This document shows, piece by piece, positions 1 through 64,000 of a DNA stretch of 64,000 bases. Where the stretch lies: contig NZ_JAJNCL010000002.1 of the NCBI RefSeq assembly GCF_021025955.1, positions 671,626 through 735,625 of the forward strand, read 5' to 3'. A program made the position numbers and the translations under genes. A model generated the notes under the pieces. That model was not told the DNA's origin. It was given only the letters and a program-made list of their open reading frames with translations, and ran no database searches. The first letter of the stretch is position 1; each line of letters opens with the position of its first letter. This DNA comes from Rhodococcus qingshengii. GTDB taxonomy: Bacteria; Actinomycetota; Actinomycetes; Mycobacteriales; Mycobacteriaceae.

Positions 1-455
1 GCAGGTGCCCAACCCGCATAGCCCATGGCCCGCAACAAGAAAGCGTCGAGCACGAACTCGACCGGCCGTGCCTGCTCGGCGATCGCGCGCAGTGCGCCCA
101 CCGTCAATCGTTGAAGTTGTGGGGCGGGCGCACGTTCCTCACCGGCCAACCGCTCGGCAGTTTCGAGTACCGCGCACGCCGTCGTGTACCGGCTGTAGTC
201 GTCGACGATGTCCGTAGCGAAGGCATCCACGGTCTGCACCTGAGTGATGATGTCGAGATTCTTGCCCGGGAGAAGCTGCACGTCGATGTGAGCAAACGGT
301 TCGAGTCTGGCGCCGAATTTGGAGGTTGTTCGGCGGACACCTTTGGCCACGGCACGCACCAACCCGAACTGACGGGTGAGCAACGTGACGATGTGGTCGG
401 CTTCGCCAAGTTTGTGCAGGCGCAGCACCACCGCCGTGTCTCGATACAACCTCAC
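1..455 (-). CDS. recO: DNA repair protein RecO, 3' end cut by window edge
   Basis: RecO loads RecA onto SSB-coated single-stranded DNA in the RecFOR recombination pathway. The reading frame begins with GTG at 453-455 and gives MRLYRDTAVVLRLHKLGEA, followed by DHIVTLLTRQFGLVRAVAKG and later DIITQVQTVDAF, the typical RecO N-terminal OB-fold. About 151 codons are visible; the rest lies beyond the window edge. In mycobacteria recO lies just downstream of era on the same strand. Here era (18124) has the same orientation but about 17.6 kb of other genes intervene. Identity rests on motif recognition of the N-terminal half. Confidence 0.9.
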   Translation of the reverse strand, partial: MRLYRDTAVVLRLHKLGEADHIVTLLTRQFGLVRAVAKGVRRTTSKFGARLEPFAHIDVQLLPGKNLDIITQVQTVDAFATDIVDDYSRYTTACAVLETAERLAGEERAPAPQLQRLTVGALRAIAEQARPVEFVLDAFLLRAMGYAGWAP

Positions 456-529
456 TCGACCAGTGTCCCACGTTGTGCCGACGAGAATGCGCGATGCCGC
501 GCCCGATCCCGAGCCGGGTGGTGTCCGGA

Positions 530-535
530 TAGACT
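530..535 (+). promoter_or_regulatory. Candidate -10 element of a leaderless tetR promoter
   Basis: TAGACT fits the actinobacterial -10 pattern TANNNT and ends 6 nt before the ATG at 542. No ribosome-binding site is visible, so the transcript may start at or next to the start codon. A half-site GTGTCCCA at 463-470 resembles one arm of the inverted repeat at 2360-2376. Confidence 0.4.
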
Positions 536-541
536 GACCCG

Positions 542-1291
542 ATGCCGAGCGACGCAATTGCGCAACCTGCCACTGCGGAGTTGACCGGTCGCGAAGCTCG
601 GTGGGAGCGGCACAACTCCGAGCGTCAGAAACGGATACTCACCTCGGCTGTCGAACTGATCGAAGAGCGGGCAGCAGGTGCCGAGGTGTCCGTTCAACAG
701 ATCGCCGACCGGGCCGGTCTCGCCAAGTCAGTGGTGTACCGGCAATTCAGCGGCCGGGACGACCTCGATCGACGAGTCCGAGCGTTTGTGCTCGGCCAAT
801 TTGCAGCTGCCCTGGATGCGTCGATGAGCATTTCGGTCGGCACTCTCGACGAGATCCTGACCCGTACCATCAGCGCCGCCGCCGAGTGGATCACCGAGCA
901 TCCTCGTATTCACGAGTTCATGGGTACCGGCCCCACCGACTACGACGACGAGAGCATCGACGCGATAAGCAGTCTGAAGGCGACAATCGCCGACTCGGCC
1001 CGCGCAATCATCACCGAAGTCGGCCGATCCGTGGGGATCGATTCGTCGCCCTTCGATTCACTACCGTTCGCAGTGGTGACGATGGTCGAGGGCACGCTCA
1101 CTCACTGGGTCCGAAGCACTGATCCGAAACCGAGTCGCGCAGAGATCGTCGCCGACCTCGCGAAATACACCTGGTACATGTTCGACGGCGTTGCCCGCTC
1201 GAGCGGGCTCACGCTCGATCCCCACGTCGAATTGTCCACGCTCATCGCTGAACTGGTGTCGTCCGACGGCCAGTCCTCGCTGCCTGACTAG
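542..1291 (+). CDS. TetR/AcrR-family transcriptional regulator
   Basis: A 249-residue repressor-type protein. After a charged N-terminal extension, residues about 30-80 form the TetR helix-turn-helix (QKRILTSAVELIEE, then VSVQQIADRAGLAKSVVYRQF). The C-terminal ligand domain is not one I can assign to a class. It is divergent from recO and convergent with the diiron oxygenase at 1307, a possible target together with the DoxX-like gene. It lacks an obvious Shine-Dalgarno and has a TANNNT box 6 nt upstream, so it may be leaderless. The ligand is unknown. Confidence 0.85.
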   Translation: MPSDAIAQPATAELTGREARWERHNSERQKRILTSAVELIEERAAGAEVSVQQIADRAGLAKSVVYRQFSGRDDLDRRVRAFVLGQFAAALDASMSISVGTLDEILTRTISAAAEWITEHPRIHEFMGTGPTDYDDESIDAISSLKATIADSARAIITEVGRSVGIDSSPFDSLPFAVVTMVEGTLTHWVRSTDPKPSRAEIVADLAKYTWYMFDGVARSSGLTLDPHVELSTLIAELVSSDGQSSLPD

Positions 1292-1317
1292 ATCCGGGCC
1301 GCCTGACTAGATCCGGG
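1282..1317. repeat. 17-bp direct duplication at a convergent gene end
   Basis: GCCTGACTAGATCCGGG occurs at 1282-1298 and again at 1301-1317, separated by 2 bp. The first copy holds the TAG stop of the tetR gene, and the second holds the stop codon of the opposing diiron gene. The unit therefore duplicates the stop region for both strands. Confidence 0.85.
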
Positions 1318-2296
1318 TTTTGTCGGAGCGCTTCGGCTCGCCGCGATAGCGTGCGTAGTCGCCGTCGATGCGCAGCTTTCGCCACACCCGCTTCGACACC
1401 GGGTTCATCAGACCGAGTTCGTCTGCCAGGGACCGCATTTCACCGAAGTAGTTACCCAGAATTCGGCGCGAATGCGGGCTGCCCCAGAAAGCACTGGTCA
1501 TCACGTCTTCGGGAATGCCGAATTCTTCGGCGAATTCCTTGGGCGGTGACATGATTTCGCCTGCGAGCCAACGCATCGCGCCGGGGAAGGCAACCGACGT
1601 CATTGCCCGACTGGTACGACTGAGCCTGGGGACGTGATTGCGCAGGAACTCGTGCGCAAACGAAATATGTCTCGCTTCTTCGGCGATGTGAATCTCCATG
1701 GTGCGGAGCATCGCCGGCGGGGTGTCCTTACCTTCGCGGATCAAGTCCTTCTGGAAGTGGTCGATCGGTTCTTCTCCGGCAAGAATGCCGATGAAGAAGA
1801 TGACCGGGAACTTGGCACCCAGCACTCCGATGATGGGCGAGAGGCGCCGGAACATCGGACGCATACCCGGCACATCGATATCCATACGATTGACGAGTTC
1901 CTGGAACATCTGGATGTGATTGCACTCTTCGGTCATCTCGTGCAGGCAGTACCGGAACTCGGGCGACTGGTTGGGAAGCGCCATGATGTACTGCAGCATT
2001 CCCCGGATCAAGATGCTCTCGAACGCCGAACCCACCTTGGTCACGTTGGCCTGACGCCACATTCCCATCGCGATTCGACGTTCCAGGGACTGCTCCTGGT
2101 ACCACTGCGTCGCTCCGAGGGGATCCGAGACGGACGAGAGCACCCACCTCGGATCGTGTGGATCGATCGCGAACTCTGGTGAATCCCAGTCGATGTCGAG
2201 GTAGGGATCAAAACTGCGGGCAACTGAACCCTCGGACAAAGTCTGCAGTACCTCGTGGTACGGCATTTCCACTTCGATCGACGCTGACCGAGCCAT
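1307..2296 (-). CDS. AurF-type diiron oxygenase
   Basis: A 329-residue member of the AurF-like (p-aminobenzoate N-oxygenase) diiron family. These enzymes use a carboxylate-bridged iron pair to activate O2. Ligand motifs are visible as EMTEECNHIQMF near residue 140 and HIAEEARHISFAHEF near residue 225, both of the E-E-x-x-H type. The ATG at 2294-2296 is preferred over an upstream in-frame start because GAGGAGA lies just upstream. It lies 104 bp downstream of the DoxX-like gene on the same strand, and an inverted repeat at 2360-2376 lies in that gap. The substrate is unknown. Confidence 0.8.
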   Translation of the reverse strand: MARSASIEVEMPYHEVLQTLSEGSVARSFDPYLDIDWDSPEFAIDPHDPRWVLSSVSDPLGATQWYQEQSLERRIAMGMWRQANVTKVGSAFESILIRGMLQYIMALPNQSPEFRYCLHEMTEECNHIQMFQELVNRMDIDVPGMRPMFRRLSPIIGVLGAKFPVIFFIGILAGEEPIDHFQKDLIREGKDTPPAMLRTMEIHIAEEARHISFAHEFLRNHVPRLSRTSRAMTSVAFPGAMRWLAGEIMSPPKEFAEEFGIPEDVMTSAFWGSPHSRRILGNYFGEMRSLADELGLMNPVSKRVWRKLRIDGDYARYRGEPKRSDKTRI

Positions 2297-2359
2297 CGGT
2301 GTCTCCTCACGGCCAGTCCGCCGATTGCAGTCGACGGACTTGAATGAAGTCAAACATAA

Positions 2360-2376
2360 TGGGACACCGCGTCCCA
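2360..2376. promoter_or_regulatory. Inverted repeat upstream of the diiron oxygenase, candidate operator
   Basis: TGGGAC-ACCGC-GTCCCA is a perfect 6-bp inverted repeat with a 5-bp spacer, about 65 bp upstream of the diiron oxygenase start. Its arm (TGGGACAC) recurs as GTGTCCCA at 463-470 in front of the TetR gene. This suggests, but does not prove, a shared regulator. Confidence 0.4.
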
Positions 2377-2400
2377 CGCAACCCCTTAGGTGGCCTGATT

Positions 2401-2841
2401 TCAGGCCCGACGGAGCGGAATGATCTCGCGAACCTTCTCATCTCGGAGATACAGTCCGGCCCACATGACGATTCCGGCGTAGACGGCAAACAATGTGGTA
2501 CTCACCAGAGGCTGTTCAGCTCGAAGGTTGGTCAACACAGCACCACCCAGGTAACCGGTGAGCAGAATCGCGCCAAGCGCGGCGGTTCGCGGAATCACGT
2601 ACAGCGCAAGGCAGATCAACTGCACAACCCCGGCTGTCAGGGCGAGAGAGTCCGGCAACCCCAGTTCGGCCGAGGCATCCTTGACCGTCTGCAGATTGAA
2701 GATGTGGATGATGCCGTCGAACAGCATGAAAAGAACGAACAGACCACTCAGGACGTATCCGAGCTTGCGCGCGGTCCCCGAAGGTGCCGTTCGTGTTGCA
2801 TTACCCGAAAGGGTGTCGTGGTGGGCAGGCTGGGTGGTCAT
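2401..2841 (-). CDS. DoxX-like integral membrane protein
   Basis: A 146-residue protein with four predicted membrane helices: LGYVLSGLFVLFMLFDGIIH, LALTAGVVQLICLALYVI, AALGAILLTGYLGGAVL and LFAVYAGIVMWAGLYL. The conserved HIF..VKDASAELGLP segment follows helix 1, as in the DoxX_2 family. An ATG at 2839-2841 preceded by AGGGAGA is chosen over one 13 codons upstream. Members of this family often sit beside oxidoreductases, but their function is mostly undefined. It probably lies upstream of, or is co-transcribed with, the diiron oxygenase. Confidence 0.75.
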   Translation of the reverse strand: MTTQPAHHDTLSGNATRTAPSGTARKLGYVLSGLFVLFMLFDGIIHIFNLQTVKDASAELGLPDSLALTAGVVQLICLALYVIPRTAALGAILLTGYLGGAVLTNLRAEQPLVSTTLFAVYAGIVMWAGLYLRDEKVREIIPLRRA

Positions 2842-2983
2842 CGGAATCTCCCTGGACGAAGGCGAGCGGCCGGTTGCCACTTCGCTTGCAATAACGACTC
2901 CCCAGCGATCGAAAACTCATCGCGCCGACAACTACTACGCACCCGCGTTCAGGAAGATCCACCTCTCATGGTCTGATGGACGG

Positions 2984-3060
2984 TGACACGGGGTGCCGAA
3001 AAAGTCGGCTGAGATCAGACCCGATGAACCTGACCAGTTAGCACTGGCGGAGGGATGTCG
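2984..3060 (+). promoter_or_regulatory. TPP (thiamine pyrophosphate) riboswitch
   Basis: All conserved blocks of the THI element are present in order: CGGGGTGCC (2989-2997), CGGCTGAGA near 3006-3014, ACCC-GATGAACCTGA (3019-3033), a P5 hairpin CCAG-TTAGCA-CTGG, and GCGGAGGGA ending at 3055. P1 can form between GACA (2985-2988) and TGTC (3056-3059). The ribosome-binding site GGAGGG (3049-3054) of the next gene is part of the aptamer's 3' side, 8 nt before the ATG at 3063. Ligand binding would therefore be expected to hide the site and block translation directly, with no separate expression platform. Confidence 0.93.
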
Positions 3061-3062
3061 AC

Positions 3063-3854
3063 ATGACCGAACAGCAATTTCAGCGCGCTCTCGAACTGAA
3101 CGAGCAGATCGTCCTGATCACCGGTGGCGCCCGCGGGCTCGGAGCCGCACTGAGCCGAGCATTCTCCCGCTCAGGCGCCCGGGTGATCGTGAACTACAGC
3201 AAGAGCCGTGATGCCGCCGAGGCCCTGGTCGCCGAACTGGGCGAGGATCGCACCTTCGCAGTCCAGGCAGACGTGACGGACCGCAGCTACGTCGATCAAT
3301 TGTTCGCCGCTGCACTCGAGCGATTCGACGCACCGATCTCGACCGTGGTCGACAATGCACTCGTCGACTTCTCGTTCAACGGTGACGCCCGGCCGAATGC
3401 GGACACGATCACCTGGGCCGACTTCGACTCCCAACTACGCGGAGCTGTCGCCGGGACACTCAACACCACCCAGGCAGCACTCCCCGGCATGCGAGAACTC
3501 GGGTTCGGCCGAATCATCACTGTCGGAACCAATCTGGTCCAGAATCCGGTAGTTCCGTACCACGACTACACCGCAGCCAAAGCCGCACTGTTGGCACTGA
3601 CGCGGACATTGTCCGCCGACCTCGGTCCGGACGGGATCACCGTCAACATGGTCTCCGGTGGCTTGCTCCGCACCACGGACGCGAGTGCCGCGACGCCGGA
3701 AGCGGTGTTCGACATGATCGCTGCAAGCACTCCCCTGCGCCGGGTCACGACTCCGGACGAATTCGCCGACGCCGCACTGTTCTTCGCCTCGCCCTGGTCG
3801 CGGGCCGTGACCGGCCAGAACCTGGTTGTCGACGGCGGACTCGTCAAGAACTGA
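3063..3854 (+). CDS. Short-chain dehydrogenase/reductase under TPP riboswitch control
   Basis: A 263-residue classical SDR of the FabG-like type. It has the NAD(P) motif TGGARGLG (20-27), VDNAL in the NNAG position (96-100), and YTAAK with Tyr169 and Lys173. The residue 13 before the Tyr, normally the catalytic Ser, is Thr156. The start overlaps the end of a TPP riboswitch that contains its ribosome-binding site. The stop overlaps the ATG of the monooxygenase by one base (TGATG), so the two are translationally coupled. No recognisable thiamine gene is nearby. A role in oxidising or salvaging a thiamine moiety or fragment is inference only. Confidence 0.88.
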   Translation: MTEQQFQRALELNEQIVLITGGARGLGAALSRAFSRSGARVIVNYSKSRDAAEALVAELGEDRTFAVQADVTDRSYVDQLFAAALERFDAPISTVVDNALVDFSFNGDARPNADTITWADFDSQLRGAVAGTLNTTQAALPGMRELGFGRIITVGTNLVQNPVVPYHDYTAAKAALLALTRTLSADLGPDGITVNMVSGGLLRTTDASAATPEAVFDMIAASTPLRRVTTPDEFADAALFFASPWSRAVTGQNLVVDGGLVKN

Positions 3855-5134
3855 TGGGTGCACAGCTACGGATAGGTGCGTTTCTTCTCGGGTGCGGACA
3901 TCACAGTGCAGCGTGGCGTCATCGTGATTCACCGGTCGAAAGGCTCAGCGACATCGCGTATTACGAGTCGCTCGCCCAGATCGCCGAACGCGGCAAGTTG
4001 GACGCCGTCTTCTTCGCGGACGGTCACAGTGTTCGCGAACCCGAATCGGGCGCATCGTGGTTTCTCGAGCCGATCACCGCATTGACTGCCATGGCCCGCG
4101 CGACGGCGAATGTCGGCCTGGTCACCACCATCTCCACGACCTTTTACACGCCGTTTCACGCGGCACGACTGTTGGCATCGCTCGACCACATCAGCGGCGG
4201 ACGGGCGGGTTGGAACGTCGTGACCTCGATGTTCGACCAGGAGGCGCGCAACCACGGACTCGAGGCGATGCCCGACCATGTATCCCGATATGAACGAGCC
4301 GACGAATTTGTCGAAGTGGCCCTTGCATTGTGGGATTCATGGTCGGAAGACGCTCTGATCCTCGACCGGGCGGGACGTTTTGCCGACGCGAGCAAGATTT
4401 CTCGAATCAATCACGACGGCAAGCATTTTCGGGTGGACGGCCCGTTGACGGTTCCGCGATCCCCGCAGGGTAGGCCGGTCTTGTTTCAGGCAGGGGCGTC
4501 CGAGCAGGGTCGCGATCTGGCTGCGCAGCGCGCCGAGGCGATCTATTCGGTTGCCTACGACCTACCCAGCGCACAGAGCTACTACGAAGACGTGAAATCG
4601 AGAATCGAACGCGCCGGCAGGGATTCCGCCACCGTGGCCGTGATGCCTGGACTAGTCACTTACGTCGGCAGCACGGTCGCCGAAGCCAGGGCGAAGAAGG
4701 CCGAATTGGACCGCCTTCTGCCCACTGAACAGTCGATACGCCAACTGTCATTGTTCACCGGACAGACTTGCGAAGACTGGGATCTCAACGGGCCCGTGCC
4801 CCCGTTGCCTCCACTCGAGGCATTCACCGGGCCGCAGGGACGCTACGCAACTATTCTGCGGATCGTCGAGAAGGACGCACCGACTGTGAGGGAACTCCTC
4901 GGAACGCTGGCTGCAGGTGGTGGTCACGCAACGATGATCGGCACACCGGAGTCGATTGCCGACGAGATGGAAACCTGGTTGCACGGTCGCGGTGCCGACG
5001 GCTTCAATCTGATGCCGCCGACCTATCCCCAGGGACTGGAAGATTTTGTCGACTACGTGATTCCGGTGCTGCAAGCTCGCGGGTTGTTCCGACGCGAATA
5101 CGAGGGAGCGACTCTGAGAGAAAACCTCACCTAG
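3854..5134 (+). CDS. NtaA/SnaA/DszA-type flavin-dependent monooxygenase
   Basis: A 426-residue luciferase-like (LLM class) monooxygenase of the NtaA/SnaA/DszA group, which uses FMNH2 supplied by a separate reductase. Typical segments are FADGH near residue 55, GLVTTISTTFYTPFHAARLL, the family hallmark GGRAGWNVVTS near residue 118, and RPVLFQAGASEQGRDLAAQ. It is coupled to the SDR (1-base overlap), so it should respond to the same TPP riboswitch. Relatives act on nitrilotriacetate, sulfones and other ring or chelator substrates. The substrate here is unknown, and no flavin reductase lies next to it. The last codons overlap dinB convergently by 4 bp. Confidence 0.88.
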   Translation: MGAQLRIGAFLLGCGHHSAAWRHRDSPVERLSDIAYYESLAQIAERGKLDAVFFADGHSVREPESGASWFLEPITALTAMARATANVGLVTTISTTFYTPFHAARLLASLDHISGGRAGWNVVTSMFDQEARNHGLEAMPDHVSRYERADEFVEVALALWDSWSEDALILDRAGRFADASKISRINHDGKHFRVDGPLTVPRSPQGRPVLFQAGASEQGRDLAAQRAEAIYSVAYDLPSAQSYYEDVKSRIERAGRDSATVAVMPGLVTYVGSTVAEARAKKAELDRLLPTEQSIRQLSLFTGQTCEDWDLNGPVPPLPPLEAFTGPQGRYATILRIVEKDAPTVRELLGTLAAGGGHATMIGTPESIADEMETWLHGRGADGFNLMPPTYPQGLEDFVDYVIPVLQARGLFRREYEGATLRENLT

Positions 5135-6414
5135 TCCGGAAGTAGCGGCACCGACAGATCTGGATCGCGCCCCAGTAGCACTCCCCTCGTGAGAGCCGCC
5201 GAGCCGAATTTCTTTCGGACGCTGTCCATCGCCGAGTCGAGGGCGGCAGTGTCCGGACCAGCGAATCCTGGACCGCCGAAGGGCAATTCGAGCTGCTGGG
5301 CACCGTCACGATCGAGGTTGGAGACTGCTACCCCGATCAACGTGATGCCCTTGTCCGAGATTGTCGGTATCGCTTCGTCCAGCAGCACCATCGAGGCGTT
5401 CAGCAGCTCCGCTGTGTCAGCCGTGGATCGGCGCAGCGTGTGAGATCGAGTAGCCCGCGTGAAATCGGCGAAGCGGAGCCGGAGCGTGACCGTGCGCCCC
5501 GTCCGCTGCGCCGAGCGCATGCGTCGACTGACACGGTCGACCAGGGACATCAACGACGCATCGAGTTCTGCGCGGGGATGGGATCCGCGACCCAGCGCAT
5601 GCTGCGCACCCATCGAACTACGGCCGCGATAGGCCCGGACCGGGCGCGGATCTCGGTTGTGCGAGAGCGCGTAGAGATGCCGGCCGGCGCCGCCCCCGAG
5701 AATCGACACTATCGAGGATTCGTCGTGCCGAGCGATGTCGCCCACCGTCACGATGTCGAAGTTTCGCAGCTTCCGGGCGGTGATCTTGCCGACGCCCCAC
5801 AGCTTCTCGACAGGCAACGGATGCAGGAATTCGGTTTCGCCCTCTGGTGGCACCCGCAGCAATCCGTCGGGTTTCGCGAACGCGCTCGCGACCTTGGCCA
5901 GGAACTTGGTGCGCGCGATGCCGACCGTGATCGGTAGTCCGACCTGCTCGGCGACGTCACGCCTGAGGTTCGCACCGATCTGCAAAGGCGTGCCGACGAT
6001 CCGGGCCAATCCCCCGACCTCGAGGAACGCTTCGTCGATCGAAATTCCCTCGACCAGCGGCGACGTGTCATGGAAGACCTCGAACACGTCTTTGCTCGCT
6101 TGCGAGTATGCGGACATTCGCGGAGGAACGACTATCGCCTGGGGACACAGGGAACGGGCCTGACCACCACTCATCGCAGTTCGAACCCCGAAGGCCTTGG
6201 CCTCGTAACTTGCCGCCAAGACCACTCCACCACCGACGATGACCGGCCTGCCCGCCAGAGCCGGGTCGTCGCGTTGCTCGACTGATGCGTAGAACGAATC
6301 AAGGTCCGCGTGCAGGATCGTTGCGTCACCCGTAGGTCGAAGACCCCCAAAATGAGTACCGCCGGGGTGATTACCTGGGGTTTCTCGATCCAGCGGTTCA
6401 TGCGACACGAACAT
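5131..6414 (-). CDS. dinB: DNA polymerase IV (Y-family)
   Basis: A 427-residue translesion polymerase. The catalytic carboxylates are seen in LHADLDSFYASVEQ (residues about 34-47) and in SIDEAFLEV near residue 125. A helix-hairpin-helix (KLWGVGKITARKLRNF) and a little-finger domain follow. QLELPFGG near residue 375 matches a beta-clamp binding motif. The first about 30 residues are poorly conserved, so the ATG at 6412-6414 is plausible but not certain. Mycobacteria carry similar dinB paralogues. I do not see a clear LexA box upstream. Confidence 0.9.
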   Translation of the reverse strand: MFVSHEPLDRETPGNHPGGTHFGGLRPTGDATILHADLDSFYASVEQRDDPALAGRPVIVGGGVVLAASYEAKAFGVRTAMSGGQARSLCPQAIVVPPRMSAYSQASKDVFEVFHDTSPLVEGISIDEAFLEVGGLARIVGTPLQIGANLRRDVAEQVGLPITVGIARTKFLAKVASAFAKPDGLLRVPPEGETEFLHPLPVEKLWGVGKITARKLRNFDIVTVGDIARHDESSIVSILGGGAGRHLYALSHNRDPRPVRAYRGRSSMGAQHALGRGSHPRAELDASLMSLVDRVSRRMRSAQRTGRTVTLRLRFADFTRATRSHTLRRSTADTAELLNASMVLLDEAIPTISDKGITLIGVAVSNLDRDGAQQLELPFGGPGFAGPDTAALDSAMDSVRKKFGSAALTRGVLLGRDPDLSVPLLPD

Positions 6415-6457
6415 ATGTTCCCATACGCCACCGACACTGCGGAAAGCCCGCGAATAG

Positions 6458-6516
6458 ATTCCGTGGAATTAGTCACGGATCGTGCGTACTACGGTGAAAG
6501 AATGATTCCACGGAAT
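6458..6516. promoter_or_regulatory. Paired inverted repeats, candidate MarR operators
   Basis: ATTCCGTGGAAT (6458-6469) and ATTCCACGGAAT (6505-6516) are exact reverse complements of one another, and each has the form ATTCC-NN-GGAAT. They lie between dinB and the marR gene, with the second 24 bp before the marR ATG. This is typical spacing for autorepression by a MarR dimer. Confidence 0.6.
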
Positions 6517-6539
6517 GCATATCGCTTAAGAGTCTGCTC

Positions 6540-7001
6540 ATGACGGGGTCGGACCTGAGCCGTCACTTCGACAACCTCGTCCGCTTCGAAACCGAATTGT
6601 GGACGGCCGTCGACCAGAGACTCCGAATCGAGCACGACCTGCCGCTGAGTCGATTCGAGCCGATGCAGATCATCGACAGACTCAGATCCTGTCGGGTCTT
6701 CGACATTGCCGAGGCCCTCGCGATCACCGTCGGCGGCATGAGCAAGTTGGTGGATCGGATCGAGTCCTCGGGGCACTGCCGTCGACAATCCAATCCCGCC
6801 GACAAACGATCCTCACTCATCGAGTTGACCCCCGAGGGCAGTGCACTGTTGGGGCTGGCGAATGCCACGTTCGACGACGAACTGGAACGCCGTCTCGGTT
6901 CCGCCCTGACACACGAGGCTCTCTCTCAGTTCGGTGCCACCCTGGCCACGCTGCGCGAAGCCAACCGTCGACTGACACCCGTCTCGAAGGAGAAATCATG
7001 A
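6540..7001 (+). CDS. MarR-family transcriptional regulator
   Basis: A 153-residue winged-helix regulator. The DNA-binding region runs from about residue 35 to 100: FEPMQIIDRL, VFDIAEALAITVGGMSKLVDRIE, and the wing with PADKRSSLIELTPEGSAL. Its stop overlaps the ATG of the following oxidoreductase (ATGA), so the two form one operon. The paired palindromes upstream (6458-6516) suggest autoregulation. The ligand may be a substrate of the oxidoreductase or a reactive electrophile; this is inferred only from the pairing. Confidence 0.88.
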   Translation: MTGSDLSRHFDNLVRFETELWTAVDQRLRIEHDLPLSRFEPMQIIDRLRSCRVFDIAEALAITVGGMSKLVDRIESSGHCRRQSNPADKRSSLIELTPEGSALLGLANATFDDELERRLGSALTHEALSQFGATLATLREANRRLTPVSKEKS

Positions 7002-7978
7002 CCGCCACTATGCGCGCAATCGTGCTCGACGCCCCCGGTCCGCCAGAAGCATTGACGATCGAGGAGATTCCGATACCGGTGCCGGTCACAGGGTGGGTAC
7101 TCATCAGCGTGAAGGCCTTCGGTCTCAATCGATCCGAACTGCACACCAGGCTCGGCCTCGCCGACGGCGTGAACTTCCCGCGGGTACCTGGCATCGAGGC
7201 CGTCGGTGAAGTGGTGAACTGCCCCGGCGGGGAGTTGGCCGAAGGACAGCAGGTCGCCGCCATGATGGGTGGGATGGGGAGAACGTTCGACGGCGGATAC
7301 GCCGAGTGCACGTGCGTTCCCGTCAGTCAGGTCGTTCCCTTCTCCAGCGAACTGGACTGGTCGACGCTGGGAGCAGTCCCCGAGATGCTGCAGACTTCGT
7401 ACGGTTCGCTGACCGTGGGACTGGACGCGAAATCCGATAAATCCCTACTGATCCGAGGCGGAACCTCCTCGGTCGGCATGGCAACCACAGTCCTGGCGAA
7501 GCAGTGGGGGCTCACGGTCCTTGCAACCACCCGAGATGAGAGCAAGGCGTCGTCGTTGACCGCGATCGGCGTCGACCACGTTGTTGTCGACGACGGTGCC
7601 GTGGCCGGCCAGGTGCGAGACATTTTCCCGGACGGCGTTGATCTGGCTCTCGAATTGGTCGGAACACCAACACTTCCCGACACTTTGCGCGCCACTCGCG
7701 TTCACGGCACCGTATGTTTCACGGGCATGCTGTCCAACGAGTGGACAGTCAAGGACTTCTATCCGATCGACTACATTCCACGCGGAGTGCGATTGACCTC
7801 GCACGGCGGGGACGCGTCCGACCTGCCTGCCGACGTACTGCAAGACTTCCTCTCCGCTGTGGCGTCAGGCGAGGCGGTGGTACCGATCGACGAGGTGTTC
7901 GCGTTCGAGGACATCGCGCGAGCACATGCCAAGATGGAAGCCGGTACGGCTCGTGGCAAATTGGTAGTGGTGCTCTGA
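6998..7978 (+). CDS. Quinone oxidoreductase-like medium-chain dehydrogenase
   Basis: A 326-residue MDR-superfamily protein of the zinc-free quinone reductase type. It has a GroES-like N-terminal domain (GFGLNRSELHTRLG-like segment, then FPRVPGIEAVGEV) and an NADPH-binding domain with LLIRGGTSSVGMATT near residue 150. The C-terminal end EDIARAHAKMEAGTARGKLVVVL is typical. The ATG at 6998-7000 overlaps the marR stop. It lacks the zinc ligands of true alcohol dehydrogenases. Likely role: NADPH-dependent reduction of quinones or enones under MarR control. Confidence 0.85.
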   Translation: MTATMRAIVLDAPGPPEALTIEEIPIPVPVTGWVLISVKAFGLNRSELHTRLGLADGVNFPRVPGIEAVGEVVNCPGGELAEGQQVAAMMGGMGRTFDGGYAECTCVPVSQVVPFSSELDWSTLGAVPEMLQTSYGSLTVGLDAKSDKSLLIRGGTSSVGMATTVLAKQWGLTVLATTRDESKASSLTAIGVDHVVVDDGAVAGQVRDIFPDGVDLALELVGTPTLPDTLRATRVHGTVCFTGMLSNEWTVKDFYPIDYIPRGVRLTSHGGDASDLPADVLQDFLSAVASGEAVVPIDEVFAFEDIARAHAKMEAGTARGKLVVVL

Positions 7979-8006
7979 CCTGGCTTCTCACACCTGGCTT
8001 CTCACA
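7979..8006. repeat. 14-bp tandem duplication at a convergent gene end
   Basis: CCTGGCTTCTCACA is repeated head to tail at 7979-7992 and 7993-8006. The second copy contains the stop codon of kdpE (complement of TCA at 8002-8004), and the first adjoins the stop of the + strand oxidoreductase. The layout resembles the duplication at 1282-1317. Confidence 0.85.
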
Positions 8007-8682
8007 CGACGAATCGATAGCCCATTCCCGCCTCGGTGATCAGATGCTTCGGGTTGGCCGGGTCGTCCTCGAGTTTGCGACGAAGCTGAGCAAGGTAGAC
8101 ACGCAAATAGTGGGTCTCGGTGTCGTACGCCGGTCCCCACACTTCCCGAAGCAATTCCTTCTGCCCGACCAGCTTTCCGCGGTTGCGCACGAGCATCTCG
8201 AGCATGCCCCACTCGGTCGGAGTCAGGTGCACCTGTTCGCCGCGCCGACTCACGGTTTTGGCAGCCAAGTCGACTGTGAACGACGCGGTCTCGACCGACG
8301 GTTCCGAGGTATCGGCCGCGGAGGTTCCCCGCCTCGCCGCAGCGCGAACGCGGGCCAGAAACTCGTCCATCCCGAAGGGCTTGGTGACATAGTCATCCGC
8401 ACCGGCATCAAGAGCCTCGACCTTGTCCGCGGAATCCGTGCGCGCGGACAGAACGATGACCGGCGCCGTGCACCAGCCACGCAGGCCGGCAAGCACTTCG
8501 GTGCCGTCCATGTCCGGCAGTCCGAGATCGAGAACCACGACGTCCGGCGGACGCTCGGCAGCAGCCCGCAGTGCGCCGGCCCCGGTCGACGCCGTCACTA
8601 CCTCGTACCCGCGCACCGAAAGATTAATACGCAGAGCCCGCAAAATCTGCGGTTCATCGTCCACTACCAGGATTCGACTCAT
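8002..8682 (-). CDS. kdpE: Response regulator KdpE
   Basis: A 226-residue OmpR/PhoB-type regulator that activates kdp transcription when phosphorylated by KdpD. The receiver domain shows the acidic pair Asp8-Asp9 and the phosphoacceptor Asp52 (VVLDLGLPDMDG); the conserved Lys is in DDYVTKPF. The winged helix occupies the last about 95 residues (LTPTEWGMLEMLVRNRGKLV, VYLAQLRRKLE). The start overlaps the kdpD stop (ATGA). A likely target is the direct repeat at 16006-16025 upstream of the operon. Confidence 0.95.
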   Translation of the reverse strand: MSRILVVDDEPQILRALRINLSVRGYEVVTASTGAGALRAAAERPPDVVVLDLGLPDMDGTEVLAGLRGWCTAPVIVLSARTDSADKVEALDAGADDYVTKPFGMDEFLARVRAAARRGTSAADTSEPSVETASFTVDLAAKTVSRRGEQVHLTPTEWGMLEMLVRNRGKLVGQKELLREVWGPAYDTETHYLRVYLAQLRRKLEDDPANPKHLITEAGMGYRFVV

Positions 8683-11219
8683 GATCCATTTCCATTCGTA
8701 CCGGCCGCAGCAAACTCCACGATCATCGTCAATCCCCCACCGGGTGTGTCTGTGGCGCTGACCGTTCCGCCCATCGCATCGACAAATCCGCGCACCACGG
8801 AAAGCCCGAGCCCCACTCCGCCGGTGTTGTCACGATCTCCCATCCGTTGGAACGGTTGGAACATCGTTTCGGCCTCACCACGCGGAACACCCGGGCCGGT
8901 GTCGGCAACACTGATCACCACACGATCACCGAGTTGCGCTGCCCCGACTCGCACCGGGGTTTCTCCCCCGTACCGCAGAGCGTTGTCGACAATGTTCGCG
9001 ATCACACGCTCGAGCAGTCCCTGATCTGCTTGCACTGCAACGGTACCCACGTCGACGATCACGCTGCGAGCCCGAGAATCGGAGCGTCCACCGATGCCCA
9101 GACCCAGCAATGCGCGGTGAACCACCTCGTCCAGGTACACCGGCCGCAGCGTAGGCTTCACCACGCCGGCGGCAAGTCGGGACGAGTCGAGCAAGTTCCC
9201 CACCAGTGCGGTCAACTGATCCGCCGACTCCTCGATGGTCGCGAGTAGTTCGGCGGTGTCCTCGGGCGAGAACTCGATGTCGTCGCTGCGCAGACTCGAC
9301 ACCGCCGCCTTCACTCCGGCGAGAGGCGTTCGCAGGTCATGGCTTACCGCTGACAGCAGGGCTCGACGCAGTTGATCAGCCTCGGTGAGCGCGGCAGCCT
9401 TGCTCGCCTCGACTGTCAGTTTCTCCTGGCGGATCATCCCGACTGCTTGGTGAGCCACCACCGTCAGCACACGTCGATCCCGCGCACTCAGATCCGGCCC
9501 AGCCAGCAACAGCGCATATTCCCCGTCGTTGACCTCACAGACCGTATCGGCTTCGTCGTCCGTGGTCGGCGGCTGCGTACCAACGGCAGCGATGACTCCG
9601 TCGTCGTGATGAACGACGGAAACCCCTTGCTGGCGATAAATTTCGAGTGCCTTCGCCAGAAGTGTCGACAGGTCCGCTCCGCGGAGAACTGATCCCGCGA
9701 ACAGTGTGAGCAGTTCGGCTTCCTCGGATGCGCGCTTCGCCTCTCGTGCGCGCTTTGCCGCTGCGTCGACCAGAACTGCAACTGCCACAGCCACAATCAG
9801 CAGCACGACGGTGGTGATGAAGTTGTCCGGCTCGGCGATGGTGAAGCTGTACCGCGGATCGGTGAAGAAGTAATTGAGCAGCAGACCCGAAATCAGTGCC
9901 GACAATATCGCCGGACCGACACCGCCGAGGAGCGCAACCAGCACGACTACGACGAAGAACAATGCGTTCTCGCCGTTGACCCCGGAAATTCGGTCGACGA
10001 GCCCCATGATCGCGGCCGCGAGCGAAGGCACGACGATCGCCGCAATCCACGACAGGACACGGCGCTCCGAGCGCCCCAGCACCGAAATTCGGCGTCGCGT
10101 CGTCGCTTCCTCATGCGTGACCATGTGGACGTCGATACCGCCGGACTGCTGAACCACGGCGGCGCCGATCCCCTCGTCGAGGATGCGGGCCAGCCGAGAT
10201 CGCCGCGACGTTCCCAGTACCAACTGTGTGGCATTCTCCTCGCGGGCGAACTCGAGGAGCGTCGACGGTACGTCGTCACCGACAACGGTGTGTAGCGTCG
10301 CGCCGACCCCGACGGCCAATGCGCGCACCTTGCCCATCTCCGGGGCCGAGACTCCGGTGAGTCCGTCACCGCGCACGACGTGGACCACCATCAGCTCGGC
10401 GCTCGATTTCGACGCGATACGAGATGCGCGTCGTACCAGGGTTTCCGACTCCGGTCCCCCGGTAACGGCAACGACGACGCGCTCGCGCGCCTCCCAGGTG
10501 TCGGTGATCTTGTTCTCCGCCCGGTATTTCGCCAGTGCGGCGTCCACCTGGTCGGCCACCCACAGCAGCGCCAGTTCTCTTAGCGCCGTAAGATTTCCGC
10601 GCCTGAAGTAGTTACCCAAGGCCGCATCGACACGTTCCGGTGAATAGACGTTTCCGTGAGAAAGTCTGCGGCGCAGCGCTTCCGGTGTAATGTCCACCAA
10701 CTCGACCTGCGCCGCACTCCGTACTATCGCGTCCGGAACCGTCTCCTGCTGCACAACGCCGGTGATGTGTGCGACAACGTCGTTGAGGCTTTCGAGGTGC
10801 TGGACGTTGACCGTGGACAGGACGTCGATCCCGGCCTCGAGCAGTTCCTGTACGTCCTGCCAACGCTTGTGATTCTTGCTTCCCGGGGTGTTGGTGTGCG
10901 CCAACTCGTCCACCAGGACCAGGGCTGGACGCCGAGCCAACACGGCCTCGACGTCCAGTTCCGGCATTCGAGTTCCGCGATAGTCCACCAGCTTGGGCGG
11001 CACGATCTCGAGGTCACCGATCTGCGCCGCAGTGCGGGCGCGGCCGTGTGTCTCCACGACGGCCGCGACCACATCACAGCCCCGATCTCGACGCCGATGA
11101 GCTTCACCGAGCATCGCGAAGGTCTTTCCGACGCCGGGGGCAGCGCCGAGGTAGATACGCAACTCACCACGTTTGCGGGCCCTACCGAAAGATTGACCGA
11201 CCTTCTCCGAGGAACTCAC
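8679..11219 (-). CDS. kdpD: Sensor histidine kinase KdpD
   Basis: An 846-residue membrane kinase sensing potassium or turgor stress. The N-terminal KdpD domain has a Walker A motif (LGAAPGVGKTFAML). It is followed by a Usp-like domain, four closely spaced membrane helices (around WIAAIVVPSLAAAIMGLV to NFITTVVLLIVAVAVAVLV), a GAF-like region, the phosphoacceptor His627 in AVSHDLRTPLAGV, and an ATPase domain ending GLGLSVVRGFVDAMGG. The GTG at 11217-11219 sits 8 bp after the kdpC stop with GGTGG upstream. A GTG at 11252 would overlap kdpC. Confidence 0.95.
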   Translation of the reverse strand: MSSSEKVGQSFGRARKRGELRIYLGAAPGVGKTFAMLGEAHRRRDRGCDVVAAVVETHGRARTAAQIGDLEIVPPKLVDYRGTRMPELDVEAVLARRPALVLVDELAHTNTPGSKNHKRWQDVQELLEAGIDVLSTVNVQHLESLNDVVAHITGVVQQETVPDAIVRSAAQVELVDITPEALRRRLSHGNVYSPERVDAALGNYFRRGNLTALRELALLWVADQVDAALAKYRAENKITDTWEARERVVVAVTGGPESETLVRRASRIASKSSAELMVVHVVRGDGLTGVSAPEMGKVRALAVGVGATLHTVVGDDVPSTLLEFAREENATQLVLGTSRRSRLARILDEGIGAAVVQQSGGIDVHMVTHEEATTRRRISVLGRSERRVLSWIAAIVVPSLAAAIMGLVDRISGVNGENALFFVVVVLVALLGGVGPAILSALISGLLLNYFFTDPRYSFTIAEPDNFITTVVLLIVAVAVAVLVDAAAKRAREAKRASEEAELLTLFAGSVLRGADLSTLLAKALEIYRQQGVSVVHHDDGVIAAVGTQPPTTDDEADTVCEVNDGEYALLLAGPDLSARDRRVLTVVAHQAVGMIRQEKLTVEASKAAALTEADQLRRALLSAVSHDLRTPLAGVKAAVSSLRSDDIEFSPEDTAELLATIEESADQLTALVGNLLDSSRLAAGVVKPTLRPVYLDEVVHRALLGLGIGGRSDSRARSVIVDVGTVAVQADQGLLERVIANIVDNALRYGGETPVRVGAAQLGDRVVISVADTGPGVPRGEAETMFQPFQRMGDRDNTGGVGLGLSVVRGFVDAMGGTVSATDTPGGGLTMIVEFAAAGTNGNGS

Positions 11220-11226
11220 GTGACAA

Positions 11227-11877
11227 TCATCCACCAGTCGTCGGCGTAGCACACGTAGGTGCCGTCAATCCGAGTGCCAGGTTCAATTCGAGGACGTTGA
11301 CTCGCTCGGCCCCGAGAAATCCGAGTTGCCGGCCGTCGGTGTGCTCGGCCACCAGATCCCGCACCTTGGTTTCCGAGATGCCGTTGTTCGCCGCCACCCT
11401 CGCGACCTGCAATTCGGCGTACGCGGGACTGATGTGGGGATCGATACCCGAGCCCGAACCGGTGACCGCGTCGACGGGAACCGATGACGGGTCGACGCCC
11501 TCACGCACCGCGATGGCTGCCCGACGCTCGATGATGAATCCGGCCAGAATCTCGCTGCTCGGACCCTGATTGGACGGCAATGCCGCAGCAGGATCACCGG
11601 TGGCAAAGGGATCCTCGTCGGATACCGATCCGACAACACGGTTGTGGAAGAACGGGTCCTGCTGCCCTTCGGCAACCTGTGGATCAACACCCACCCAGGC
11701 ACTGCCGACCACGCAACCGGCCGCATCGGTGACCGGTGAGCCTTCGGCAGATCCGGAGCTGATCCGACTGACACCCCAGACCGCGGCGGGGTAGATCACA
11801 CCGAGAACGACGGTGAGTGCGAGCAATACGAGCAGGCCCGCCCACACCTGTTTGGCAAAACCGATAGTGAAACGCAT
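11227..11877 (-). CDS. kdpC: Potassium-transporting ATPase subunit C
   Basis: A 216-residue protein with one N-terminal membrane anchor (VWAGLLVLLALTVVLGVIYP) and a periplasmic domain. It carries the family motifs GSAWVGVDPQ, FFHNRV, ISPAYAELQVARVA and the ending FLGAERVNVLELNLALG. KdpC stabilises the KdpFABC complex and increases its K+ affinity. The start lies 6 bp after the kdpB stop. Confidence 0.95.
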   Translation of the reverse strand: MRFTIGFAKQVWAGLLVLLALTVVLGVIYPAAVWGVSRISSGSAEGSPVTDAAGCVVGSAWVGVDPQVAEGQQDPFFHNRVVGSVSDEDPFATGDPAAALPSNQGPSSEILAGFIIERRAAIAVREGVDPSSVPVDAVTGSGSGIDPHISPAYAELQVARVAANNGISETKVRDLVAEHTDGRQLGFLGAERVNVLELNLALGLTAPTCATPTTGG

Positions 11878-11883
11878 GTCAGG

Positions 11884-13989
11884 TCACCCAATTCCAGGAA
11901 TCAAACGTACGACGAGATCGATCAGCCAGATACCGACGAACGGTGTGATCACGCCACCGAGCCCGTAGACGAGCAGGTTGCGTCCGAGCAACTGCGACGC
12001 CGTCGACGGTCGATATCGAACACCCTTGAGTGCCAAAGGAATCAACCCGATGATCACCAGGGCGTTGAAGATCACGGCCGAGACGATCGCCGATTCGGGG
12101 GTGGCGAGCCGCATAATGTTCAACGCGTCCAGTTGCGGGTAGATGCCGCTGAACAATGCAGGCAGGATTGCGAAATACTTCGCGAGGTCGTTCGCCAACG
12201 AAAAAGTGGTCAACGCGCCACGGGTGATCAGCAGTTGCTTGCCGATCTCGACTACCTCGATCAGCTTGGTGGGGTCGGAATCGAGATCGACCATGTTCCC
12301 GGCCTCTTTGGCCGCCGAGGTTCCGGTGTTCATCGCGACGCCGACGTCCGCCTGGGCAAGGGCGGGAGCGTCATTGGTCCCGTCACCGGTCATCGCGACG
12401 AGGCGCCCACCTTCCTGTTCCTTCCGGATCAGGGCCAGTTTGTCCTCTGGGGTGGCCTCTGCCATGAAGTCGTCGACGCCGGCCTGATCGGCAATCGCCT
12501 TTGCAGTCAACGGATTGTCGCCCGTGATCATGATCGTGCGAATACCCATCGCCCGGAGTTCGGCGAACCTCTCGGCCATACCCGGCTTGACGACGTCGGA
12601 CAGCGCGATGACGCCGAGAATCGAAGTGCTCTCGCTTTGCGTGACCGCAACCACCAATGGCGTACCGCCGGCTTGGGCGATGTCGTTCACGGTGTCGGTC
12701 ACCGCGGTCTCTGCGTGTCCACCGCCGCTGACGACCCAGTTCATCACAGCATCTGCTGCGCCCTTTCGGATTTGGCGTCCGGAGTGGTCGAGTCCGCTCA
12801 TCCGTGTTTGTGCCGTGAACGGAACAAACTCTGCGCGTTCCTCGTCCAGCGTCGGTTCGGCAGCGAGACCGAACTCTGCTGCGCACAACTCGACGATGCT
12901 CCGTCCCTCGGGAGTTCCGTCGGCCAGGCTCGACAAGCGGGACGCCGCAGCAAGATCGTCGGCGGATACGCCCGGCGCCGGGTGGAGCGCGGTGGCCCGG
13001 CGGTTACCGAAGGTAATGGTTCCGGTCTTGTCCATCAGCAGGGTGTCGATGTCGCCCGCAGCTTCCACGGCACGCCCTGACATCGCGAGAACGTTGCGCT
13101 GGACGAGGCGGTCCATCCCCGCGATACCGATCGCCGAGAGCAATGCGCCGATGGTCGTCGGGATCAGACAGACGAGAAGTGCGATCAGCTTGATCGGATC
13201 CTGCTCATGCCCTGCGTACAAGCCCATCGGGCCGATGGCAACGACGGCGAGGAGGAAGATGACAGTTAACGACGCAAGCAGGATGTTGAGCGCAATCTCG
13301 TTGGGTGTCTTCTGACGCGAGGCACCCTCGACGAGCGCGATCATCCGGTCCACGAACGAACTGCCCGGTGCCGCGGTGATTTCCACGACGATGCGGTCGG
13401 AGAGGACCGTCGTACCACCGGTGACAGCGCAGCGGTCGCCACCGGATTCACGGACTACCGGCGCGGATTCACCAGTGATCGCCGATTCGTCCACGGAGGC
13501 AATACCTTCGACCACGTCGCCGTCGCCGGGGATGACTTCACCGGCAACCACTATCACCCGATCGCCGACCACCAGTTCGGTGCCCGAAACCGATTCGATC
13601 GCACCGCTCATCGTGATCCGATGTGCTGTGGTGTCCTGCTTTACCTTTCGCAGGCTTGCCGCCTGCGCCTTACCGCGCCCTTCGGCCACGGATTCGGCAA
13701 GGTTCGCGAAGATCACCGTGAACCAGAGCCACAGCGTGATCACCCAGGAGAACACCGAGGGATCGGCAATCGCCATGACAGTGGTGATGACGGAACCGAC
13801 GAACACTACGAACATGACCGGGTTGCGGGCGAGGTGGCGTGGGTCGAGTTTGCGCACGGCCCCAGGCAACGCGGTGATCATCTGGCGCGGGTTGAAAACG
13901 CCTGCGTGTACTTGACGGGACTTCCCTGGATCAACCTTGTCGGCAGCGTCTTGCGCTACCGCGGGTTTCTCACTGATACGCACGGTCAT
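11884..13989 (-). CDS. kdpB: Potassium-transporting ATPase ATP-binding subunit B
   Basis: A 701-residue P-type ATPase that powers high-affinity K+ uptake. It has the phosphorylation motif [14 protein letters not shown], the TGES-like actuator motif AITGESAPV, and the hinge [21 protein letters not shown]. The ATG at 13987-13989 begins [11 protein letters not shown]. The longer open frame reaching 14802 overlaps kdpA and is not coding. The start overlaps the kdpA stop by 3 bases (ATGA), which implies tight translational coupling. Confidence 0.96.
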
Positions 13990-15671
13990 TGAAGAGCCTC
14001 CGCTAGCGGGCCCAGCGCGAGGGCCGGGAAGAATGTAAGTGCAGCAACAAGAACGACGGTGCCGGTCAACAAACCGGTGAACATCGGTCCGGATGTCGGC
14101 AGGGTGCCGGCCGTCGGCGCCACCTTCTTCTGCGAGGCCAGAGCACCGGCCAAAGCGAGAACGAAGATGATCGGCAGGAATCGGCCAAGGAGCATGCAGA
14201 TTCCGAGAGACGACTGGAACCAGTCGCTGGTAACCGTCAGACCGCCGAACGCGCTGCCGTTGTTGTTCGAGGCGGAGGCGAAGGCGTAAAGCACCTCGCT
14301 GAACCCGTGGATGGATCCCGGTGTGCCCGGATCTCCCCCATTGCCTTGATAACCGGTGGTCGAACCGAGGATGACGGTGATGGCGGTACCGATCAAGACC
14401 AGCGCGGGCATGACCAGGATCGACAGCGCCGCAAGGGTGATCTCGCGTCGACCCAACTTCTTGCCGAGGTATTCGGGTGTACGACCGACCAACAATCCGC
14501 CGACGAACACTGCGATCAGTGCCAGCACAAGAATCCCGTAGAGGCCGGTTCCTACTCCGCCCGGTGCGATTTCGCCGAGCAACATGTTGAGCAGGACCGC
14601 TCCGCCACCGAGGGGCGACATGCTGTCGTGGGCCGAGTTCACCGCACCTGTCGACGTTCCCGTTGTCGACACCGCGAACAATGCTGATCCGGGGATTCCG
14701 AAACGAACTTCCTTGCCTTCCATCATCGAGCCGGCAGCAGTGGCAGCGACACCGCGGGCACCGGATTCGGCCGCTAGTGTGACCGCGAGCAGTCCGCTCC
14801 ACAGGATTCCCATCACTGCCAGCAGGGTGAGGCCTTGCCTACGGTCACCGACCAGGGTTCCGAAAGTCCGAGTGAGGCAAACCGGGATCAGCAGGATCGC
14901 CAGGATCTCGACGATATTGCTCACCGGGGTGGGGTTCTCGAACGGGTGCGCCGAGTTGGCAGCCAAGATCCCGCCACCGTTGGTGCCGAGTTCCTTGATC
15001 GCTTCCTGGGACGCGACGGGAGCAAGTGCGTTGGTCACCGCGTTGCCGTCGAGGCCGGTGGAGGCGAAACCGCTGTGGAACGACTGGATCACTCCCTGGC
15101 TCAACAGGATCAAGGCGATCACGAAGGCGAACGGGAGGAGGATGCGCAGAGAGCCACGCGTCAGATCGACCCAGAAGTTGCCGATCTCACCGCCCCTGGC
15201 CACCCGAATGAAGCCACGCACCAACGCGATGGCCACTGCCATGCCCACTGCAGCCGAGACGAAGTTCTGCACCGCCAGACCGACGGGCTGAACGAAGTTG
15301 CTCATCGTCGTTTCCGGCGTATACGACTGCCAGTTCGTGTTCGCCACAAAGGAAATCGTGGTGTTGAAGGCAACGGCGGGACTGACGCCGGACAGTCCGT
15401 CGTTCAGCGGTAGGACACCCTGAATCCGTTGCAGGAAGTACAGGAACAATGCGCTCGCCAACGAGAATCCGAGCACGCTTGCGGCGTAGCCGTACCATGT
15501 CTGCTCGGCCCGAGAGTCGATCCGACCGACGCGGTAAATCACACTCTCGACCCGTAGATCTCGCGACGACGAGTAGACACGTGCCATGTAGTCGCCCACC
15601 GGAACGTAGGCGATCGCGAGAACGACGAGAACAAAAGCGATCTGCAGGCCGGCTGCAAGAGCGGGCGACAT
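13986..15671 (-). CDS. kdpA: Potassium-transporting ATPase subunit A
   Basis: A 561-residue channel-like subunit related to the SKT (Trk/Ktr/HKT) K+ transporters, with about ten membrane segments. Recognisable pieces are [12 protein letters not shown], the first selectivity loop region [38 protein letters not shown] (written as two family motifs GTNGGG and HPFENP), and [10 protein letters not shown]. The ATG overlaps the kdpF stop by one base (TGATG). Confidence 0.96.
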
Positions 15672-15769
15672 CAGAACCTCTCAGGATCTACGAGTGCAAC
15701 GAGCAGATAAATGACCAATGCCGCGGCGACGGCGATCAGAACCACGCTGACCACACCGGCAACCGTCAT
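15671..15769 (-). CDS. kdpF: KdpF small subunit
   Basis: A 32-residue single-span membrane peptide. It begins MTVAGVVSVVLIAVAAAL and ends with the family hallmark LVDPERF, close to the FPERF ending of other KdpF proteins. KdpF stabilises the KdpABC complex at the KdpA interface. Its start overlaps the stop of a preceding 30-residue ORF (ATGA) and its stop overlaps the kdpA start (TGATG). Confidence 0.9.
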   Translation of the reverse strand: MTVAGVVSVVLIAVAAALVIYLLVALVDPERF

Positions 15770-15858
15770 TTGGGAGCGCTCGCTTGTAGGGCGCGCAGCA
15801 CCAGCGCGCACACGAGAAAACCGCCGAGAATCAGAGCAACGTAGGCCAGATCGGCCAT
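15766..15858 (-). CDS. 30-residue membrane ORF heading the kdp operon
   Basis: An ATG at 15856-15858, preceded by GAGGGAAG at good spacing, opens a 30-codon ORF beginning MADLAYVALILGGFLVCALV and ending RALQASAPK. It has one hydrophobic span with a positively charged C-terminal end. Its TGA overlaps the kdpF ATG (ATGA), the same coupling seen throughout the operon. It resembles kdpF in size and topology but lacks the PERF ending. It may be a second Kdp accessory peptide or a translation-coupling leader; function is unknown. Confidence 0.7.
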   Translation of the reverse strand: MADLAYVALILGGFLVCALVLRALQASAPK

Positions 15859-16005
15859 GAGCTTCCCTCTTCGAAATCTTTGCCGTGCTGCTGTGCATCG
15901 CAGCCATGACGCTCGGTCGCCTGGACCGGATGCGCTCTCTCAGCTTCGACCTCGGTTCGGCCGTATTCCGCGTCTCTGACGATCCACTTACGCGCTGACC
16001 TGGCG

Positions 16006-16025
16006 TCTTGACGCGATCTTGACGC
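16006..16025. promoter_or_regulatory. 11-bp-spaced direct repeat, candidate KdpE site
   Basis: TCTTGACGC occurs at 16006-16014 and 16017-16025, offset by 11 bp. This is the helical spacing used by OmpR/PhoB-family dimers. It lies about 150 bp upstream of the first kdp ORF. The second copy also supplies a TTGACG that could be the -35 of the divergent amidase promoter (with TACTGA at 16044-16049), so the assignment is not unique. Confidence 0.45.
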
Positions 16026-16057
16026 GGAACCGAAGTTCGCCAATACTGAAACAAGTT

Positions 16058-16079
16058 ACTGTTCGTTCGAACGAACAGT
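16058..16079. promoter_or_regulatory. 22-bp perfect palindrome, TetR-type operator
   Basis: The half-site ACTGTTCGTTC (16058-16068) is followed without a gap by its exact reverse complement (16069-16079). It lies 18 bp before the amidase ATG and just downstream of the likely promoter, an ideal place for repression by the TetR protein encoded at 17520 in the same operon. Confidence 0.75.
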
Positions 16080-16096
16080 TTTGCGAAGGGAACCTG

Positions 16097-17515
16097 ATGA
16101 CTTCTCGAACCGACCACGATCTCGCCCCCGGCCTCGTCGACCAGGTTGCGAGTCTGGCCTCGGGTGCTACTTCGTCCGTCGCGGCCACCGAGGCAACGCT
16201 GAGCCGGATCGACGCAACTCAGCCTCATCTCAATGCGTTCAAGATCGTGCGGCGAGAGAAGGCACTCGAGGAAGCCGCCGAGGCCGACAGGCGTCTCGCA
16301 CTCGGTGAGCGTCTACCGCTACTCGGTGTGCCGATCGCAGTGAAGGACGATGTCGACATCACCGGCGAACCCACCGCCTTCGGTTGCCCTGGCGATTTCC
16401 CGGCGAAGACCGAGGACTCGGAGATGATTCGTCGACTCCGCGACGCCGGCGCAGTGATCGTGGGCAAGACCAACAGCCCTGAACTGGGCCAGTGGCCGCT
16501 CACCAGTGGTTCCGCTTTCGGTTACACGCGCAATCCGTGGTCGCGTCACCACACCCCCGGAGGATCGTCGGGCGGCACCGCCGCGGCTGTCGCGGCCGGA
16601 TTGGTCAGCGCCGGAATCGGTTCCGACGGTGCCGGTTCCATTCGGATTCCAGCGGCCTGGACCAACCTCGTCGGAATCAAGCCGCAGCGCGGGCGCATTT
16701 CCACCTGGCCCGACCCCGAAGCGTTCTACGGCCTGACGGTCAACGGACCCCTCGCCCGCACCGTCGCCGACGCCGCACTGCTACTCGACGTCGCTGCGGG
16801 CAACCACGACGGCGATCTCCACAAGCCGACACCGGTGACGGTCAGCGACGCGGTAGGACGCGACCCCGGCAAGCTGAAAATCGCTCTTTCCCTTCGCAAC
16901 CCGTTCACTGCTACTCCCGTGAAGCTGGACCCCGAGGTGCGCCTCGCCGTGCATTCGATCGCCGACACTCTGCGGGAACTCGGACATCACGTCGTCGTGG
17001 ACGATCCCGCGTACGGCCTGATCTTCGGCCTGAACTTTCTGCCCCGCTCACTCGTCGGAGTTCACGACTGGCTCGGACGCGTTCCCGACCCGACACTGGT
17101 CGATGCCCGAACACGCGGAAATGCGCAGAACGGCAAGCTACTTCGCGGCGCACCTCTGCGTGCAGCCCGTGCAGCCGAGCCGCGGATGCGAAAGCGGATC
17201 GGAGCGATCTTCGACACGTACGACGTCGTCCTGGCACCCACGACGGCAACTCCGCCGATCATGGCGACCGCCATCGACGGCATCGGCGGTTGGGACACCG
17301 ACAAGGTCATGACCGGCGCTTGCCCGTACGCGTGGCCGTGGAACGTCCTCGGCTGGCCGTCGGTCAACGTGCCGGCCGGATTCAGCAAGGCCGGCCTACC
17401 CATCGGTGCGCAGTTGATGGGCAACGAGAACACCGAACCGCTGTTGGTCTCGCTCGCTTCACAACTGGAATCGGTCCTGCGTTGGGATCAGGTCCGCCCC
17501 GAGCCGTGGTGGTGA
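16097..17515 (+). CDS. Amidase signature family enzyme
   Basis: A 472-residue hydrolase of carboxamides. The Ser-cisSer-Lys triad is visible: Lys in LLGVPIAVKDDVD, the Gly/Ser-rich stretch HHTPGGSSGGTAAAVAAG, and GSDGAGSIRIPAAW carrying the nucleophilic Ser. The ATG at 16097 has GAAGGG upstream and follows the 22-bp palindrome. M. tuberculosis has the amidase amiA2 between era and recO, so this gene is probably part of the conserved neighbourhood. It is followed 4 bp later by a TetR gene. The substrate cannot be inferred. Confidence 0.9.
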   Translation: MTSRTDHDLAPGLVDQVASLASGATSSVAATEATLSRIDATQPHLNAFKIVRREKALEEAAEADRRLALGERLPLLGVPIAVKDDVDITGEPTAFGCPGDFPAKTEDSEMIRRLRDAGAVIVGKTNSPELGQWPLTSGSAFGYTRNPWSRHHTPGGSSGGTAAAVAAGLVSAGIGSDGAGSIRIPAAWTNLVGIKPQRGRISTWPDPEAFYGLTVNGPLARTVADAALLLDVAAGNHDGDLHKPTPVTVSDAVGRDPGKLKIALSLRNPFTATPVKLDPEVRLAVHSIADTLRELGHHVVVDDPAYGLIFGLNFLPRSLVGVHDWLGRVPDPTLVDARTRGNAQNGKLLRGAPLRAARAAEPRMRKRIGAIFDTYDVVLAPTTATPPIMATAIDGIGGWDTDKVMTGACPYAWPWNVLGWPSVNVPAGFSKAGLPIGAQLMGNENTEPLLVSLASQLESVLRWDQVRPEPWW

Positions 17516-17519
17516 ATCG

Positions 17520-18074
17520 ATGAGTAACCGCGACGTTCGCGAGCGAATACTCGATGCCGTTCTGCACGTCGTCGGTACCGACGGCATCCCCGGTGTGAGC
17601 AACCGGCGCATCGCAGCGCAGGCGGGCGTCTCACTCGGATCGATCACCTATCACTTCGCGAGCCAGTCAGACATGCTTCGGGCGGCGCTGTCTCGCTTCG
17701 TAACAGACGAGACGACGCGCCTGCGAGCCTTGGCCGAGGAGTACCGCGACAAAGGTCTGAGCGTCGAGGACGCCGCGGCAATTGCCGAGAAGGTGACGCG
17801 AGATCTGTCGTTCTCCGCCGAGCGGATCGCGCCGTTCGAGATGTACATCGCCGCCGGCCGAGACCACGAACTACATCAGGTGGCGGTCGAATGCTTTGCC
17901 GCATACGACGATCTGACCGTCACGATTTTGACGGCACTCGGCATACCGGATCCGGAGTCGATTGCATCCACTCTCGTCGCCGTCATCACCGGTCTGCAGC
18001 TCCGTCGCCTGGCTACGGGCGTCGACGATCAGGACATCGGTGCGGCTATCCTCAGGGTCCTTCGGCCCCTGTGA
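17520..18074 (+). CDS. TetR-family regulator of the amidase operon
   Basis: A 184-residue TetR protein. The N-terminal helix-turn-helix is NRRIAAQAGVSLGSITYHF (residues about 25-44). The remainder is an all-helical ligand domain. It starts 4 bp after the amidase stop and almost certainly shares its transcript. The perfect palindrome at 16058-16079 is the natural candidate operator, giving an autoregulated amidase-repressor operon. Confidence 0.87.
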   Translation: MSNRDVRERILDAVLHVVGTDGIPGVSNRRIAAQAGVSLGSITYHFASQSDMLRAALSRFVTDETTRLRALAEEYRDKGLSVEDAAAIAEKVTRDLSFSAERIAPFEMYIAAGRDHELHQVAVECFAAYDDLTVTILTALGIPDPESIASTLVAVITGLQLRRLATGVDDQDIGAAILRVLRPL

Positions 18075-18117
18075 GTGGTTAAGGAGTCCAGGGACTGCTT
18101 AACCACTCACGGGGCCG
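18063..18117. terminator. Long bidirectional hairpin between tetR and era
   Basis: GTGAGTGGTTAAG (18071-18083) pairs perfectly with CTTAACCACTCAC (18098-18110), a 13-bp stem. The loop can pair further (AGTC/GACT). GGCCCC and GGGGCC extend the base beyond one bulged base. It sits exactly at a convergent junction and can serve both strands. It lacks long T-runs. Confidence 0.75.
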
Positions 18118-18123
18118 GAGGCC

Positions 18124-19041
18124 CTAGAAGCCCAGCCGGCCGAGCTGCTTCGGGTCGCGCTGCCAATCCTTGGCTACCTTGACGTGCAACTCCAGGAAGA
18201 TCCGCACACCGAGCAGCTTTTCGATCTGCAGGCGGGCACTGGTACCGACTTCCCGCAGACGCGCTCCGCCCTTACCGATGACGATGCCCTTCTGACTGGG
18301 ACGCTCGACGTAGAGCAACGCATGGACATCGAGCATCTCGCCCTGCTTTTCGGTGCGACCCTCGCGCGGGATGACCTCCTCGATCACCACGGCCAGGGAG
18401 TGCGGCAATTCTTCACCGAGGCCCTCGAGCGCAGCCTCACGGATGAGTTCGGCCATGAGCACCTCTTCGGGCTCGTCCGTCAGTTCGCCGTCCGGGTAGA
18501 AGGCCGGGCCCTCGTCCATCAGACCGGCAAGGACGTCGACCAGGATCTCGACCTGCTCGCCCGACTGCGCGGAGACCGGGACAACCTCGGATTCGGGGCC
18601 GAGCAGGGTGGACAACGCAAGCAACTGCTTGCCGACTGCGTCGCGGCTTACCTTGTCGATCTTGGTGACGATGCCGACCAGCTTGGTCTTGGGCGCCATC
18701 TGACGGACCTGCTGCACGATCCAGCGGTCTCCGGGCCCGATGGCCTCGTCAGCCGGGATGCACAGGCAGATGACGTCGACCTCGGAGTAGGTGTCACGAA
18801 CCAGGTCGTTGAGGCGCTGCCCGAGCAAGGTGCGGGGCTTGTGCAGTCCGGGGGTGTCCACCAGGATCAGCTGCGCATGCTCGCGGTGAACGATGCCACG
18901 AATCGTATGGCGCGTCGTCTGCGGGCGCGAGGACGTGATCGCGATCTTGCTGCCGACCAACGCGTTGGTCAGCGTGGACTTACCCGTATTGGGTCGACCC
19001 ACGAAACACACGAAGCCTGACCGGAATTCGTTGTTGCTCAT
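18124..19041 (-). CDS. era: Ribosome-assembly GTPase Era
   Basis: A 305-residue essential GTPase that helps mature 16S rRNA in the 30S subunit. The G1 motif is GRPNTGKS (15-22), followed by DTPGLHKP (G3) and TKID (G4). The KH RNA-binding domain includes GIVIGKGGARLREVG near residue 255. It is co-directional with corC, ybeY and phoH upstream, a conserved rRNA-processing cluster. Confidence 0.96.
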   Translation of the reverse strand: MSNNEFRSGFVCFVGRPNTGKSTLTNALVGSKIAITSSRPQTTRHTIRGIVHREHAQLILVDTPGLHKPRTLLGQRLNDLVRDTYSEVDVICLCIPADEAIGPGDRWIVQQVRQMAPKTKLVGIVTKIDKVSRDAVGKQLLALSTLLGPESEVVPVSAQSGEQVEILVDVLAGLMDEGPAFYPDGELTDEPEEVLMAELIREAALEGLGEELPHSLAVVIEEVIPREGRTEKQGEMLDVHALLYVERPSQKGIVIGKGGARLREVGTSARLQIEKLLGVRIFLELHVKVAKDWQRDPKQLGRLGF

Positions 19042-19065
19042 AACTGCTCCTCGCTGAACACTCGC

Positions 19066-20370
19066 TCAGTCATCGGTGTCTTCTGTCTCTTCGTCTTCGG
19101 ACCGCGGAATGCGCTGCACGAACACCGTGCTGATGCGTACCCGTCCCCGGCCCGTATTGGTTCCCTCACCGCGCAGGATCAAACCGTCGTACTCCACTTC
19201 GGAACCGGGAAGCGGAACTCGGCCGAGTACGTATCCGATCAGCCCGCCGACGGTTTCGACCTCGTCGAGTTCGAGATCGAGATCGAACAATTCACCGAGG
19301 TCTTCGATGGGAAGCCTTGCGGATACACGGAACATTCCGTCACCGAGATCCTCGATCGGCGGCGTCTCGTCCTCGTCGTACTCGTCGGCGATCTCGCCGA
19401 CGATCTCCTCGATGACGTCCTCGATCGTGACCAGCCCAGCGATTCCGCCGTACTCGTCGACGAGGATCGCCATGTGATTGCGGTCGCGCTGCATCTCGGC
19501 CAGCAAGCTGTCGAGTGGCTTCGAGTCGGGAACGAAGACCGCCGGCCGCATGACGTCGCAGACGTTGACGTTCCGGCCGCCGTCGGGCAGGTGGTAGGTC
19601 TGCTTGACCAGATCCTTGAGGTAGACGACACCGAGCACGTCGTCGACGTTCTCCCCGATGACAGGCAAGCGCGAGTGACCACTGCGCACGGCCAACGATG
19701 TTGCTTGTCCGGCATTCTTGTCGTTCTCGATCCACACCATGTCGGTGCGAGGCACCATCACCTCGCGTGCCGACGTGTCTCCGAGTTCGAAGACGGACTG
19801 GATCATTCGGCGTTCTTCGTCGGCGACGACGCCGCGTTCCTGCGCCATGTCCACGAGTTCACGCAACTCGATTTCCGAAGCGAACGGGCCGTTGCGGAAG
19901 CCCTTACCCGGGGTCAAGGCGTTACCGACGAGGATCAGGACGCGACTGATCGGCCCGAGCAGAACACCGATCCAGAGCAGTGGGAGAGAAGCTGCCATCG
20001 CGATCGAGTACGCATGTTGGCGCCCAAGCGTTCTCGGTCCGACGCCGATGACCACGTACGAGACGAGAACCATGATCACTGCGGTGACGGTCAGCGCCCA
20101 GCCCAACGAGAGGATGTCGATCAGGCCGCCCACGAGTACGACGGTGGCCGTGATCTCGCACAAAATGCGAAGCAGGACCATCAGATTCACGTATCGCGGA
20201 CGATCGGTCAGGATGCGTTGCACTCGCGCCGCACCGGCTCGCTCTTCCTTTGCCATCTCGTCGATGCGCGCCGACGAAATGGTATTGAGCGCCGAGTCGA
20301 CGGCCGCGAAGACACCACCGACCGGGACAAGAGCAATCGCCAGAACAAAGAGCGCTATGGCGCTACTCAC
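19066..20370 (-). CDS. CNNM/CorC-type CBS-domain membrane protein
   Basis: A 434-residue protein of the HlyC/CorC (UPF0053) family: an N-terminal DUF21/CNNM membrane domain with three to four helices, two CBS domains (around [11 protein letters not shown] to [11 protein letters not shown], and [16 protein letters not shown] to [15 protein letters not shown]), and a C-terminal CorC_HlyC domain. Family members are linked to Mg2+/Co2+ export. Despite the historical hemolysin label, there is no evidence of toxin activity. It starts with GTG at 20368-20370, 22 bp after ybeY. Confidence 0.88.
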
Positions 20371-20391
20371 TACAGAACCCCCGGATAACTG

Positions 20392-20934
20392 TTATCGGTC
20401 CACTCCGTCGACGAAACCCGTCTTACCGAGCAGCTTCTGATCACGTTCGGCCAGTGCTGCTTCGCGGTCGATGCGGCGAAGGTCTTCGTACCACTCTTCG
20501 AGGAGGCTGTTCTGCAAGCCGAACATCTCCTTCTCCTCTTCCGGCTCCGCATGGTCGTAGCCGAGGAGGTGCAACACGCCGTGGACGGTCAGGAGGGCAA
20601 GTTCGTGAGCCAGTGAATGCCCGGCCTTGTCAGCCTGATCCGCAGCAAAAGACGGACACAGTACGATGTCGCCGAGCATCGACGGCCCAGGCTCGGGGGA
20701 ATCGGGACGGCCACCAGGCTCGAGTTCGTCCATCGGGAACGACATCACGTCGGTCGGGCCCGGCAGATCCATCCAACGAACGTGCAGATCCGCCATCGTC
20801 GCGGAGTCGACGAGAACCATCGACAGCTCGGCCGCCGGATGGACATCCATCCGAGCGATCACGAAACGGGCAACGCTGATCAACTCCGGTTCGGAGATAT
20901 CCATGCCCGATTCGTTCGAGACCTCGATGCTCAT
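20392..20934 (-). CDS. ybeY: Endoribonuclease YbeY
   Basis: A 180-residue metalloenzyme for 16S rRNA 3'-end maturation and ribosome quality control. The zinc site is in [21 protein letters not shown], matching the H-G-x-L-H-L-x-G-x-D-H signature. The ATG at 20932-20934 is preferred; a TTG seven codons upstream is also open. It lies 48 bp downstream of phoH and 21 bp upstream of corC. Confidence 0.95.
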
Positions 20935-20982
20935 GTGCGACGCTCTTTCCTGCAAAAAGTAGGGGTTGGTGCGTCGATCAGC

Positions 20983-22071
20983 CTACCGTCGCGGTGAATG
21001 AGCATGTGCAGCGCGGCGCTGCGCCCGGTTTCCGACCGCCAACTCGCCGGACCGATCCGCTTCGTGACGCTCGTAAGCGTCGACGATGTGGGAGACCAGC
21101 CGATGACGTACGACGTCACTGCTGTCAAGAGCGGCGAAATGAATATCGTCGATCCCGGTGAGGATTTCGGATGCAGCACGCAGACCCGAGCGGGCCCCAC
21201 CCGGCAGATCAACCTGGGTCACGTCTCCGGTGACCACGATCTTGGAACCGAACCCGAGGCGAGTCAGGAACATCTTCATCTGCTCGGCCGTGGTGTTCTG
21301 CGCTTCGTCCAAGATGATGAACGCGTCGTTGAGCGTGCGGCCACGCATGTAGGCGAGCGGAGCGACCTCGATGACCCCGGCCTGCATCAACTTCGGAATC
21401 GCCTCGGGATCCATCATGTCGTGCAATGCGTCGTGCAGCGGACGCAGGTACGGATCGATCTTCTCGTGCAACGTGCCGGGCAGAAAGCCCAGCCTCTCGC
21501 CAGCCTCGACTGCCGGCCTGGTCAAGATGATCCGAGAGACCTGCTTGGCCTGCAACGCCTGAACGGCCTTGGCCATGGCGAGGTAGGTCTTGCCCGTGCC
21601 GGCCGGGCCGACTCCGAACACGATGGTGTTCTCGTCGATGGCGTCGACATAGCGTTTCTGGTTGAGGGTCTTCGGCCGAATCGTCTTGCCCCGACGCGAA
21701 AGAATGTCGAGGGAGAGCACCTCGGCCGGAGACTCGCCGACCTCGTTGGTGAGCATGCCGATGGTTCGTCGAACAGCATCCGGTGCGATGGGCTGCCCCC
21801 GACCGGCCAGCGACGCCAATTCACTGAACACACGTTCTGCCAGCGCCACGTCTGCAGCCGTCCCCGACAAGGAGATGGTTCCGCCACGTACATGAATGTC
21901 GGCACGAAGCTCACGTTCGATCGCGGTGAGGTTCTCGTCCGTCGCCCCCAGGATTTGACGCACGGTCTCCGGCGCCAGATCCATACTCGAACGGACCGTG
22001 CGCTCTGCGGGCAGAGCGCGCTCGGTGATGGTGGTTACACGGTTCCCGTCGAGTTCACTGTGTTCACTCAC
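20983..22071 (-). CDS. phoH: PhoH-like ATPase
   Basis: A 362-residue PhoH-family P-loop protein. An N-terminal KH-like region (IERELRADIHVRGGTISLSG) is followed by Walker A GPAGTGKTYLAMA near residue 162 and Walker B AFIILDEAQNTT near residue 258. The protein is taken to start with GTG at 22069-22071. PhoH proteins are RNA-associated ATPases, and the constant linkage to ybeY points to RNA processing. Confidence 0.92.
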   Translation of the reverse strand: MSEHSELDGNRVTTITERALPAERTVRSSMDLAPETVRQILGATDENLTAIERELRADIHVRGGTISLSGTAADVALAERVFSELASLAGRGQPIAPDAVRRTIGMLTNEVGESPAEVLSLDILSRRGKTIRPKTLNQKRYVDAIDENTIVFGVGPAGTGKTYLAMAKAVQALQAKQVSRIILTRPAVEAGERLGFLPGTLHEKIDPYLRPLHDALHDMMDPEAIPKLMQAGVIEVAPLAYMRGRTLNDAFIILDEAQNTTAEQMKMFLTRLGFGSKIVVTGDVTQVDLPGGARSGLRAASEILTGIDDIHFAALDSSDVVRHRLVSHIVDAYERHEADRSGELAVGNRAQRRAAHAHSPRR

Positions 22072-22183
22072 GTGGTGAATATGGCCTGCTTTCTGGTCCG
22101 ATCAGCCCACTCGACTCGTGAGCCTCGATACTTCGAAGTCTAGCGCCCGAGTCGGACACGGCCCACTTGTTAATCGTTCCGGC

Positions 22184-22879
22184 CTAATCCTCGCGGCGAC
22201 CGGACGGGAGCGATTCGCGGATCCATTCCGACGCTTCGGCGACGATCTCGGAGCTTCTGTCCGGACTGATACCTGCGATGACCAGGCACACGGCGGCAAA
22301 GGATTCGCCCGAGTCCGTGATCAGTCCACTGTTGGCCTGATCGAACAAAGTGATCGTGATCGCCTCGGTCATCGCTACCAGAGTCTCGGCCGGCAGGTAT
22401 GTCGAGAAGGTTCCGTCACGCTGACCACGCTCGACGACGCTGATACTCACGGCGCGCGCGGGCTCCATCAGATCGAGAATCCGCTGCTCCCCCAACTCTT
22501 TGCGAGCAAAGCTGAGCAGCATCCGGAAGCGATCACCGACCGGCCATGACAGCAATGCCAGTACGGCGGTCGCCAGATCCGGGCGCTCAGGCGGCTCACC
22601 GGCTTGGCTCAGCGCGGCAACGAGATCGGTCGACGCCTCGTCCACGATGCCGTTGATCAGCGCCTCACGGCTGTCGAAATGCGCGTACACGGTTCGCCTG
22701 ACCACACCGGCGGCCTTTGCGACGTCGTCCATGCTCGCATCCGGATCAGCAGCGAACGCCGTGATCGCCGCCTCGATGATGCGATTGCGATTGGCCGCGG
22801 CCTGACTACGACGCTGCCGTCCGCCCGATTCGGCAGTTCCCGAAACGACTGTGCCCGAATGCGTCAACGCGCGTTCCAC
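22184..22879 (-). CDS. TetR/AcrR-family repressor of the divergent MFS pump
   Basis: A 231-residue regulator. The helix-turn-helix is ASMDDVAKAAGVVRRTVYAHF, near residues 48-68, after RNRIIEAAITAFAA. It starts with GTG at 22877-22879. It is divergent from an MFS exporter, and two near-identical 18-bp inverted repeats lie between the genes. This is the standard arrangement of a drug-responsive repressor and efflux pump. Confidence 0.87.
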   Translation of the reverse strand: MERALTHSGTVVSGTAESGGRQRRSQAAANRNRIIEAAITAFAADPDASMDDVAKAAGVVRRTVYAHFDSREALINGIVDEASTDLVAALSQAGEPPERPDLATAVLALLSWPVGDRFRMLLSFARKELGEQRILDLMEPARAVSISVVERGQRDGTFSTYLPAETLVAMTEAITITLFDQANSGLITDSGESFAAVCLVIAGISPDRSSEIVAEASEWIRESLPSGRRED

Positions 22880-22918
22880 CTCTTTCGACTGCCCAACTGT
22901 GATCTAGATCAATCATAG

Positions 22919-22963
22919 TTGCACATCGGTGTGCAAGTTATTAACTTACACATCAGTGTGCAA
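22919..22963. promoter_or_regulatory. Twin operators between tetR and the MFS gene
   Basis: TTGCACA-TCGG-TGTGCAA (22919-22936) and TTACACA-TCAG-TGTGCAA (22946-22963) are two copies of an 18-bp inverted repeat, 27 bp apart centre to centre. They differ at two positions. They occupy the intergenic region shared by the divergent promoters. Confidence 0.75.
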
Positions 22964-23007
22964 ATAGATCGAGGAGTCTCTTCGATCATCAGGAACGGAG
23001 TCGCGCC

Positions 23008-24612
23008 ATGACGACACTCATGAGCAAACCTGTCTCGGAGATGGACCAGCCGTACTCACGGCGATGGGCCGCCCTGGGGGTGTTGTGCCTGAGCCTGCTG
23101 ATTGTCGTGATGGCCAACACCGCGCTGATCGTCGCTGCTCCGGACATGACCAGAGACCTCGGCCTCACCAGCACTCAACTTCAATGGGTCATCGACGGCT
23201 ACACGGTCCCCTACGCCGCGCTGATGCTGCTGTTCGGCGTGATCGGTGACAAGTACAGCCGCCGTGGAGCGCTTCTGGCCGGACTCGCCGTGTTCGCCGG
23301 CGGCGCCGTGTTCGGCAGCATCGCTGACACCACCAACGCCGTCATCGCGGCACGAATGATCATGGGCGTCGGCGCCGCGATCATCATGCCCGCGACGCTC
23401 TCACTTCTGGTCGCAACCTTTCCCAAAGCGGAGCGTTCACGCGCCATCGCGGCGTGGGCAGCGACGTCGGGTCTCGCGATCGCCCTCGGCCCGCTACTGG
23501 CCGGATGGATCCTCGACAGCCATTCCTGGAGCATCACATTCCTGATCAACGTCCCGATCGCCGCAGTCGCTGCCGTCGCCGCCGTAATCCTGGTGCCGCC
23601 GAGCAAGGCCGAGCACCTGGGCCGGATCGACTGGATCGGCGGCGCACTCTCGGTGGTCACCATCGGCTCGCTCGTGTACTCGATCATCAACGGATTCCAC
23701 TTCGGGTGGAGCGGCGGACCCATCGGTGCCGCTGCACTCGCCGCGATCGGCCTCGTCTCGTTCGTGGTCTGGGAACTGCGCCACCCGCAGCCACTGCTCG
23801 ACGTCCGCAAGCTCGGCCAGCGCATGGTCGGCGGCGCGACGCTCGCTGTACTTCTGTTGTTCCTCGCCGCCTTCGGTGCCATCTACTTCATCTCGCAGCA
23901 GTTCCAGTTCATCCTCGGCTACGGCGCCCTCGAAACCGGTGTTCGTCTGCTGCCCTTGGCAATTGCCGTTTCGATCGGTGCCGTTGTCAGTGGCAGGATC
24001 ACTCCGCTGATCGGCGTCCGGGCATCCATCGTCGGCGGCATGGTGGTCGCCGCGGTCGGTGTTCTGATTCTCACGCAGGTAGACGGCGATTCGGGCTACT
24101 GGATGTTCGCTGTCCCACTGATCTTGCTCGGCCTGGGCATCGGCTTGAGTGAACCGCCGGCCACCGACGCCATCATGGACAACTTCTCCGAGGACGATCT
24201 CGGCGCTGCTGGTGGCCTCAACGACACCGCCATCGAACTCGGCGGCTCGCTGGGAATCGCGATCCTGGGCTCGATCCTCGCTGCGAGCTACAAGGATTCG
24301 ATCGCAGGATTCATCAGCGGTATGCAGGTTCCGCAGTTGACGGGTGAGCTGGCGCAACAGGCCGCGTACGCAATGGAGGTGTCCGGAGAATCCGTCGGCG
24401 GCGCTTCGTTGGTCGCCGAAGAGATGGCAGGCAACCCCTTGGCTGCAGCTCAGGCAGGGCCGTTACTCGACGCCGCCGGCAGTGCCTACGCCGACGCGAT
24501 TTCGGCGGCCAGCTGGGCGGGCGGCCTTGCACTGTTCGTGGGGGCAGTTGTCGTGGCGTTCATCCTGCCGGGCAAGAAGGCCCCTGTACGAGAAGGCCCC
24601 GTGTCAGTCTGA
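23008..24612 (+). CDS. MFS multidrug exporter, DHA2 (EmrB/QacA) type
   Basis: A 534-residue, 14-helix drug:H+ antiporter. Motif A is seen as GVIGDKYSRRGALLAG and motif C near WAATSGLAIALGPLLAGWIL. The QWVIDGYTVPYAALML stretch is typical of DHA2 proteins. The start ATG has AGGAACGGAG upstream. It is divergent from its probable TetR repressor. Its last 9 bp overlap the convergent esterase gene. Confidence 0.9.
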   Translation: MTTLMSKPVSEMDQPYSRRWAALGVLCLSLLIVVMANTALIVAAPDMTRDLGLTSTQLQWVIDGYTVPYAALMLLFGVIGDKYSRRGALLAGLAVFAGGAVFGSIADTTNAVIAARMIMGVGAAIIMPATLSLLVATFPKAERSRAIAAWAATSGLAIALGPLLAGWILDSHSWSITFLINVPIAAVAAVAAVILVPPSKAEHLGRIDWIGGALSVVTIGSLVYSIINGFHFGWSGGPIGAAALAAIGLVSFVVWELRHPQPLLDVRKLGQRMVGGATLAVLLLFLAAFGAIYFISQQFQFILGYGALETGVRLLPLAIAVSIGAVVSGRITPLIGVRASIVGGMVVAAVGVLILTQVDGDSGYWMFAVPLILLGLGIGLSEPPATDAIMDNFSEDDLGAAGGLNDTAIELGGSLGIAILGSILAASYKDSIAGFISGMQVPQLTGELAQQAAYAMEVSGESVGGASLVAEEMAGNPLAAAQAGPLLDAAGSAYADAISAASWAGGLALFVGAVVVAFILPGKKAPVREGPVSV

Positions 24613-25380
24613 CGTGCTCGGAGCCAGCGGGTCTTCGGCGAGAACCAACTCGCGGGAGACCCGCCATGACTCGGTCGAGGGTGAGAGAAATGCGTCGTGC
24701 CCTTCGCCCTCGATCACACGCAGTGCCACGGGATCACCAGCCGCTTCGGCAGCCTTCGCATACCGGGAGCTCACCTTGGCAGGCACCTGCAGATCCTCCG
24801 CACCCGTGACGCACACAACGGGAACGCCGATCGGCAGTCGATGCTGTGGCGACGCATTGCGATACAGATCCGGGTCCGCTTCGAACGGAACGCCGAACAG
24901 ATCCTCGATGAAACTGATCCGTCGTCCCCGCTCGCCTGCCGACGCCAGATCGAGTGCGGCAGCCTGCGCGATGACCCGTTCAGGCCGGGTGAACGTGTCC
25001 TTCTCTCCCGCCAGCCACACTGCAAGATGTCCGCCGGCCGAATGCCCGAGCAGGCGAATCTGATTCAGATCGAATTCGGCCGAGGACTTCGCGGCAACCA
25101 GTCCGGGGATTTTGTCGTACGCCGTTTTCACGTCGGCGGACATTTCCGGCCAACCACCGCCCGCCCCGAGGCGGCGGTATTCGATGTTCCACACTGCGAC
25201 GCCGTGCCGCGCGAGTTCGACGGCAAACGCGGTGCCCAGATTCAATCCGTACTGCCCGCTCCAGAAGCCGCCGTGGATCTGCATGACGATCGGGATCGGG
25301 CCGTCAACCGCCTCGTCGGGAACGTAGAGATGCCCGAACTGTTGCTCGTGTCGGCCGTACGGAATCTTGAATCGAGGCAC
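24604..25380 (-). CDS. Alpha/beta-hydrolase (esterase/formamidase-like)
   Basis: A 258-residue alpha/beta-hydrolase fold protein. MQIHGGFWSGQYG provides the HGG-W oxyanion motif near residue 35, and LLGHSAGGHLAVWLAG has the nucleophile Ser. The likely Asp and His are in VCVTGAEDLQVP and GEGHDAFLSP. It resembles the BD-FAE/kynurenine-formamidase-like group. No signal peptide is visible. The substrate is unknown. Confidence 0.85.
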   Translation of the reverse strand: MPRFKIPYGRHEQQFGHLYVPDEAVDGPIPIVMQIHGGFWSGQYGLNLGTAFAVELARHGVAVWNIEYRRLGAGGGWPEMSADVKTAYDKIPGLVAAKSSAEFDLNQIRLLGHSAGGHLAVWLAGEKDTFTRPERVIAQAAALDLASAGERGRRISFIEDLFGVPFEADPDLYRNASPQHRLPIGVPVVCVTGAEDLQVPAKVSSRYAKAAEAAGDPVALRVIEGEGHDAFLSPSTESWRVSRELVLAEDPLAPSTSD

Positions 25381-25394
25381 CGAGGAAATCTATC

Positions 25395-26633
25395 TCAGGC
25401 GAGGGCGCTGCCTGCGGCCCAGTCTGCCCACGAGAGGGTCCAGTCGCCGTTCTGCCACACCTCCAGCGGAGCCCCGCCGGTGTTCTTGATCTCGACGACA
25501 TCTCCTGGCTGCGAGAAATCGAAGAACCATTTGGCATTGGCCGCACTGAGATTGAGGCAACCGTGCGAGGTGTCGGTGTTTCCCTGCGCCCAGACGGTGC
25601 TCTCCAACTCGTGAAGATAGATACCGTCCGTGCTGATGCGGGTGGCCCAGTTGATGGATTCCTTGTACCCGAGGCGCGAGTTGATCGGCAGTCCGTAAGT
25701 CGACGAATCCATGATCACTGGATTGGCCTTGTCCATGACGGTGTACGTGCCGGGCTGGGTCCAGAACGAGAGCGTCGTGCCGCCGATCGTCTCGGTGCCG
25801 CCCATTCCCATCGAGGTCGGCATTTCCTTGATCACCTGACCGTTTTCGTAGACGGTCACCATCTTGGTGTTGTCGTCGGCGACCGAGACGTGGGAGTCAC
25901 CGATCTTGAAGGACACGGTGTCGTCCTGCTGGCCGTACAGGCCGTTGCCCAACTGCTTGCCGTAGATGTTCGCGTTCACCGACACCGTCGTGCCTGGTGC
26001 GTAGTAATTCTGTGGTCGCCAGTGAACGTTCTGACCGTCGACCCAGTACCACGATCCGAGCACCGGCGGATTTGTAGTGACCACCAGAGACTTCTCGGCC
26101 GCGGCTTTGTCACCGATCAACTCGTCGAAATGAACGGCGACGACCGTGCCGACGCCGTAGGTGCCACCGTCCGAAATCGAGGCGCCACCGGTGGTGTTGA
26201 TGTACGCGCGAGTCTGATTACTCGGCGCGACGGTGGTCAGCGTCGTGTTCTTGGTCGTGGCAACACCATTCGCATCGACGGCATCGACGATCAACTTGTA
26301 GGTCTTGCCGTATCCGAGTGGTTCGCTCGGCTTCCAGGACGTCTTGTCCGGCGTCGTGATACCGGCGACTTCCTTACCTTCGGGATTGGTCAGCGCGACG
26401 GTCGTCAGCGTTCCCTTCGCGACCTGGACCTCGATGGGATCGAGCGGACTCACCGGGGTTCCGCCGTCCGCCGGTGTGACGGTGACGAGCGCCTCGCTGG
26501 TCGGTGTGGAGGTGACGGCGCTGCTGGAGGAACCCGTGTTGTCTCCGGTGGAGACTGTGCACCCCGCGACCAGCATCAACGCCGCCGCGGCACACACCGC
26601 TCCAACGATTCGCATATGCGCACGTGACAACAT
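25395..26633 (-). CDS. L,D-transpeptidase lipoprotein
   Basis: A 412-residue cell-wall cross-linking enzyme that makes 3-3 peptide bridges, like mycobacterial Ldt proteins. It has a lipoprotein signal (ALMLVAGC lipobox), two Ig-like domains, and a YkuD catalytic domain with STVWAQGNTDTSHGCLNLS carrying the nucleophilic Cys in the HGC motif. The ATG at 26631-26633 has a perfect AGGAGG upstream. It would act outside the membrane on peptidoglycan. Enzymes of this class are sensitive to carbapenems. Confidence 0.93.
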   Translation of the reverse strand: MLSRAHMRIVGAVCAAAALMLVAGCTVSTGDNTGSSSSAVTSTPTSEALVTVTPADGGTPVSPLDPIEVQVAKGTLTTVALTNPEGKEVAGITTPDKTSWKPSEPLGYGKTYKLIVDAVDANGVATTKNTTLTTVAPSNQTRAYINTTGGASISDGGTYGVGTVVAVHFDELIGDKAAAEKSLVVTTNPPVLGSWYWVDGQNVHWRPQNYYAPGTTVSVNANIYGKQLGNGLYGQQDDTVSFKIGDSHVSVADDNTKMVTVYENGQVIKEMPTSMGMGGTETIGGTTLSFWTQPGTYTVMDKANPVIMDSSTYGLPINSRLGYKESINWATRISTDGIYLHELESTVWAQGNTDTSHGCLNLSAANAKWFFDFSQPGDVVEIKNTGGAPLEVWQNGDWTLSWADWAAGSALA

Positions 26634-26756
26634 CTGGCCTCCTGAAATCCCCGAACCAACTCACGCCGAAGGCGACCCCCGACGTCCTTACGATAGTGCG
26701 CAAATCTGACACTTCGCTGAGCGCCGGATCCGATTCAGCCCGGGATCACATCAAGA

Positions 26757-27518
26757 TCAGTGCAGTGGGCGCGGTCCCCAGCGATCGGTCAGCACTCCGA
26801 TTGCGCCCAGAGCAACGGCTCCGGCGGTCGACGTGCGCAGGACCGTCGGGCCGAGAAGCACCGGAGTGGCCCCGGCTTCCGACAACGCACTGATCTCCGA
26901 ATCGTCCAGTCCACCTTCTGGACCGACAACGAGAATGACCTCGTCCGCGCTCGCCAGCGGCAAGCCGGCCAACGGCGTCGTCGCCGATTCGTGAAGCACC
27001 GCAACCACAGCGCCGCGGGCAACGGCGTCGCGAACCAACGTGATCACCGCCGCCGTCTTGTGCAGCTCCGAAATCTCCGGGACGAATGCGCGCCTGGATT
27101 GCTTAGCCGCAGATACTGCCGCACTTCGCCAGCGTGCGACGCCCTTGGCGAGCTTCGGTCCCTCCCACTTGGCAACACACCGCAGGGACTGCCACGGAAT
27201 CACGGCGTCGATACCGGCCTCGGTGGCCAGTTCGACGGCCAACTCGGAGCGCTCGGCCTTGGGAAGTGCCTGAACAAGGGTCACCAGCGGCTTGGGCTGC
27301 TGCAGAACCTGAACGTCACTGACCAAAAGTTCCAGGCGATCCTTGCCGACGCTCGTCACCTCGGCATCGGCTACCCGGCCACGACCGTCGGCCAGAACCA
27401 AACGCTCGCCGACGCCGATCCGTCGGACGGTCGCCGCGTGGCGACCCTCCTGCCCGTCCAGAACCGCGATTTCACCGACTCCGGGAACCGGGTCGAGAAA
27501 GAAGACCGTTGCGGCCAC
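26757..27518 (-). CDS. rsmE: 16S rRNA m3U1498 methyltransferase RsmE
   Basis: A 253-residue SPOUT-class methyltransferase. An N-terminal PUA-like domain (HAATVRRIGVGERLVLADG) precedes the knot domain with EVILVVGPEGGLDDSE and VLLGPTVLRTSTAGAVAL. It lies 2 bp after dnaJ, as in mycobacteria, where the dnaJ2-rsmE pair is conserved. Confidence 0.95.
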   Translation of the reverse strand: MAATVFFLDPVPGVGEIAVLDGQEGRHAATVRRIGVGERLVLADGRGRVADAEVTSVGKDRLELLVSDVQVLQQPKPLVTLVQALPKAERSELAVELATEAGIDAVIPWQSLRCVAKWEGPKLAKGVARWRSAAVSAAKQSRRAFVPEISELHKTAAVITLVRDAVARGAVVAVLHESATTPLAGLPLASADEVILVVGPEGGLDDSEISALSEAGATPVLLGPTVLRTSTAGAVALGAIGVLTDRWGPRPLH

Positions 27519-27520
27519 CG

Positions 27521-28672
27521 TCAGCGGCCGCTGAATGCTTCGCGAAGACGCGAGAACAATCCACCGCTGTTCTGCGAGTTGGTCGAGACAACTTCGGCCT
27601 CGTCACGATCGCGGAGCAGCTTGAATTCCTTGAGCAGCTTGGACTGCTTGTGATCGAGGCGGCTCGGGATGACCACTTCGAGGTGAGCGTGGACGTCGCC
27701 GCGCACTCCCGACCGCAGTTTCGGCATGCCGTGACCGCGAAGAACAGCAACGTGCCCGGGCTGGGTGCCTGGCTCGATGGTGATTTCCTTGGGACCGTCG
27801 ATGATGGTGTCGACGGTGACAGTCGTACCGAGCGCTGCGTCGACCATCGGAACGCGGATCGTGCAGTGCAGGTCTTCACCGTCTCGAACGAAGACGTCGT
27901 GCTGCTGCTCGACGATCTCGACGTAGAGGTCGCCAGGGTGTCCGCCGCCGGGGCCCACTTCACCCTGCGCGGTCAAACGGATGCGCATACCACCGGCAAC
28001 GCCCGCGGGAACCTTCACGGTGATATCGCGCTTGGCCCGAACTCGACCGTCGCCGCCACACTTGTGGCAGGGATCCGGGATGGTCTCACCGGCACCGCGG
28101 CACGTCGGGCAGGGTCGCGAAGTCATGACCTGGCCGAGGAACGAGCGCTGGATGGACTGCACTTCGCCGGCACCGTTGCAGGTCTCGCAGCGCACCGGCT
28201 TCGAGTCGCCGTTGGTTCCGGCACCGGTGCAGCTGTCGCACAGGATCGCCGTCTCGACGGTCACGTGCTTGCTGACTCCCGTCGCACATTCTGCGAGCGT
28301 GAGCTTGGTGCGAAGCAACGAATCGGCTCCGGGCTGAACGCGACCGCGCGGGCCACGTCCTGCGCCGCCACCGCCGCCGAAAAATGCTTCGAAGACGTCA
28401 CCGAGGCCACCGCCACCGAAACCGCCGCCGAAACCGCCACCTCCGCCGCCACCGGACTCGAGCGGGTCTCCGCCGAGGTCGACGATGCGACGCTTCTCCG
28501 GGTCGGTCAGGACCTCGTAGGCCGTCGAGATCTCCTTGAACTTGGCCTGCGCCGCCTCGTCAGGGTTGACGTCCGGGTGCAGTTCGCGTGCCAGCTTGCG
28601 GTAAGCGCGCTTGAGCTCCTGGTCTGTCGCGTTCTTGTCGACGCCGAGCAATCCGTAGTAATCCCGTGCCAC
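27521..28672 (-). CDS. dnaJ: Chaperone DnaJ
   Basis: A 383-residue type I Hsp40. The J domain contains the HPD motif ([11 protein letters not shown]). A Gly-rich linker ([16 protein letters not shown] region) precedes four zinc-finger repeats [24 protein letters not shown] and CHKCGGDG, followed by the C-terminal substrate-binding domains. It corresponds by context (hrcA upstream, rsmE downstream) to actinobacterial dnaJ2 rather than to the dnaK-linked dnaJ1. Confidence 0.95.
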
Positions 28673-28752
28673 GTTGAGTCTCTCGTCCTTCTCTTACTTC
28701 TAGGTTTTCCTCAGTCCTCGCGAGGAGGTGTGTCGACGAATGTCGACGCCCG

Positions 28753-29796
28753 TCATCGCTCGGAGAGAACTTCGCCGATGTATCTGGCAACGGCGGCAAC
28801 CGATGCAATTGTTCCCGGATAGTCCATCCGAGTGGGTCCGAGCACACCGACACCACCGAAAACGGTACCGGCCGCGCCGTAGCCAGTCGAAATCACGGAG
28901 GTTCCGCGCATCTGCTCGACCTGCGTCTCTTCACCGATCTGAACGGTGACCGTGCCGGAATTCTGCGTCGCAGCGAGCAGTTTCAGGACCACTACCTGCT
29001 CTTCCAGTGCCTCGAGCACTGCGCGCAGCGAACCGGGGAAGCCGGCCAGACCGGAGAAATCAGCGGCGTTGCGCGTGAGGTTGGAGGTTCCCCCCAAGAC
29101 CAAGCGGTCTTCCGGATGCTCGACCAGGGTCTCGACCAGAACGGTTGCCGACCGGATCACGGCATCGCGCAGGTCGGCCGGAGATTCGTCGGCCAGTTCC
29201 GCCACGGCAATCGACGCAGCGGCCAGGCGCTTGCCTTCCAGTGCTCCGCCGAGAAGCGTGCGCAACCGGGAAAGATCCTCGTCTTCGAGAACGTCCCCGA
29301 GTTCGACGATTCGTTGATCGACGCGGCCGGAATCGGTGATGAGAACGAGGAGCAGACGCGCGGGCGTCAGCGCGACCACCTCGAGGTGGCGAACCGACGA
29401 TGCGGACAGCGACGGGTACTGGACAACCGCGACCTGACGGGTCAGTTGCGCGAGCAGTCGCACACCTCGACGCAGAACGTCGTCGAGGTCGACGCCTGAC
29501 TCCAAGAACTCGAGGATTGCTCGACGCTCCGGCCCGGACATGGGCTTGACGTCGGCAATGCGATCGACGAACTCGCGGTATCCCTTGTCGGTAGGGACGC
29601 GCCCGGAACTGGTGTGCGGTTGGGCGATGTAGCCCTCGGCTTCGAGGAATGCCATGTCGTTGCGCACAGTGGCGCTCGACACTCCGAGGTTGTGACGCTC
29701 GACCAGTGCCTTGGATCCCACCGGGTCCTGGGTGGAGACGTAATCGGCCACGATTGCACGTAAGACCTCGAAACGCCTGTCGTCGGTACTCGACAT
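28753..29796 (-). CDS. hrcA: Heat-inducible repressor HrcA
   Basis: A 347-residue repressor of groE-type heat-shock genes. The winged helix is at the N terminus ([22 protein letters not shown], then [18 protein letters not shown]). The C-terminal end [21 protein letters not shown] is a family hallmark. The ATG at 29794-29796 has GGAGG 8 nt upstream; a GTG three codons earlier is less well placed. I looked for a CIRCE repeat in front of it and saw none. Confidence 0.95.
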
Positions 29797-29953
29797 CGTT
29801 GCCACCTCCGTTTCCTGAACAGAACGAACACCGACATTTACACATCGGTTCCCACTGGCAGTCTAATCGTCCGAGCGCCAGAGACGGCTGTTGCCCTTAC
29901 TGTGGAGTGAGATCGGTGAACGGCCGATCGCACAACCACGGACAAGGCGGCAC

Positions 29954-30277
29954 ATGATCTTCAAAGGCGTGATGGACGGCAAACCGTATCCCGATCACGG
30001 ACTGTCTCTACGCGACTGGTCGAAGTTCCCTCCACGTCAGGTTCGACTCGACGAGATCGTGACCACCACGAAAGTCCTCGAACTCGATCGCCTGCTGTCC
30101 GAGGACTCGACCTTCTACGGCGATCTGTTCCCTCACGCGGTGCACTGGCGCGGCACCCTTTACCTCGAGGACGGCCTGCACCGAGCGGTTCGCTCCGCCC
30201 TGCGAAACCGCGTCGTTCTGCACGCGCGTGTCTTCGACTTCGACGCAATGCCCGGTGTCATCGAGGGCGTCCGCTGA
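29954..30277 (+). CDS. Conserved actinobacterial protein beside hrcA (Rv2375-like)
   Basis: A 107-residue soluble protein, divergent from hrcA as in M. tuberculosis, where a protein of about 105 residues occupies the same place. The segment GTLYLEDGLHRAVRSALRNR contains a D-G-x-H-R pattern resembling the ParB/sulfiredoxin fold signature. That is a weak structural hint, not an assignment. The C-terminal codons and the stop form the first copy of a 29-bp tandem repeat (30249-30335). Function unknown. Confidence 0.75.
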   Translation: MIFKGVMDGKPYPDHGLSLRDWSKFPPRQVRLDEIVTTTKVLELDRLLSEDSTFYGDLFPHAVHWRGTLYLEDGLHRAVRSALRNRVVLHARVFDFDAMPGVIEGVR

Positions 30278-30335
30278 CGCCCGGTGACATCGAGGGCGTC
30301 CGCTGACGCCCGGTGACATCGAGGGCGTCCGCTGA
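30249..30335. repeat. 29-bp tandem repeat, three copies, at a convergent gene end
   Basis: Copies lie at 30249-30277, 30278-30306 and 30307-30335; copies 2 and 3 are identical. Each ends in GTCCGCTGA, so the TGA stop of the upstream gene is triplicated. GGCGTC-CGCT-GACGCC spans each copy junction and can form a 6-bp hairpin, giving a small array of terminator-like stems before the convergent gene at 30339. Confidence 0.9.
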
Positions 30336-30338
30336 CGC

Positions 30339-30968
30339 TCAGGCGACAGTCACGAGCAGCGCAGGAGTCGTTTGCCCCGGCCAGGTTCCGGTGAGCGTCG
30401 CCGAGCCTGACACTCGGTCTGCGTCGATCACCCTCACCACGGTCAATTCCAGGTCTCCCGCGCTGATGATCGTGTCGGTGCCGACTGTCGAGCAGGTCAC
30501 GGATTCGACTGCCGGTACTGGCGCGCCGGCCGTACCGCTGCCTACTACGTGAGCCGTCACCGGAATGTGATCGCCCGAATCCGCGAAGACCAATTCAACC
30601 CCGGTACCTCCGGTGAGAATCGCGGTCGCCAACGCGGTCACGTAGACCGGATCACAGCACGCGTCGTACACCCACCGCTTGCCCAGCACCGAATGATCCA
30701 TGGTTGCGATCAGTGCAGCGTCCGCCCCGGCCAGCGGAGCACCACGGTAGGTGAGCGGGACCTGGAGAATTCGACCGTCGGCCGTGCGGAGCAGGTGCGT
30801 CTCGATTCCGACCTCACCGTCCGGGTCGTCGAAACGATAGGCGTCGACGCGTTCGAGCGTCGAACAGTCGACGGAACCGAGCCACGGCTGCGTGGGTACC
30901 CACGCTCGGAGCAGGTCGTTCTTGGAGGGATTCAACTGCGCACGATGAATGATGGCCACCGCGGTCAC
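30339..30968 (-). CDS. Maltokinase N-terminal cap-like domain protein
   Basis: A 209-residue protein that resembles the free-standing N-terminal cap domain of mycobacterial maltokinase, sometimes annotated CG0192-related. The visible match is the stretch MAIIHRAQLNPSK-like start, then YRFDDPDGEVGIETHLLRT and VPLTYRGAPL, with DHSVLGKRWVYDACCDPVY. No kinase domain follows. It starts with GTG at 30966-30968. Its role is unknown; a link to trehalose or glycogen metabolism is inference from the domain alone. Confidence 0.65.
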   Translation of the reverse strand: MTAVAIIHRAQLNPSKNDLLRAWVPTQPWLGSVDCSTLERVDAYRFDDPDGEVGIETHLLRTADGRILQVPLTYRGAPLAGADAALIATMDHSVLGKRWVYDACCDPVYVTALATAILTGGTGVELVFADSGDHIPVTAHVVGSGTAGAPVPAVESVTCSTVGTDTIISAGDLELTVVRVIDADRVSGSATLTGTWPGQTTPALLVTVA

Positions 30969-31004
30969 GTTACGCGGGAAGAGATGGCGACGCCGGAAAG
31001 CGCG

Positions 31005-32231
31005 TCAGGTCAGAATCGTGCGAATCACCGCATCGGCGAGCAGGCGACCACGGTCGGTCAGAACCACGTGATCTTTCTCGATCACAGCCAACCCGTCGAC
31101 GACCACCTGATCGGCCGAAACCCGTTCGGATGCAGACAGTTCCGAGAGCGGAAGCCCAGTACGCAAGCGTGCGGTCAACATGACGCGCTCCATGTGTTCG
31201 TCCTCGGCCGTCAGTTCTTCACTGCCTCCGACGGGAAGTTCACCGAGCGCCAACTGTTCCGCATACCGCGCCGGGTGTTTGACGTTCCACCACCGCACTC
31301 CACCGACGTGACTGTGCGCGCCCGGTCCGGCGCCCCACCAGTCACCGCCATCCCAGTACCCGAGGTTGTGTCGGCAACGGGTGTCACCGGAGTCTGCGGT
31401 TTCCGCTTTTGCCCAATTGGAGACCTCGTACCATCGCAAGCCCGCTTCGGCCAGGCGTGAATCGATTCGTTCGTATCGCGAGGCCAGCACGTCGTCGTCC
31501 GGGGCCGGCAGCTCACCGCGCCTGACCTTGCGAGCCATGGCGGTGCCGTCCTCGACGATCAGCGCGTAGGCCGAGACGTGGTCGACATCGGCGGAGAGAA
31601 CCGCATCGAGTGAAGCGTCCAGATCCTCGTCGCGCTCCCCCGGAGTTCCGTAGATCAAATCCAAGTTCACGTGCGAAAAACCAGCTGCGCGAGCCTCTTT
31701 CGCGGCAGCGACAGCGCGGCCGGGAGTGTGCGTGCGGTCGAGGATCTTCAGGACGTGCTGAGCCGCGGACTGCATGCCGAGGGAAATACGGGTGAATCCG
31801 GCACTACGGAGAGCACCGAAGAATTCCGGCGAGGTCGATTCGGGATTCGATTCCGTGGTCACCTCGGCGCCCGATGCCAAACCGAAACTGCTGCGCACCG
31901 CCGACAGCACGTCGGACAGTCCGTCGCCGCCGAGCAGCGACGGCGTTCCGCCACCTACGAACACCGTCTCCGCTGCCGGGGCGCCCGTCATTTCGGCTGC
32001 AAGATCGAGTTCGCGCCGCAGACCTTCCAACCACGACTGCGGCGACGCCGAGGTTCCGAGTTCACCGGCCGTGTAGGTGTTGAAATCGCAGTACCCACAC
32101 CTGGTGGCACAGAACGGGACGTGGATATAGATCCCGAACGGCCGTTTCCCGACACCCTCGAGCGATCGCGCGGGCAAGGCGAAGGGTGTCGCCTCGCTCT
32201 GTCGAGTGGGAGTCGTACTGGTGGCATTCAC
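31005..32231 (-). CDS. hemW: Radical SAM heme chaperone HemW
   Basis: A 408-residue radical SAM protein once called HemN-like coproporphyrinogen dehydrogenase. The 4Fe-4S motif C-x3-C-x2-C is in FCATRCGYCDFNTYT. HemW family features follow, including FVGGGTPSLLGG, RISLGMQSAAQHVLKILDRTHT and a C-terminal HemN domain. It likely delivers heme to respiratory proteins. GTG codons at 32231 and 32261 are both possible starts; the shorter is given. It is divergent from the nirA leader region. Confidence 0.9.
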   Translation of the reverse strand: MNATSTTPTRQSEATPFALPARSLEGVGKRPFGIYIHVPFCATRCGYCDFNTYTAGELGTSASPQSWLEGLRRELDLAAEMTGAPAAETVFVGGGTPSLLGGDGLSDVLSAVRSSFGLASGAEVTTESNPESTSPEFFGALRSAGFTRISLGMQSAAQHVLKILDRTHTPGRAVAAAKEARAAGFSHVNLDLIYGTPGERDEDLDASLDAVLSADVDHVSAYALIVEDGTAMARKVRRGELPAPDDDVLASRYERIDSRLAEAGLRWYEVSNWAKAETADSGDTRCRHNLGYWDGGDWWGAGPGAHSHVGGVRWWNVKHPARYAEQLALGELPVGGSEELTAEDEHMERVMLTARLRTGLPLSELSASERVSADQVVVDGLAVIEKDHVVLTDRGRLLADAVIRTILT

Positions 32232-32365
32232 GCCTCCAGTGTCCCAGCATCCGGAACACACACCTATTCAGCCTGCGATGCAGGTCGGCACGTGGCTTGA
32301 ACTCGATATTTCCCCCGTTTTTCGTGGAAATATGTCCCCGAGTCGGAATTATCGAGTTGACGTGG

Positions 32366-32371
32366 CACAAT
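32366..32371 (+). promoter_or_regulatory. Candidate -10 element of the nirA leader transcript
   Basis: CACAAT lies 7 nt before the ATG of the cysteine leader peptide at 32379, and there is no ribosome-binding site between them. The same 7-nt geometry is found in front of the subI leader (TAAAGT). It implies that both leader ORFs are translated from leaderless transcripts. No strong -35 is evident. Confidence 0.5.
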
Positions 32372-32378
32372 GGTCCGC

Positions 32379-32471
32379 ATGACCGGACTCGGAGTGCGAC
32401 TTGTGGCGCGTCGCCATGTCGACTTCAAGCGTGTGTGCAGCTCGTCGTGTCTGCACCTGTGTAGCTGTTGA
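32379..32471 (+). CDS. Cysteine-rich leader peptide upstream of nirA
   Basis: A 30-codon ORF starting MTGLGVRLVARRHVDFKR and ending CSSSCLHLCSC before TGA. Four of the last eleven codons are Cys (all TGT or TGC) and four are Ser. The R-R-H-V-D-F segment is typical of actinobacterial leader peptides in front of sulfur genes. It ends 278 bp before nirA. In mycobacteria, leaderless polycysteine short ORFs act as cysteine-responsive attenuators of cys operons; this ORF fits that description by content, position and lack of a Shine-Dalgarno. It is expected to act in cis by ribosome stalling, not as a product. Confidence 0.82.
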   Translation: MTGLGVRLVARRHVDFKRVCSSSCLHLCSC

Positions 32472-32749
32472 TCTTTCACTGATCTTCCAGCCTTTCCCGC
32501 TCATCTCCATCTGCTTCACCGAAACAATCTCTGCAGAGACACTTCGTTTCGAAGACACGTCATTTCAGAGATACAGCTTCTCCAGCTGTTCGTTTTCATG
32601 AGCACACCTGCCGGCCGCGAGCTTTCCGAGATCGAGGACAGCCCCCTCGATTTCTGACACGGACCGGTGCGTCCCGATCAGACACCGCCACAGTTCGTCG
32701 ATAGTGCGTGCCGCGTGCCGATCAACCGCCCAGATCCAGGAGTTCATCG
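32472..32749 (+). promoter_or_regulatory. nirA leader region with candidate attenuator hairpins
   Basis: This 278-bp stretch holds no convincing gene. It contains a 12-bp palindrome TCTCTGCAGAGA, a small hairpin CTTCG-TTT-CGAAG, and a hairpin ACAGCT-TCTCC-AGCTGT at 32573-32589. The ACAGCT arm can instead pair with AGCTGT at 32463-32468, which lies in the last Cys codon and flanking bases of the leader peptide. This gives two mutually exclusive structures that a stalled ribosome could switch. The nirA ribosome-binding site AGGAG is at the 3' end. Confidence 0.5.
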
Positions 32750-34480
32750 ATGACGTCGACCACCGACGCCGCCACACCCGCCGATTCGGCAGCAGCTGCC
32801 GAAGCCCGGCCTGCACGCGCTGCGCGTCCCGCCAAGCGTCGCGCCGAAGGTCAGTGGGCCCTCGGTTACCGCGAGCCGCTCAACGCCAACGAGCAGGCCA
32901 AGAAGGACGACAACCCGCTCAATGTTCGGGCCCGCATCGAGAACATCTACTCCAAGCAGGGCTTCGACAGCATCGACAAGGGCGACCTTCGCGGCCGCTT
33001 CCGCTGGTGGGGTCTCTACACCCAGCGCGAAGAAGGCTATGACGGCACCTTCACCGGCGACGAGAACATCGACCTGCTCGAGGCCAAATATTTCATGATG
33101 CGCGTGCGTTGCGACGCCGGCGCTCTGAACGTCGAGCAGTTGCGCACCATCGCCGGCATCTCGAAGGAATTCGGCCGGAACACCGCCGACCTGTCGGACC
33201 GCGAAAACGTCCAGTTCCACTGGATCGAGGTCGAGAACGTCCCGGAGATCTGGAAGCGCCTCGAAGCCGTCGGACTCAAGACCACCGAAGCGTGCGGTGA
33301 CTGCCCCCGCGTCGTCCTCGGTTCTCCCCTGGCCGGCGAATCGCTCGACGAGGTCCTCGATCCCACTCCTGCGATCGACGAGATCGTGCGCCGTTACATC
33401 GGCGACCCCAAGTACTCCAACCTGCCGCGCAAGTTCAAGACCGCCATCTCCGGTCAACAGGATGTTGTTCACGAGATCAACGACATCGCCTTCATCGGCG
33501 TGAACCACCCCGAGCACGGCCCCGGCCTCGACCTCTGGGTCGGCGGCGGCCTGTCCACCAACCCGATGCTGGCACAGCGCGTCGGCGCCTGGATTCCGCT
33601 CGACGAGGTCCCGGACGTCTGGGAGGGTGTCGTCTCGATCTTCCGTGACTACGGCTACCGCCGCCTGCGCGCGAAGGCAAGGCTCAAGTTCCTCATCAAG
33701 GACTGGGGCATCGAGAAGTTCCGCGAGGTTCTCGAGACCGAGTACCTGAAGCGCCCGCTCATCGACGGCCCGGCGCCGGAGAAGCCCAAGCGCCCGATCG
33801 ATCACGTCGGCATCCAGAAGACCCGCAACGGCCACAACGCAGTCGGTTTCGCTCCGATCGCCGGCCGCGTCTCGGGAGACATCCTGGCTCAGGTCGCCGA
33901 CGCCGCAGAGAAGGCCGGCAGCGACCGGATCCGCTTCACGCCGTACCAGAAGCTGATCATCCTCGACGTCGCCGACGAGACCCTCGAGCCGCTCATCGCC
34001 GATCTCGACGCGCTGGGCCTTCCCGCCCGTCCGTCGCACTGGCGCAAGAACCTGATGGCCTGCTCCGGCATCGAGTTCTGCAAGCTCTCGTTCGCCGAGA
34101 CACGCAAGCGTTCGCAGGTACTCGTGCCCGAACTCGAACAGCGTCTCGCCGACATCAACAGCCAGCTCGACGTGCCGATCACCATCAACATCAACGGTTG
34201 CCCCAACTCCTGTGCTCGCTCGCAGATCGCCGACATCGGCTTCAAGGGTCAGCTCGTCGACGACGGTGAGGGGAATCAGGTCGAGGGTTTCCAGGTTCAT
34301 CTGGGAGGCAGCCTCGGATTCGACAGCGCCTTCGGACGCAAGCTGCGCCAGCACAAGGTCACCAGCGTCGAGATGGGTGACTACATCGACCGCGTCGTAC
34401 GTCAGTTCGTGAAGAACCGCAACGAAGGTGAACGGTTCGCCGAATGGGCAGTGCGCGCAGACGAAGGAGATTTGCGATGA
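32750..34480 (+). CDS. nirA: Ferredoxin-dependent sulfite reductase NirA
   Basis: A 576-residue siroheme/4Fe-4S enzyme that reduces sulfite to sulfide. The cluster cysteines lie in ACSGIEFCKLSF and NGCPNSCAR near residues 430-470. Tyr90 (WWGLYTQRE) and Cys182 (TTEACGDCPR) correspond to the covalently linked Tyr-Cys pair known in M. tuberculosis NirA (offset of 21 residues). The ATG at 32750 follows AGGAG and gives an N-terminal Ala-rich extension of about 20 residues relative to that protein. Despite the name, its physiological role is sulfite reduction. First structural gene of the operon. Confidence 0.96.
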   Translation: MTSTTDAATPADSAAAAEARPARAARPAKRRAEGQWALGYREPLNANEQAKKDDNPLNVRARIENIYSKQGFDSIDKGDLRGRFRWWGLYTQREEGYDGTFTGDENIDLLEAKYFMMRVRCDAGALNVEQLRTIAGISKEFGRNTADLSDRENVQFHWIEVENVPEIWKRLEAVGLKTTEACGDCPRVVLGSPLAGESLDEVLDPTPAIDEIVRRYIGDPKYSNLPRKFKTAISGQQDVVHEINDIAFIGVNHPEHGPGLDLWVGGGLSTNPMLAQRVGAWIPLDEVPDVWEGVVSIFRDYGYRRLRAKARLKFLIKDWGIEKFREVLETEYLKRPLIDGPAPEKPKRPIDHVGIQKTRNGHNAVGFAPIAGRVSGDILAQVADAAEKAGSDRIRFTPYQKLIILDVADETLEPLIADLDALGLPARPSHWRKNLMACSGIEFCKLSFAETRKRSQVLVPELEQRLADINSQLDVPITININGCPNSCARSQIADIGFKGQLVDDGEGNQVEGFQVHLGGSLGFDSAFGRKLRQHKVTSVEMGDYIDRVVRQFVKNRNEGERFAEWAVRADEGDLR

Positions 34481-35220
34481 CAGTGGACATTTCGCGAGCA
34501 ACTGCCGACGAGCTTCGGTCCATCGCCGAGCGCGGTGCCGTAGAACTCGACGGAGCCAACGCCCAGGAACTGTTGCAGTGGACCGAGGACACGTTCGGCG
34601 ATGGGGCGAGCGCAGCGACGGGGGATCGTAGCGGCTACATTGTTGCGTCGAACATGCAGGACGGAGTGCTGGTTCACCTTGCCGCACAGGTGCATCCGGG
34701 CGTCGACGTACTCTTCCTCGACACCGGCTACCACTTCCCGGAGACCATCGGCACGCGTGACGCGGTCGAGCAGGTCTACGGCGTCAACGTCATCAATGCG
34801 CGTGCGCTGGCAAGCGTCGCCGAGCAGGATGTCGCCGAGGGCAAGGATCTGTTCGCCCGTGATCCCAACCGCTGCTGCGCATTGCGCAAGGTCGCGCCCC
34901 TCAAGCAGACACTGTCCGGCTACAGCGCGTGGGTGACCGGCATCCGCCGCGTCGAAGCGCCCACCCGCGCCAATGCTCCCCTGATCTCCTTCGACGAGGC
35001 CTTCGGACTCGTGAAGATCAACCCGATCGCTCCGTGGTCGGACGAGGAGATGCAGAACTACATCGACACCCATTCCATCCTCGTCAATCCGCTTGTCGAC
35101 GAGGGCTATCCGTCCATCGGCTGCGCACCCTGCACCAGCAAGCCAGCCCCCGGCAGCGATCCACGTAGCGGTCGTTGGGCCGGTGCCTCCAAGACAGAAT
35201 GCGGGTTGCACGCATCATGA
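34477..35220 (+). CDS. cysH: APS reductase CysH
   Basis: A 247-residue adenylylsulfate reductase, producing sulfite from APS with thioredoxin. The paired cysteines of the 4Fe-4S site are visible in DPNRCCALRK and YPSIGCAPCTSK. The catalytic Cys is in the C-terminal TECGLH. The paired-Cys motif marks APS rather than PAPS specificity, which agrees with the absence of an APS kinase domain nearby. The ATG overlaps the nirA stop (ATGA). Confidence 0.96.
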   Translation: MTVDISRATADELRSIAERGAVELDGANAQELLQWTEDTFGDGASAATGDRSGYIVASNMQDGVLVHLAAQVHPGVDVLFLDTGYHFPETIGTRDAVEQVYGVNVINARALASVAEQDVAEGKDLFARDPNRCCALRKVAPLKQTLSGYSAWVTGIRRVEAPTRANAPLISFDEAFGLVKINPIAPWSDEEMQNYIDTHSILVNPLVDEGYPSIGCAPCTSKPAPGSDPRSGRWAGASKTECGLHAS

Positions 35221-36152
35221 CAGTTGACTTGACACTTTCACGTCCTCAGCTCGACGGCACACAGTTCGATACTCTCGACGCCCTCGAGTCCGAAGCGATC
35301 CACATCTTCCGAGAGGTGGCCGGCGAGTTCGAACGCCCGGTCATTCTCTTCTCGGGCGGCAAGGACTCCACGGTGCTGCTGCATCTGGCGATCAAGGCCT
35401 TCTGGCCCGCGCCGTTGCCGTTCACCCTGCTGCACGTCGACACCGGCCACAACCTGCAGGAAGTCCTCGACTTCCGCGACCACGTGGTGGCCAAGTACAA
35501 CCTGCGCCTGCACGTGGCGAGCGTCGAGGAGTACATCGCGGACGGTCGCCTCACCGAGCGTCCCGACGGTATCCGCAACCCGCTGCAGACCGTGCCGTTG
35601 CTGGACGCGATCTCCGAGAACCGCTTCGACGCCGTCTTCGGTGGTGCTCGCCGCGACGAGGAGCGGGCCCGAGCCAAGGAGCGGATCTTCTCGCTGCGCA
35701 ACGCTTTCGGTCAGTGGGACCCCAAGAAGCAGCGCCCGGAACTGTGGAACCTGTACAACGGTCGCCACTCCCCCGGTGAGCAGGTGCGGGTCTTCCCGCT
35801 CAGCAACTTCACCGAACTGGACATCTGGCGTTACATCGCCCGCGACAACGTCGAACTCGCCAGCATCTACTACGCCCACCAGCGTCCGGTGTACCAGCGA
35901 GACGGCATGTGGATGACGCCCGGCGTCTGGGGTGGACCGGCTGACGGCGAAGAGCTGCAGACCCTTTCGGTGCGTTACCGCACCGTCGGCGACGGTTCGA
36001 CCACCGGCGCAGTCCTCTCCGATGCGGCTGACAACGAGGCCATCCTGGCCGAGGTTGCGGCATCACGTTTGACCGAGCGCGGCGCAACCCGTGGCGACGA
36101 CCGAGTTTCCGAAGCGGCCATGGAAGACCGCAAGCGAGAGGGCTACTTCTGA
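35217..36152 (+). CDS. cysD: Sulfate adenylyltransferase subunit 2
   Basis: A 311-residue PP-loop ATP pyrophosphatase that forms APS from sulfate and ATP. The PP motif is FSGGKDSTVLLHLA near residue 44. Family stretches LLHVDTGHNLQEVLDFRD, FGGARRDEERARAKER and FPLSNFTELDIWRYI are present. The ATG overlaps the cysH stop (ATGA). Confidence 0.97.
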   Translation: MTVDLTLSRPQLDGTQFDTLDALESEAIHIFREVAGEFERPVILFSGGKDSTVLLHLAIKAFWPAPLPFTLLHVDTGHNLQEVLDFRDHVVAKYNLRLHVASVEEYIADGRLTERPDGIRNPLQTVPLLDAISENRFDAVFGGARRDEERARAKERIFSLRNAFGQWDPKKQRPELWNLYNGRHSPGEQVRVFPLSNFTELDIWRYIARDNVELASIYYAHQRPVYQRDGMWMTPGVWGGPADGEELQTLSVRYRTVGDGSTTGAVLSDAADNEAILAEVAASRLTERGATRGDDRVSEAAMEDRKREGYF

Positions 36153-37438
36153 TGAGCGATCTGCTCAGACTGGCAACTGCCGGCAGCGTCGACGACGGAA
36201 AGTCCACCCTCGTGGGCCGTCTGTTGTACGACACCAAATCCGTTCTCGCCGATCAAATCGACGCCGTCACCCGCGCGTCGGTGGACCGTGGTCTCGACAC
36301 CCCTGACCTCTCGCTGCTGGTGGACGGTCTTCGTGCCGAGCGCGAGCAGGGCATCACCATCGACGTGGCGTACCGCTACTTCGCGACCCCCAAGCGCACG
36401 TTCGTGTTGGCCGATACACCGGGCCACGTGCAGTACACCCGCAACACGGTCTCCGGTGCCTCGACGGCGCAGCTCGTGATCTTGCTGGTCGATGCCCGCA
36501 AGGGTGTCATCGCACAGACACGCAGGCACGCAGCAGTTCTCGCGCTCCTCGGTGTTCCGAAGCTGGTTCTCGCCGTGAACAAGATCGACCTCGTCGAGAA
36601 CCCCGAAGAGGTCTTCACCTCGATCTCCGCCGAGTTCAACGAACTCACCAGTTCTCTGGGCTGGGCGAGCGAAGATGTCGTGGAGATCCCGGTGTCTGCC
36701 CTGCACGGAGACAACGTCGCGATCCGCTCGGAAAAGACCCCGTACTACACCGGTCCCACGCTGATCGAGCACCTCGAGTCGATTCCGGTCGACGCCGAGC
36801 CGCATCGCGTCGGCCTGCGTTTCCCGGTGCAGTACGTGATCCGTCCCCGCACCGCCGAGTTCCTCGACTACCGCGGCTACGCCGGTCAGGTTGCCGCCGG
36901 TTCCGTCGTGCCCGGCGACGAAGTGGTGATCCTGCCCTCGGGTACGCGCACCACCGTCACTCGTATCGACACGGCCGACGGCGAACTGGACGTCGCCCAC
37001 GCGGGACGCAGCGTCACGTTGATCTTGGCTGACGACGTCGACGTCTCACGCGGCGACACCATCGCGTCGCCGTCTGACGCACCCGAGCCGATCGGCGAAT
37101 TCGACGCCACTGTCTGCTGGCTGGCCGAGAAGTCGCTGCGCCCCGGTGCAAGATTGCTGCTCAAGCACGGCACGCGTACGACGCAGGCCATCGTGGGCAG
37201 CTTGGTGGAGCGCTTCAACGAGCAGGACCTGACCACAGATCAGGGCCCGGACACTCTCGAGCTCAACGAGATCGGCAAGATCTCGATCCGAGTTGCCGAG
37301 CCGATCGTGGCTGACGACTACGCCGTCAACCGCCACACGGGCAGCTTCCTGCTGATCGATCCCGCGGGCGGGAACACCCTCGCCGCAGGCCTCGTCGGCG
37401 ACGTCATCTCCGCCGTCGAATTGGGCGAGCGCGTCTAA
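36152..37438 (+). CDS. cysN: Sulfate adenylyltransferase subunit 1 (GTPase)
   Basis: A 428-residue EF-Tu-like GTPase that drives APS synthesis with CysD. The motifs are GSVDDGKSTLVGRLL, LADTPGHVQYTRN and AVNKIDLV. The protein ends after the third beta-barrel domain. The CysC (APS kinase) domain fused in M. tuberculosis CysNC is absent, so this operon feeds APS only to CysH. The ATG overlaps the cysD stop by one base (TGATG). Confidence 0.96.
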   Translation: MSDLLRLATAGSVDDGKSTLVGRLLYDTKSVLADQIDAVTRASVDRGLDTPDLSLLVDGLRAEREQGITIDVAYRYFATPKRTFVLADTPGHVQYTRNTVSGASTAQLVILLVDARKGVIAQTRRHAAVLALLGVPKLVLAVNKIDLVENPEEVFTSISAEFNELTSSLGWASEDVVEIPVSALHGDNVAIRSEKTPYYTGPTLIEHLESIPVDAEPHRVGLRFPVQYVIRPRTAEFLDYRGYAGQVAAGSVVPGDEVVILPSGTRTTVTRIDTADGELDVAHAGRSVTLILADDVDVSRGDTIASPSDAPEPIGEFDATVCWLAEKSLRPGARLLLKHGTRTTQAIVGSLVERFNEQDLTTDQGPDTLELNEIGKISIRVAEPIVADDYAVNRHTGSFLLIDPAGGNTLAAGLVGDVISAVELGERV

Positions 37439-37442
37439 GTAG

Positions 37443-38198
37443 ATGGTTCCGCTCATTGCTGTTGCGCACGGAAGCCGCGATCCCCGTTCAGCTCGGGTGA
37501 TCGCGGCTGCCGTCGCGGCTCTTCGTGAAACGCGGCCCGATCTCGACGTCCGGATGGCTTTCCTCGATCTCAACGCGCCATCCATCGATCAGGTCCTCGA
37601 TGGTGTTGCTGCCGACGGACACACGCAAGCTGTCGCTGTCCCCATGTTGCTGGGCAATGCGTTCCATGCTCGGGTAGATCTGCCCGGGCTCTTGGCCGCA
37701 GCCGCGATCCGCCACCCCCAACTGACCGTGTTCCAAGCTGACGTACTGGGTCGCGATGCTCGGCTGATCGAGGCCGTGCGTGAGCGAATCCTCGAAGCAG
37801 GTGCCCAGCTGGACGATCCGTCGGTGGGGGTCGCTCTTGCGGCAGTCGGCTCGTCCGACGCGCGCGCCAACGCCGCAACCGCAGAATTGGCGTCCACACT
37901 TCTGACCGGAACCAACTGGTCGGGTGTTCGAATCTGCTTCGCCACATCCGCGGAACCGACAGTTGCCCAGGCGATCTCCGCTCTCGAGCAAGACGGCGCC
38001 GAACGTGTTGTCGTTGCACCGTGGTTCTTGGCTCCCGGCCTACTGACCGACCGACTCAGCGCTGCCGCAGCAACGGCATGTCCGCGCGCGCGTTTCGCCG
38101 ACACGATCGGTGGGCACTCTCTATTGATCGAAACGATGATCGACCGTTACCGACAAGTCGCTGATGCACTACCCGACCGTCTGGTCCGCTCCGCCTGA
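37443..38198 (+). CDS. Sirohydrochlorin chelatase-like protein (CbiX/Che1 type)
   Basis: A 251-residue protein with two tandem CbiX-like halves. AVAHGSRDPRSARVI near the N terminus carries the metal-binding His, and RVVVAPWFLAPGLLTDRL marks the second half. It probably inserts Fe2+ into sirohydrochlorin to make the siroheme needed by NirA. This explains its place at the end of the nirA-cysHDN operon, 4 bp after cysN. In mycobacteria the corresponding gene che1 also follows cysH. Confidence 0.85.
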   Translation: MVPLIAVAHGSRDPRSARVIAAAVAALRETRPDLDVRMAFLDLNAPSIDQVLDGVAADGHTQAVAVPMLLGNAFHARVDLPGLLAAAAIRHPQLTVFQADVLGRDARLIEAVRERILEAGAQLDDPSVGVALAAVGSSDARANAATAELASTLLTGTNWSGVRICFATSAEPTVAQAISALEQDGAERVVVAPWFLAPGLLTDRLSAAAATACPRARFADTIGGHSLLIETMIDRYRQVADALPDRLVRSA

Positions 38199-38240
38199 TC
38201 CGGTTTCACAGGCCGTTATCAGATTGTTACCGTAGTGTTG

Positions 38241-38287
38241 GATCTGTCCAGCTCGCGAAGGCACCTCCTTCGCCTGCGAAACAGATC
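38241..38287 (+). other. Nested inverted repeats upstream of the DUF998 gene
   Basis: GATCTGT (38241-38247) pairs with ACAGATC (38281-38287). Inside it GCGAAGG (38255-38261) pairs with CCTTCGC (38267-38273) across CACCT. The two nested perfect 7-bp stems lie 42 bp after the chelatase stop and end 5 bp before the GTG start of the next gene. They could be a terminator for the cys operon or a structured 5' leader. Confidence 0.55.
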
Positions 38288-38292
38288 TTTGG

Positions 38293-39069
38293 GTGCAATC
38301 CCCTCAGAGCGCCGCGAGAGGGAACACCATCACTCACAATCTTCGCCTCGGCACAGCTGGCATCGCATGGGTCCTGTCGGTGCTCTACGTGCTTGTCGAA
38401 ATCTTCACAGCCGGAGCCTGGAAGACGCCATACAGCTTCGCGCGCGACTCCATCAGTTCGCTGGGTGTGACGACATGCAGCGTGGATTCGTGTTCGCCGA
38501 TGCACGACGTCATGAACGCGGCTTTCATGATTCTCGGTGCGCTCACCATCCTCGGTGCGGCCTTGCTGCACAAGTACATTCCGGACGGTCGTGCGAAGAA
38601 GTGGATTCTCGGACTCGCCGTCGTCGTTGCACTGAGCACCGCGGCCACCGGCCTCTTCCCGGCCAACGACGGAACCTTCGTTCACTGGACTGCCGTGTTC
38701 CCCGGCTTCGTCGCCCGGCATGCCGTTCTCGTACTCATGGCCATTTCTTTCTGGCGGCATCGTCGGTGGATCGCAGTGTGGTCGGGTCTGTGCGCGGCCA
38801 CCGGAATCGTCGGCGCCGTATTGCTTCTCGGACGAACCCTTACCTTCGGCCTGGGTGAACGCCTGACGCTGTACCCACTACCTATGTGGATGGCCGTCAC
38901 CGGCGTCGCAGCCCTGCTCGCATTGATGCGCCGAACCGTGTTGAAGAACGTGGAACTGACACTGCCCGGTAACGGATTCATCACCGCTCTGTTGTCGTTG
39001 CGACCGCGTCGATCTCGCGCAGCAGTGCCCACCGACGTTCTCGCACCACGGGAGCTGACCAGTTTGTAG
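38293..39069 (+). CDS. DUF998 integral membrane protein
   Basis: A 258-residue protein with about six membrane helices, including LGTAGIAWVLSVLYVLVEIF, FMILGALTILGAALL, KWILGLAVVVALSTAATGLFP, and TGIVGAVLLLGRTLT. The family pattern FARDSISSLGVTTC and FPANDG supports DUF998. The assigned GTG start lacks a clear ribosome-binding site. GAGAGGGAA lies inside the N-terminal codons without an ATG/GTG/TTG after it, so the true start is uncertain. Function unknown. Confidence 0.75.
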   Translation: MQSPQSAARGNTITHNLRLGTAGIAWVLSVLYVLVEIFTAGAWKTPYSFARDSISSLGVTTCSVDSCSPMHDVMNAAFMILGALTILGAALLHKYIPDGRAKKWILGLAVVVALSTAATGLFPANDGTFVHWTAVFPGFVARHAVLVLMAISFWRHRRWIAVWSGLCAATGIVGAVLLLGRTLTFGLGERLTLYPLPMWMAVTGVAALLALMRRTVLKNVELTLPGNGFITALLSLRPRRSRAAVPTDVLAPRELTSL

Positions 39070-39124
39070 CGAACCGGGGGTGAGCAGGGACACACTGGTA
39101 AGCAGGCGACGCGAGGAGACTTCC

Positions 39125-40021
39125 ATGACCAGTGCACCTGTTCGACACGGAATCGTGGCCGGTATCGACGGCTCGGCAAGCGCGGTCAACGCCGCGAGGT
39201 GGGCAGCATCGGCTGCAAAGAGATTCGACGAACCACTTCGCTTGACCCACGTGCTGCCAGGACAACCCGAGTCCGGTGGAGGTACCAACGTCACCGACGA
39301 AGAGATGTTCGACCACCACCTTCGCGTCGAGGGTGCAAAACTGCTCGACGAGGCCGAGGACGCCATCCGCGATGATCACACCGACGTCACCATCGAACGT
39401 GGCCTCCTGACTGGTACTCCCGCAACCACACTCGTCGAACTCTCGAAGTCGGCTCGCATCGTTGCACTGGGTCAGGCCGGCACCAGCGAAATGCAGTCCG
39501 TGTTTCTCGGATCCGACACCATTCGGGTGGTAAACCGTGCGCACTGTCCCGTGGCCGTATTCCGAGGTACGGGTGATCACGCGATTGCCGATACCAGGCC
39601 CATCGTCGTCGGCGTCGACGGGAGCAAGCTCAGCGAACTCGCCGTCGCCCATGCTTTCGAGTTTGCCGCGTTCCTCGATGCACCGTTGGTTGCGGTCCAC
39701 ACGTGGAACGAGCACGCCTCGCTGGGCGGGTACTCCGAAGCCAGGCGCTTCGTCGACTGGGGACCGTACGAACAGCATGAGCACGCACTGTTGTCCGAGT
39801 GCCTCGCCGGATGGACCGAGAAGTACCCCGACGTCGAAGTCACCCGCAGCGTCCAGCGCAGCGGACCGATGAAGGCGCTGCTCGAGCATTCAGCGGAGGC
39901 GCAGCTCGTAGTCGTCGGTAGCCATGGCCGCAGTCCGTTCATGGCGTCGATCGTCGGTTCGACCAGTCAGAGCCTGATCCACCACGCCCAGTGCCCGGTC
40001 CTCGTTTGCCGCGAGGGCTGA
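39125..40021 (+). CDS. Universal stress protein, two Usp domains
   Basis: A 298-residue tandem Usp protein. The first domain begins GIVAGIDGSASAVNAARWAA, and the second begins PIVVGVDGSKLSELAVAHAF. The second ends with the ATP-binding loop VVVGSHGRSPFMASIVGST. The ATG at 39125 follows GAGGAGA. Tandem UspA proteins of this kind are common in mycolic-acid actinomycetes and often respond to hypoxia. A long hairpin follows the gene. Confidence 0.9.
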   Translation: MTSAPVRHGIVAGIDGSASAVNAARWAASAAKRFDEPLRLTHVLPGQPESGGGTNVTDEEMFDHHLRVEGAKLLDEAEDAIRDDHTDVTIERGLLTGTPATTLVELSKSARIVALGQAGTSEMQSVFLGSDTIRVVNRAHCPVAVFRGTGDHAIADTRPIVVGVDGSKLSELAVAHAFEFAAFLDAPLVAVHTWNEHASLGGYSEARRFVDWGPYEQHEHALLSECLAGWTEKYPDVEVTRSVQRSGPMKALLEHSAEAQLVVVGSHGRSPFMASIVGSTSQSLIHHAQCPVLVCREG

Positions 40022-40037
40022 ACCCGCACAGCTGCCG

Positions 40038-40118
40038 CACCCCCATTTCTGAGCGAACGGCACTTTCGGCGCCTTCAGGAGACCGAAAGTGCCGTTCGCT
40101 CAACCGGGAGTGGGGGTG
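40038..40118. terminator. Very long hairpin between uspA-type gene and cysA
   Basis: A perfect 20-bp stem is formed by 40050-40069 (TGAGCGAACGGCACTTTCGG) and 40083-40102, with a 13-nt loop. CACCCCCA (40038-40045) and TGGGGGTG (40111-40118) form an outer stem. The element lies at a convergent junction and can terminate both strands. Its length and perfection also suggest a mobile palindromic repeat. Confidence 0.8.
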
Positions 40119-40143
40119 AAACAGGGCAAACAGGGCGAGCAGG

Positions 40144-41193
40144 TCAAACCTGGCCGACGACGCTCACCGTGACCGGTTCCTGCTCCGGCGTCACCACCGG
40201 AGTCTCCGGCAGATCCGGCACCCGAGTAGCCCGGGCGTAGACGGTCTCCCCCGCCTCGAGGTGCAGAGCTGCACTGTCACCGCGGGTGACCTGAGCCGAG
40301 AACAACTCACCGGTTGCCTCGTTGCGCAGATCGACTCGAACCTCGAAGCCGAGATACACGACGCGCTCGACTGTTGCGCGTGTGACGCCGAGGGACTCGG
40401 CCGTTCCGGACTCCTGAGCGAGAGCCATGCTCGGATCGCGGCCGAGACGGATGTCGTGCGGACGGACCAACTGCCCGTTGAGCTTCGCGACGGATCCGAG
40501 GAAGGACATCACGAAGTCGTTGGACGGGCGGTCGTACAGGTCGGCAGGTTCACCGATCTGCTCGATCCGCCCCTTGTTCAGGACCGCGATACGGTCTGCG
40601 ACGTCGAGAGCCTCTTCCTGGTCGTGGGTGACCAGGACGGTGGTGACGTGCACCTCGTCGTGCAGGCGACGCAACCACGTGCGCAGGTCGGCACGGACCT
40701 TCGCGTCGAGCGCGCCGAAGGGCTCGTCGAGCAGGAGCACCTGCGGATCCACCGCCAGAGCGCGCGCCAACGCCATGCGCTGACGTTGACCACCGGACAG
40801 CTGCGCGGGGTACCGATGCTGAAAGCCGTCGAGGCCGACGATCTCGAGAAGTTCGTTGACCTTCTTCTCGATCTCCGGCTTCGGGCGCTTGCGGATCTTG
40901 AGCCCGAACGCCACGTTGTCGCGCACGGTCATGTGCTTGAACGCCGCGTAGTGCTGGAACACGAAACCGATGTCACGCTTCTGCGGCGAGACGCCGGTGA
41001 CGTCCTTGCCTGCGATGGTGATGGTTCCCGAATCGAGCTCTTCGAGCCCTGCGATCGAACGCAGCAACGTCGACTTTCCCGAGCCGCTGGGCCCGAGCAA
41101 TGCTGTCAACGAACCCGAGGGAATGTTGACCGTCACGTCGTCGAGCGCCGCGAAATCACCGTAGTTCTTGCGGGCCCCGGTCACTGTGATCAT
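40144..41193 (-). CDS. cysA: Sulfate ABC transporter ATPase CysA
   Basis: A 349-residue importer ATPase. Walker A is [14 protein letters not shown], the signature is [15 protein letters not shown], and Walker B is [12 protein letters not shown]. The CysA/TOBE C-terminal region follows. It is the last gene of subI-cysT-cysW-cysA; its start overlaps the cysW stop (ATGA). Confidence 0.95.
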
Positions 41194-41996
41194 GTGGTGC
41201 TCCTCTTACGGTCCAGCAGCGTCATCAGCAACAGGACAATGATGGCGATGCCCATCAGCAGCGTTGCCGCCGAATACGCACCAAAAGTGTTGTGGTCGTC
41301 GATGTATCGCGAATGCACCAGCAATGTCAGTGTCTGGGATACCCCCGGGAAGCCGGAAGAGACCATGATGACTGCGCCGAATTCACCGAGCGAACGCGCC
41401 ACCGTCAACACGATTCCGTACGTCAAGCCCCAACGGATCGCGGGCAAGGTGATCCGCCAGAACGTCTGCCAACCCGAGGCACCGAGCGTCGCGGCCGCTT
41501 GTTCCTGCTCGTCGCCGATCTCGTGAAGTACGGGTTCGACTTCCCGGACGACGAAGGGCAGCGTCACGAAAATCGTCGCGATCACCATGCCGGGCAAGCC
41601 GAAGATGACCTTGAACCCCAACGATTCGATGCCGCCGAACCAACCGTTGGCACCCCACAGGAGAATCAACGACACACCGACGACGACGGGCGAGACTGCG
41701 AAGGGTAGATCGACCACCGACTGCAGTACGCCCCGCCCCGGGAAACGCCCACGCACGAGTGCCAGAGCCGTGACAACACCGAACACCACGTTGATCGGGA
41801 CCACGATCGCCACGATGATCAGCGAAAGATTCAGCGCGGAGATCGCTGCCGGTGTCGTGATCGATTCGAGGAACGGCCCGATTCCGTTCTCGAACGTTCG
41901 CGTCAGGATCACACCGATCGGCACGACCAACAACACGAACAGGTAGACGAGAGCGATGGTCCGCAGACCGATCTTCGATCCTCTGGACACGTTCAT
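41190..41996 (-). CDS. cysW: Sulfate ABC transporter permease CysW
   Basis: A 268-residue membrane permease with about six helices and the EAA loop ([24 protein letters not shown]). It starts with an ATG at 41994-41996 overlapping the cysT stop, and pairs with CysT to form the channel. Confidence 0.94.
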
Positions 41997-42841
41997 CGGG
42001 AACTCTCCTCACGTCGCTGTCCTCGCGAGGCGAAGATTCGCAGGACGAACAGCGTCACGAATGCGATGGCCAGCAACGCTACCGAGACGGCAGCGGCGTT
42101 GGTCGGACGATCGATCTCGATCTGCTGCTGAATGTACTGCGATGTCATCTGTGTCACGCGTGGGATGTTGCCGCCGATCAGAACGACCGAGCCGTATTCA
42201 CCGATCGCTCGGGCGAATGCGAGCCCCGCGCCGGAGATGACGGCAGGCGCCAGCGTCGGAAGAACGACGGAACGAAAGATCGTCCAGTTGGAAGCCCCCA
42301 ATGATGCAGCGGCTTCCTCGACTTCGCGGTCGACCTCCATCAGCACCGGCTGCACCGAGCGAACCACGAACGGCAAGGTCACGAAGGCCAATGCCACGAT
42401 CAGTCCGGGCTGGGTTGCATTGAGGTGGATGTCGATCGGTGACTGCGGGCCGTATAGAGACAGCAGCACGATCGACGCCACAATGGTGGGTAGCGCGAAC
42501 GGCAGATCGATCATCGAGTTGACGATGCGCTTGCCCGGGAAGTCGTCCCGGACCAGCACCCACGCGATGATCGTGCCCATCACGACGTTGATCAATGCCA
42601 CGATCACCGAGACCAACAGCGTCACGCGCAACGACGCCAAGGCGACGGGTGCGGTGATGGCGTCCCAGAATCCGGAGATCCCCTCGTCGAACGCGGTGGC
42701 GGTCAACGCGGCGAGCGGAAGCAGAACGATCACGGAGAGCCACAGGGTGGCGACTCCGATTCCGAGCGGCCCCACACTCCCCGTGACCCGCGCGAGTTTT
42801 CGCCGACGAGCCACGGGGGTGGGGTCAATAGTGTCAGTCAC
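41993..42841 (-). CDS. cysT: Sulfate ABC transporter permease CysT
   Basis: A 282-residue permease with about six membrane helices. Its EAA loop reads EEAAASLGASNWTIFRSVVLP, and FARAIGEYGSVVLIGGN is typical of CysT. It lies 7 bp after subI. In M. tuberculosis the same four genes, subI-cysT-cysW-cysA, occur in this order. Confidence 0.94.
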   Translation of the reverse strand: MTDTIDPTPVARRRKLARVTGSVGPLGIGVATLWLSVIVLLPLAALTATAFDEGISGFWDAITAPVALASLRVTLLVSVIVALINVVMGTIIAWVLVRDDFPGKRIVNSMIDLPFALPTIVASIVLLSLYGPQSPIDIHLNATQPGLIVALAFVTLPFVVRSVQPVLMEVDREVEEAAASLGASNWTIFRSVVLPTLAPAVISGAGLAFARAIGEYGSVVLIGGNIPRVTQMTSQYIQQQIEIDRPTNAAAVSVALLAIAFVTLFVLRIFASRGQRREESSR

Positions 42842-42848
42842 GTCAGTC

Positions 42849-43880
42849 TTACTTGGTCGCGTTGTCGTAGATCACTGCGATCGAACCGGTGTCCTTGGTG
42901 AACAGAGCGCTGTCCACGGCCTTCCAGCCGCCGAGGTCTGCGATGGTCCACAGCTTGGTCGGCTCGGGGAACTTGTCGGTGAACTTGGCAGCGACGGCGG
43001 GATCAACGGGACGGAATCCTGCTTCGGCCCAAAGCGTCTGACCCTCGGTCGTGTACAGGTAGTCCTTGAACGCGGTCGCCTTGTCGAGGACCTTGCTGTT
43101 CGAGATCACGGCAACCGGGTTCTCGATCTTGAAGGTCGTGGGCGGGGTGACGTGCTCGACCGGGTCGCCGTTGCCTTCGATGAACAGTGCCTCGTTCTCG
43201 TAGCTGATCAGAACGTCGCCGCTACCCTGCAAGAAGGCTTCCGAAGCCTCGCGTCCCGACTTGGGCTGGATCTTGACGTGATCGTTGACCAAGGCGGTGA
43301 CGTAGTCGAGGCCCGCTTGCGGGTTCTTGCCACCGTCGCTCTTCGCGGCGTACGGCGCCAAGAGGTTCCACTTGGCCGAGCCGGAACTGAACGGGTTCGG
43401 CGTGACGACCTCGAGGCCGGGCTGAAGCAGGTCGTCCCAGTCCTTGATCCCCTTCGGGTTGCCCGGACGGGTCACGATGGTGACAACCGATCCGAACGGA
43501 ATTCCGTTGTAGGCGTCCTGGTTCCAGTTCTGATCGACCAGACCTGCATCGACCAGGCGGGTGATGTCAGGCTCGACGGAGAAGTTGACGAAGTCGGCCT
43601 CGGCACCGTCCTTCACCTTGCGCGACTGGTCGCCCGAGGCACCGTACGAAGGGTTGAAGTTGACGTTCTTGCCCTCGTCGGTCGCCTGGAAGGCTGCGGT
43701 GAGCTTGTCGAAGCCGGGCTTCGGCACGGCGTAGGCGAACAGATTGATCGTGCCGGCGCTACCGTCGCCGGCGGCGCTGTCACCACCCACGGTGTCGCTC
43801 GAGCCACCACTGCACGCTGTGAGTACCACGGCCCCCATGGTCGCGATAGCAGTGAGAAGTGTGCGGGAACGGCGTTTCAT
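42849..43880 (-). CDS. subI: Sulfate-binding lipoprotein SubI
   Basis: A 343-residue periplasmic-type binding protein anchored through a lipobox (VVLTACSGG). Binding-protein features include LFAYAVPKPGFDKLTAAFQ, FNPSYGASGDQSR and the TVVTPNPFSSGSAKWNLLAPY-like stretch. The ATG at 43878-43880, with AGGAAGG upstream, is chosen over a start 17 codons earlier. Its mRNA carries a 5' leader of about 290 nt with a Cys-Cys-terminated leader ORF, suggesting that import is switched off when cysteine is plentiful. Confidence 0.94.
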   Translation of the reverse strand: MKRRSRTLLTAIATMGAVVLTACSGGSSDTVGGDSAAGDGSAGTINLFAYAVPKPGFDKLTAAFQATDEGKNVNFNPSYGASGDQSRKVKDGAEADFVNFSVEPDITRLVDAGLVDQNWNQDAYNGIPFGSVVTIVTRPGNPKGIKDWDDLLQPGLEVVTPNPFSSGSAKWNLLAPYAAKSDGGKNPQAGLDYVTALVNDHVKIQPKSGREASEAFLQGSGDVLISYENEALFIEGNGDPVEHVTPPTTFKIENPVAVISNSKVLDKATAFKDYLYTTEGQTLWAEAGFRPVDPAVAAKFTDKFPEPTKLWTIADLGGWKAVDSALFTKDTGSIAVIYDNATK

Positions 43881-44028
43881 TGCAGATACCTTCCTGAAAG
43901 GACTGACAAACGAGGGTTGATCAAACGACAAGTCCGAGACCTCTGGGGCTTAATCCATCGCGACGTTCAGACATGAAGAGCCGACGGGCAAAGAGCCCTG
44001 AATCGGGGGCGCGAGCTACGCGCAGAGA

Positions 44029-44069
44029 AGTTCGAGTGGGGTGCGCAGCACCACCGGAGAGGTCGAACT
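44029..44069 (-). promoter_or_regulatory. Candidate attenuator stem after the subI leader ORF
   Basis: On the - strand AGTTCGA (complement of 44063-44069) pairs with TCGAACT (complement of 44029-44035), a perfect 7-bp stem. It begins 7 nt after the leader peptide's stop codon. An inner GTGC-TGC-GCAC hairpin strengthens it. A ribosome stalled on the terminal Cys codons would sit at the foot of this structure. Confidence 0.55.
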
Positions 44070-44076
44070 CAGGAAA

Positions 44077-44166
44077 TCAACAACAGGCGACGTCAGCGAC
44101 GTCGAGCATGCCGACAGCAATCAACGCCAACTGGTGGCGGATTACGGGAGCTGTTGCTTCGGACAC
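44077..44166 (-). CDS. Leader peptide ending Cys-Cys upstream of subI
   Basis: A 29-codon ORF starting with GTG (44164-44166): VSEATAPVIRHQLALIAVG, then MLDVADVACC and TGA. The two Cys codons directly precede the stop. There is no ribosome-binding site. A -10 box TAAAGT (complement of 44174-44179) ends 7 nt upstream, implying a leaderless transcript, exactly as for the nirA leader. It ends 196 bp before subI and is followed by an inverted repeat. It is interpreted as a cysteine-sensing attenuator of the sulfate importer; the coding status is an inference. Confidence 0.75.
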   Translation of the reverse strand: MSEATAPVIRHQLALIAVGMLDVADVACC

Positions 44167-44173
44167 GCGGTGG

Positions 44174-44179
44174 ACTTTA
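44174..44179 (-). promoter_or_regulatory. Candidate -10 element of the subI leader transcript
   Basis: TAAAGT (read on the - strand) matches TANNNT and lies 7 nt before the GTG of the Cys-Cys leader ORF. This is the same spacing as the CACAAT box before the nirA leader. A convincing -35 is not visible. Confidence 0.5.
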
Positions 44180-44212
44180 GCAGAGCACCGGCGCCCGCTC
44201 TAATCGGGAGAA

Positions 44213-44290
44213 CTAGCGGGTGAGAAGCCACGCCACGATCACGAGGAGAATCAGGGCGATCAGGGCGAGAGTGACCCGTGAGCGGGGCAT
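44213..44290 (-). CDS. 25-residue single-span membrane peptide
   Basis: A small ORF reading MPRSRVTLALIALILLVIV, then AWLLTR and a stop. It is one hydrophobic helix with basic ends. Its ATG overlaps the stop of the 68-residue ORF upstream by one base (TGATG), which supports coupled translation. No family is recognised. Confidence 0.55.
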   Translation of the reverse strand: MPRSRVTLALIALILLVIVAWLLTR

Positions 44291-44496
44291 CAGCTTTCCT
44301 CTACTTCTCGAGAATTCCTACGCAACCAGCCGAACAGCGGCAGAGCGAGTACGGCGGCCAACGCGCGATCCAGACCGATGGCCACCAGGCGGCACAGCGG
44401 AACGACGACGATCAGGACCAATGCGACCTGCGGGATGAACGGGAGCCCCGCCATCCACAGCTCGAAGCTGTCCCACCAATCCGCTATCCGATCCAC
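44290..44496 (-). CDS. 68-residue membrane protein between GH15 and subI
   Basis: A 68-residue protein starting MDRIADWWDSFELWMAGLPF, with one long hydrophobic stretch (IPQVALVLIVVVPLCRLVAI) and an amphipathic second segment. A small membrane protein occupies the same place in M. tuberculosis, between subI and a GH15 gene. It is divergent from the GH15 gene and coupled to the 25-residue peptide. Function unknown. Confidence 0.65.
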   Translation of the reverse strand: MDRIADWWDSFELWMAGLPFIPQVALVLIVVVPLCRLVAIGLDRALAAVLALPLFGWLRRNSREVEES

Positions 44497-44578
44497 GCCA
44501 TCACCCTATCCTTCGACCGAAACAGTCCCGACAGCGTGTGGATTGGACGTGTGTCGATTCTGGCCGGATGATGTCCGA

Positions 44579-46537
44579 ATGAGTGCTGACGACGAAGTGG
44601 TGCAGACGATTCCTCCCGCCTCCACGGGTCACCATCGAAGCAACTTTCCCCCGATCGACGACTACGCGTTTCTTTCCGATTGCGAAACCTCGTGCCTGAT
44701 TGCCCGTAACGGATCCGTCGAGTGGATGTGCGTTCCCCGCCCCGACTCCCCCAGCGTGTTCGGTGCCATCCTCGACCGCAGCGCAGGCCATTTCCGTATC
44801 GGCCCTTACGGCCAGAACGTGCCCGCCGCCAGACGCTATCTGCCGGGCGGACTCATCCTAGAGACAACATGGCAGACGGAGACCGGCTGGCTCGTCGTTC
44901 GCGACGCACTGGTTCTCGGCCCATGGCACAACGTCGACAAGCGATCGAACACGCACAAGCGCACACCGACCGACTGGGACGCCGAACACACGCTTCTCCG
45001 TACGGTCAAATGCGTCAGCGGCACCGTCGAACTCGAGATGAGCTGCGAGCCCGCGTTCGACTATCACCGCGGCACCGCCAATTGGGAGTACACCGGCAAG
45101 GTCTACGAGGAAGCGACGGCAACGTGTCGCTCCGCCAAGCCCGGCGACCATCCGACATTGCGCTTGACCACCGATCTCCGACTGGGTCTGGAAGGTCGCG
45201 AGGCCCGGGCCCGGACGCGACTGGTCGAAGGCGACAACGTCTACGTCGCGCTCTCGTGGTCGGATCTACCCGCGCCGCAGACGTTCGACGAAGCCGCCGA
45301 CAAGATGTGGCAGACGTCGAAGTCGTGGCGCGAGTGGGTGACCATCGGCAAGTTCCCCGATCACCCGTGGCGCGGATACCTGCAGCGCAGCGCGCTCACA
45401 CTCAAAGGCCTCACCTACGCACCGACCGGAGCCCTTCTCGCGGCTTCCACGACGTCGCTACCGGAAACACCAGGCGGAGAACGCAACTGGGACTACCGCT
45501 ACGCATGGGTTCGCGATTCCACTTTCGCATTGTGGGGCCTCTACACGCTCGGGTTGGACCGTGAAGCCAACGACTTCTTCAACTTCATCTACGACGTGTC
45601 GAGTTCGGACAACGGTCAGCCGCACCCACTACAGGTGATGTACGGCATCGGCGGCGAGCGCACGCTCGAGGAATCCGAACTCAACCACCTCTCCGGATAC
45701 GACGGCGCCCGTCCGGTGCGTATCGGCAACGGCGCGTTCGATCAACAGCAGCACGACATCTGGGGCACCATGCTCGACTCGGTGTACCTGCACATCCGCA
45801 CCCGCGAGCGCGTCCCCGAAGCGTTGTGGCCGCTACTCAAGAAGCAGGTCGAGGAAGCGATCAAGCATTGGCGCCAGCCCGACCGCGGGATCTGGGAGGT
45901 GCGCGGTGAACCGCAGCACTTCACGTCGTCGAAGATCATGTGTTGGGTCGCCCTCGATCGCGGCGCCAAGCTTGCAGAGATGCAGGGCGAGAAGAGCTTT
46001 GCGCAGCAATGGACGGCCATCGCCGACGAGATCAAAGCCGACATCCTCGCGCACGGTGTCGACTCGCGTGGAGTTCTGACACAGCGCTACGGACACGATT
46101 CACTCGACGCGTCTCTACTGCTGGCCCCGCTACTGCGCTTCCTGCCTGCCGACGATCCGCGTATCCGCGCGACGGTGCTGGCGATCGCAGACGAGCTCAC
46201 CGAAGAAGGTCTGGTCCTGCGCTATCGCGTCGACACCACCGACGACGGATTGAGCGGCGAGGAGGGCACGTTCACCATCTGTTCCTTCTGGTTGGTGTCC
46301 GCCCTCGTCGAGATCGGCGAACTGGATCGCGCAAAGCATCTCTGCGAGCGTCTGCTCGGGTTCGCGAGCCCGCTCAAGCTGTACGCGGAGGAGATCGACG
46401 CGCACACCGGTCGCCATCTGGGTAACTTCCCGCAGGCGTTCACACACCTGGCGCTGATCAACGCCGTGGTCCACGTGATCCGCGCCGAGGAAGCTGCCGA
46501 AGCCGGAGCTTTCCAGCCCGCGCACAACGCAACCTAG
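44579..46537 (+). CDS. Glycoside hydrolase family 15 protein (trehalase/glucoamylase-like)
   Basis: A 652-residue GH15 enzyme. An N-terminal beta-sandwich (IDDYAFLSDCETSCLIARNG, VPRPDSPSVFGAILD) is followed by an (alpha/alpha)6 barrel. Barrel motifs are GGERNWDYRYAWVRDSTFAL near residue 300, RGIWEVRGEPQHFTSSKIMCW and GTFTICSFWLVSAL with likely catalytic Glu residues. Mycobacterial relatives include a trehalase, so trehalose or glucan hydrolysis is plausible. No signal peptide is seen. The ATG at 44579-44581 is the first start that avoids overlap with the divergent small ORF. Confidence 0.9.
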   Translation: MSADDEVVQTIPPASTGHHRSNFPPIDDYAFLSDCETSCLIARNGSVEWMCVPRPDSPSVFGAILDRSAGHFRIGPYGQNVPAARRYLPGGLILETTWQTETGWLVVRDALVLGPWHNVDKRSNTHKRTPTDWDAEHTLLRTVKCVSGTVELEMSCEPAFDYHRGTANWEYTGKVYEEATATCRSAKPGDHPTLRLTTDLRLGLEGREARARTRLVEGDNVYVALSWSDLPAPQTFDEAADKMWQTSKSWREWVTIGKFPDHPWRGYLQRSALTLKGLTYAPTGALLAASTTSLPETPGGERNWDYRYAWVRDSTFALWGLYTLGLDREANDFFNFIYDVSSSDNGQPHPLQVMYGIGGERTLEESELNHLSGYDGARPVRIGNGAFDQQQHDIWGTMLDSVYLHIRTRERVPEALWPLLKKQVEEAIKHWRQPDRGIWEVRGEPQHFTSSKIMCWVALDRGAKLAEMQGEKSFAQQWTAIADEIKADILAHGVDSRGVLTQRYGHDSLDASLLLAPLLRFLPADDPRIRATVLAIADELTEEGLVLRYRVDTTDDGLSGEEGTFTICSFWLVSALVEIGELDRAKHLCERLLGFASPLKLYAEEIDAHTGRHLGNFPQAFTHLALINAVVHVIRAEEAAEAGAFQPAHNAT

Positions 46538-46541
46538 ACCC

Positions 46542-46595
46542 ACCTGCTGTGCGCCTTTAATAACCGCCCGCGGTTAATAAAGGCGCACAGCAGGT
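46542..46595. terminator. Long near-perfect hairpin between GH15 and siderophore-binding genes
   Basis: ACCTGCTGTGCGCCTTTA and the following AATAACCG pair with the mirror arm ending at 46595, about 24 of 25 positions, around a CCCG loop. The hairpin starts 4 bp after the GH15 stop and ends at the stop of the convergent gene, so it can terminate both. Confidence 0.75.
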
Positions 46596-47584
46596 TAGCC
46601 GGCCACCGCTTCGAGCTGGCGCGTGATCGATTCGAGCGAGTACTTCAGCGACAGCGACGACGGAGTGTTCAGTCCGGCAACAGTCGGATAGTCGACGATC
46701 GCCAGACCCCCACTCTTGACTGCGGATAGGTCAGCGAACCCCGGCAGCTTCATCATGTCTTCCAGCGTTCCGCCGTTCGGCAACAACACCACGACGTCGG
46801 CACTGAGAGCGTCGACCCGTTCCGGACTGAGCATCAGCCGGCCACCGGTAACGCCCGCCTCTTCGACCAGCTTGGGCGGCAACGACATTCCCAGGCGCGT
46901 GAACAGCCCCGAAGCACCGTCCTTGGGATCGGCGACGATCACCAACTGTGACGTCGGGAAGACGTACTGCGACAGAAGTGCCGTCTTTCCCTTCAGCCCC
47001 GGCAGTCGTTGTGCGAGCGCATCGATCTGCCCGTTCGTGGACTCGACGATCTCGTCGGCTCGCGACTCCTCGTCGAGAATTCGACCGAGAATCTCGACCT
47101 GGTCCTGCCACGGATCGACCTGGACGTCGGACAGACCGGCAATTGTCGGAGCGATCTTGCTCAACTGATCAAAATCGTCCTGATCGGCGACGGAGAACCC
47201 ACCGAGAATCAGATCGGGATCCAAGGCTGCAATTTCTTCGACTTTGAGCGGGACACCGAACTGCTGAATCGCCGAGCGATCGAGTTCCTTCGCCGACGCG
47301 TCGACGCCGCTCTCCCACGGGAACAGGCCACGCTCGTCACCCATTGGTCCGGCAGCCAGGTACCCCACAGGCTGGATTCCGAGTTCGAGCAGAGCGTCGA
47401 GCCACTGGGTGTCGGCCGCGACGATGCGCGTCGGCGTTCCGATGATCGTGGTGGCGCCGAACTTGTGGTCGACCGTGATGACCCGACCGTCCGCGATCTC
47501 GTCGGCGTCCGAAGACGAACAACCACTGATACCGACGACCAGTGCTCCCAAGAGAGCCACCGCCGAGAACTTCATCGCACGCAC
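46595..47584 (-). CDS. Iron-siderophore-binding lipoprotein (FepB/FecB type)
   Basis: A 329-residue substrate-binding protein for an iron(III)-siderophore ABC importer. It has a lipoprotein signal (LVVGISGC), then ITVDHKFGATTIIGTPTRIV typical of the TroA/FecB fold, and LDPDLILGG. The GTG at 47582-47584 has GGAGGAG 6 nt upstream; an ATG three codons later is possible. No permease or ATPase lies next to it, so it is an orphan component. An IdeR-like box is upstream. Confidence 0.87.
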   Translation of the reverse strand: MRAMKFSAVALLGALVVGISGCSSSDADEIADGRVITVDHKFGATTIIGTPTRIVAADTQWLDALLELGIQPVGYLAAGPMGDERGLFPWESGVDASAKELDRSAIQQFGVPLKVEEIAALDPDLILGGFSVADQDDFDQLSKIAPTIAGLSDVQVDPWQDQVEILGRILDEESRADEIVESTNGQIDALAQRLPGLKGKTALLSQYVFPTSQLVIVADPKDGASGLFTRLGMSLPPKLVEEAGVTGGRLMLSPERVDALSADVVVLLPNGGTLEDMMKLPGFADLSAVKSGGLAIVDYPTVAGLNTPSSLSLKYSLESITRQLEAVAG

Positions 47585-47602
47585 GAAATACTCCTCCACT
47601 AG

Positions 47603-47621
47603 TTAGTAGAGGCTTACCTTC
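47603..47621. promoter_or_regulatory. Candidate IdeR/DtxR iron box
   Basis: TTAGTAGAGGCTTACCTTC matches 13 of 19 positions of the IdeR/DtxR consensus TTAGGTTAGGCTAACCTAA, including the central AGGCT and ACCT blocks. It lies 18 bp upstream of the siderophore-binding protein start, where iron-dependent repression would be expected. Confidence 0.5.
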
Positions 47622-47654
47622 CCATGTGGGGCACGTCTGTGTCCGACCTTGCTT

Positions 47655-48584
47655 TCAGGCGAAACGAGCGAGCAGACGCTCCGCATCGGCACCGATGCGT
47701 CGAACCACATCACCGGCCGGATGGGTTCCGTGCACGAGTCCGACAGCTTCTCCGGCGTAGACGACTCCGCTGTGCGGATCCGACGGGTCGTACGCCTGTG
47801 CCAGCGTTTCCTCGTCGGCGTCGACTCCGTGCCAGGCGGCGGTGAACTCGTTGGCCACCGCGCGGCCACCCCACCGCTGCGGCCACGGTTGACTGCGCGC
47901 TCGGTCGAATACCGAGGTGTAAATCGTGTCCGCACTTCCGGCTTCGACGACGCGGTCGCGGGCATAGTCCGGCCCGACCGTCTCCGGGCTGGCGAGCAGC
48001 GCCGTTCCGATCATCACGCCTTCGCCACCGGCTGCCAGGACGGCGGCCAAACCGCGTCCGGTTCCGATTCCGCCGGCTGCCAGCACTGGAAGTGATGTCG
48101 CTTCGAGGATCTCCTGCAGCAGCGGCAGGGTTCCGATTCTGCCCGTGTGGCCGCCTGCCTCACCGCCCTGCGCGATCACAGCGTCGACACCTGCGGCCTC
48201 GACAATGCGAAGGTCCTCGAGCGTATTGATCTGTGACACAACGGGAATGCCCGCATCGTGGATTCGTCCGACATACGCGGCGGGATCACCGAACGACAAG
48301 GTGATCATGGTCGGCTCGACGGCAATCGCGGCATCGAGCATCAACTCGTTCTCGGGCAGCGACCACGTCATCAGGCCGACGCCGAATTTTCCGCCGATCG
48401 AGCGGGCCACCTCGGCTTCGGCCTCGATCCACTCCGGTGTGTTGTACCGGGCCGCACCGAGCAGACCCAACCCACCGGCCACCGATACAGCTCCGGCCAG
48501 GGCACCGCCCGCGCGACCACCCATGGGCGCCCCGAGAACCGGGATTTCGATTCCGAACTCTCGGGACAACCAGGTGGTGACCAT
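47655..48584 (-). CDS. Nitronate monooxygenase-like FMN enzyme
   Basis: A 309-residue TIM-barrel flavoprotein of the 2-nitropropane dioxygenase family. PVLGAPMGGRAGGALAGAVS is the N-terminal FMN/substrate motif, VIAQGGEAGGHTG is the phosphate-binding loop, and PVLAAGGIGTGRGLAAVLAAG follows. It lies 6 bp after lepA. The true substrate is unknown, since many members are not nitronate-specific. Confidence 0.83.
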   Translation of the reverse strand: MVTTWLSREFGIEIPVLGAPMGGRAGGALAGAVSVAGGLGLLGAARYNTPEWIEAEAEVARSIGGKFGVGLMTWSLPENELMLDAAIAVEPTMITLSFGDPAAYVGRIHDAGIPVVSQINTLEDLRIVEAAGVDAVIAQGGEAGGHTGRIGTLPLLQEILEATSLPVLAAGGIGTGRGLAAVLAAGGEGVMIGTALLASPETVGPDYARDRVVEAGSADTIYTSVFDRARSQPWPQRWGGRAVANEFTAAWHGVDADEETLAQAYDPSDPHSGVVYAGEAVGLVHGTHPAGDVVRRIGADAERLLARFA

Positions 48585-48590
48585 GCGCTC

Positions 48591-50477
<1,887 letters not shown>

Positions 50478-50555
50478 TGTCAACCCTCAGGATATCCAAG
50501 TCTCGGCGCCGCCGTACCAGGGGTTCCCACGGGCAGGTGATTATGCTCGAACGCT

Positions 50556-51089
50556 ATGGCAAGCATGTGGAAGCAGATCGGCAGAACCCTCGGCGCCCTC
50601 GCGGTGGAGAAGGGACCTGCGCTACTGCGCCAGTTGCAGTCGTCAACGTCTCAGTCGTCCACCTCGAAGCCTGGTCCGTCCGGCCGACCGATCGCCGCGC
50701 GGACATCTCCGACCGCACATCGCGCCAGGAGGGTGGAGTACTCCCCCGACCTCGACGGCAAAGCCGATCCGGGCGAGATCGTCTGGACCTGGGTTGCCTA
50801 CGAGGAAGATCCGACCCAGGGCAAAGACCGTCCGGTGCTGGTAGTCGGCCGCGACGGCGACACGCTGCTCGGCCTGATGTTGTCTTCGCAGAGCAAGCGC
50901 GAAGGTGAGCGCGATTGGCTCGCAATCGGTTCGGGCCCGTGGGACGGCGAGGGCAGACCGAGCTGGATCCGACTCGACCGGGTGCTCGATGTTCCCGAGA
51001 GCGGAATACGCCGCGAGGGCGCCGTCATGGATCACTTGAAGTTCGACGCGGTCGCGGCAAAACTTCGGGCCGACTTCAGCTGGAGCTGA
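50556..51089 (+). CDS. PemK/MazF-like conserved protein beside lepA
   Basis: A 177-residue protein. The first about 60 residues are low-complexity, rich in Ser, Thr and Pro. The rest resembles the PemK/MazF barrel: EIVWTWVAYEEDPTQGKDRPVLVVGRDGD and WLAIGSGPWDGEGRPSWIRLDRVLDV. No antitoxin gene is adjacent, and the gene is conserved opposite lepA in mycobacteria. A housekeeping role is therefore as likely as a toxin role. Confidence 0.75.
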   Translation: MASMWKQIGRTLGALAVEKGPALLRQLQSSTSQSSTSKPGPSGRPIAARTSPTAHRARRVEYSPDLDGKADPGEIVWTWVAYEEDPTQGKDRPVLVVGRDGDTLLGLMLSSQSKREGERDWLAIGSGPWDGEGRPSWIRLDRVLDVPESGIRREGAVMDHLKFDAVAAKLRADFSWS

Positions 51090-51101
51090 AGCCGACCCGA
51101 A
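51064..51101. terminator. Stem-loop at the PemK-like/aquaporin junction
   Basis: CTTCAGCT (51074-51081) and AGCTGAAG (51084-51091) form a perfect inner stem. TTCGGG (51064-51069) and CCCGAA (51096-51101) form an outer stem. It overlaps the stop of the + strand gene and precedes the stop of the convergent aquaporin gene. Confidence 0.6.
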
Positions 51102-51120
51102 GGGATAGAAGCAGTATCGA

Positions 51121-51894
51121 TCAGCTGTCCATACGGTTGAACCGTCCGAAGAGTGCTCGATAGATGAGTGCGCCGAGTGCACCGCCGATCAGCGGGAACA
51201 CGATGAACAACCACACTTGACCTAGTGCGCCGTCCTGGAACGGCGCGACAGCGAGGCTTCGAGCGGGGTTGACGGAGGTGTTGTCGATCGGGATCGAGAT
51301 CAGGTGAATGACGGCCAGGGTGAAGCCGATGGACACTCCGGCAAGCGGTACGTCCGAGATCTGATCGGTCGACGCGAGAACGACGAACACCAGCAGCGCT
51401 GTCAGCAGGATCTCGATGATCATGGCGGCACCGATGCCGTAACCGTCCGAGACCACGTTGCCGAGAAGGTTCTTCTCGGCAGACGGACTGTGTGCACCCC
51501 AACCGTTTGCGCCCAGTCCGTCAGCAGCACGGTTGTACGCCGGAAGACTGTTCGCGACCGTGTAGATCACGACGCCTGCTACCAAACCGCCGATCACTTG
51601 CGCGACAACGTAAATCGCCGCATTGACGGCCGAGATGCGCCCGATCACAAATTGACCGAGAGTCACCGCCGGGTTGACGTGGCAACCGGAAATCGGCCCG
51701 ATCGCATACACGAGGAACAGCAGGGTCAAACCGAACGCGAGGGCCACTCCGAGATTGCCGACTTTCGCCCCTGCGAATACGGCAGTTCCGACCGCGGAGA
51801 AAACGAGCACAAAAGTCCCCACCGCTTCGGCCACATACTTCTTCACATCCGAGATCGGTTCGACCTCAGTCAATTCCTGTGCAGTTGGAGACAT
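51121..51894 (-). CDS. Aquaporin/glycerol facilitator family channel
   Basis: A 257-residue MIP channel with six membrane helices and the two pore NPA motifs, GCHVNPAVTLGQF and NTSVNPARSLAV. The residue after the second NPA is Arg (selectivity filter), as in AqpZ-like water channels. It is 60 bp downstream of, and on the same strand as, the transglutaminase operon, but probably has its own promoter. Confidence 0.93.
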   Translation of the reverse strand: MSPTAQELTEVEPISDVKKYVAEAVGTFVLVFSAVGTAVFAGAKVGNLGVALAFGLTLLFLVYAIGPISGCHVNPAVTLGQFVIGRISAVNAAIYVVAQVIGGLVAGVVIYTVANSLPAYNRAADGLGANGWGAHSPSAEKNLLGNVVSDGYGIGAAMIIEILLTALLVFVVLASTDQISDVPLAGVSIGFTLAVIHLISIPIDNTSVNPARSLAVAPFQDGALGQVWLFIVFPLIGGALGALIYRALFGRFNRMDS

Positions 51895-51953
51895 ATTCCC
51901 ACCTTCTTCTCATCGAACGGTAGTAATGCTCACGCCACTAGATTTGCCGGACT

Positions 51954-52796
51954 TTACGCAAGCCGGGTGATCTCCACAACAACTTCGAGATCTGTGGAGC
52001 GGCCACCGGAAAAGATTCCCTTCAAAGGCGGCACATCCGAATAGTCCCTTCCTATACCGACCGAGACGTGCTGTTCATTCACAGCTATCGCATTGGTCGG
52101 GTCGTATCCCCACCACGCGCCAGTCCACGCCTCGATCCATGCGTGCGATTCCCCCACCACCGTGTCCCCGACTGCCGCATCACGTTTGGGGTGGAGATAG
52201 CCGGAAACGTATCGACACGGAATGCCCATCGTTCGTAGCAATACCAAGGTCAGATGCGCATAATCCTGGCAGACGCCTTTCCTGGCAGACCAAGCCTCGA
52301 CGGCCGACGTGTGCACTCCGGTCGTGCCGGGTACATATGACATTTCACCGTAAACCCATTGGGACGCAGCCACTACTGCATCTTCAGGTGATTTATCTTT
52401 GCGCAATTCCTTGGCAATTGTCGCCAGCTTACGATCACGCGGAACATATCTCGTGAAACTCAGTTGCTCGTTGAATCGATCTTTAATCGCTTCACCCGAC
52501 AATTCATCCCAGTCGACGGTTTCCTCGGGCTGAACGAACGGTTCTGTTTCCACCACCGACAGTCCGGTCACTTCGAGTTCGGTGTGCGGGGCGTGCAAGT
52601 CGAACGCGGTCACCGCGGTGCCCCAGTAATCGGTGTATCGGTAGGAACGCGTTGCCGGTTGCGTTTCGACGCGCGTGAGGATCACCGTCTGCCTGGTGTC
52701 GCCGCGAGGTGTCAATCGCGCTTCGTTGTACGACGACGTCACCGGAGCGTCGTACGCATATCCCGTGGTGTGCACGACCCTCATTCGCCAGCTCAC
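51954..52796 (-). CDS. Transglutaminase-like cysteine protease domain protein
   Basis: A 280-residue protein with an N-terminal bacterial transglutaminase-like region (VVHTTGYAYDAPVTSSYNEA) and a papain-like core. The catalytic Cys lies in ARKGVCQDYAHLTLVLLR, the His in GESHAWIEAW and the Asp in GYDPTNAI. GTG at 52794-52796 overlaps the stop of the alpha-E gene (GTGA) and is preferred; an ATG four codons later is possible. Third gene of a conserved three-gene operon whose product is unknown. Confidence 0.87.
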   Translation of the reverse strand: MSWRMRVVHTTGYAYDAPVTSSYNEARLTPRGDTRQTVILTRVETQPATRSYRYTDYWGTAVTAFDLHAPHTELEVTGLSVVETEPFVQPEETVDWDELSGEAIKDRFNEQLSFTRYVPRDRKLATIAKELRKDKSPEDAVVAASQWVYGEMSYVPGTTGVHTSAVEAWSARKGVCQDYAHLTLVLLRTMGIPCRYVSGYLHPKRDAAVGDTVVGESHAWIEAWTGAWWGYDPTNAIAVNEQHVSVGIGRDYSDVPPLKGIFSGGRSTDLEVVVEITRLA

Positions 52797-53764
52797 AGCT
52801 CTCCCTCCACCGTCGACTCCGCATACGCGGCGCCGGCATCCGTCCATGCGACCCACGGCGCAGCGTGGAAGTACTGAAGCGCAATCGCTTCACCCAGTTC
52901 GCGGCAGGTCTCCTGCCAACCGAGCAACCGACCTTGCAGATCTTCGAGCAACACGCCCTGCGGCAGAAATTCCAGTTCGCTGCGTGCGCGGCCGAGAAGC
53001 CGCGGCGCCTCCGCCCGAATTCCAACACGGCTGCCCGGCTGCGGGTCGAGTTCCTGCAGACACTTCTCGGCCTGCCTGATCGAGTGGAACACCGAACGCG
53101 GAAAGAGCCTGTCCAACAAGATGAACTCGACCACCCGATTGGCGTCGAGCGCTCCGCGATACGTACGCAGATACGTGTCATGCGCACCCGCCGAGCGAAG
53201 CACACTGACCCACGCCGGCGACGACGGGCGGTCACCGGCGCGCGCCAGCAGCATTCGCACGATCATGTCGACACGTTCGATCGACCTGCCCAGCAGAAGG
53301 AACCGGTAACCGTCGTCGCGGCTGAGCGTGGAATCCGCCAGGCCCGCGAACATCGCCGCGCGTTCCTCCACGTAGCGGAAGAACTCGTGCGGCCCCAACC
53401 TGCGTGATGCACGTTCACGCTCGGCCAGTCCGTTGTACGTGGTGTTCAGGCACTCCCACATCTCACTAGACGTGACCTCACGCGCTCCGCGAGCATTCTC
53501 ACGAGCACTTGCCAGCGAGTCCACGATTGAACCAACCTGATTGCGGCTGAACGCAACCAGATCGGTGAGCGAGCGTACGTCGAGCTTCTCCTCCGGCGCT
53601 TCGATGCCGAGGACACGCAAGAGCAGACGCGACGTGCGGTCCGGGTCGACGGTGGCGTCGTCGAGAAGTTGGTGGACGGCGACGTCAAGGATCCGAGCGG
53701 TGTCGTCCGCTCGCTCGACATAGCGGCCGATCCAGTAGAGGGACTCTGCGTTGCGAGCAAGCAT
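52793..53764 (-). CDS. Alpha-E domain protein (DUF403)
   Basis: A 323-residue all-helical protein starting MLARNAESLYWIGRYVERAD, the hallmark of the alpha-E (DUF403) family. It lies between an ATP-grasp gene and a transglutaminase gene, the constant partners of this family in many bacteria. The trio is thought to make or modify a peptide-like compound, but the product is undefined. Confidence 0.9.
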   Translation of the reverse strand: MLARNAESLYWIGRYVERADDTARILDVAVHQLLDDATVDPDRTSRLLLRVLGIEAPEEKLDVRSLTDLVAFSRNQVGSIVDSLASARENARGAREVTSSEMWECLNTTYNGLAERERASRRLGPHEFFRYVEERAAMFAGLADSTLSRDDGYRFLLLGRSIERVDMIVRMLLARAGDRPSSPAWVSVLRSAGAHDTYLRTYRGALDANRVVEFILLDRLFPRSVFHSIRQAEKCLQELDPQPGSRVGIRAEAPRLLGRARSELEFLPQGVLLEDLQGRLLGWQETCRELGEAIALQYFHAAPWVAWTDAGAAYAESTVEGEL

Positions 53765-53820
53765 CAGTCACCACGCTCCGTTCGCTGATAGTTCTTGGTA
53801 GCTGGGCAGTTCAGAGGAAT

Positions 53821-55443
53821 TCACTGTTGCTGCTGCTGTTGTTGTGAGGTACTCAGCTCCGGCCCCTGCACCGGTTCCGCGGATTCCGGAGGCTCGGACA
53901 CCAACTCCTCGCCGGACAGCTCCGGGTCCTCGTGTGAGGTGCGGCTCGCGAGCACCCATGTGTCCTTGCTTCCGCCGCCCTGGCTGGAGTTGACCACCAG
54001 CGAACCTTCCGGAAGTGCCACCCGGGTCAGGCCGCCGGGCAACACCCACACGTCTTCGCCGTCATTGACGGCAAAGGGCCGCAAGTCCACGTGGCGCGGC
54101 GAGAGAACGTCGTCGATCTTGGTCGGCACCGTGGACAACTGCACGAGAGGCTGCGCGATCCACCCGCGCGGGTCTGCCTTGATCTTGCGGGTGATCGCGG
54201 CCAGTTCCTTGGGGCTCGCGTCGGGACCGAAGACGATTCCGTAGCCGCCGGACCCTTCCACCGGCTTGATGACCAGTTCCGCGACCCGGTCGAGGACTTG
54301 CTCGCACTCCTCGTCCAACCAACAGCGGAACGTGTCGACGTTCTGCAAGAGCGGCTTCTCACCGAGGTAGTAGTCGATGATCTGCGGAACGTAGGTGTAG
54401 ACCAGCTTGTCGTCACCGACTCCGTTGCCGACGGCACTCGAAATCACCACGTTGCCCGCCCGCGCCGCATTCAGTAGACCTGCGACGCCGAGAATCGAAT
54501 CCGGGCGGAAGTGCATCGGGTCGAGGTACTCGTCGTCGATGCGGCGATAGATGACGTCGACCTGGCGCTCACCTTCCGTCGTGCGCATGTAGACCATGTT
54601 GTCGCGGCAGAACAGGTCGCGACCTTCGACGAGTTCCACGCCCATCTGACGAGCGAGCAGCGAGTGCTCGAAATAAGCCGAGTTGGCAATACCTGGTGTG
54701 AGAACAACCACTGTCGGGTCCGCTTCGTTGAGTGCAGCACCCGCGCGCAGCGCTCTCAGCAGGTGTGTTGCGTAATCACCGACCGCCCTCACCTTGTGGG
54801 ACATGAACAGGTCGGGGAACACCCGAGTCATCGTGCGACGGTTTTCCATCACATAGGAGACGCCGGACGGGGATCGCAAGTTGTCCTCGAGAACTCGGAA
54901 CTCCCCGGCCTCGTCACGGACCAGGTCGATACCGGCGACGTGGATTCGCACACCATTGGGCGGCACGATGCCGGCCGCTTCGCGGTGGAAGTGCTCACAC
55001 GAGGTGACCAGACGGCGCGGCAGCACGTGATCGCGCAGGATTCGCTGCTCGCCGTAAATGTCCGCGAGGAACAGCTCGAGAGCCTTCACGCGCTGCTTGA
55101 TGCCCTTTTCCAGCCGAGACCACTCCTGCGCGGCAATGACCCGCGGCACCAGATCCAATGGAAACGGCCGTTCCTGCCCGGACAGCGAGAATGTCACGCC
55201 CTGGTCGATGAATGCGCGTCCGAGCGCGTCGGCACGCGCGGCGAGGTCGGCACTGCTCGTCGGCGCCAGGGCTTTGAACACGCCCTTGTACGGAGCACGC
55301 ACCGAGCCGTCGGGCTCGAACATCTCGTCGAAAGCCAACTCGTAGCGACCGATGTCTGAATATCCGTCGAACACTGCGGCGGGACGCGCTCGGGTGGTGG
55401 TCGAACCTGTTTTACTCGAACTTTTCGAAGGCGGCGGCGTCAT
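53821..55443 (-). CDS. Circularly permuted ATP-grasp protein with polyglutamine tail
   Basis: A 540-residue member of the circularly permuted type 2 ATP-grasp family (DUF404/DUF407). Motifs include VFDGYSDIGRYELAFDEMFE, RVLEDNLRSPSGVSYVMENR and VIKPVEGSGGYGIVFGP. It is probably an amide-bond ligase working with the alpha-E and transglutaminase proteins. The ATG at 55441-55443 is chosen because upstream codons lack family similarity. The last seven codons before the stop are all Gln (CAA/CAG run at 53824-53844), an unusual tail. Confidence 0.9.
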   Translation of the reverse strand: MTPPPSKSSSKTGSTTTRARPAAVFDGYSDIGRYELAFDEMFEPDGSVRAPYKGVFKALAPTSSADLAARADALGRAFIDQGVTFSLSGQERPFPLDLVPRVIAAQEWSRLEKGIKQRVKALELFLADIYGEQRILRDHVLPRRLVTSCEHFHREAAGIVPPNGVRIHVAGIDLVRDEAGEFRVLEDNLRSPSGVSYVMENRRTMTRVFPDLFMSHKVRAVGDYATHLLRALRAGAALNEADPTVVVLTPGIANSAYFEHSLLARQMGVELVEGRDLFCRDNMVYMRTTEGERQVDVIYRRIDDEYLDPMHFRPDSILGVAGLLNAARAGNVVISSAVGNGVGDDKLVYTYVPQIIDYYLGEKPLLQNVDTFRCWLDEECEQVLDRVAELVIKPVEGSGGYGIVFGPDASPKELAAITRKIKADPRGWIAQPLVQLSTVPTKIDDVLSPRHVDLRPFAVNDGEDVWVLPGGLTRVALPEGSLVVNSSQGGGSKDTWVLASRTSHEDPELSGEELVSEPPESAEPVQGPELSTSQQQQQQQ

Positions 55444-55538
55444 AGGGCAACATGCTGCTACAAGTGCGGCTATTCGGCAGCGCGGCGAGAGTTCGGGCGC
55501 TCGGTGTACCCTTCTCGACAGACGCAACGTGCGACGGT

Positions 55539-55568
55539 TTGGGTTCTTGGGCCCTCGGCTGGTAATCT
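55539..55568 (+). promoter_or_regulatory. Candidate rpsT promoter
   Basis: TTGGGT (55539-55544) and TAATCT (55563-55568), separated by 18 bp, resemble -35 and -10 hexamers. They lie about 73 bp upstream of the rpsT start, in the divergent region shared with the ATP-grasp gene. Confidence 0.5.
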
Positions 55569-55640
55569 TGCCAGTCGGTGCATCACTGCGCCCACAGCTT
55601 TCTCGACCGTAACCAGCTAAAGACGACAAGGATTTTACGC

Positions 55641-55901
55641 GTGGCCAACATCAAGTCCCAGGTGAAGCGAATCCGTACCAACGAGGCGGCCCGACTCCGT
55701 AACCAGTCGGTGAAGTCCTCGCTGCGTACCGCGATCCGTTCATTCCGCGAGGCTGCGGCAGCCGGTGACAAGGACAAGGCCAACGAGCTCCTCGTCTCCA
55801 CCAGCCGCAAGCTCGACAAGGCAGCCAGCAAGGGCGTCATTCACGCCAACCAGGCTGCCAACAAGAAGTCTGCACTCTCGCAGGCTGCCAACAAGCTCTG
55901 A
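55641..55901 (+). CDS. rpsT: 30S ribosomal protein S20
   Basis: An 86-residue basic ribosomal protein starting with GTG at 55641: [20 protein letters not shown], then [17 protein letters not shown], the S20 signature. Monocistronic, with its own promoter-like element and a good intrinsic terminator. It is divergent from the ATP-grasp operon, as in mycobacteria. Confidence 0.96.
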
Positions 55902-55943
55902 CGTTTCCACTGTGACGGTTCGCCGTCATACTGGTTCGTCTCG

Positions 55944-55978
55944 ATAGCCGCCAGGTCGAAAGACCAGGCGGCTATTTT
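55944..55978 (+). terminator. Intrinsic terminator of rpsT
   Basis: ATAGCCGCC (55944-55952) pairs with GGCGGCTAT (55967-55975). Inside it GGTC-GAAA-GACC adds a 4-bp stem with a GAAA tetraloop. TTTTG follows. This is a textbook rho-independent terminator 43 bp after the rpsT stop. Confidence 0.9.
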
Positions 55979-56056
55979 GCGTCTTCAATCGGATCAGTGC
56001 GAAGACCCGCCATCCATGTCTTGCACCGAATATGTGGACCGGGCTGCAACCATCTG

Positions 56057-56662
56057 ATGATGGCGGTCAACGGGCACGGGAGACGCCCTCGCAGCTGGTT
56101 GTTCACGACTGTCTTCTGGGCGGTCGTCGCTTTCGGCGTATTGGCCGCCCTGGGAATCCCTCGTTGGTGGGAATCATCGACGGTTGCAGTCGTCGGAGGT
56201 GCCGCAAGCTACGGATGGTGGAGGCGCAGGCAACGTAGCGAATTCCGGATCTTCCTCGGCGTGATGTGTTCACTCGTTGCGGTTCTGGCGTTTCTCGCCG
56301 TTGGACGAGCGCTTCTCACCACCGTGAAGGTGCCGGTGGACAGCGTCGGCCAAGAAACAATTGTCTGCGGCAGTGTGGTGAATCCGGTGCCGCACGACTC
56401 ACTACGAGTGACCGACATCAGAACAGGTGAACCAACGACACGGCCTCAGGCCATTCCGCACACTCAGTTGGAACAAGCCTGCGTGAAACGCCTCGACTAC
56501 CGGGCGGGTGAGGCCGCGGCCGCCACTGTCATCGGACTCCTTCTGGCCGGCCGCGCAGTAGGCCACGTTGTTCTCAGTTCTTCCGCAACGCACACACTTT
56601 CCGCACTGCCATCTCCAGGGCAAAGGACGAGTCGACTGCGGCGCCCTTCACGTCGGCGTTGA
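56057..56662 (+). CDS. Hypothetical membrane protein
   Basis: A 201-residue protein with three to four hydrophobic segments: WLFTTVFWAVVAFGVLAALG, STVAVVGGAASYGWW, FLGVMCSLVAVLAFLAVG and AAATVIGLLLAGRAVGHVVL. An ATG pair at 56057/56060 is the likely start. The final about 30 codons, rich in Arg and Ser, overlap the 3' end of holA on the opposite strand by 89 bp. The gene may originally have ended earlier. No family is recognised. Confidence 0.55.
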   Translation: MMAVNGHGRRPRSWLFTTVFWAVVAFGVLAALGIPRWWESSTVAVVGGAASYGWWRRRQRSEFRIFLGVMCSLVAVLAFLAVGRALLTTVKVPVDSVGQETIVCGSVVNPVPHDSLRVTDIRTGEPTTRPQAIPHTQLEQACVKRLDYRAGEAAAATVIGLLLAGRAVGHVVLSSSATHTLSALPSPGQRTSRLRRPSRRR

Positions 56663-57551
56663 GGGCGGCGACGATCTGCATCGCAGCGCCGATCGACGTG
56701 GGATCCCAGCCGCCGACCTCCTTGATCGCCTTCTTGACCTTCCACGGCGGCATTCCGAGATCCGACGCCAACCGGAACGGGTCACCGCCCCGTGCAAACG
56801 GGCCGACCTTCGCGATCGTGTGGACTGCGTCGGCGAGGGCATCCGCGAGCAGAACATGGGCTGTTCCGATCTGATCGGCCCACCGGAGTGCCTCGAGTGC
56901 ACCCCGGGTATCACCGACGATGACCTTGTCGGCCACGTCGAAGCCGGAGACCTCGGCCTTCCCCGAGTAGTACTTGTGGACCGCTTCGACGTCGATCTTG
57001 CCGCCGGTATCCGCCGCCAATTGTGAGCAGGCCGATGCCAGTTCACGGAGGTTGGAGCCGACACTTTCGATCATCGCGGCGATCGCATCTGGCGCAACCC
57101 TGACGTCTGCGGTCCGGAACTCACCGCGAACGAAGTCGACAAGCTGGCTCTTGTTCAGTTTTCCGCAGCTGTGCACCGTCGCGCCGAGCTTCTCGAGCGC
57201 CGGCGCCAACGCCTTCGCGCGACCACCGCCCGAGTGCACGACGATCAGAACGACACCTTCCGCAGGCTCACGCGCAGCCTCGAGAACAAGAGCTACGGCA
57301 TCCTTGCCTGCTTCTGCAGCCGATTCCAAGACGATCACACGATCTTCGGCAAAAAGAGAGGGGCTCAGCAGCTCAGCCAACTCAGGAGCATTGGTGTCGC
57401 CCGCACGCATCTTCGTCACCGGGAGATCCGAAATACCCTGGCCGCGATCACCGCGGACGGCTCTGATGAGCTGCGACACCGTGCGGTCGATGAGGAACTC
57501 GTCGTCCCCCAGAACAAGATGCAGCGGATCAACTCCAGACGGATTACTCAC
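56574..57551 (-). CDS. holA: DNA polymerase III subunit delta
   Basis: A 325-residue clamp-loader subunit. The N-terminal LHLVLGDDEFLIDRTVSQLI, the central FDVADKVIVGDTRGALEALRWA and the C-terminal AAALNADVKGAAVDSSFALE match actinobacterial HolA. Its start overlaps the comEC stop (ATGA). Adjacent to comEC and comEA, as in mycobacteria and many other bacteria. Confidence 0.93.
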   Translation of the reverse strand: MSNPSGVDPLHLVLGDDEFLIDRTVSQLIRAVRGDRGQGISDLPVTKMRAGDTNAPELAELLSPSLFAEDRVIVLESAAEAGKDAVALVLEAAREPAEGVVLIVVHSGGGRAKALAPALEKLGATVHSCGKLNKSQLVDFVRGEFRTADVRVAPDAIAAMIESVGSNLRELASACSQLAADTGGKIDVEAVHKYYSGKAEVSGFDVADKVIVGDTRGALEALRWADQIGTAHVLLADALADAVHTIAKVGPFARGGDPFRLASDLGMPPWKVKKAIKEVGGWDPTSIGAAMQIVAALNADVKGAAVDSSFALEMAVRKVCALRKN

Positions 57552-59907
57552 CCGAAGATGGTCCCACGAGGAACCGACACGATCGACACAGACCCGCCGC
57601 CCCCGCCGTACACCGCGACAGTGCCGTCGACGTCCGTCCGAACCACCGCCCCGCCCAACGAATCCAGTTCGTCGAGAACCTCAGCATTCGGGTGTCCGAA
57701 ACTGTTGCCGGCGCCGACGCTGATCATCGTCAACCTCGGACGCACCGCTTCCAGAAATGCCGACGACGTGGTCCGGGAACCGTGATGGGGCAGCTTCAAC
57801 ACTTCCGCCTTCACGTCCGTTCCCGATCGGAGAATAGCCTCCTCCCCCGCAACTTCGGCGTCACCCGTCAACAGAATTCGACCCGCCTCCGTGTGCGCCA
57901 TCACCACCAGCGACTGATCGTTGGCAGCATCCGCGGCGTCGACGGAATCGCGGGGCTCTGGAACCAACGGTCCGAGAACCTCCATGTTCACCGATCCCAA
58001 TGTCAGCTCTGCACCCGCCCGCAACGAGACGACCGGAATGTCGTGAGAATCGGCAGCACTCTTGACCGATCGAAAACCCGACTCCGGCAACAACATCGAA
58101 CCCACCCCTATCGCGGTGACCGAACGCCCACCCAGAACTGCTTCCAATCCTCCGATGTGATCGGCGTGAAAGTGACTGATCACGAGCAACGCGATGTCGC
58201 TGACACCCAACATGTTCAGACAACGATCCATCGAAGTGGGATCAGGACCGACATCGATGACAACTGCTCTGTCGTCGCCGGTCGCGAGCACGAGACCGTC
58301 CCCTTGACCGACGTCGCACATGACCACTACCCACCCCGGAGCAATACGACCACCCCCGAACACGTGTTGAAAGATCAGGGCCAGAACGACACCCAGCACG
58401 AGAACGCCGACCACCAGCCGCGAAATCCGATTCCACAGCGCCAGCGCTACGGCCAGTAAGACGCCCGCGATGACAAGAGCACCGATCATTCCTGCCGGTA
58501 CCGCCACCGACGCTCCCGGAAGTGACGCGGTCCACTCGGACACGTACAGCAGCCACCCCATCGGAGGCCGGACGAGCGGAGCAATGAACACGGCAATCGA
58601 TGGACTGATAAGCGCGCACAGGGCAATCACCGCACCGAACACCGTGATAATTCCGATCACGGGAGCTACTGCCATGTTCGCGGCAATCGTGACGACACTG
58701 AATGTTCCCGCCATGGCGCCCACCAACGGTGCAGTCACGACAAACGCGGCACTGGAGACGGCTGTCATCTCCGCGAGCCATCGAGGCCAACCTCGTCGAT
58801 GGAGGACATCCACCCACACGGGGGCAATGATCACCAGTGCACCCGTGGCCGTGGTCGACAGCGCAAATCCCCAGTCGACGGCAAGCTCGGGCATCACGAC
58901 AACCAGAACGATGACGGCGGCGGCAAGAGCAGGCAGCGCCTGTTTACGACGACCGACGACCAAGCTGAGCAGGGCGATCAGGCCCATCACCGACGCACGC
59001 AGAACACTCGGCGACGGCCTCGCGACGACAACAAATGCAACGAGGGCCATCAGTGCCAAGACGGCCCCGACCCGCGGACTCAGCGCCGCTGCTCTGACCA
59101 ACAGCAAAACGGCCCCGAGCAGAATGCTGATGTTGGCGCCGGATACCGCGGTGAGATGGGAAAGCCCGGCAACGGTGAAGTTGTCCTTCACCACCGGAGA
59201 CAGCGCCGACGTGTCTCCGACGACGAGGCCAGGCAGCAGACCTGCCTGATCCGGCGGGAGCGCAGCCGAGCACGCAGCGGCGAAACGAGTGCGCACCACG
59301 CTCGCCCATCGCTGGTACCAGGGCACGTCTCCCACCGCGACTGGAGGCCCTTCGGATGTGATCACGGCGAGCGTGGAATCGCTACGCCAAGGCTGACTCG
59401 CCCGGCCGCGAACCGTGAGGCTCTGCCCTGGAACAACTTCGAGCCACGACGAACTGGGTGCCCGGATGGTGACCAAGCCGCCACCGGAGTACCTGTGGTT
59501 ATGTGAAGCCACAGAATTGCGGTTGCCCTGAAGAAGACCTGCCCTTGACCCGCCGCGCCGGCGACCACGTGCGGATCCTCAGTGGGTTCCACTTCGACAC
59601 TCACCCAGGCTCCTTCGAGGCCAGCTCGGGTCAGTGGGTGACTCTCCGCCTCGAACGCCCGCCATCCGCTGACGACACTGCATCCGGCACCGAATAGTAA
59701 TGCCGCCAACATGATTCGTGACCACCCTGCAGATGTCCGGCGCACAACCACGTAGCTGAGGATTGCCGCTGGAACCGCACATGCCACTGCCAGTACCCAC
59801 GCAGTGGTCGCACCGTACGAGATCCCCACCGCGCTGCTCCCCCACACTGCGACGGCCGACAGAAGCAGTCGAGCGTCGAGGACCGGCGAGGCTTCCGGTT
59901 CGTTCAC
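57548..59907 (-). pseudogene. comEC: ComEC/Rec2 DNA-uptake channel, split by a frameshift
   Basis: The N-terminal part (GTG at 59905-59907, overlapping the comEA stop) has membrane helices and runs to GQVFFRATAI in one frame. The rest (SHNHRYSGGGLVTIRAP, the competence domain LTAVSGANISILLGAVLL, and the metallo-beta-lactamase motif SHFHADHIGG) continues in the next frame from about 59512. A single missing base near 59510-59520 (CTGTGG region) accounts for it. With one base restored the protein would be about 786 residues and otherwise intact. This is either a recent mutation or a sequence error. ComEC normally carries single-stranded DNA across the membrane. Confidence 0.8.
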
Positions 59908-60791
59908 ACCGACACCAGCACTCGAAGCTTCGCCAACCTTGCCGGGCCGATCCCGTCGACTTCCCCCAATTGTTCTATGTCCGTGAATTTTCCGTTGGAA
60001 GTGCGCCAGGAGACGATCGCCGCAGCCGTTACCGGCCCTACCCCGGGAAGATCGTCCAGTTCGGCCTCGGTGGCGGTATTGAGGTTCACCAACCCAGTCC
60101 CACCGGACTCCCCCGCAGCGGCCGGGCTGGCCCCTCCTGCAGTGGTACTCGAACTCGCTGAAACACCACCGGACTGATCGGCCGCACCCACCACGATCTG
60201 ATCACCATCGGCAAGCTTCTGAGCCAGGTTCAGGCCCACCGTCTCCGCGCCGTCGAGCAGGCCGCCTGCCGCGGCGAGCGCGTCGGCGATGCGCGAGCCC
60301 GGAGGTAGGTTGACAAGCCCCGGCGTGCGCACGAGTCCGACGACACTGACCACCAGAGCCTGAGGCGGCTGCTCTGGTACGACGCCGGTAGGTACGGGAC
60401 CGACTGATTCACCATCGTCAGCAGCGACATTCTGCGCCGTGACATTCTGGGGCGAGGGCAACAGTGGGACCGCCTGCATACTCGGAGAATCCCACCACAC
60501 GGCGAACAAGCCGATCGCCGTGGCCAGAACTGCAACGATCGCCAACACCCCGGTCGCCGATCGGCTCGGGCGCCAACGTGTTCCGCGCCAACGCTCGGGC
60601 AGCCGATCGAACCTAGAGGCGTCGGGTTGAGCTTCGCATTCGTCCGCGTCGTAGTCCTGAAGCCACTCAGGGGATCTCTCGAAAGACGCTGAATCCTCGA
60701 AGTCGTCGACGTCCTCATGTCGCCGCCTGTAGTTGCCGTCCATCGCCGCGAGGCGATCACGCGCCCGCTCGCGCTCCTCGCTGATCCTCAT
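59904..60791 (-). CDS. comEA: ComEA helix-hairpin-helix DNA-binding protein
   Basis: A 295-residue membrane-anchored DNA receptor. A charged cytosolic N-terminus of about 75 residues precedes one membrane helix (TGVLAIVAVLATAIGLFAVW), then a SLBB domain (VVSVVGLVRTPGLVNLPPGS) and a C-terminal HhH pair (VNLNTATEAELDDLPGVG, DIEQLGEVDGIGPARLAKL). An ATG at 60789-60791 is preferred over one 16 codons upstream. Confidence 0.92.
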   Translation of the reverse strand: MRISEERERARDRLAAMDGNYRRRHEDVDDFEDSASFERSPEWLQDYDADECEAQPDASRFDRLPERWRGTRWRPSRSATGVLAIVAVLATAIGLFAVWWDSPSMQAVPLLPSPQNVTAQNVAADDGESVGPVPTGVVPEQPPQALVVSVVGLVRTPGLVNLPPGSRIADALAAAGGLLDGAETVGLNLAQKLADGDQIVVGAADQSGGVSASSSTTAGGASPAAAGESGGTGLVNLNTATEAELDDLPGVGPVTAAAIVSWRTSNGKFTDIEQLGEVDGIGPARLAKLRVLVSV

Positions 60792-60872
60792 GACTGGACG
60801 ATAACGAGAGACCTCGCCGCCAACGACGAACCATTTCAATCTGTGGAGAACTCCAGGGTTGTGGAGAAACGA

Positions 60873-61745
60873 TCAGGCGCTCGCGTCGATCGTCATGTCG
60901 ATGTCCGGTAGCGGACACACCACAACACCGATCGCGCCGACTCCGACGTGCGCTCCGATAACCGCACTGAAGTCGGTGACCACGGATTCCGCTACATCGG
61001 GAATGCGCTCGGCCAACTGTTCGGCTATCCCGTCCGCGCGCTCTCGTGCTCGCATGTGATGCACGGCTATCGCCACACGACCGAGACCGGCGCGTTCGAC
61101 TGCCGAATCCACCAAGCGTGCAAGCGCTTTGGTGGTGGTGCGTGTTTTCTCGCCGAGCACGAGCTTGCCGTCCACCAGATGCAGGATCGGCTTCATCGCC
61201 AATGCAGTACCCAGCAACGCAGCCGCGGTTCCGATTCGTCCGCCCCGGCGCAACTGATCAAGTTTGTCGACGACGATGTAGCAGCGCCCACGGCTTGCGA
61301 CGTCGACCGCCCGGCCGTACGCCTCTTCGAGTGAGGCACCCTTCTCGGCCAAGCGTGCAGCTTCGAGAGCGGGATATCCCAAACCCATTCCGGCGGACTG
61401 TGAATCGACGATCCGGACCGCGCCACCGAACTCCTGGGCAGCGACTCGTCCGGCTTCCCACGTTCCCGAGAGCTGACGTGAAATATGAATGGCGAGGACA
61501 CCGTCACCGTCGCTCATCTCCAGGGCGCGTGCGTACGCTTCGGACAACTCGGCGGGCGACGCTCCGGCCGTTGTCACTCCCGACAGATCGTTCGGCATTG
61601 CGTCGACGCCCTCACGCAAGTCGCAGCCGTCACGGAGTACATGGAGGGGAACCACCTGAATGCCACATGCGTCGGCCGACTCCTGCGGAATACAGGCGGA
61701 GGAATCCGTGACGACGACGACCGGCACTCTGCTACCCGACTTCAC
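60873..61745 (-). CDS. DegV family fatty-acid-binding protein
   Basis: A 290-residue DegV protein. [16 protein letters not shown] is the N-terminal signature, and [16 protein letters not shown] and [18 protein letters not shown] segments follow. DegV (FakB-like) proteins bind fatty acids and, in Firmicutes, present them to a kinase. No fakA-like gene is visible here. The start is GTG at 61743-61745, overlapping the octT stop by 14 bp. Confidence 0.88.
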
Positions 61746-62529
61746 TCGGCGGTGATACCAGTTCTGGCGAGACAAGTTGCGGCGAAACCACTTTCTTCGA
61801 CTCGGCCCCGCGGATCGCGGCAATCATCGCGCGGGCTACGCCGACGTGACCGTCCCAACCCCAGTGGATACCGTCGGGATTTCCGTTCTCGGAAAAGACG
61901 TTGTCTCGCACTGCATCCGCGAGGTCGACCACGGGAACGTCTTTCTCCGTTGCCCACTCGGTAATCGCGGACACCGCGGCCGGCCGACCCGCGTGCACGC
62001 TCGCGTAGGCATCGCTGCGGTGCACGGATGGCAGGGTCGCGATCATCGGCAGTTCCGGCCGCATGTACTCCAACGCGTTTCGCGAGCTTTCCAGATACTC
62101 GACGCTCAGCTTGGGAGGAAGGGCGACCGGGCGGCCCAGAGGTGCAAGCCGCGGCTGCAGCCACTGATAGCCCTCGCGCACCACGCGTCGAAGCGCCGGA
62201 GGACGAACGTAGCGGATGGTCTCGCGGAGCGCGGTAGGCAATGGGGACGGCAGCGAGTCCATACCGCCGACCGCGAACACGACGGCGCCGGCCCGCGGCA
62301 CCGCCGCCCACACACGAGGATCCTGAGTCAGTGCCCACCACGCGTCGCGGCACGTCCAGCCGATACGCGCGACCAACTCGACATCCCAGCCGAGTTCGTC
62401 GGCCACGATGTTGGGCCAGATGCGTGGATGATCTGCCGCGAGGCCGCCTTTGGGGCCGAAATACGACAGCGAATCCGCGAGCACGAGGAGGACGGGGCGC
62501 TGCCCGTCGGCACTTTCAGAGGACGTCAT
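61732..62529 (-). CDS. octT: SGNH-type octanoyltransferase-like protein (OctT)
   Basis: A 265-residue SGNH/GDSL-fold protein. Block I is [17 protein letters not shown] with the catalytic Ser, and GIHWGWDGH near the C terminus supplies Asp and His. In M. tuberculosis the gene in this position, between gpgP and degV, encodes the octanoyltransferase of methylglucose lipopolysaccharide synthesis. The match is by fold and synteny. ATG at 62527-62529 overlaps gpgP by 14 bp. Confidence 0.82.
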
Positions 62530-63190
62530 TTGCGACACTCGCAGAAGCATTCCATACGTCGAGTCGCCACTCGATCGACTTGACGTCACCATGTCCGCTG
62601 AGTTGCACCCAACTGGTGTTTCCCAATCCGCCGAGGACGGCCCAGCGATCGATGGGCAGGTCGAGCAATGCCGCTGTCAGTGCCGCGATCAAACCTCCGT
62701 GCGCCACCAGAACCACGGGCCTCTCGGCCCAGTCCGGGTGCGTCTGGAGTAGTTCGTGAACTACGGGAAGGCTGCGATTAGCGACGTCGATTCGGCTTTC
62801 ACCGCCGGGCGGCGCCAACGTGGCATCTGCCCGCCAGGCAGATCGCACACCGGGAGTGCGCTCGTCGACGTCGTGATGGGTCAGGCCCTGCCATTCGCCC
62901 AGGTGTGTCTCACGCAGACGCGTGTCGGTGAGGACCGGAAGTCCGGCGGCATCACCGACAGCGACGGCCGTGAAGTACGCCCGACGCAGATCCGAGGACA
63001 CGATCGTCAACGGCTTGCGATCGGCGATCACCGGACCCGCACTCTTAGCCTGGGTACGCCCCAACTCCGACAGGTCGGTGTCGAGTTGCCCCTGCATCCG
63101 AGAGTCGGCGTTGTATTCGGTCTGTCCGTGACGTAGCAGGATGAGTCGGCGGACAGGGTTCGACGCCGCACTGGGCGCCGATGAAGTCAC
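62516..63190 (-). CDS. gpgP: Glucosyl-3-phosphoglycerate phosphatase-like histidine phosphatase
   Basis: A 224-residue histidine phosphatase. The phosphoacceptor motif is [12 protein letters not shown] near residue 20, with [12 protein letters not shown] and [13 protein letters not shown] completing the site. In mycobacteria this gene (GpgP) dephosphorylates glucosyl-3-phosphoglycerate, the second step in methylglucose lipopolysaccharide synthesis. GTG at 63188-63190 overlaps the rsfS stop (GTGA). The frame open further upstream is not used. Confidence 0.88.
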
Positions 63191-63633
63191 AGCGAGGGAT
63201 CCTGCGCGTCCGGCTCGGAAACCGTGTCGGTCTCGAACACCGTGTTGGCGTCGGCGGGGCCGGGACGGTTCTGTCCGAGACCTTCGACCTCGACCGTCGG
63301 GCAGTCCTTCCACAGGCGATCGAGAGCGTAGAAGTTGCGCTCCTCGTCGTGCTGGACGTGGACGACGATGTCGGCGTAGTCGAGCAGTGCCCAGCGGCCC
63401 TCGCGGGTGCCTTCACGACGGACAGGCTTGTGTCCGGCTTCGCGGAGGCGATCCTCGATGTTCTCGACGATCGAGTTGACCTGACGCTCGTTGGTCGCGG
63501 ACGCGATCACGAAGCAGTCCGTGATGACAAGCTGTTCGGACACATCGAGCACCACCACTTCGGTGGCCAGCTTCTCGTCGGCTGCCAGGGCCGCGATGCG
63601 TGCCATGTCGATGGCTTCGGTGTTTGCGCTCAC
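63187..63633 (-). CDS. rsfS: Ribosomal silencing factor RsfS
   Basis: A 148-residue protein that binds L14 and blocks subunit joining in starvation. The family core is VVLDVSEQLVITDCFVIASA, then EGRWALLDYADIVVHVQ and RNFYALDRLWKD. A variable acidic tail of about 35 residues follows. It is downstream of nadD, the usual partner. Confidence 0.95.
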   Translation of the reverse strand: MSANTEAIDMARIAALAADEKLATEVVVLDVSEQLVITDCFVIASATNERQVNSIVENIEDRLREAGHKPVRREGTREGRWALLDYADIVVHVQHDEERNFYALDRLWKDCPTVEVEGLGQNRPGPADANTVFETDTVSEPDAQDPSL

Positions 63634-63707
63634 TCGATGTTCTCCAGTTTCGTCTTCAGAAAATACATATTGTTCTCGGCAAGCGAGAACGTGTTTTTAG
63701 TTCTCGG

Positions 63708-64000
63708 CTAGCTCGAGTCGGTTGCGCCCGGGACGGCTTCCGACTTCCCCGGCGCGGGCTCCGACATCGTTGTAGCTCCGTCGCGGCGCTCCGCGTCGAC
63801 AGGTCGATACAGGTTCCGCTTCGAGATGTACTGCACCACTCCGTCCGGCACCAGGTACCAGACGGGGCGGTCTTCACTTGCCCGACGCCGACATTCGGTC
63901 GACGAAATGGCAAGTGCCGGAATCTCTATCAACGTGACCGCGTCGGCGGGCATGGTGTCGAGGTGACCGGCCAGGTGTTCGGCATTGAGATCGAAACCCG
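63708..64000 (-). CDS. nadD: Nicotinate-nucleotide adenylyltransferase, C-terminal part
   Basis: The frame is open to the window edge; about 97 codons are visible. [22 protein letters not shown] is the C-terminal substrate-binding and catalytic region of NadD, with the conserved ISSTxxR motif, followed by [18 protein letters not shown]. The last about 30 residues are a variable tail. NadD makes NaAD in NAD synthesis. The 5' part lies outside the window. Confidence 0.92.

Follow-up and report, generated by a model that had tools for sequence, protein, structure and literature searches.

A TPP riboswitch-controlled SDR and flavin monooxygenase gene pair of Rhodococcus qingshengii with a probable role in thiamine salvage

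The thiMED operon of rhizobia (TPP riboswitch-thiM-thiE-thiD) has a salvage function, and the salvage steps of TenA and YlmB are hydrolytic. Members of the monooxygenase family TIGR03860, among them NtaA, DszA, EmoA, YtnJ and riboflavin lyase, oxidise a carbon adjoining N or S, with loss of a leaving group. Pyrimidine salvage from damaged vitamers by TenA/YlmB/ThiXYZ, taking FAMP and AmMP to HMP, is described in the excerpted text of PMC10470507, according to which TenA and YlmB account only in part for the uptake and use of these degraded vitamers. ThiV, a sodium:HMP symporter from TPP riboswitch-controlled loci of SAR11 and others, is put forward as an HMP importer in excerpts of PMC11452348, with further background in a section of PMC10881298. 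The gene pair described here is proposed to share pyrimidine salvage from damaged vitamers with the TenA/YlmB/ThiXYZ system, but its SDR and flavin monooxygenase families do not include TenA or YlmB.

The window analysed is a stretch of 64,000 nucleotides (64 kb) from R. qingshengii, and the features of interest all lie on its forward strand.

2979..3072, + strand: TPP riboswitch aptamer (THI element, RF00059); cmscan 67 bits, gathering threshold 54.3, E 5.6e-11
3049..3054, + strand: putative Shine-Dalgarno GGAGGG of the SDR gene, within the 3' part of the aptamer (sequence against the Rfam alignment)
3063..3854, + strand: SDR oxidoreductase, NF006393/PRK08642 type, 263 aa (open reading frame; NCBIfam 434 bits)
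3852..3856, + strand: TGATG stop/start overlap of the SDR and monooxygenase genes (sequence)
3854..5134, + strand: NtaA/DmoA-family FMN-dependent monooxygenase (LLM class), 426 aa (TIGR03860 536 bits; Bac_luciferase PF00296)

An earlier sequence-only reading of this DNA had claimed a complete THI element and had proposed running Infernal with the Rfam TPP model. The element is indeed complete: the match covers positions 1-105 of the 105 in the model and its score exceeds the threshold, placing it in RF00059 with TPP binding as a prediction. Nothing else in the 64 kb window matches Rfam at the gathering threshold. The ribosome-binding site of the SDR gene was rightly assigned to the 3' side of the element, and the TGATG coupling is seen as described. 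Both enzyme families named in that reading, an SDR and an NtaA/SnaA/DszA-type flavin monooxygenase, were confirmed well above the model cut-offs (292 for NF006393 and 279.7 for TIGR03860), and neither gene has a thiamine family among its NCBIfam and Pfam matches, again as had been stated. The SDR has its YxxxK motif at Y169/K173, and Q124, T156, Y169 and K173 are invariant in 34 aligned sequences, the window SDR included, all of which match NF006393 at E up to 1e-100. The LLM has 12 listed solved relatives within E 1e-30, YtnJ/MoxC, NTA monooxygenase, DszA, EDTA monooxygenase and riboflavin lyase among them, and none is a thiamine enzyme by name. The next LLM paralogs in the genus share about 50% identity. 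A flavin reductase is absent from the two-gene unit, and FMNH2/O2-dependent oxidation is predicted as a family trait.

A search of other actinobacteria for a riboswitch, SDR and monooxygenase together had also been suggested. The SDR is present in 22 of 28 genus genomes, followed by the LLM in all 22 and preceded by the riboswitch in 21, the window's genome among them; the genus genome G014 carries the pair without a riboswitch of its own. Further loci were chosen by SDR likeness, so that LLM co-occurrence is conditional on that choice. Among the 80 such named SDR loci listed, 47 from two phyla have the order riboswitch-SDR-LLM, nine have riboswitch and SDR without LLM, and 21 have the SDR with neither; these counts include three loci (L046, L081, L089) added by eye and then confirmed by the covariance model. 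The two sets overlap in part (G001/L030, G002/L029), so their counts are not additive. Homologues of the pair generally lacking the riboswitch would have spoken against the sequence-only reading, yet it is found at 47 of the 50 listed named loci with both genes; three Achromobacter loci have the pair without a riboswitch of its own. Because the order recurs so regularly in SDR-bearing genus genomes, and because a sense riboswitch lies upstream of the SDR in at least 44 of 50 named genomes among the matches listed, we do not regard the arrangement as chance. Distances of the SDR and the LLM are correlated (r 0.897, 51 rows). Across 396 evenly drawn phylum genomes, with the best four candidates per genome scored, an LLM ortholog was found in the window's genome only, and 26 pattern matches in viral contigs included no relatives.

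The absence of any known thiamine gene, noted from the sequence, stands for the window but fails for relatives, where thiD, thiE, thiM or a ThiV-like symporter occurs. On Gemmobacter and Neorhizobium plasmids this SDR family forms the fourth gene of riboswitch-thiM-thiE-thiD-SDR operons, the TPP riboswitch lying before thiM and thiD either overlapping the SDR or stopping 3 bases ahead of it. No monooxygenase follows the SDR there, whereas in the window the SDR comes first, alone with the LLM. On four Rhizobium plasmids the SDR is preceded, at a distance of about 2.3 kb, by a TPP riboswitch; of the genes in these operons, only ThiM of L164 and ThiD of L165 have been confirmed, the others having been read at most by eye. 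An SSF symporter, likened to SAR11 ThiV by resemblance and with no claim of orthology, accompanies 28 of 100 clustered loci, 27 times with its own TPP riboswitch; none was seen at the clustered Rhodococcus loci. TPP regulation and co-location with thiamine salvage or transport genes are thus both found, the latter in relatives rather than in the window. From this context the locus very probably serves thiamine salvage, and the original guess, recycling of thiamine or one of its moieties by the pair, appears right. The accompanying view that novelty lay mainly in the monooxygenase pairing was too narrow, the SDR being the more constant thiamine-linked part, as in the nine LLM-less riboswitch loci and the thiMED-type plasmids. 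We also argue, because of the thiamine-operon context of relatives, that the NCBI model name of this SDR, '3-oxoacyl-ACP reductase', is wrong for the thiamine-operon members of the family. Rodionov et al. 2002 reportedly listed a THI-regulated oxidoreductase named OarX, which we presume may be this SDR. Titles and abstracts in the open-licence literature yielded no riboswitch-SDR-monooxygenase unit, and supplementary tables of TPP-regulon papers could list the genes.

The make-up of the thiamine pathway in carriers bears on which half of the vitamin is concerned. ThiC was undetected in 19 of 50 named SDR genomes (some absences may be assembly gaps) and ThiG in one of 50 (Fisher p 6e-6, rows not independent). 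We had considered ThiC absence as evidence for association with the pair and dropped it: ThiC is absent in 7 of 22 genus carriers and in 3 of 6 non-carriers, one of these three being only 75% complete. With no difference between the two groups in the genus, ThiC absence informs only which branch is affected. ThiD-type matches occur in 51 of 51, 45 of them above the model cut-off and six just under it, three of the six in ThiC-less genomes (G426, G428, G433). Four ThiC-less genomes not labelled as MAGs (L039, L063, L077, L095) have two TPP riboswitches each among the matches listed, both at the SDR locus, one before the symporter and one before SDR-LLM; no TenA was found in three of the four. 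All four genomes in which neither ThiC nor TenA was detected (G430, G442, G451, G460) have the LLM, and all four ThiC-less genomes lacking an LLM ortholog (G429, G439, G453, G466) have TenA. This complementarity is weak, with neither TenA nor LLM in 0 of 19 ThiC-less and 6 of 31 ThiC-bearing genomes (p 0.07). In the window's genome itself, thiC and its riboswitch are cleanly deleted by comparison with the genus genome G002. A thiC missed at a contig break was rejected, the syntenic stretch being unbroken on contig C3 and short of no more than about 1.75 kb that carries thiC and its riboswitch. The same genome encodes a TenA-family protein and an NMT1-type ABC transporter under another TPP riboswitch. 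The medium of R. qingshengii IGTS8 was set aside as evidence of thiamine-free growth because it contains thiamin according to the relevant part of PMC8557817, and the accessible portions of a R. erythropolis media paper (PMC10534354) and a R. ruber ZM07 paper (PMC10269752) hold nothing bearing on the pair. Overall, it is probably the vitamin's pyrimidine half that is salvaged.

Our main reading, to which we give a probability of roughly 0.6, is TPP-repressed salvage of the pyrimidine (HMP) by the SDR-LLM pair. At low TPP the ribosome-binding site of the SDR would be free and both proteins would be made, and with TPP bound it would be buried in the aptamer. A tentative chemistry is that the LLM frees a 5-formylpyrimidine which the SDR reduces to HMP. 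The LLM would oxidise a damaged pyrimidine vitamer at its C5-CH2-X carbon, candidate substrates being 4-amino-5-aminomethyl-2-methylpyrimidine, its N-formyl form or another 5-CH2-linked derivative. The hemiaminal would then collapse to 4-amino-5-formyl-2-methylpyrimidine, and HMP made from this by the SDR would be phosphorylated by ThiD for ThiE. Such a scheme would give HMP salvage an oxidative branch that needs no TenA; at SDR-alone loci the aldehyde would be drawn from another source. A bolder version, which we likewise regard as speculative, is a route independent of both TenA and ThiC in which the LLM cleaves C5-CH2-X, perhaps of thiamine itself, and a dedicated SDR reduces the product, serving in some ThiC-less bacteria as the sole riboswitch-controlled pyrimidine supply.

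Salvage on the thiazole side, the pair processing HET, carboxy-HET, oxidised thiazole or its sulfur and feeding ThiM, is the best surviving alternative and an unlikely one. It is conceivable for the SDR since the thiMED operons hold thiM besides thiD, and the LLM has DszA and YtnJ, which cleave C-S bonds, among its family relatives; against this, the SDR is abutted by thiD and not by thiM, it is ThiC that often goes undetected in carriers, ThiG being found in 49 of 50, and the co-located symporter resembles a proposed HMP importer. Detoxification or turnover of thiamine antimetabolites (bacimethrin, oxythiamine) or of damaged thiamine, induced by lowered TPP and with no gain of HMP, seems improbable. 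Oxidative enzymes of the LLM family are often catabolic, and 31 of 50 carriers possess ThiC, but the SDR sits in thiMED operons, and in ThiC-less genomes the pair lies beside the ThiV-like symporter at a locus holding both listed TPP riboswitches.

Oxygen-dependent de novo HMP synthesis in place of ThiC would suit the persistence of the pair without ThiC, the window's genome with its thiC deletion included, and the four carriers with no detected ThiC or TenA. We consider it very improbable given that 15 of 22 genus carriers have ThiC, that several ThiC-less carriers keep TPP-controlled transporters, that no candidate for ring building is at hand, and that ThiC-less R. equi, whether a carrier of the pair or not, is a thiamine auxotroph in the excerpted text of PMC2947987.

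SDR relatives without a riboswitch occur in Lysobacteraceae, Caballeronia and others. The 21 loci with neither riboswitch nor LLM have the same SDR active-site letters, except for one S in place of T156, and no SDR position discriminated them from the others at the thresholds used. Since these 21 of 80 listed loci, and three Caballeronia plasmids, carry the SDR without riboswitch or LLM, the role of the SDR may be a wider one. A general-purpose SDR (3-oxoacyl-ACP reductase) placed with an unrelated LLM under a TPP riboswitch for non-thiamine reasons would fit such relatives and the NCBIfam name, but is highly unlikely, since the SDR occurs in two distinct thiamine settings (thiMED and ThiV-like) and with two kinds of expression platform, and the riboswitch is prevalent in named genomes.

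If pyrimidine salvage by the pair is true, a conserved riboswitch-controlled unit that occurs where neither ThiC nor TenA is detected would add an oxidative branch to salvage, the genome-based calling of thiamine auxotrophy would change, and the reductase name would be corrected for thiamine-linked SDR members. Pyrimidine (HMP) auxotrophy is the commonest thiamine auxotrophy among marine microbes, as given in the excerpts of PMC11452348. The system is amenable to testing, with one operon, defined vitamers and a host that has lost thiC naturally.

The leaders suggest that one operon is served by different expression platforms, direct masking as against an anti-aptamer. Direct masking, with the 3' motif of the aptamer immediately before or over the SDR start, applies to 9 of 56 riboswitch-bearing named loci; the window leader, in which the SDR start ATG (3063) still falls inside the Rfam match, is a putative platform of this kind. 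A complement of at least 7 bases was found in 20 of 56 leaders, 15 of which, all from Pseudomonadota, contain the 8-base anti-aptamer CCTTCGCC, a complement attained 1 to 8 times in 200 shuffles; 27 of 56 leaders stay unassigned. Minimum free energy folding of the window leader strand alone was uninformative (z = -0.95). No sense-strand terminator was found in the three leaders scanned, and a perfect-stem hairpin search gave an uninformative 0 of 56. By eye only, a T-rich hairpin seems to lie before the SDR in L081 and L089.

The only Rfam match at gathering threshold in the window was a TPP riboswitch, and the SDR start codon, an ATG at 3063, lies inside the bounds of that match. The SDR and the monooxygenase behind it overlap by one base, in TGATG.

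2979-3072, + strand: TPP riboswitch, Rfam match of 67 bits (gathering cut-off 54.3)
3049-3054: GGAGGG, in the 3' part of the TPP aptamer
3063-3854: SDR, NF006393, 434 bits (cut-off 292)
3854-5134: monooxygenase, TIGR03860, 536 bits (cut-off 279.7)

YtnJ/MoxC, nitrilotriacetate monooxygenase, DszA, EDTA monooxygenase and riboflavin lyase are among the solved relatives of the monooxygenase; for the SDR, a search of solved sequences returned no relative with an E-value of 1e-40 or lower. SDR residues T156, Y169 and K173 were invariant across 34 aligned sequences, and SDRs lacking a riboswitch carry the same letters except for one S at T156, so the activity may be shared with regulation alone differing. 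All 34, chosen from riboswitch- or monooxygenase-linked loci, match NF006393 ('3-oxoacyl-ACP reductase'), as do five plasmid SDRs, and this automatic name is probably wrong for all of them. Around the pair, a DNA polymerase IV-like ORF (DinB, by eye; 5131-6414, - strand) converges on the monooxygenase with a 4-base overlap at its end, and the divergent upstream ORFs, by eye a diiron oxygenase (1307-2377, - strand) and a small membrane protein (2401-2880, - strand), have relatives at only 7 and 9 of 100 clustered loci respectively, so the module does not consistently include them. Two monooxygenase paralogs elsewhere in the genome (C33:519073-520338 and C48:74168-75448) are 49-50% identical and have no adjoining TPP riboswitch.

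Among 28 genus genomes, the window's own included, 22 carry the SDR (E up to 1e-60), which is followed immediately by the monooxygenase in every one and preceded immediately by a TPP riboswitch in 21; in the remaining carrier (G014) none reached the gathering score in 20 kb. Beyond the genus, we classified the best 80 SDR loci from one scan of genome contigs (more exist, and some overlap the genus set) by pattern, adding three by eye, in a scheme whose corresponding tree also takes in the window. The full riboswitch-SDR-monooxygenase arrangement was found at 47, for example in Rhodococcus, Nocardiopsis, Marinobacter, Halomonas, Oceanimonas, Oceanisphaera, Alcaligenaceae and one Rhizobium; nine were riboswitch-SDR, three were SDR-monooxygenase lacking their own riboswitch (Achromobacter), and 21 were SDR alone. 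A whole-genome Rfam search of 50 of the 80 genomes placed a sense riboswitch before the SDR in 44, the remaining six comprising the three Achromobacter genomes and three SDR-only ones (L102, L035, L045). Distances for the two proteins were correlated (r 0.897, 51 rows; 0/1000 permutations as high), which argues that the two genes travelled together. No monooxygenase ortholog was found elsewhere in the nine riboswitch-SDR and three SDR-only genomes tested, four of these 12 having just paralogs at 47 to 50% identity. At E up to 1e-150, with four candidates scored per genome, the window's genome was the sole carrier of the monooxygenase among 396 evenly drawn phylum genomes, so its distribution is patchy.

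The host genome, of the Rhodococcus group and with a computed completeness of 100%, yielded three TPP riboswitches, including the one in the window. The second lies ahead of a TenA-family gene accompanied by genes for an ABC transporter and an NMT1-type binding protein, the third ahead of a thiO-like gene with thiG, thiE being divergent. A search of the whole genome did not find ThiC, nor was it found in the single-contig relative G001. Among named SDRs, the nearest comes from R. erythropolis NBRC 15567. Compared with the genome taken as that strain (G002), a syntenic region on contig C3 (L154 versus L155) has flanks that align at 94 to 95% around a clean deletion, at about 4230-4292 in L154, of ~1.75 kb holding thiC and its riboswitch; thiD is kept. 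With thiC deleted and thiazole-branch genes retained, the host is by genotype an HMP auxotroph. ThiC was not found in 10 of the 28 genus genomes, seven of which carry the pair; this is 7/22 carriers versus 3/6 non-carriers, one of those three only 75% complete, so ThiC loss alone does not go with the pair.

Across the 50 SDR genomes (completeness not stated) ThiC was undetected in 19 and ThiG in one, a metagenome-assembled genome. With the window's genome added, ThiD-type matches were present in 51/51, above the model cut-off in 45 and at 183 to 200 bits versus 205 in six; TenA-family matches were absent from 15/51, completeness again not being stated for 50. In each of four ThiC-less genomes that carry no MAG label (L039 Marinobacter, L063 Pollutimonas, L077 Alcaligenaceae, L095 Candidimonas), strict filters gave only two TPP riboswitches (a weak third is possible), both at this locus, one preceding the symporter and the other the SDR-monooxygenase pair; no TenA was detected in three of these genomes. 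All four genomes lacking both ThiC and TenA have the monooxygenase, and all four ThiC-less genomes lacking the monooxygenase have TenA, a complementarity that is suggestive only (p 0.07 versus ThiC-positive genomes).

Links to thiamine genes were also seen on plasmids, 12 of the sixteen records with an SDR at E up to 1e-70 being examined. Gemmobacter aquarius and Neorhizobium plasmids are annotated thiM-thiE-thiD-SDR, and a TPP riboswitch precedes thiM. Three unannotated Rhizobium plasmids have a TPP riboswitch ~2.3 kb upstream of the SDR (ThiM confirmed in L164, ThiD in L165), and a fourth has it at the same distance, by riboswitch position only. Two Pseudochrobactrum plasmids and one Rhodococcus plasmid carry riboswitch-SDR-monooxygenase; three Caballeronia plasmids had no TPP riboswitch in the stretch scanned. 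At 28 of the 100 clustered loci there is a sodium:solute symporter (PF00474, assigned from the two members scanned), 27 with their own TPP riboswitch. ThiV, a TPP-riboswitch-controlled symporter of the same superfamily, is described in parts of PMC11452348 and PMC10881298 as the likely HMP importer of SAR11, and we infer that these symporters are its orthologs. In Aeromonadales L050, L061 and L062 a dihydroorotase-like gene (by eye), probably an ancestral neighbour, lies between the riboswitch-controlled symporter and riboswitch-SDR-monooxygenase. Elsewhere in the L061 MAG, further TPP riboswitches stand ahead of a gene that by eye resembles a TonB-dependent receptor (L146 1438-3582) and of one for a short, 139-aa membrane protein (L147 934-1353).

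NtaA-type enzymes hydroxylate the carbon adjoining a heteroatom, and an aldehyde is released. By this family chemistry the monooxygenase would convert a 5-CH2-X pyrimidine vitamer to a 5-formylpyrimidine, which the SDR would reduce to HMP for use by ThiD. AmMP and FAMP are real vitamers, with TenA and YlmB as the known enzymes in the portions of PMC10470507 drawn on here.

We take the riboswitch-SDR-monooxygenase unit as a probable new form of thiamine salvage, and no description of it was found among titles and abstracts of open-licence literature. A 2002 listing reportedly includes a THI-regulated oxidoreductase called OarX, perhaps this SDR. If so, regulation of the SDR was already noticed earlier; even then, the monooxygenase pairing, the neighbourhoods with a ThiV-like gene or thiD, and the carriers lacking both ThiC and TenA would still call for a function. 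Comparative TPP-regulon work, as far as the main texts of PMC3766115 and PMC2211319 go, covers thiamine synthesis and transporter genes, with PMC2211319 also reporting targets lacking known relatives; 'monooxygenase' and 'dehydrogenase' are absent from those main texts.

The leaders point to more than one form of control. Of 56 named leaders, 9, including those of the window's clade, have the aptamer's 3' motif immediately ahead of the SDR start or covering it, suggesting direct masking in which TPP binding would block SDR translation. Another 15, all Pseudomonadota, hold an exact complement of part of the aptamer, five more have a 7-base complement, and 27 were assigned to none of these patterns. 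The complement in the 15 is CCTTCGCC, matching the aptamer's GGCGAAGG, and in several of them (such as L048, L053 and L062) it leads on to a CCTC-loop-GAGG that spans the probable ribosome-binding site, an arrangement that fits a sequestering switch.
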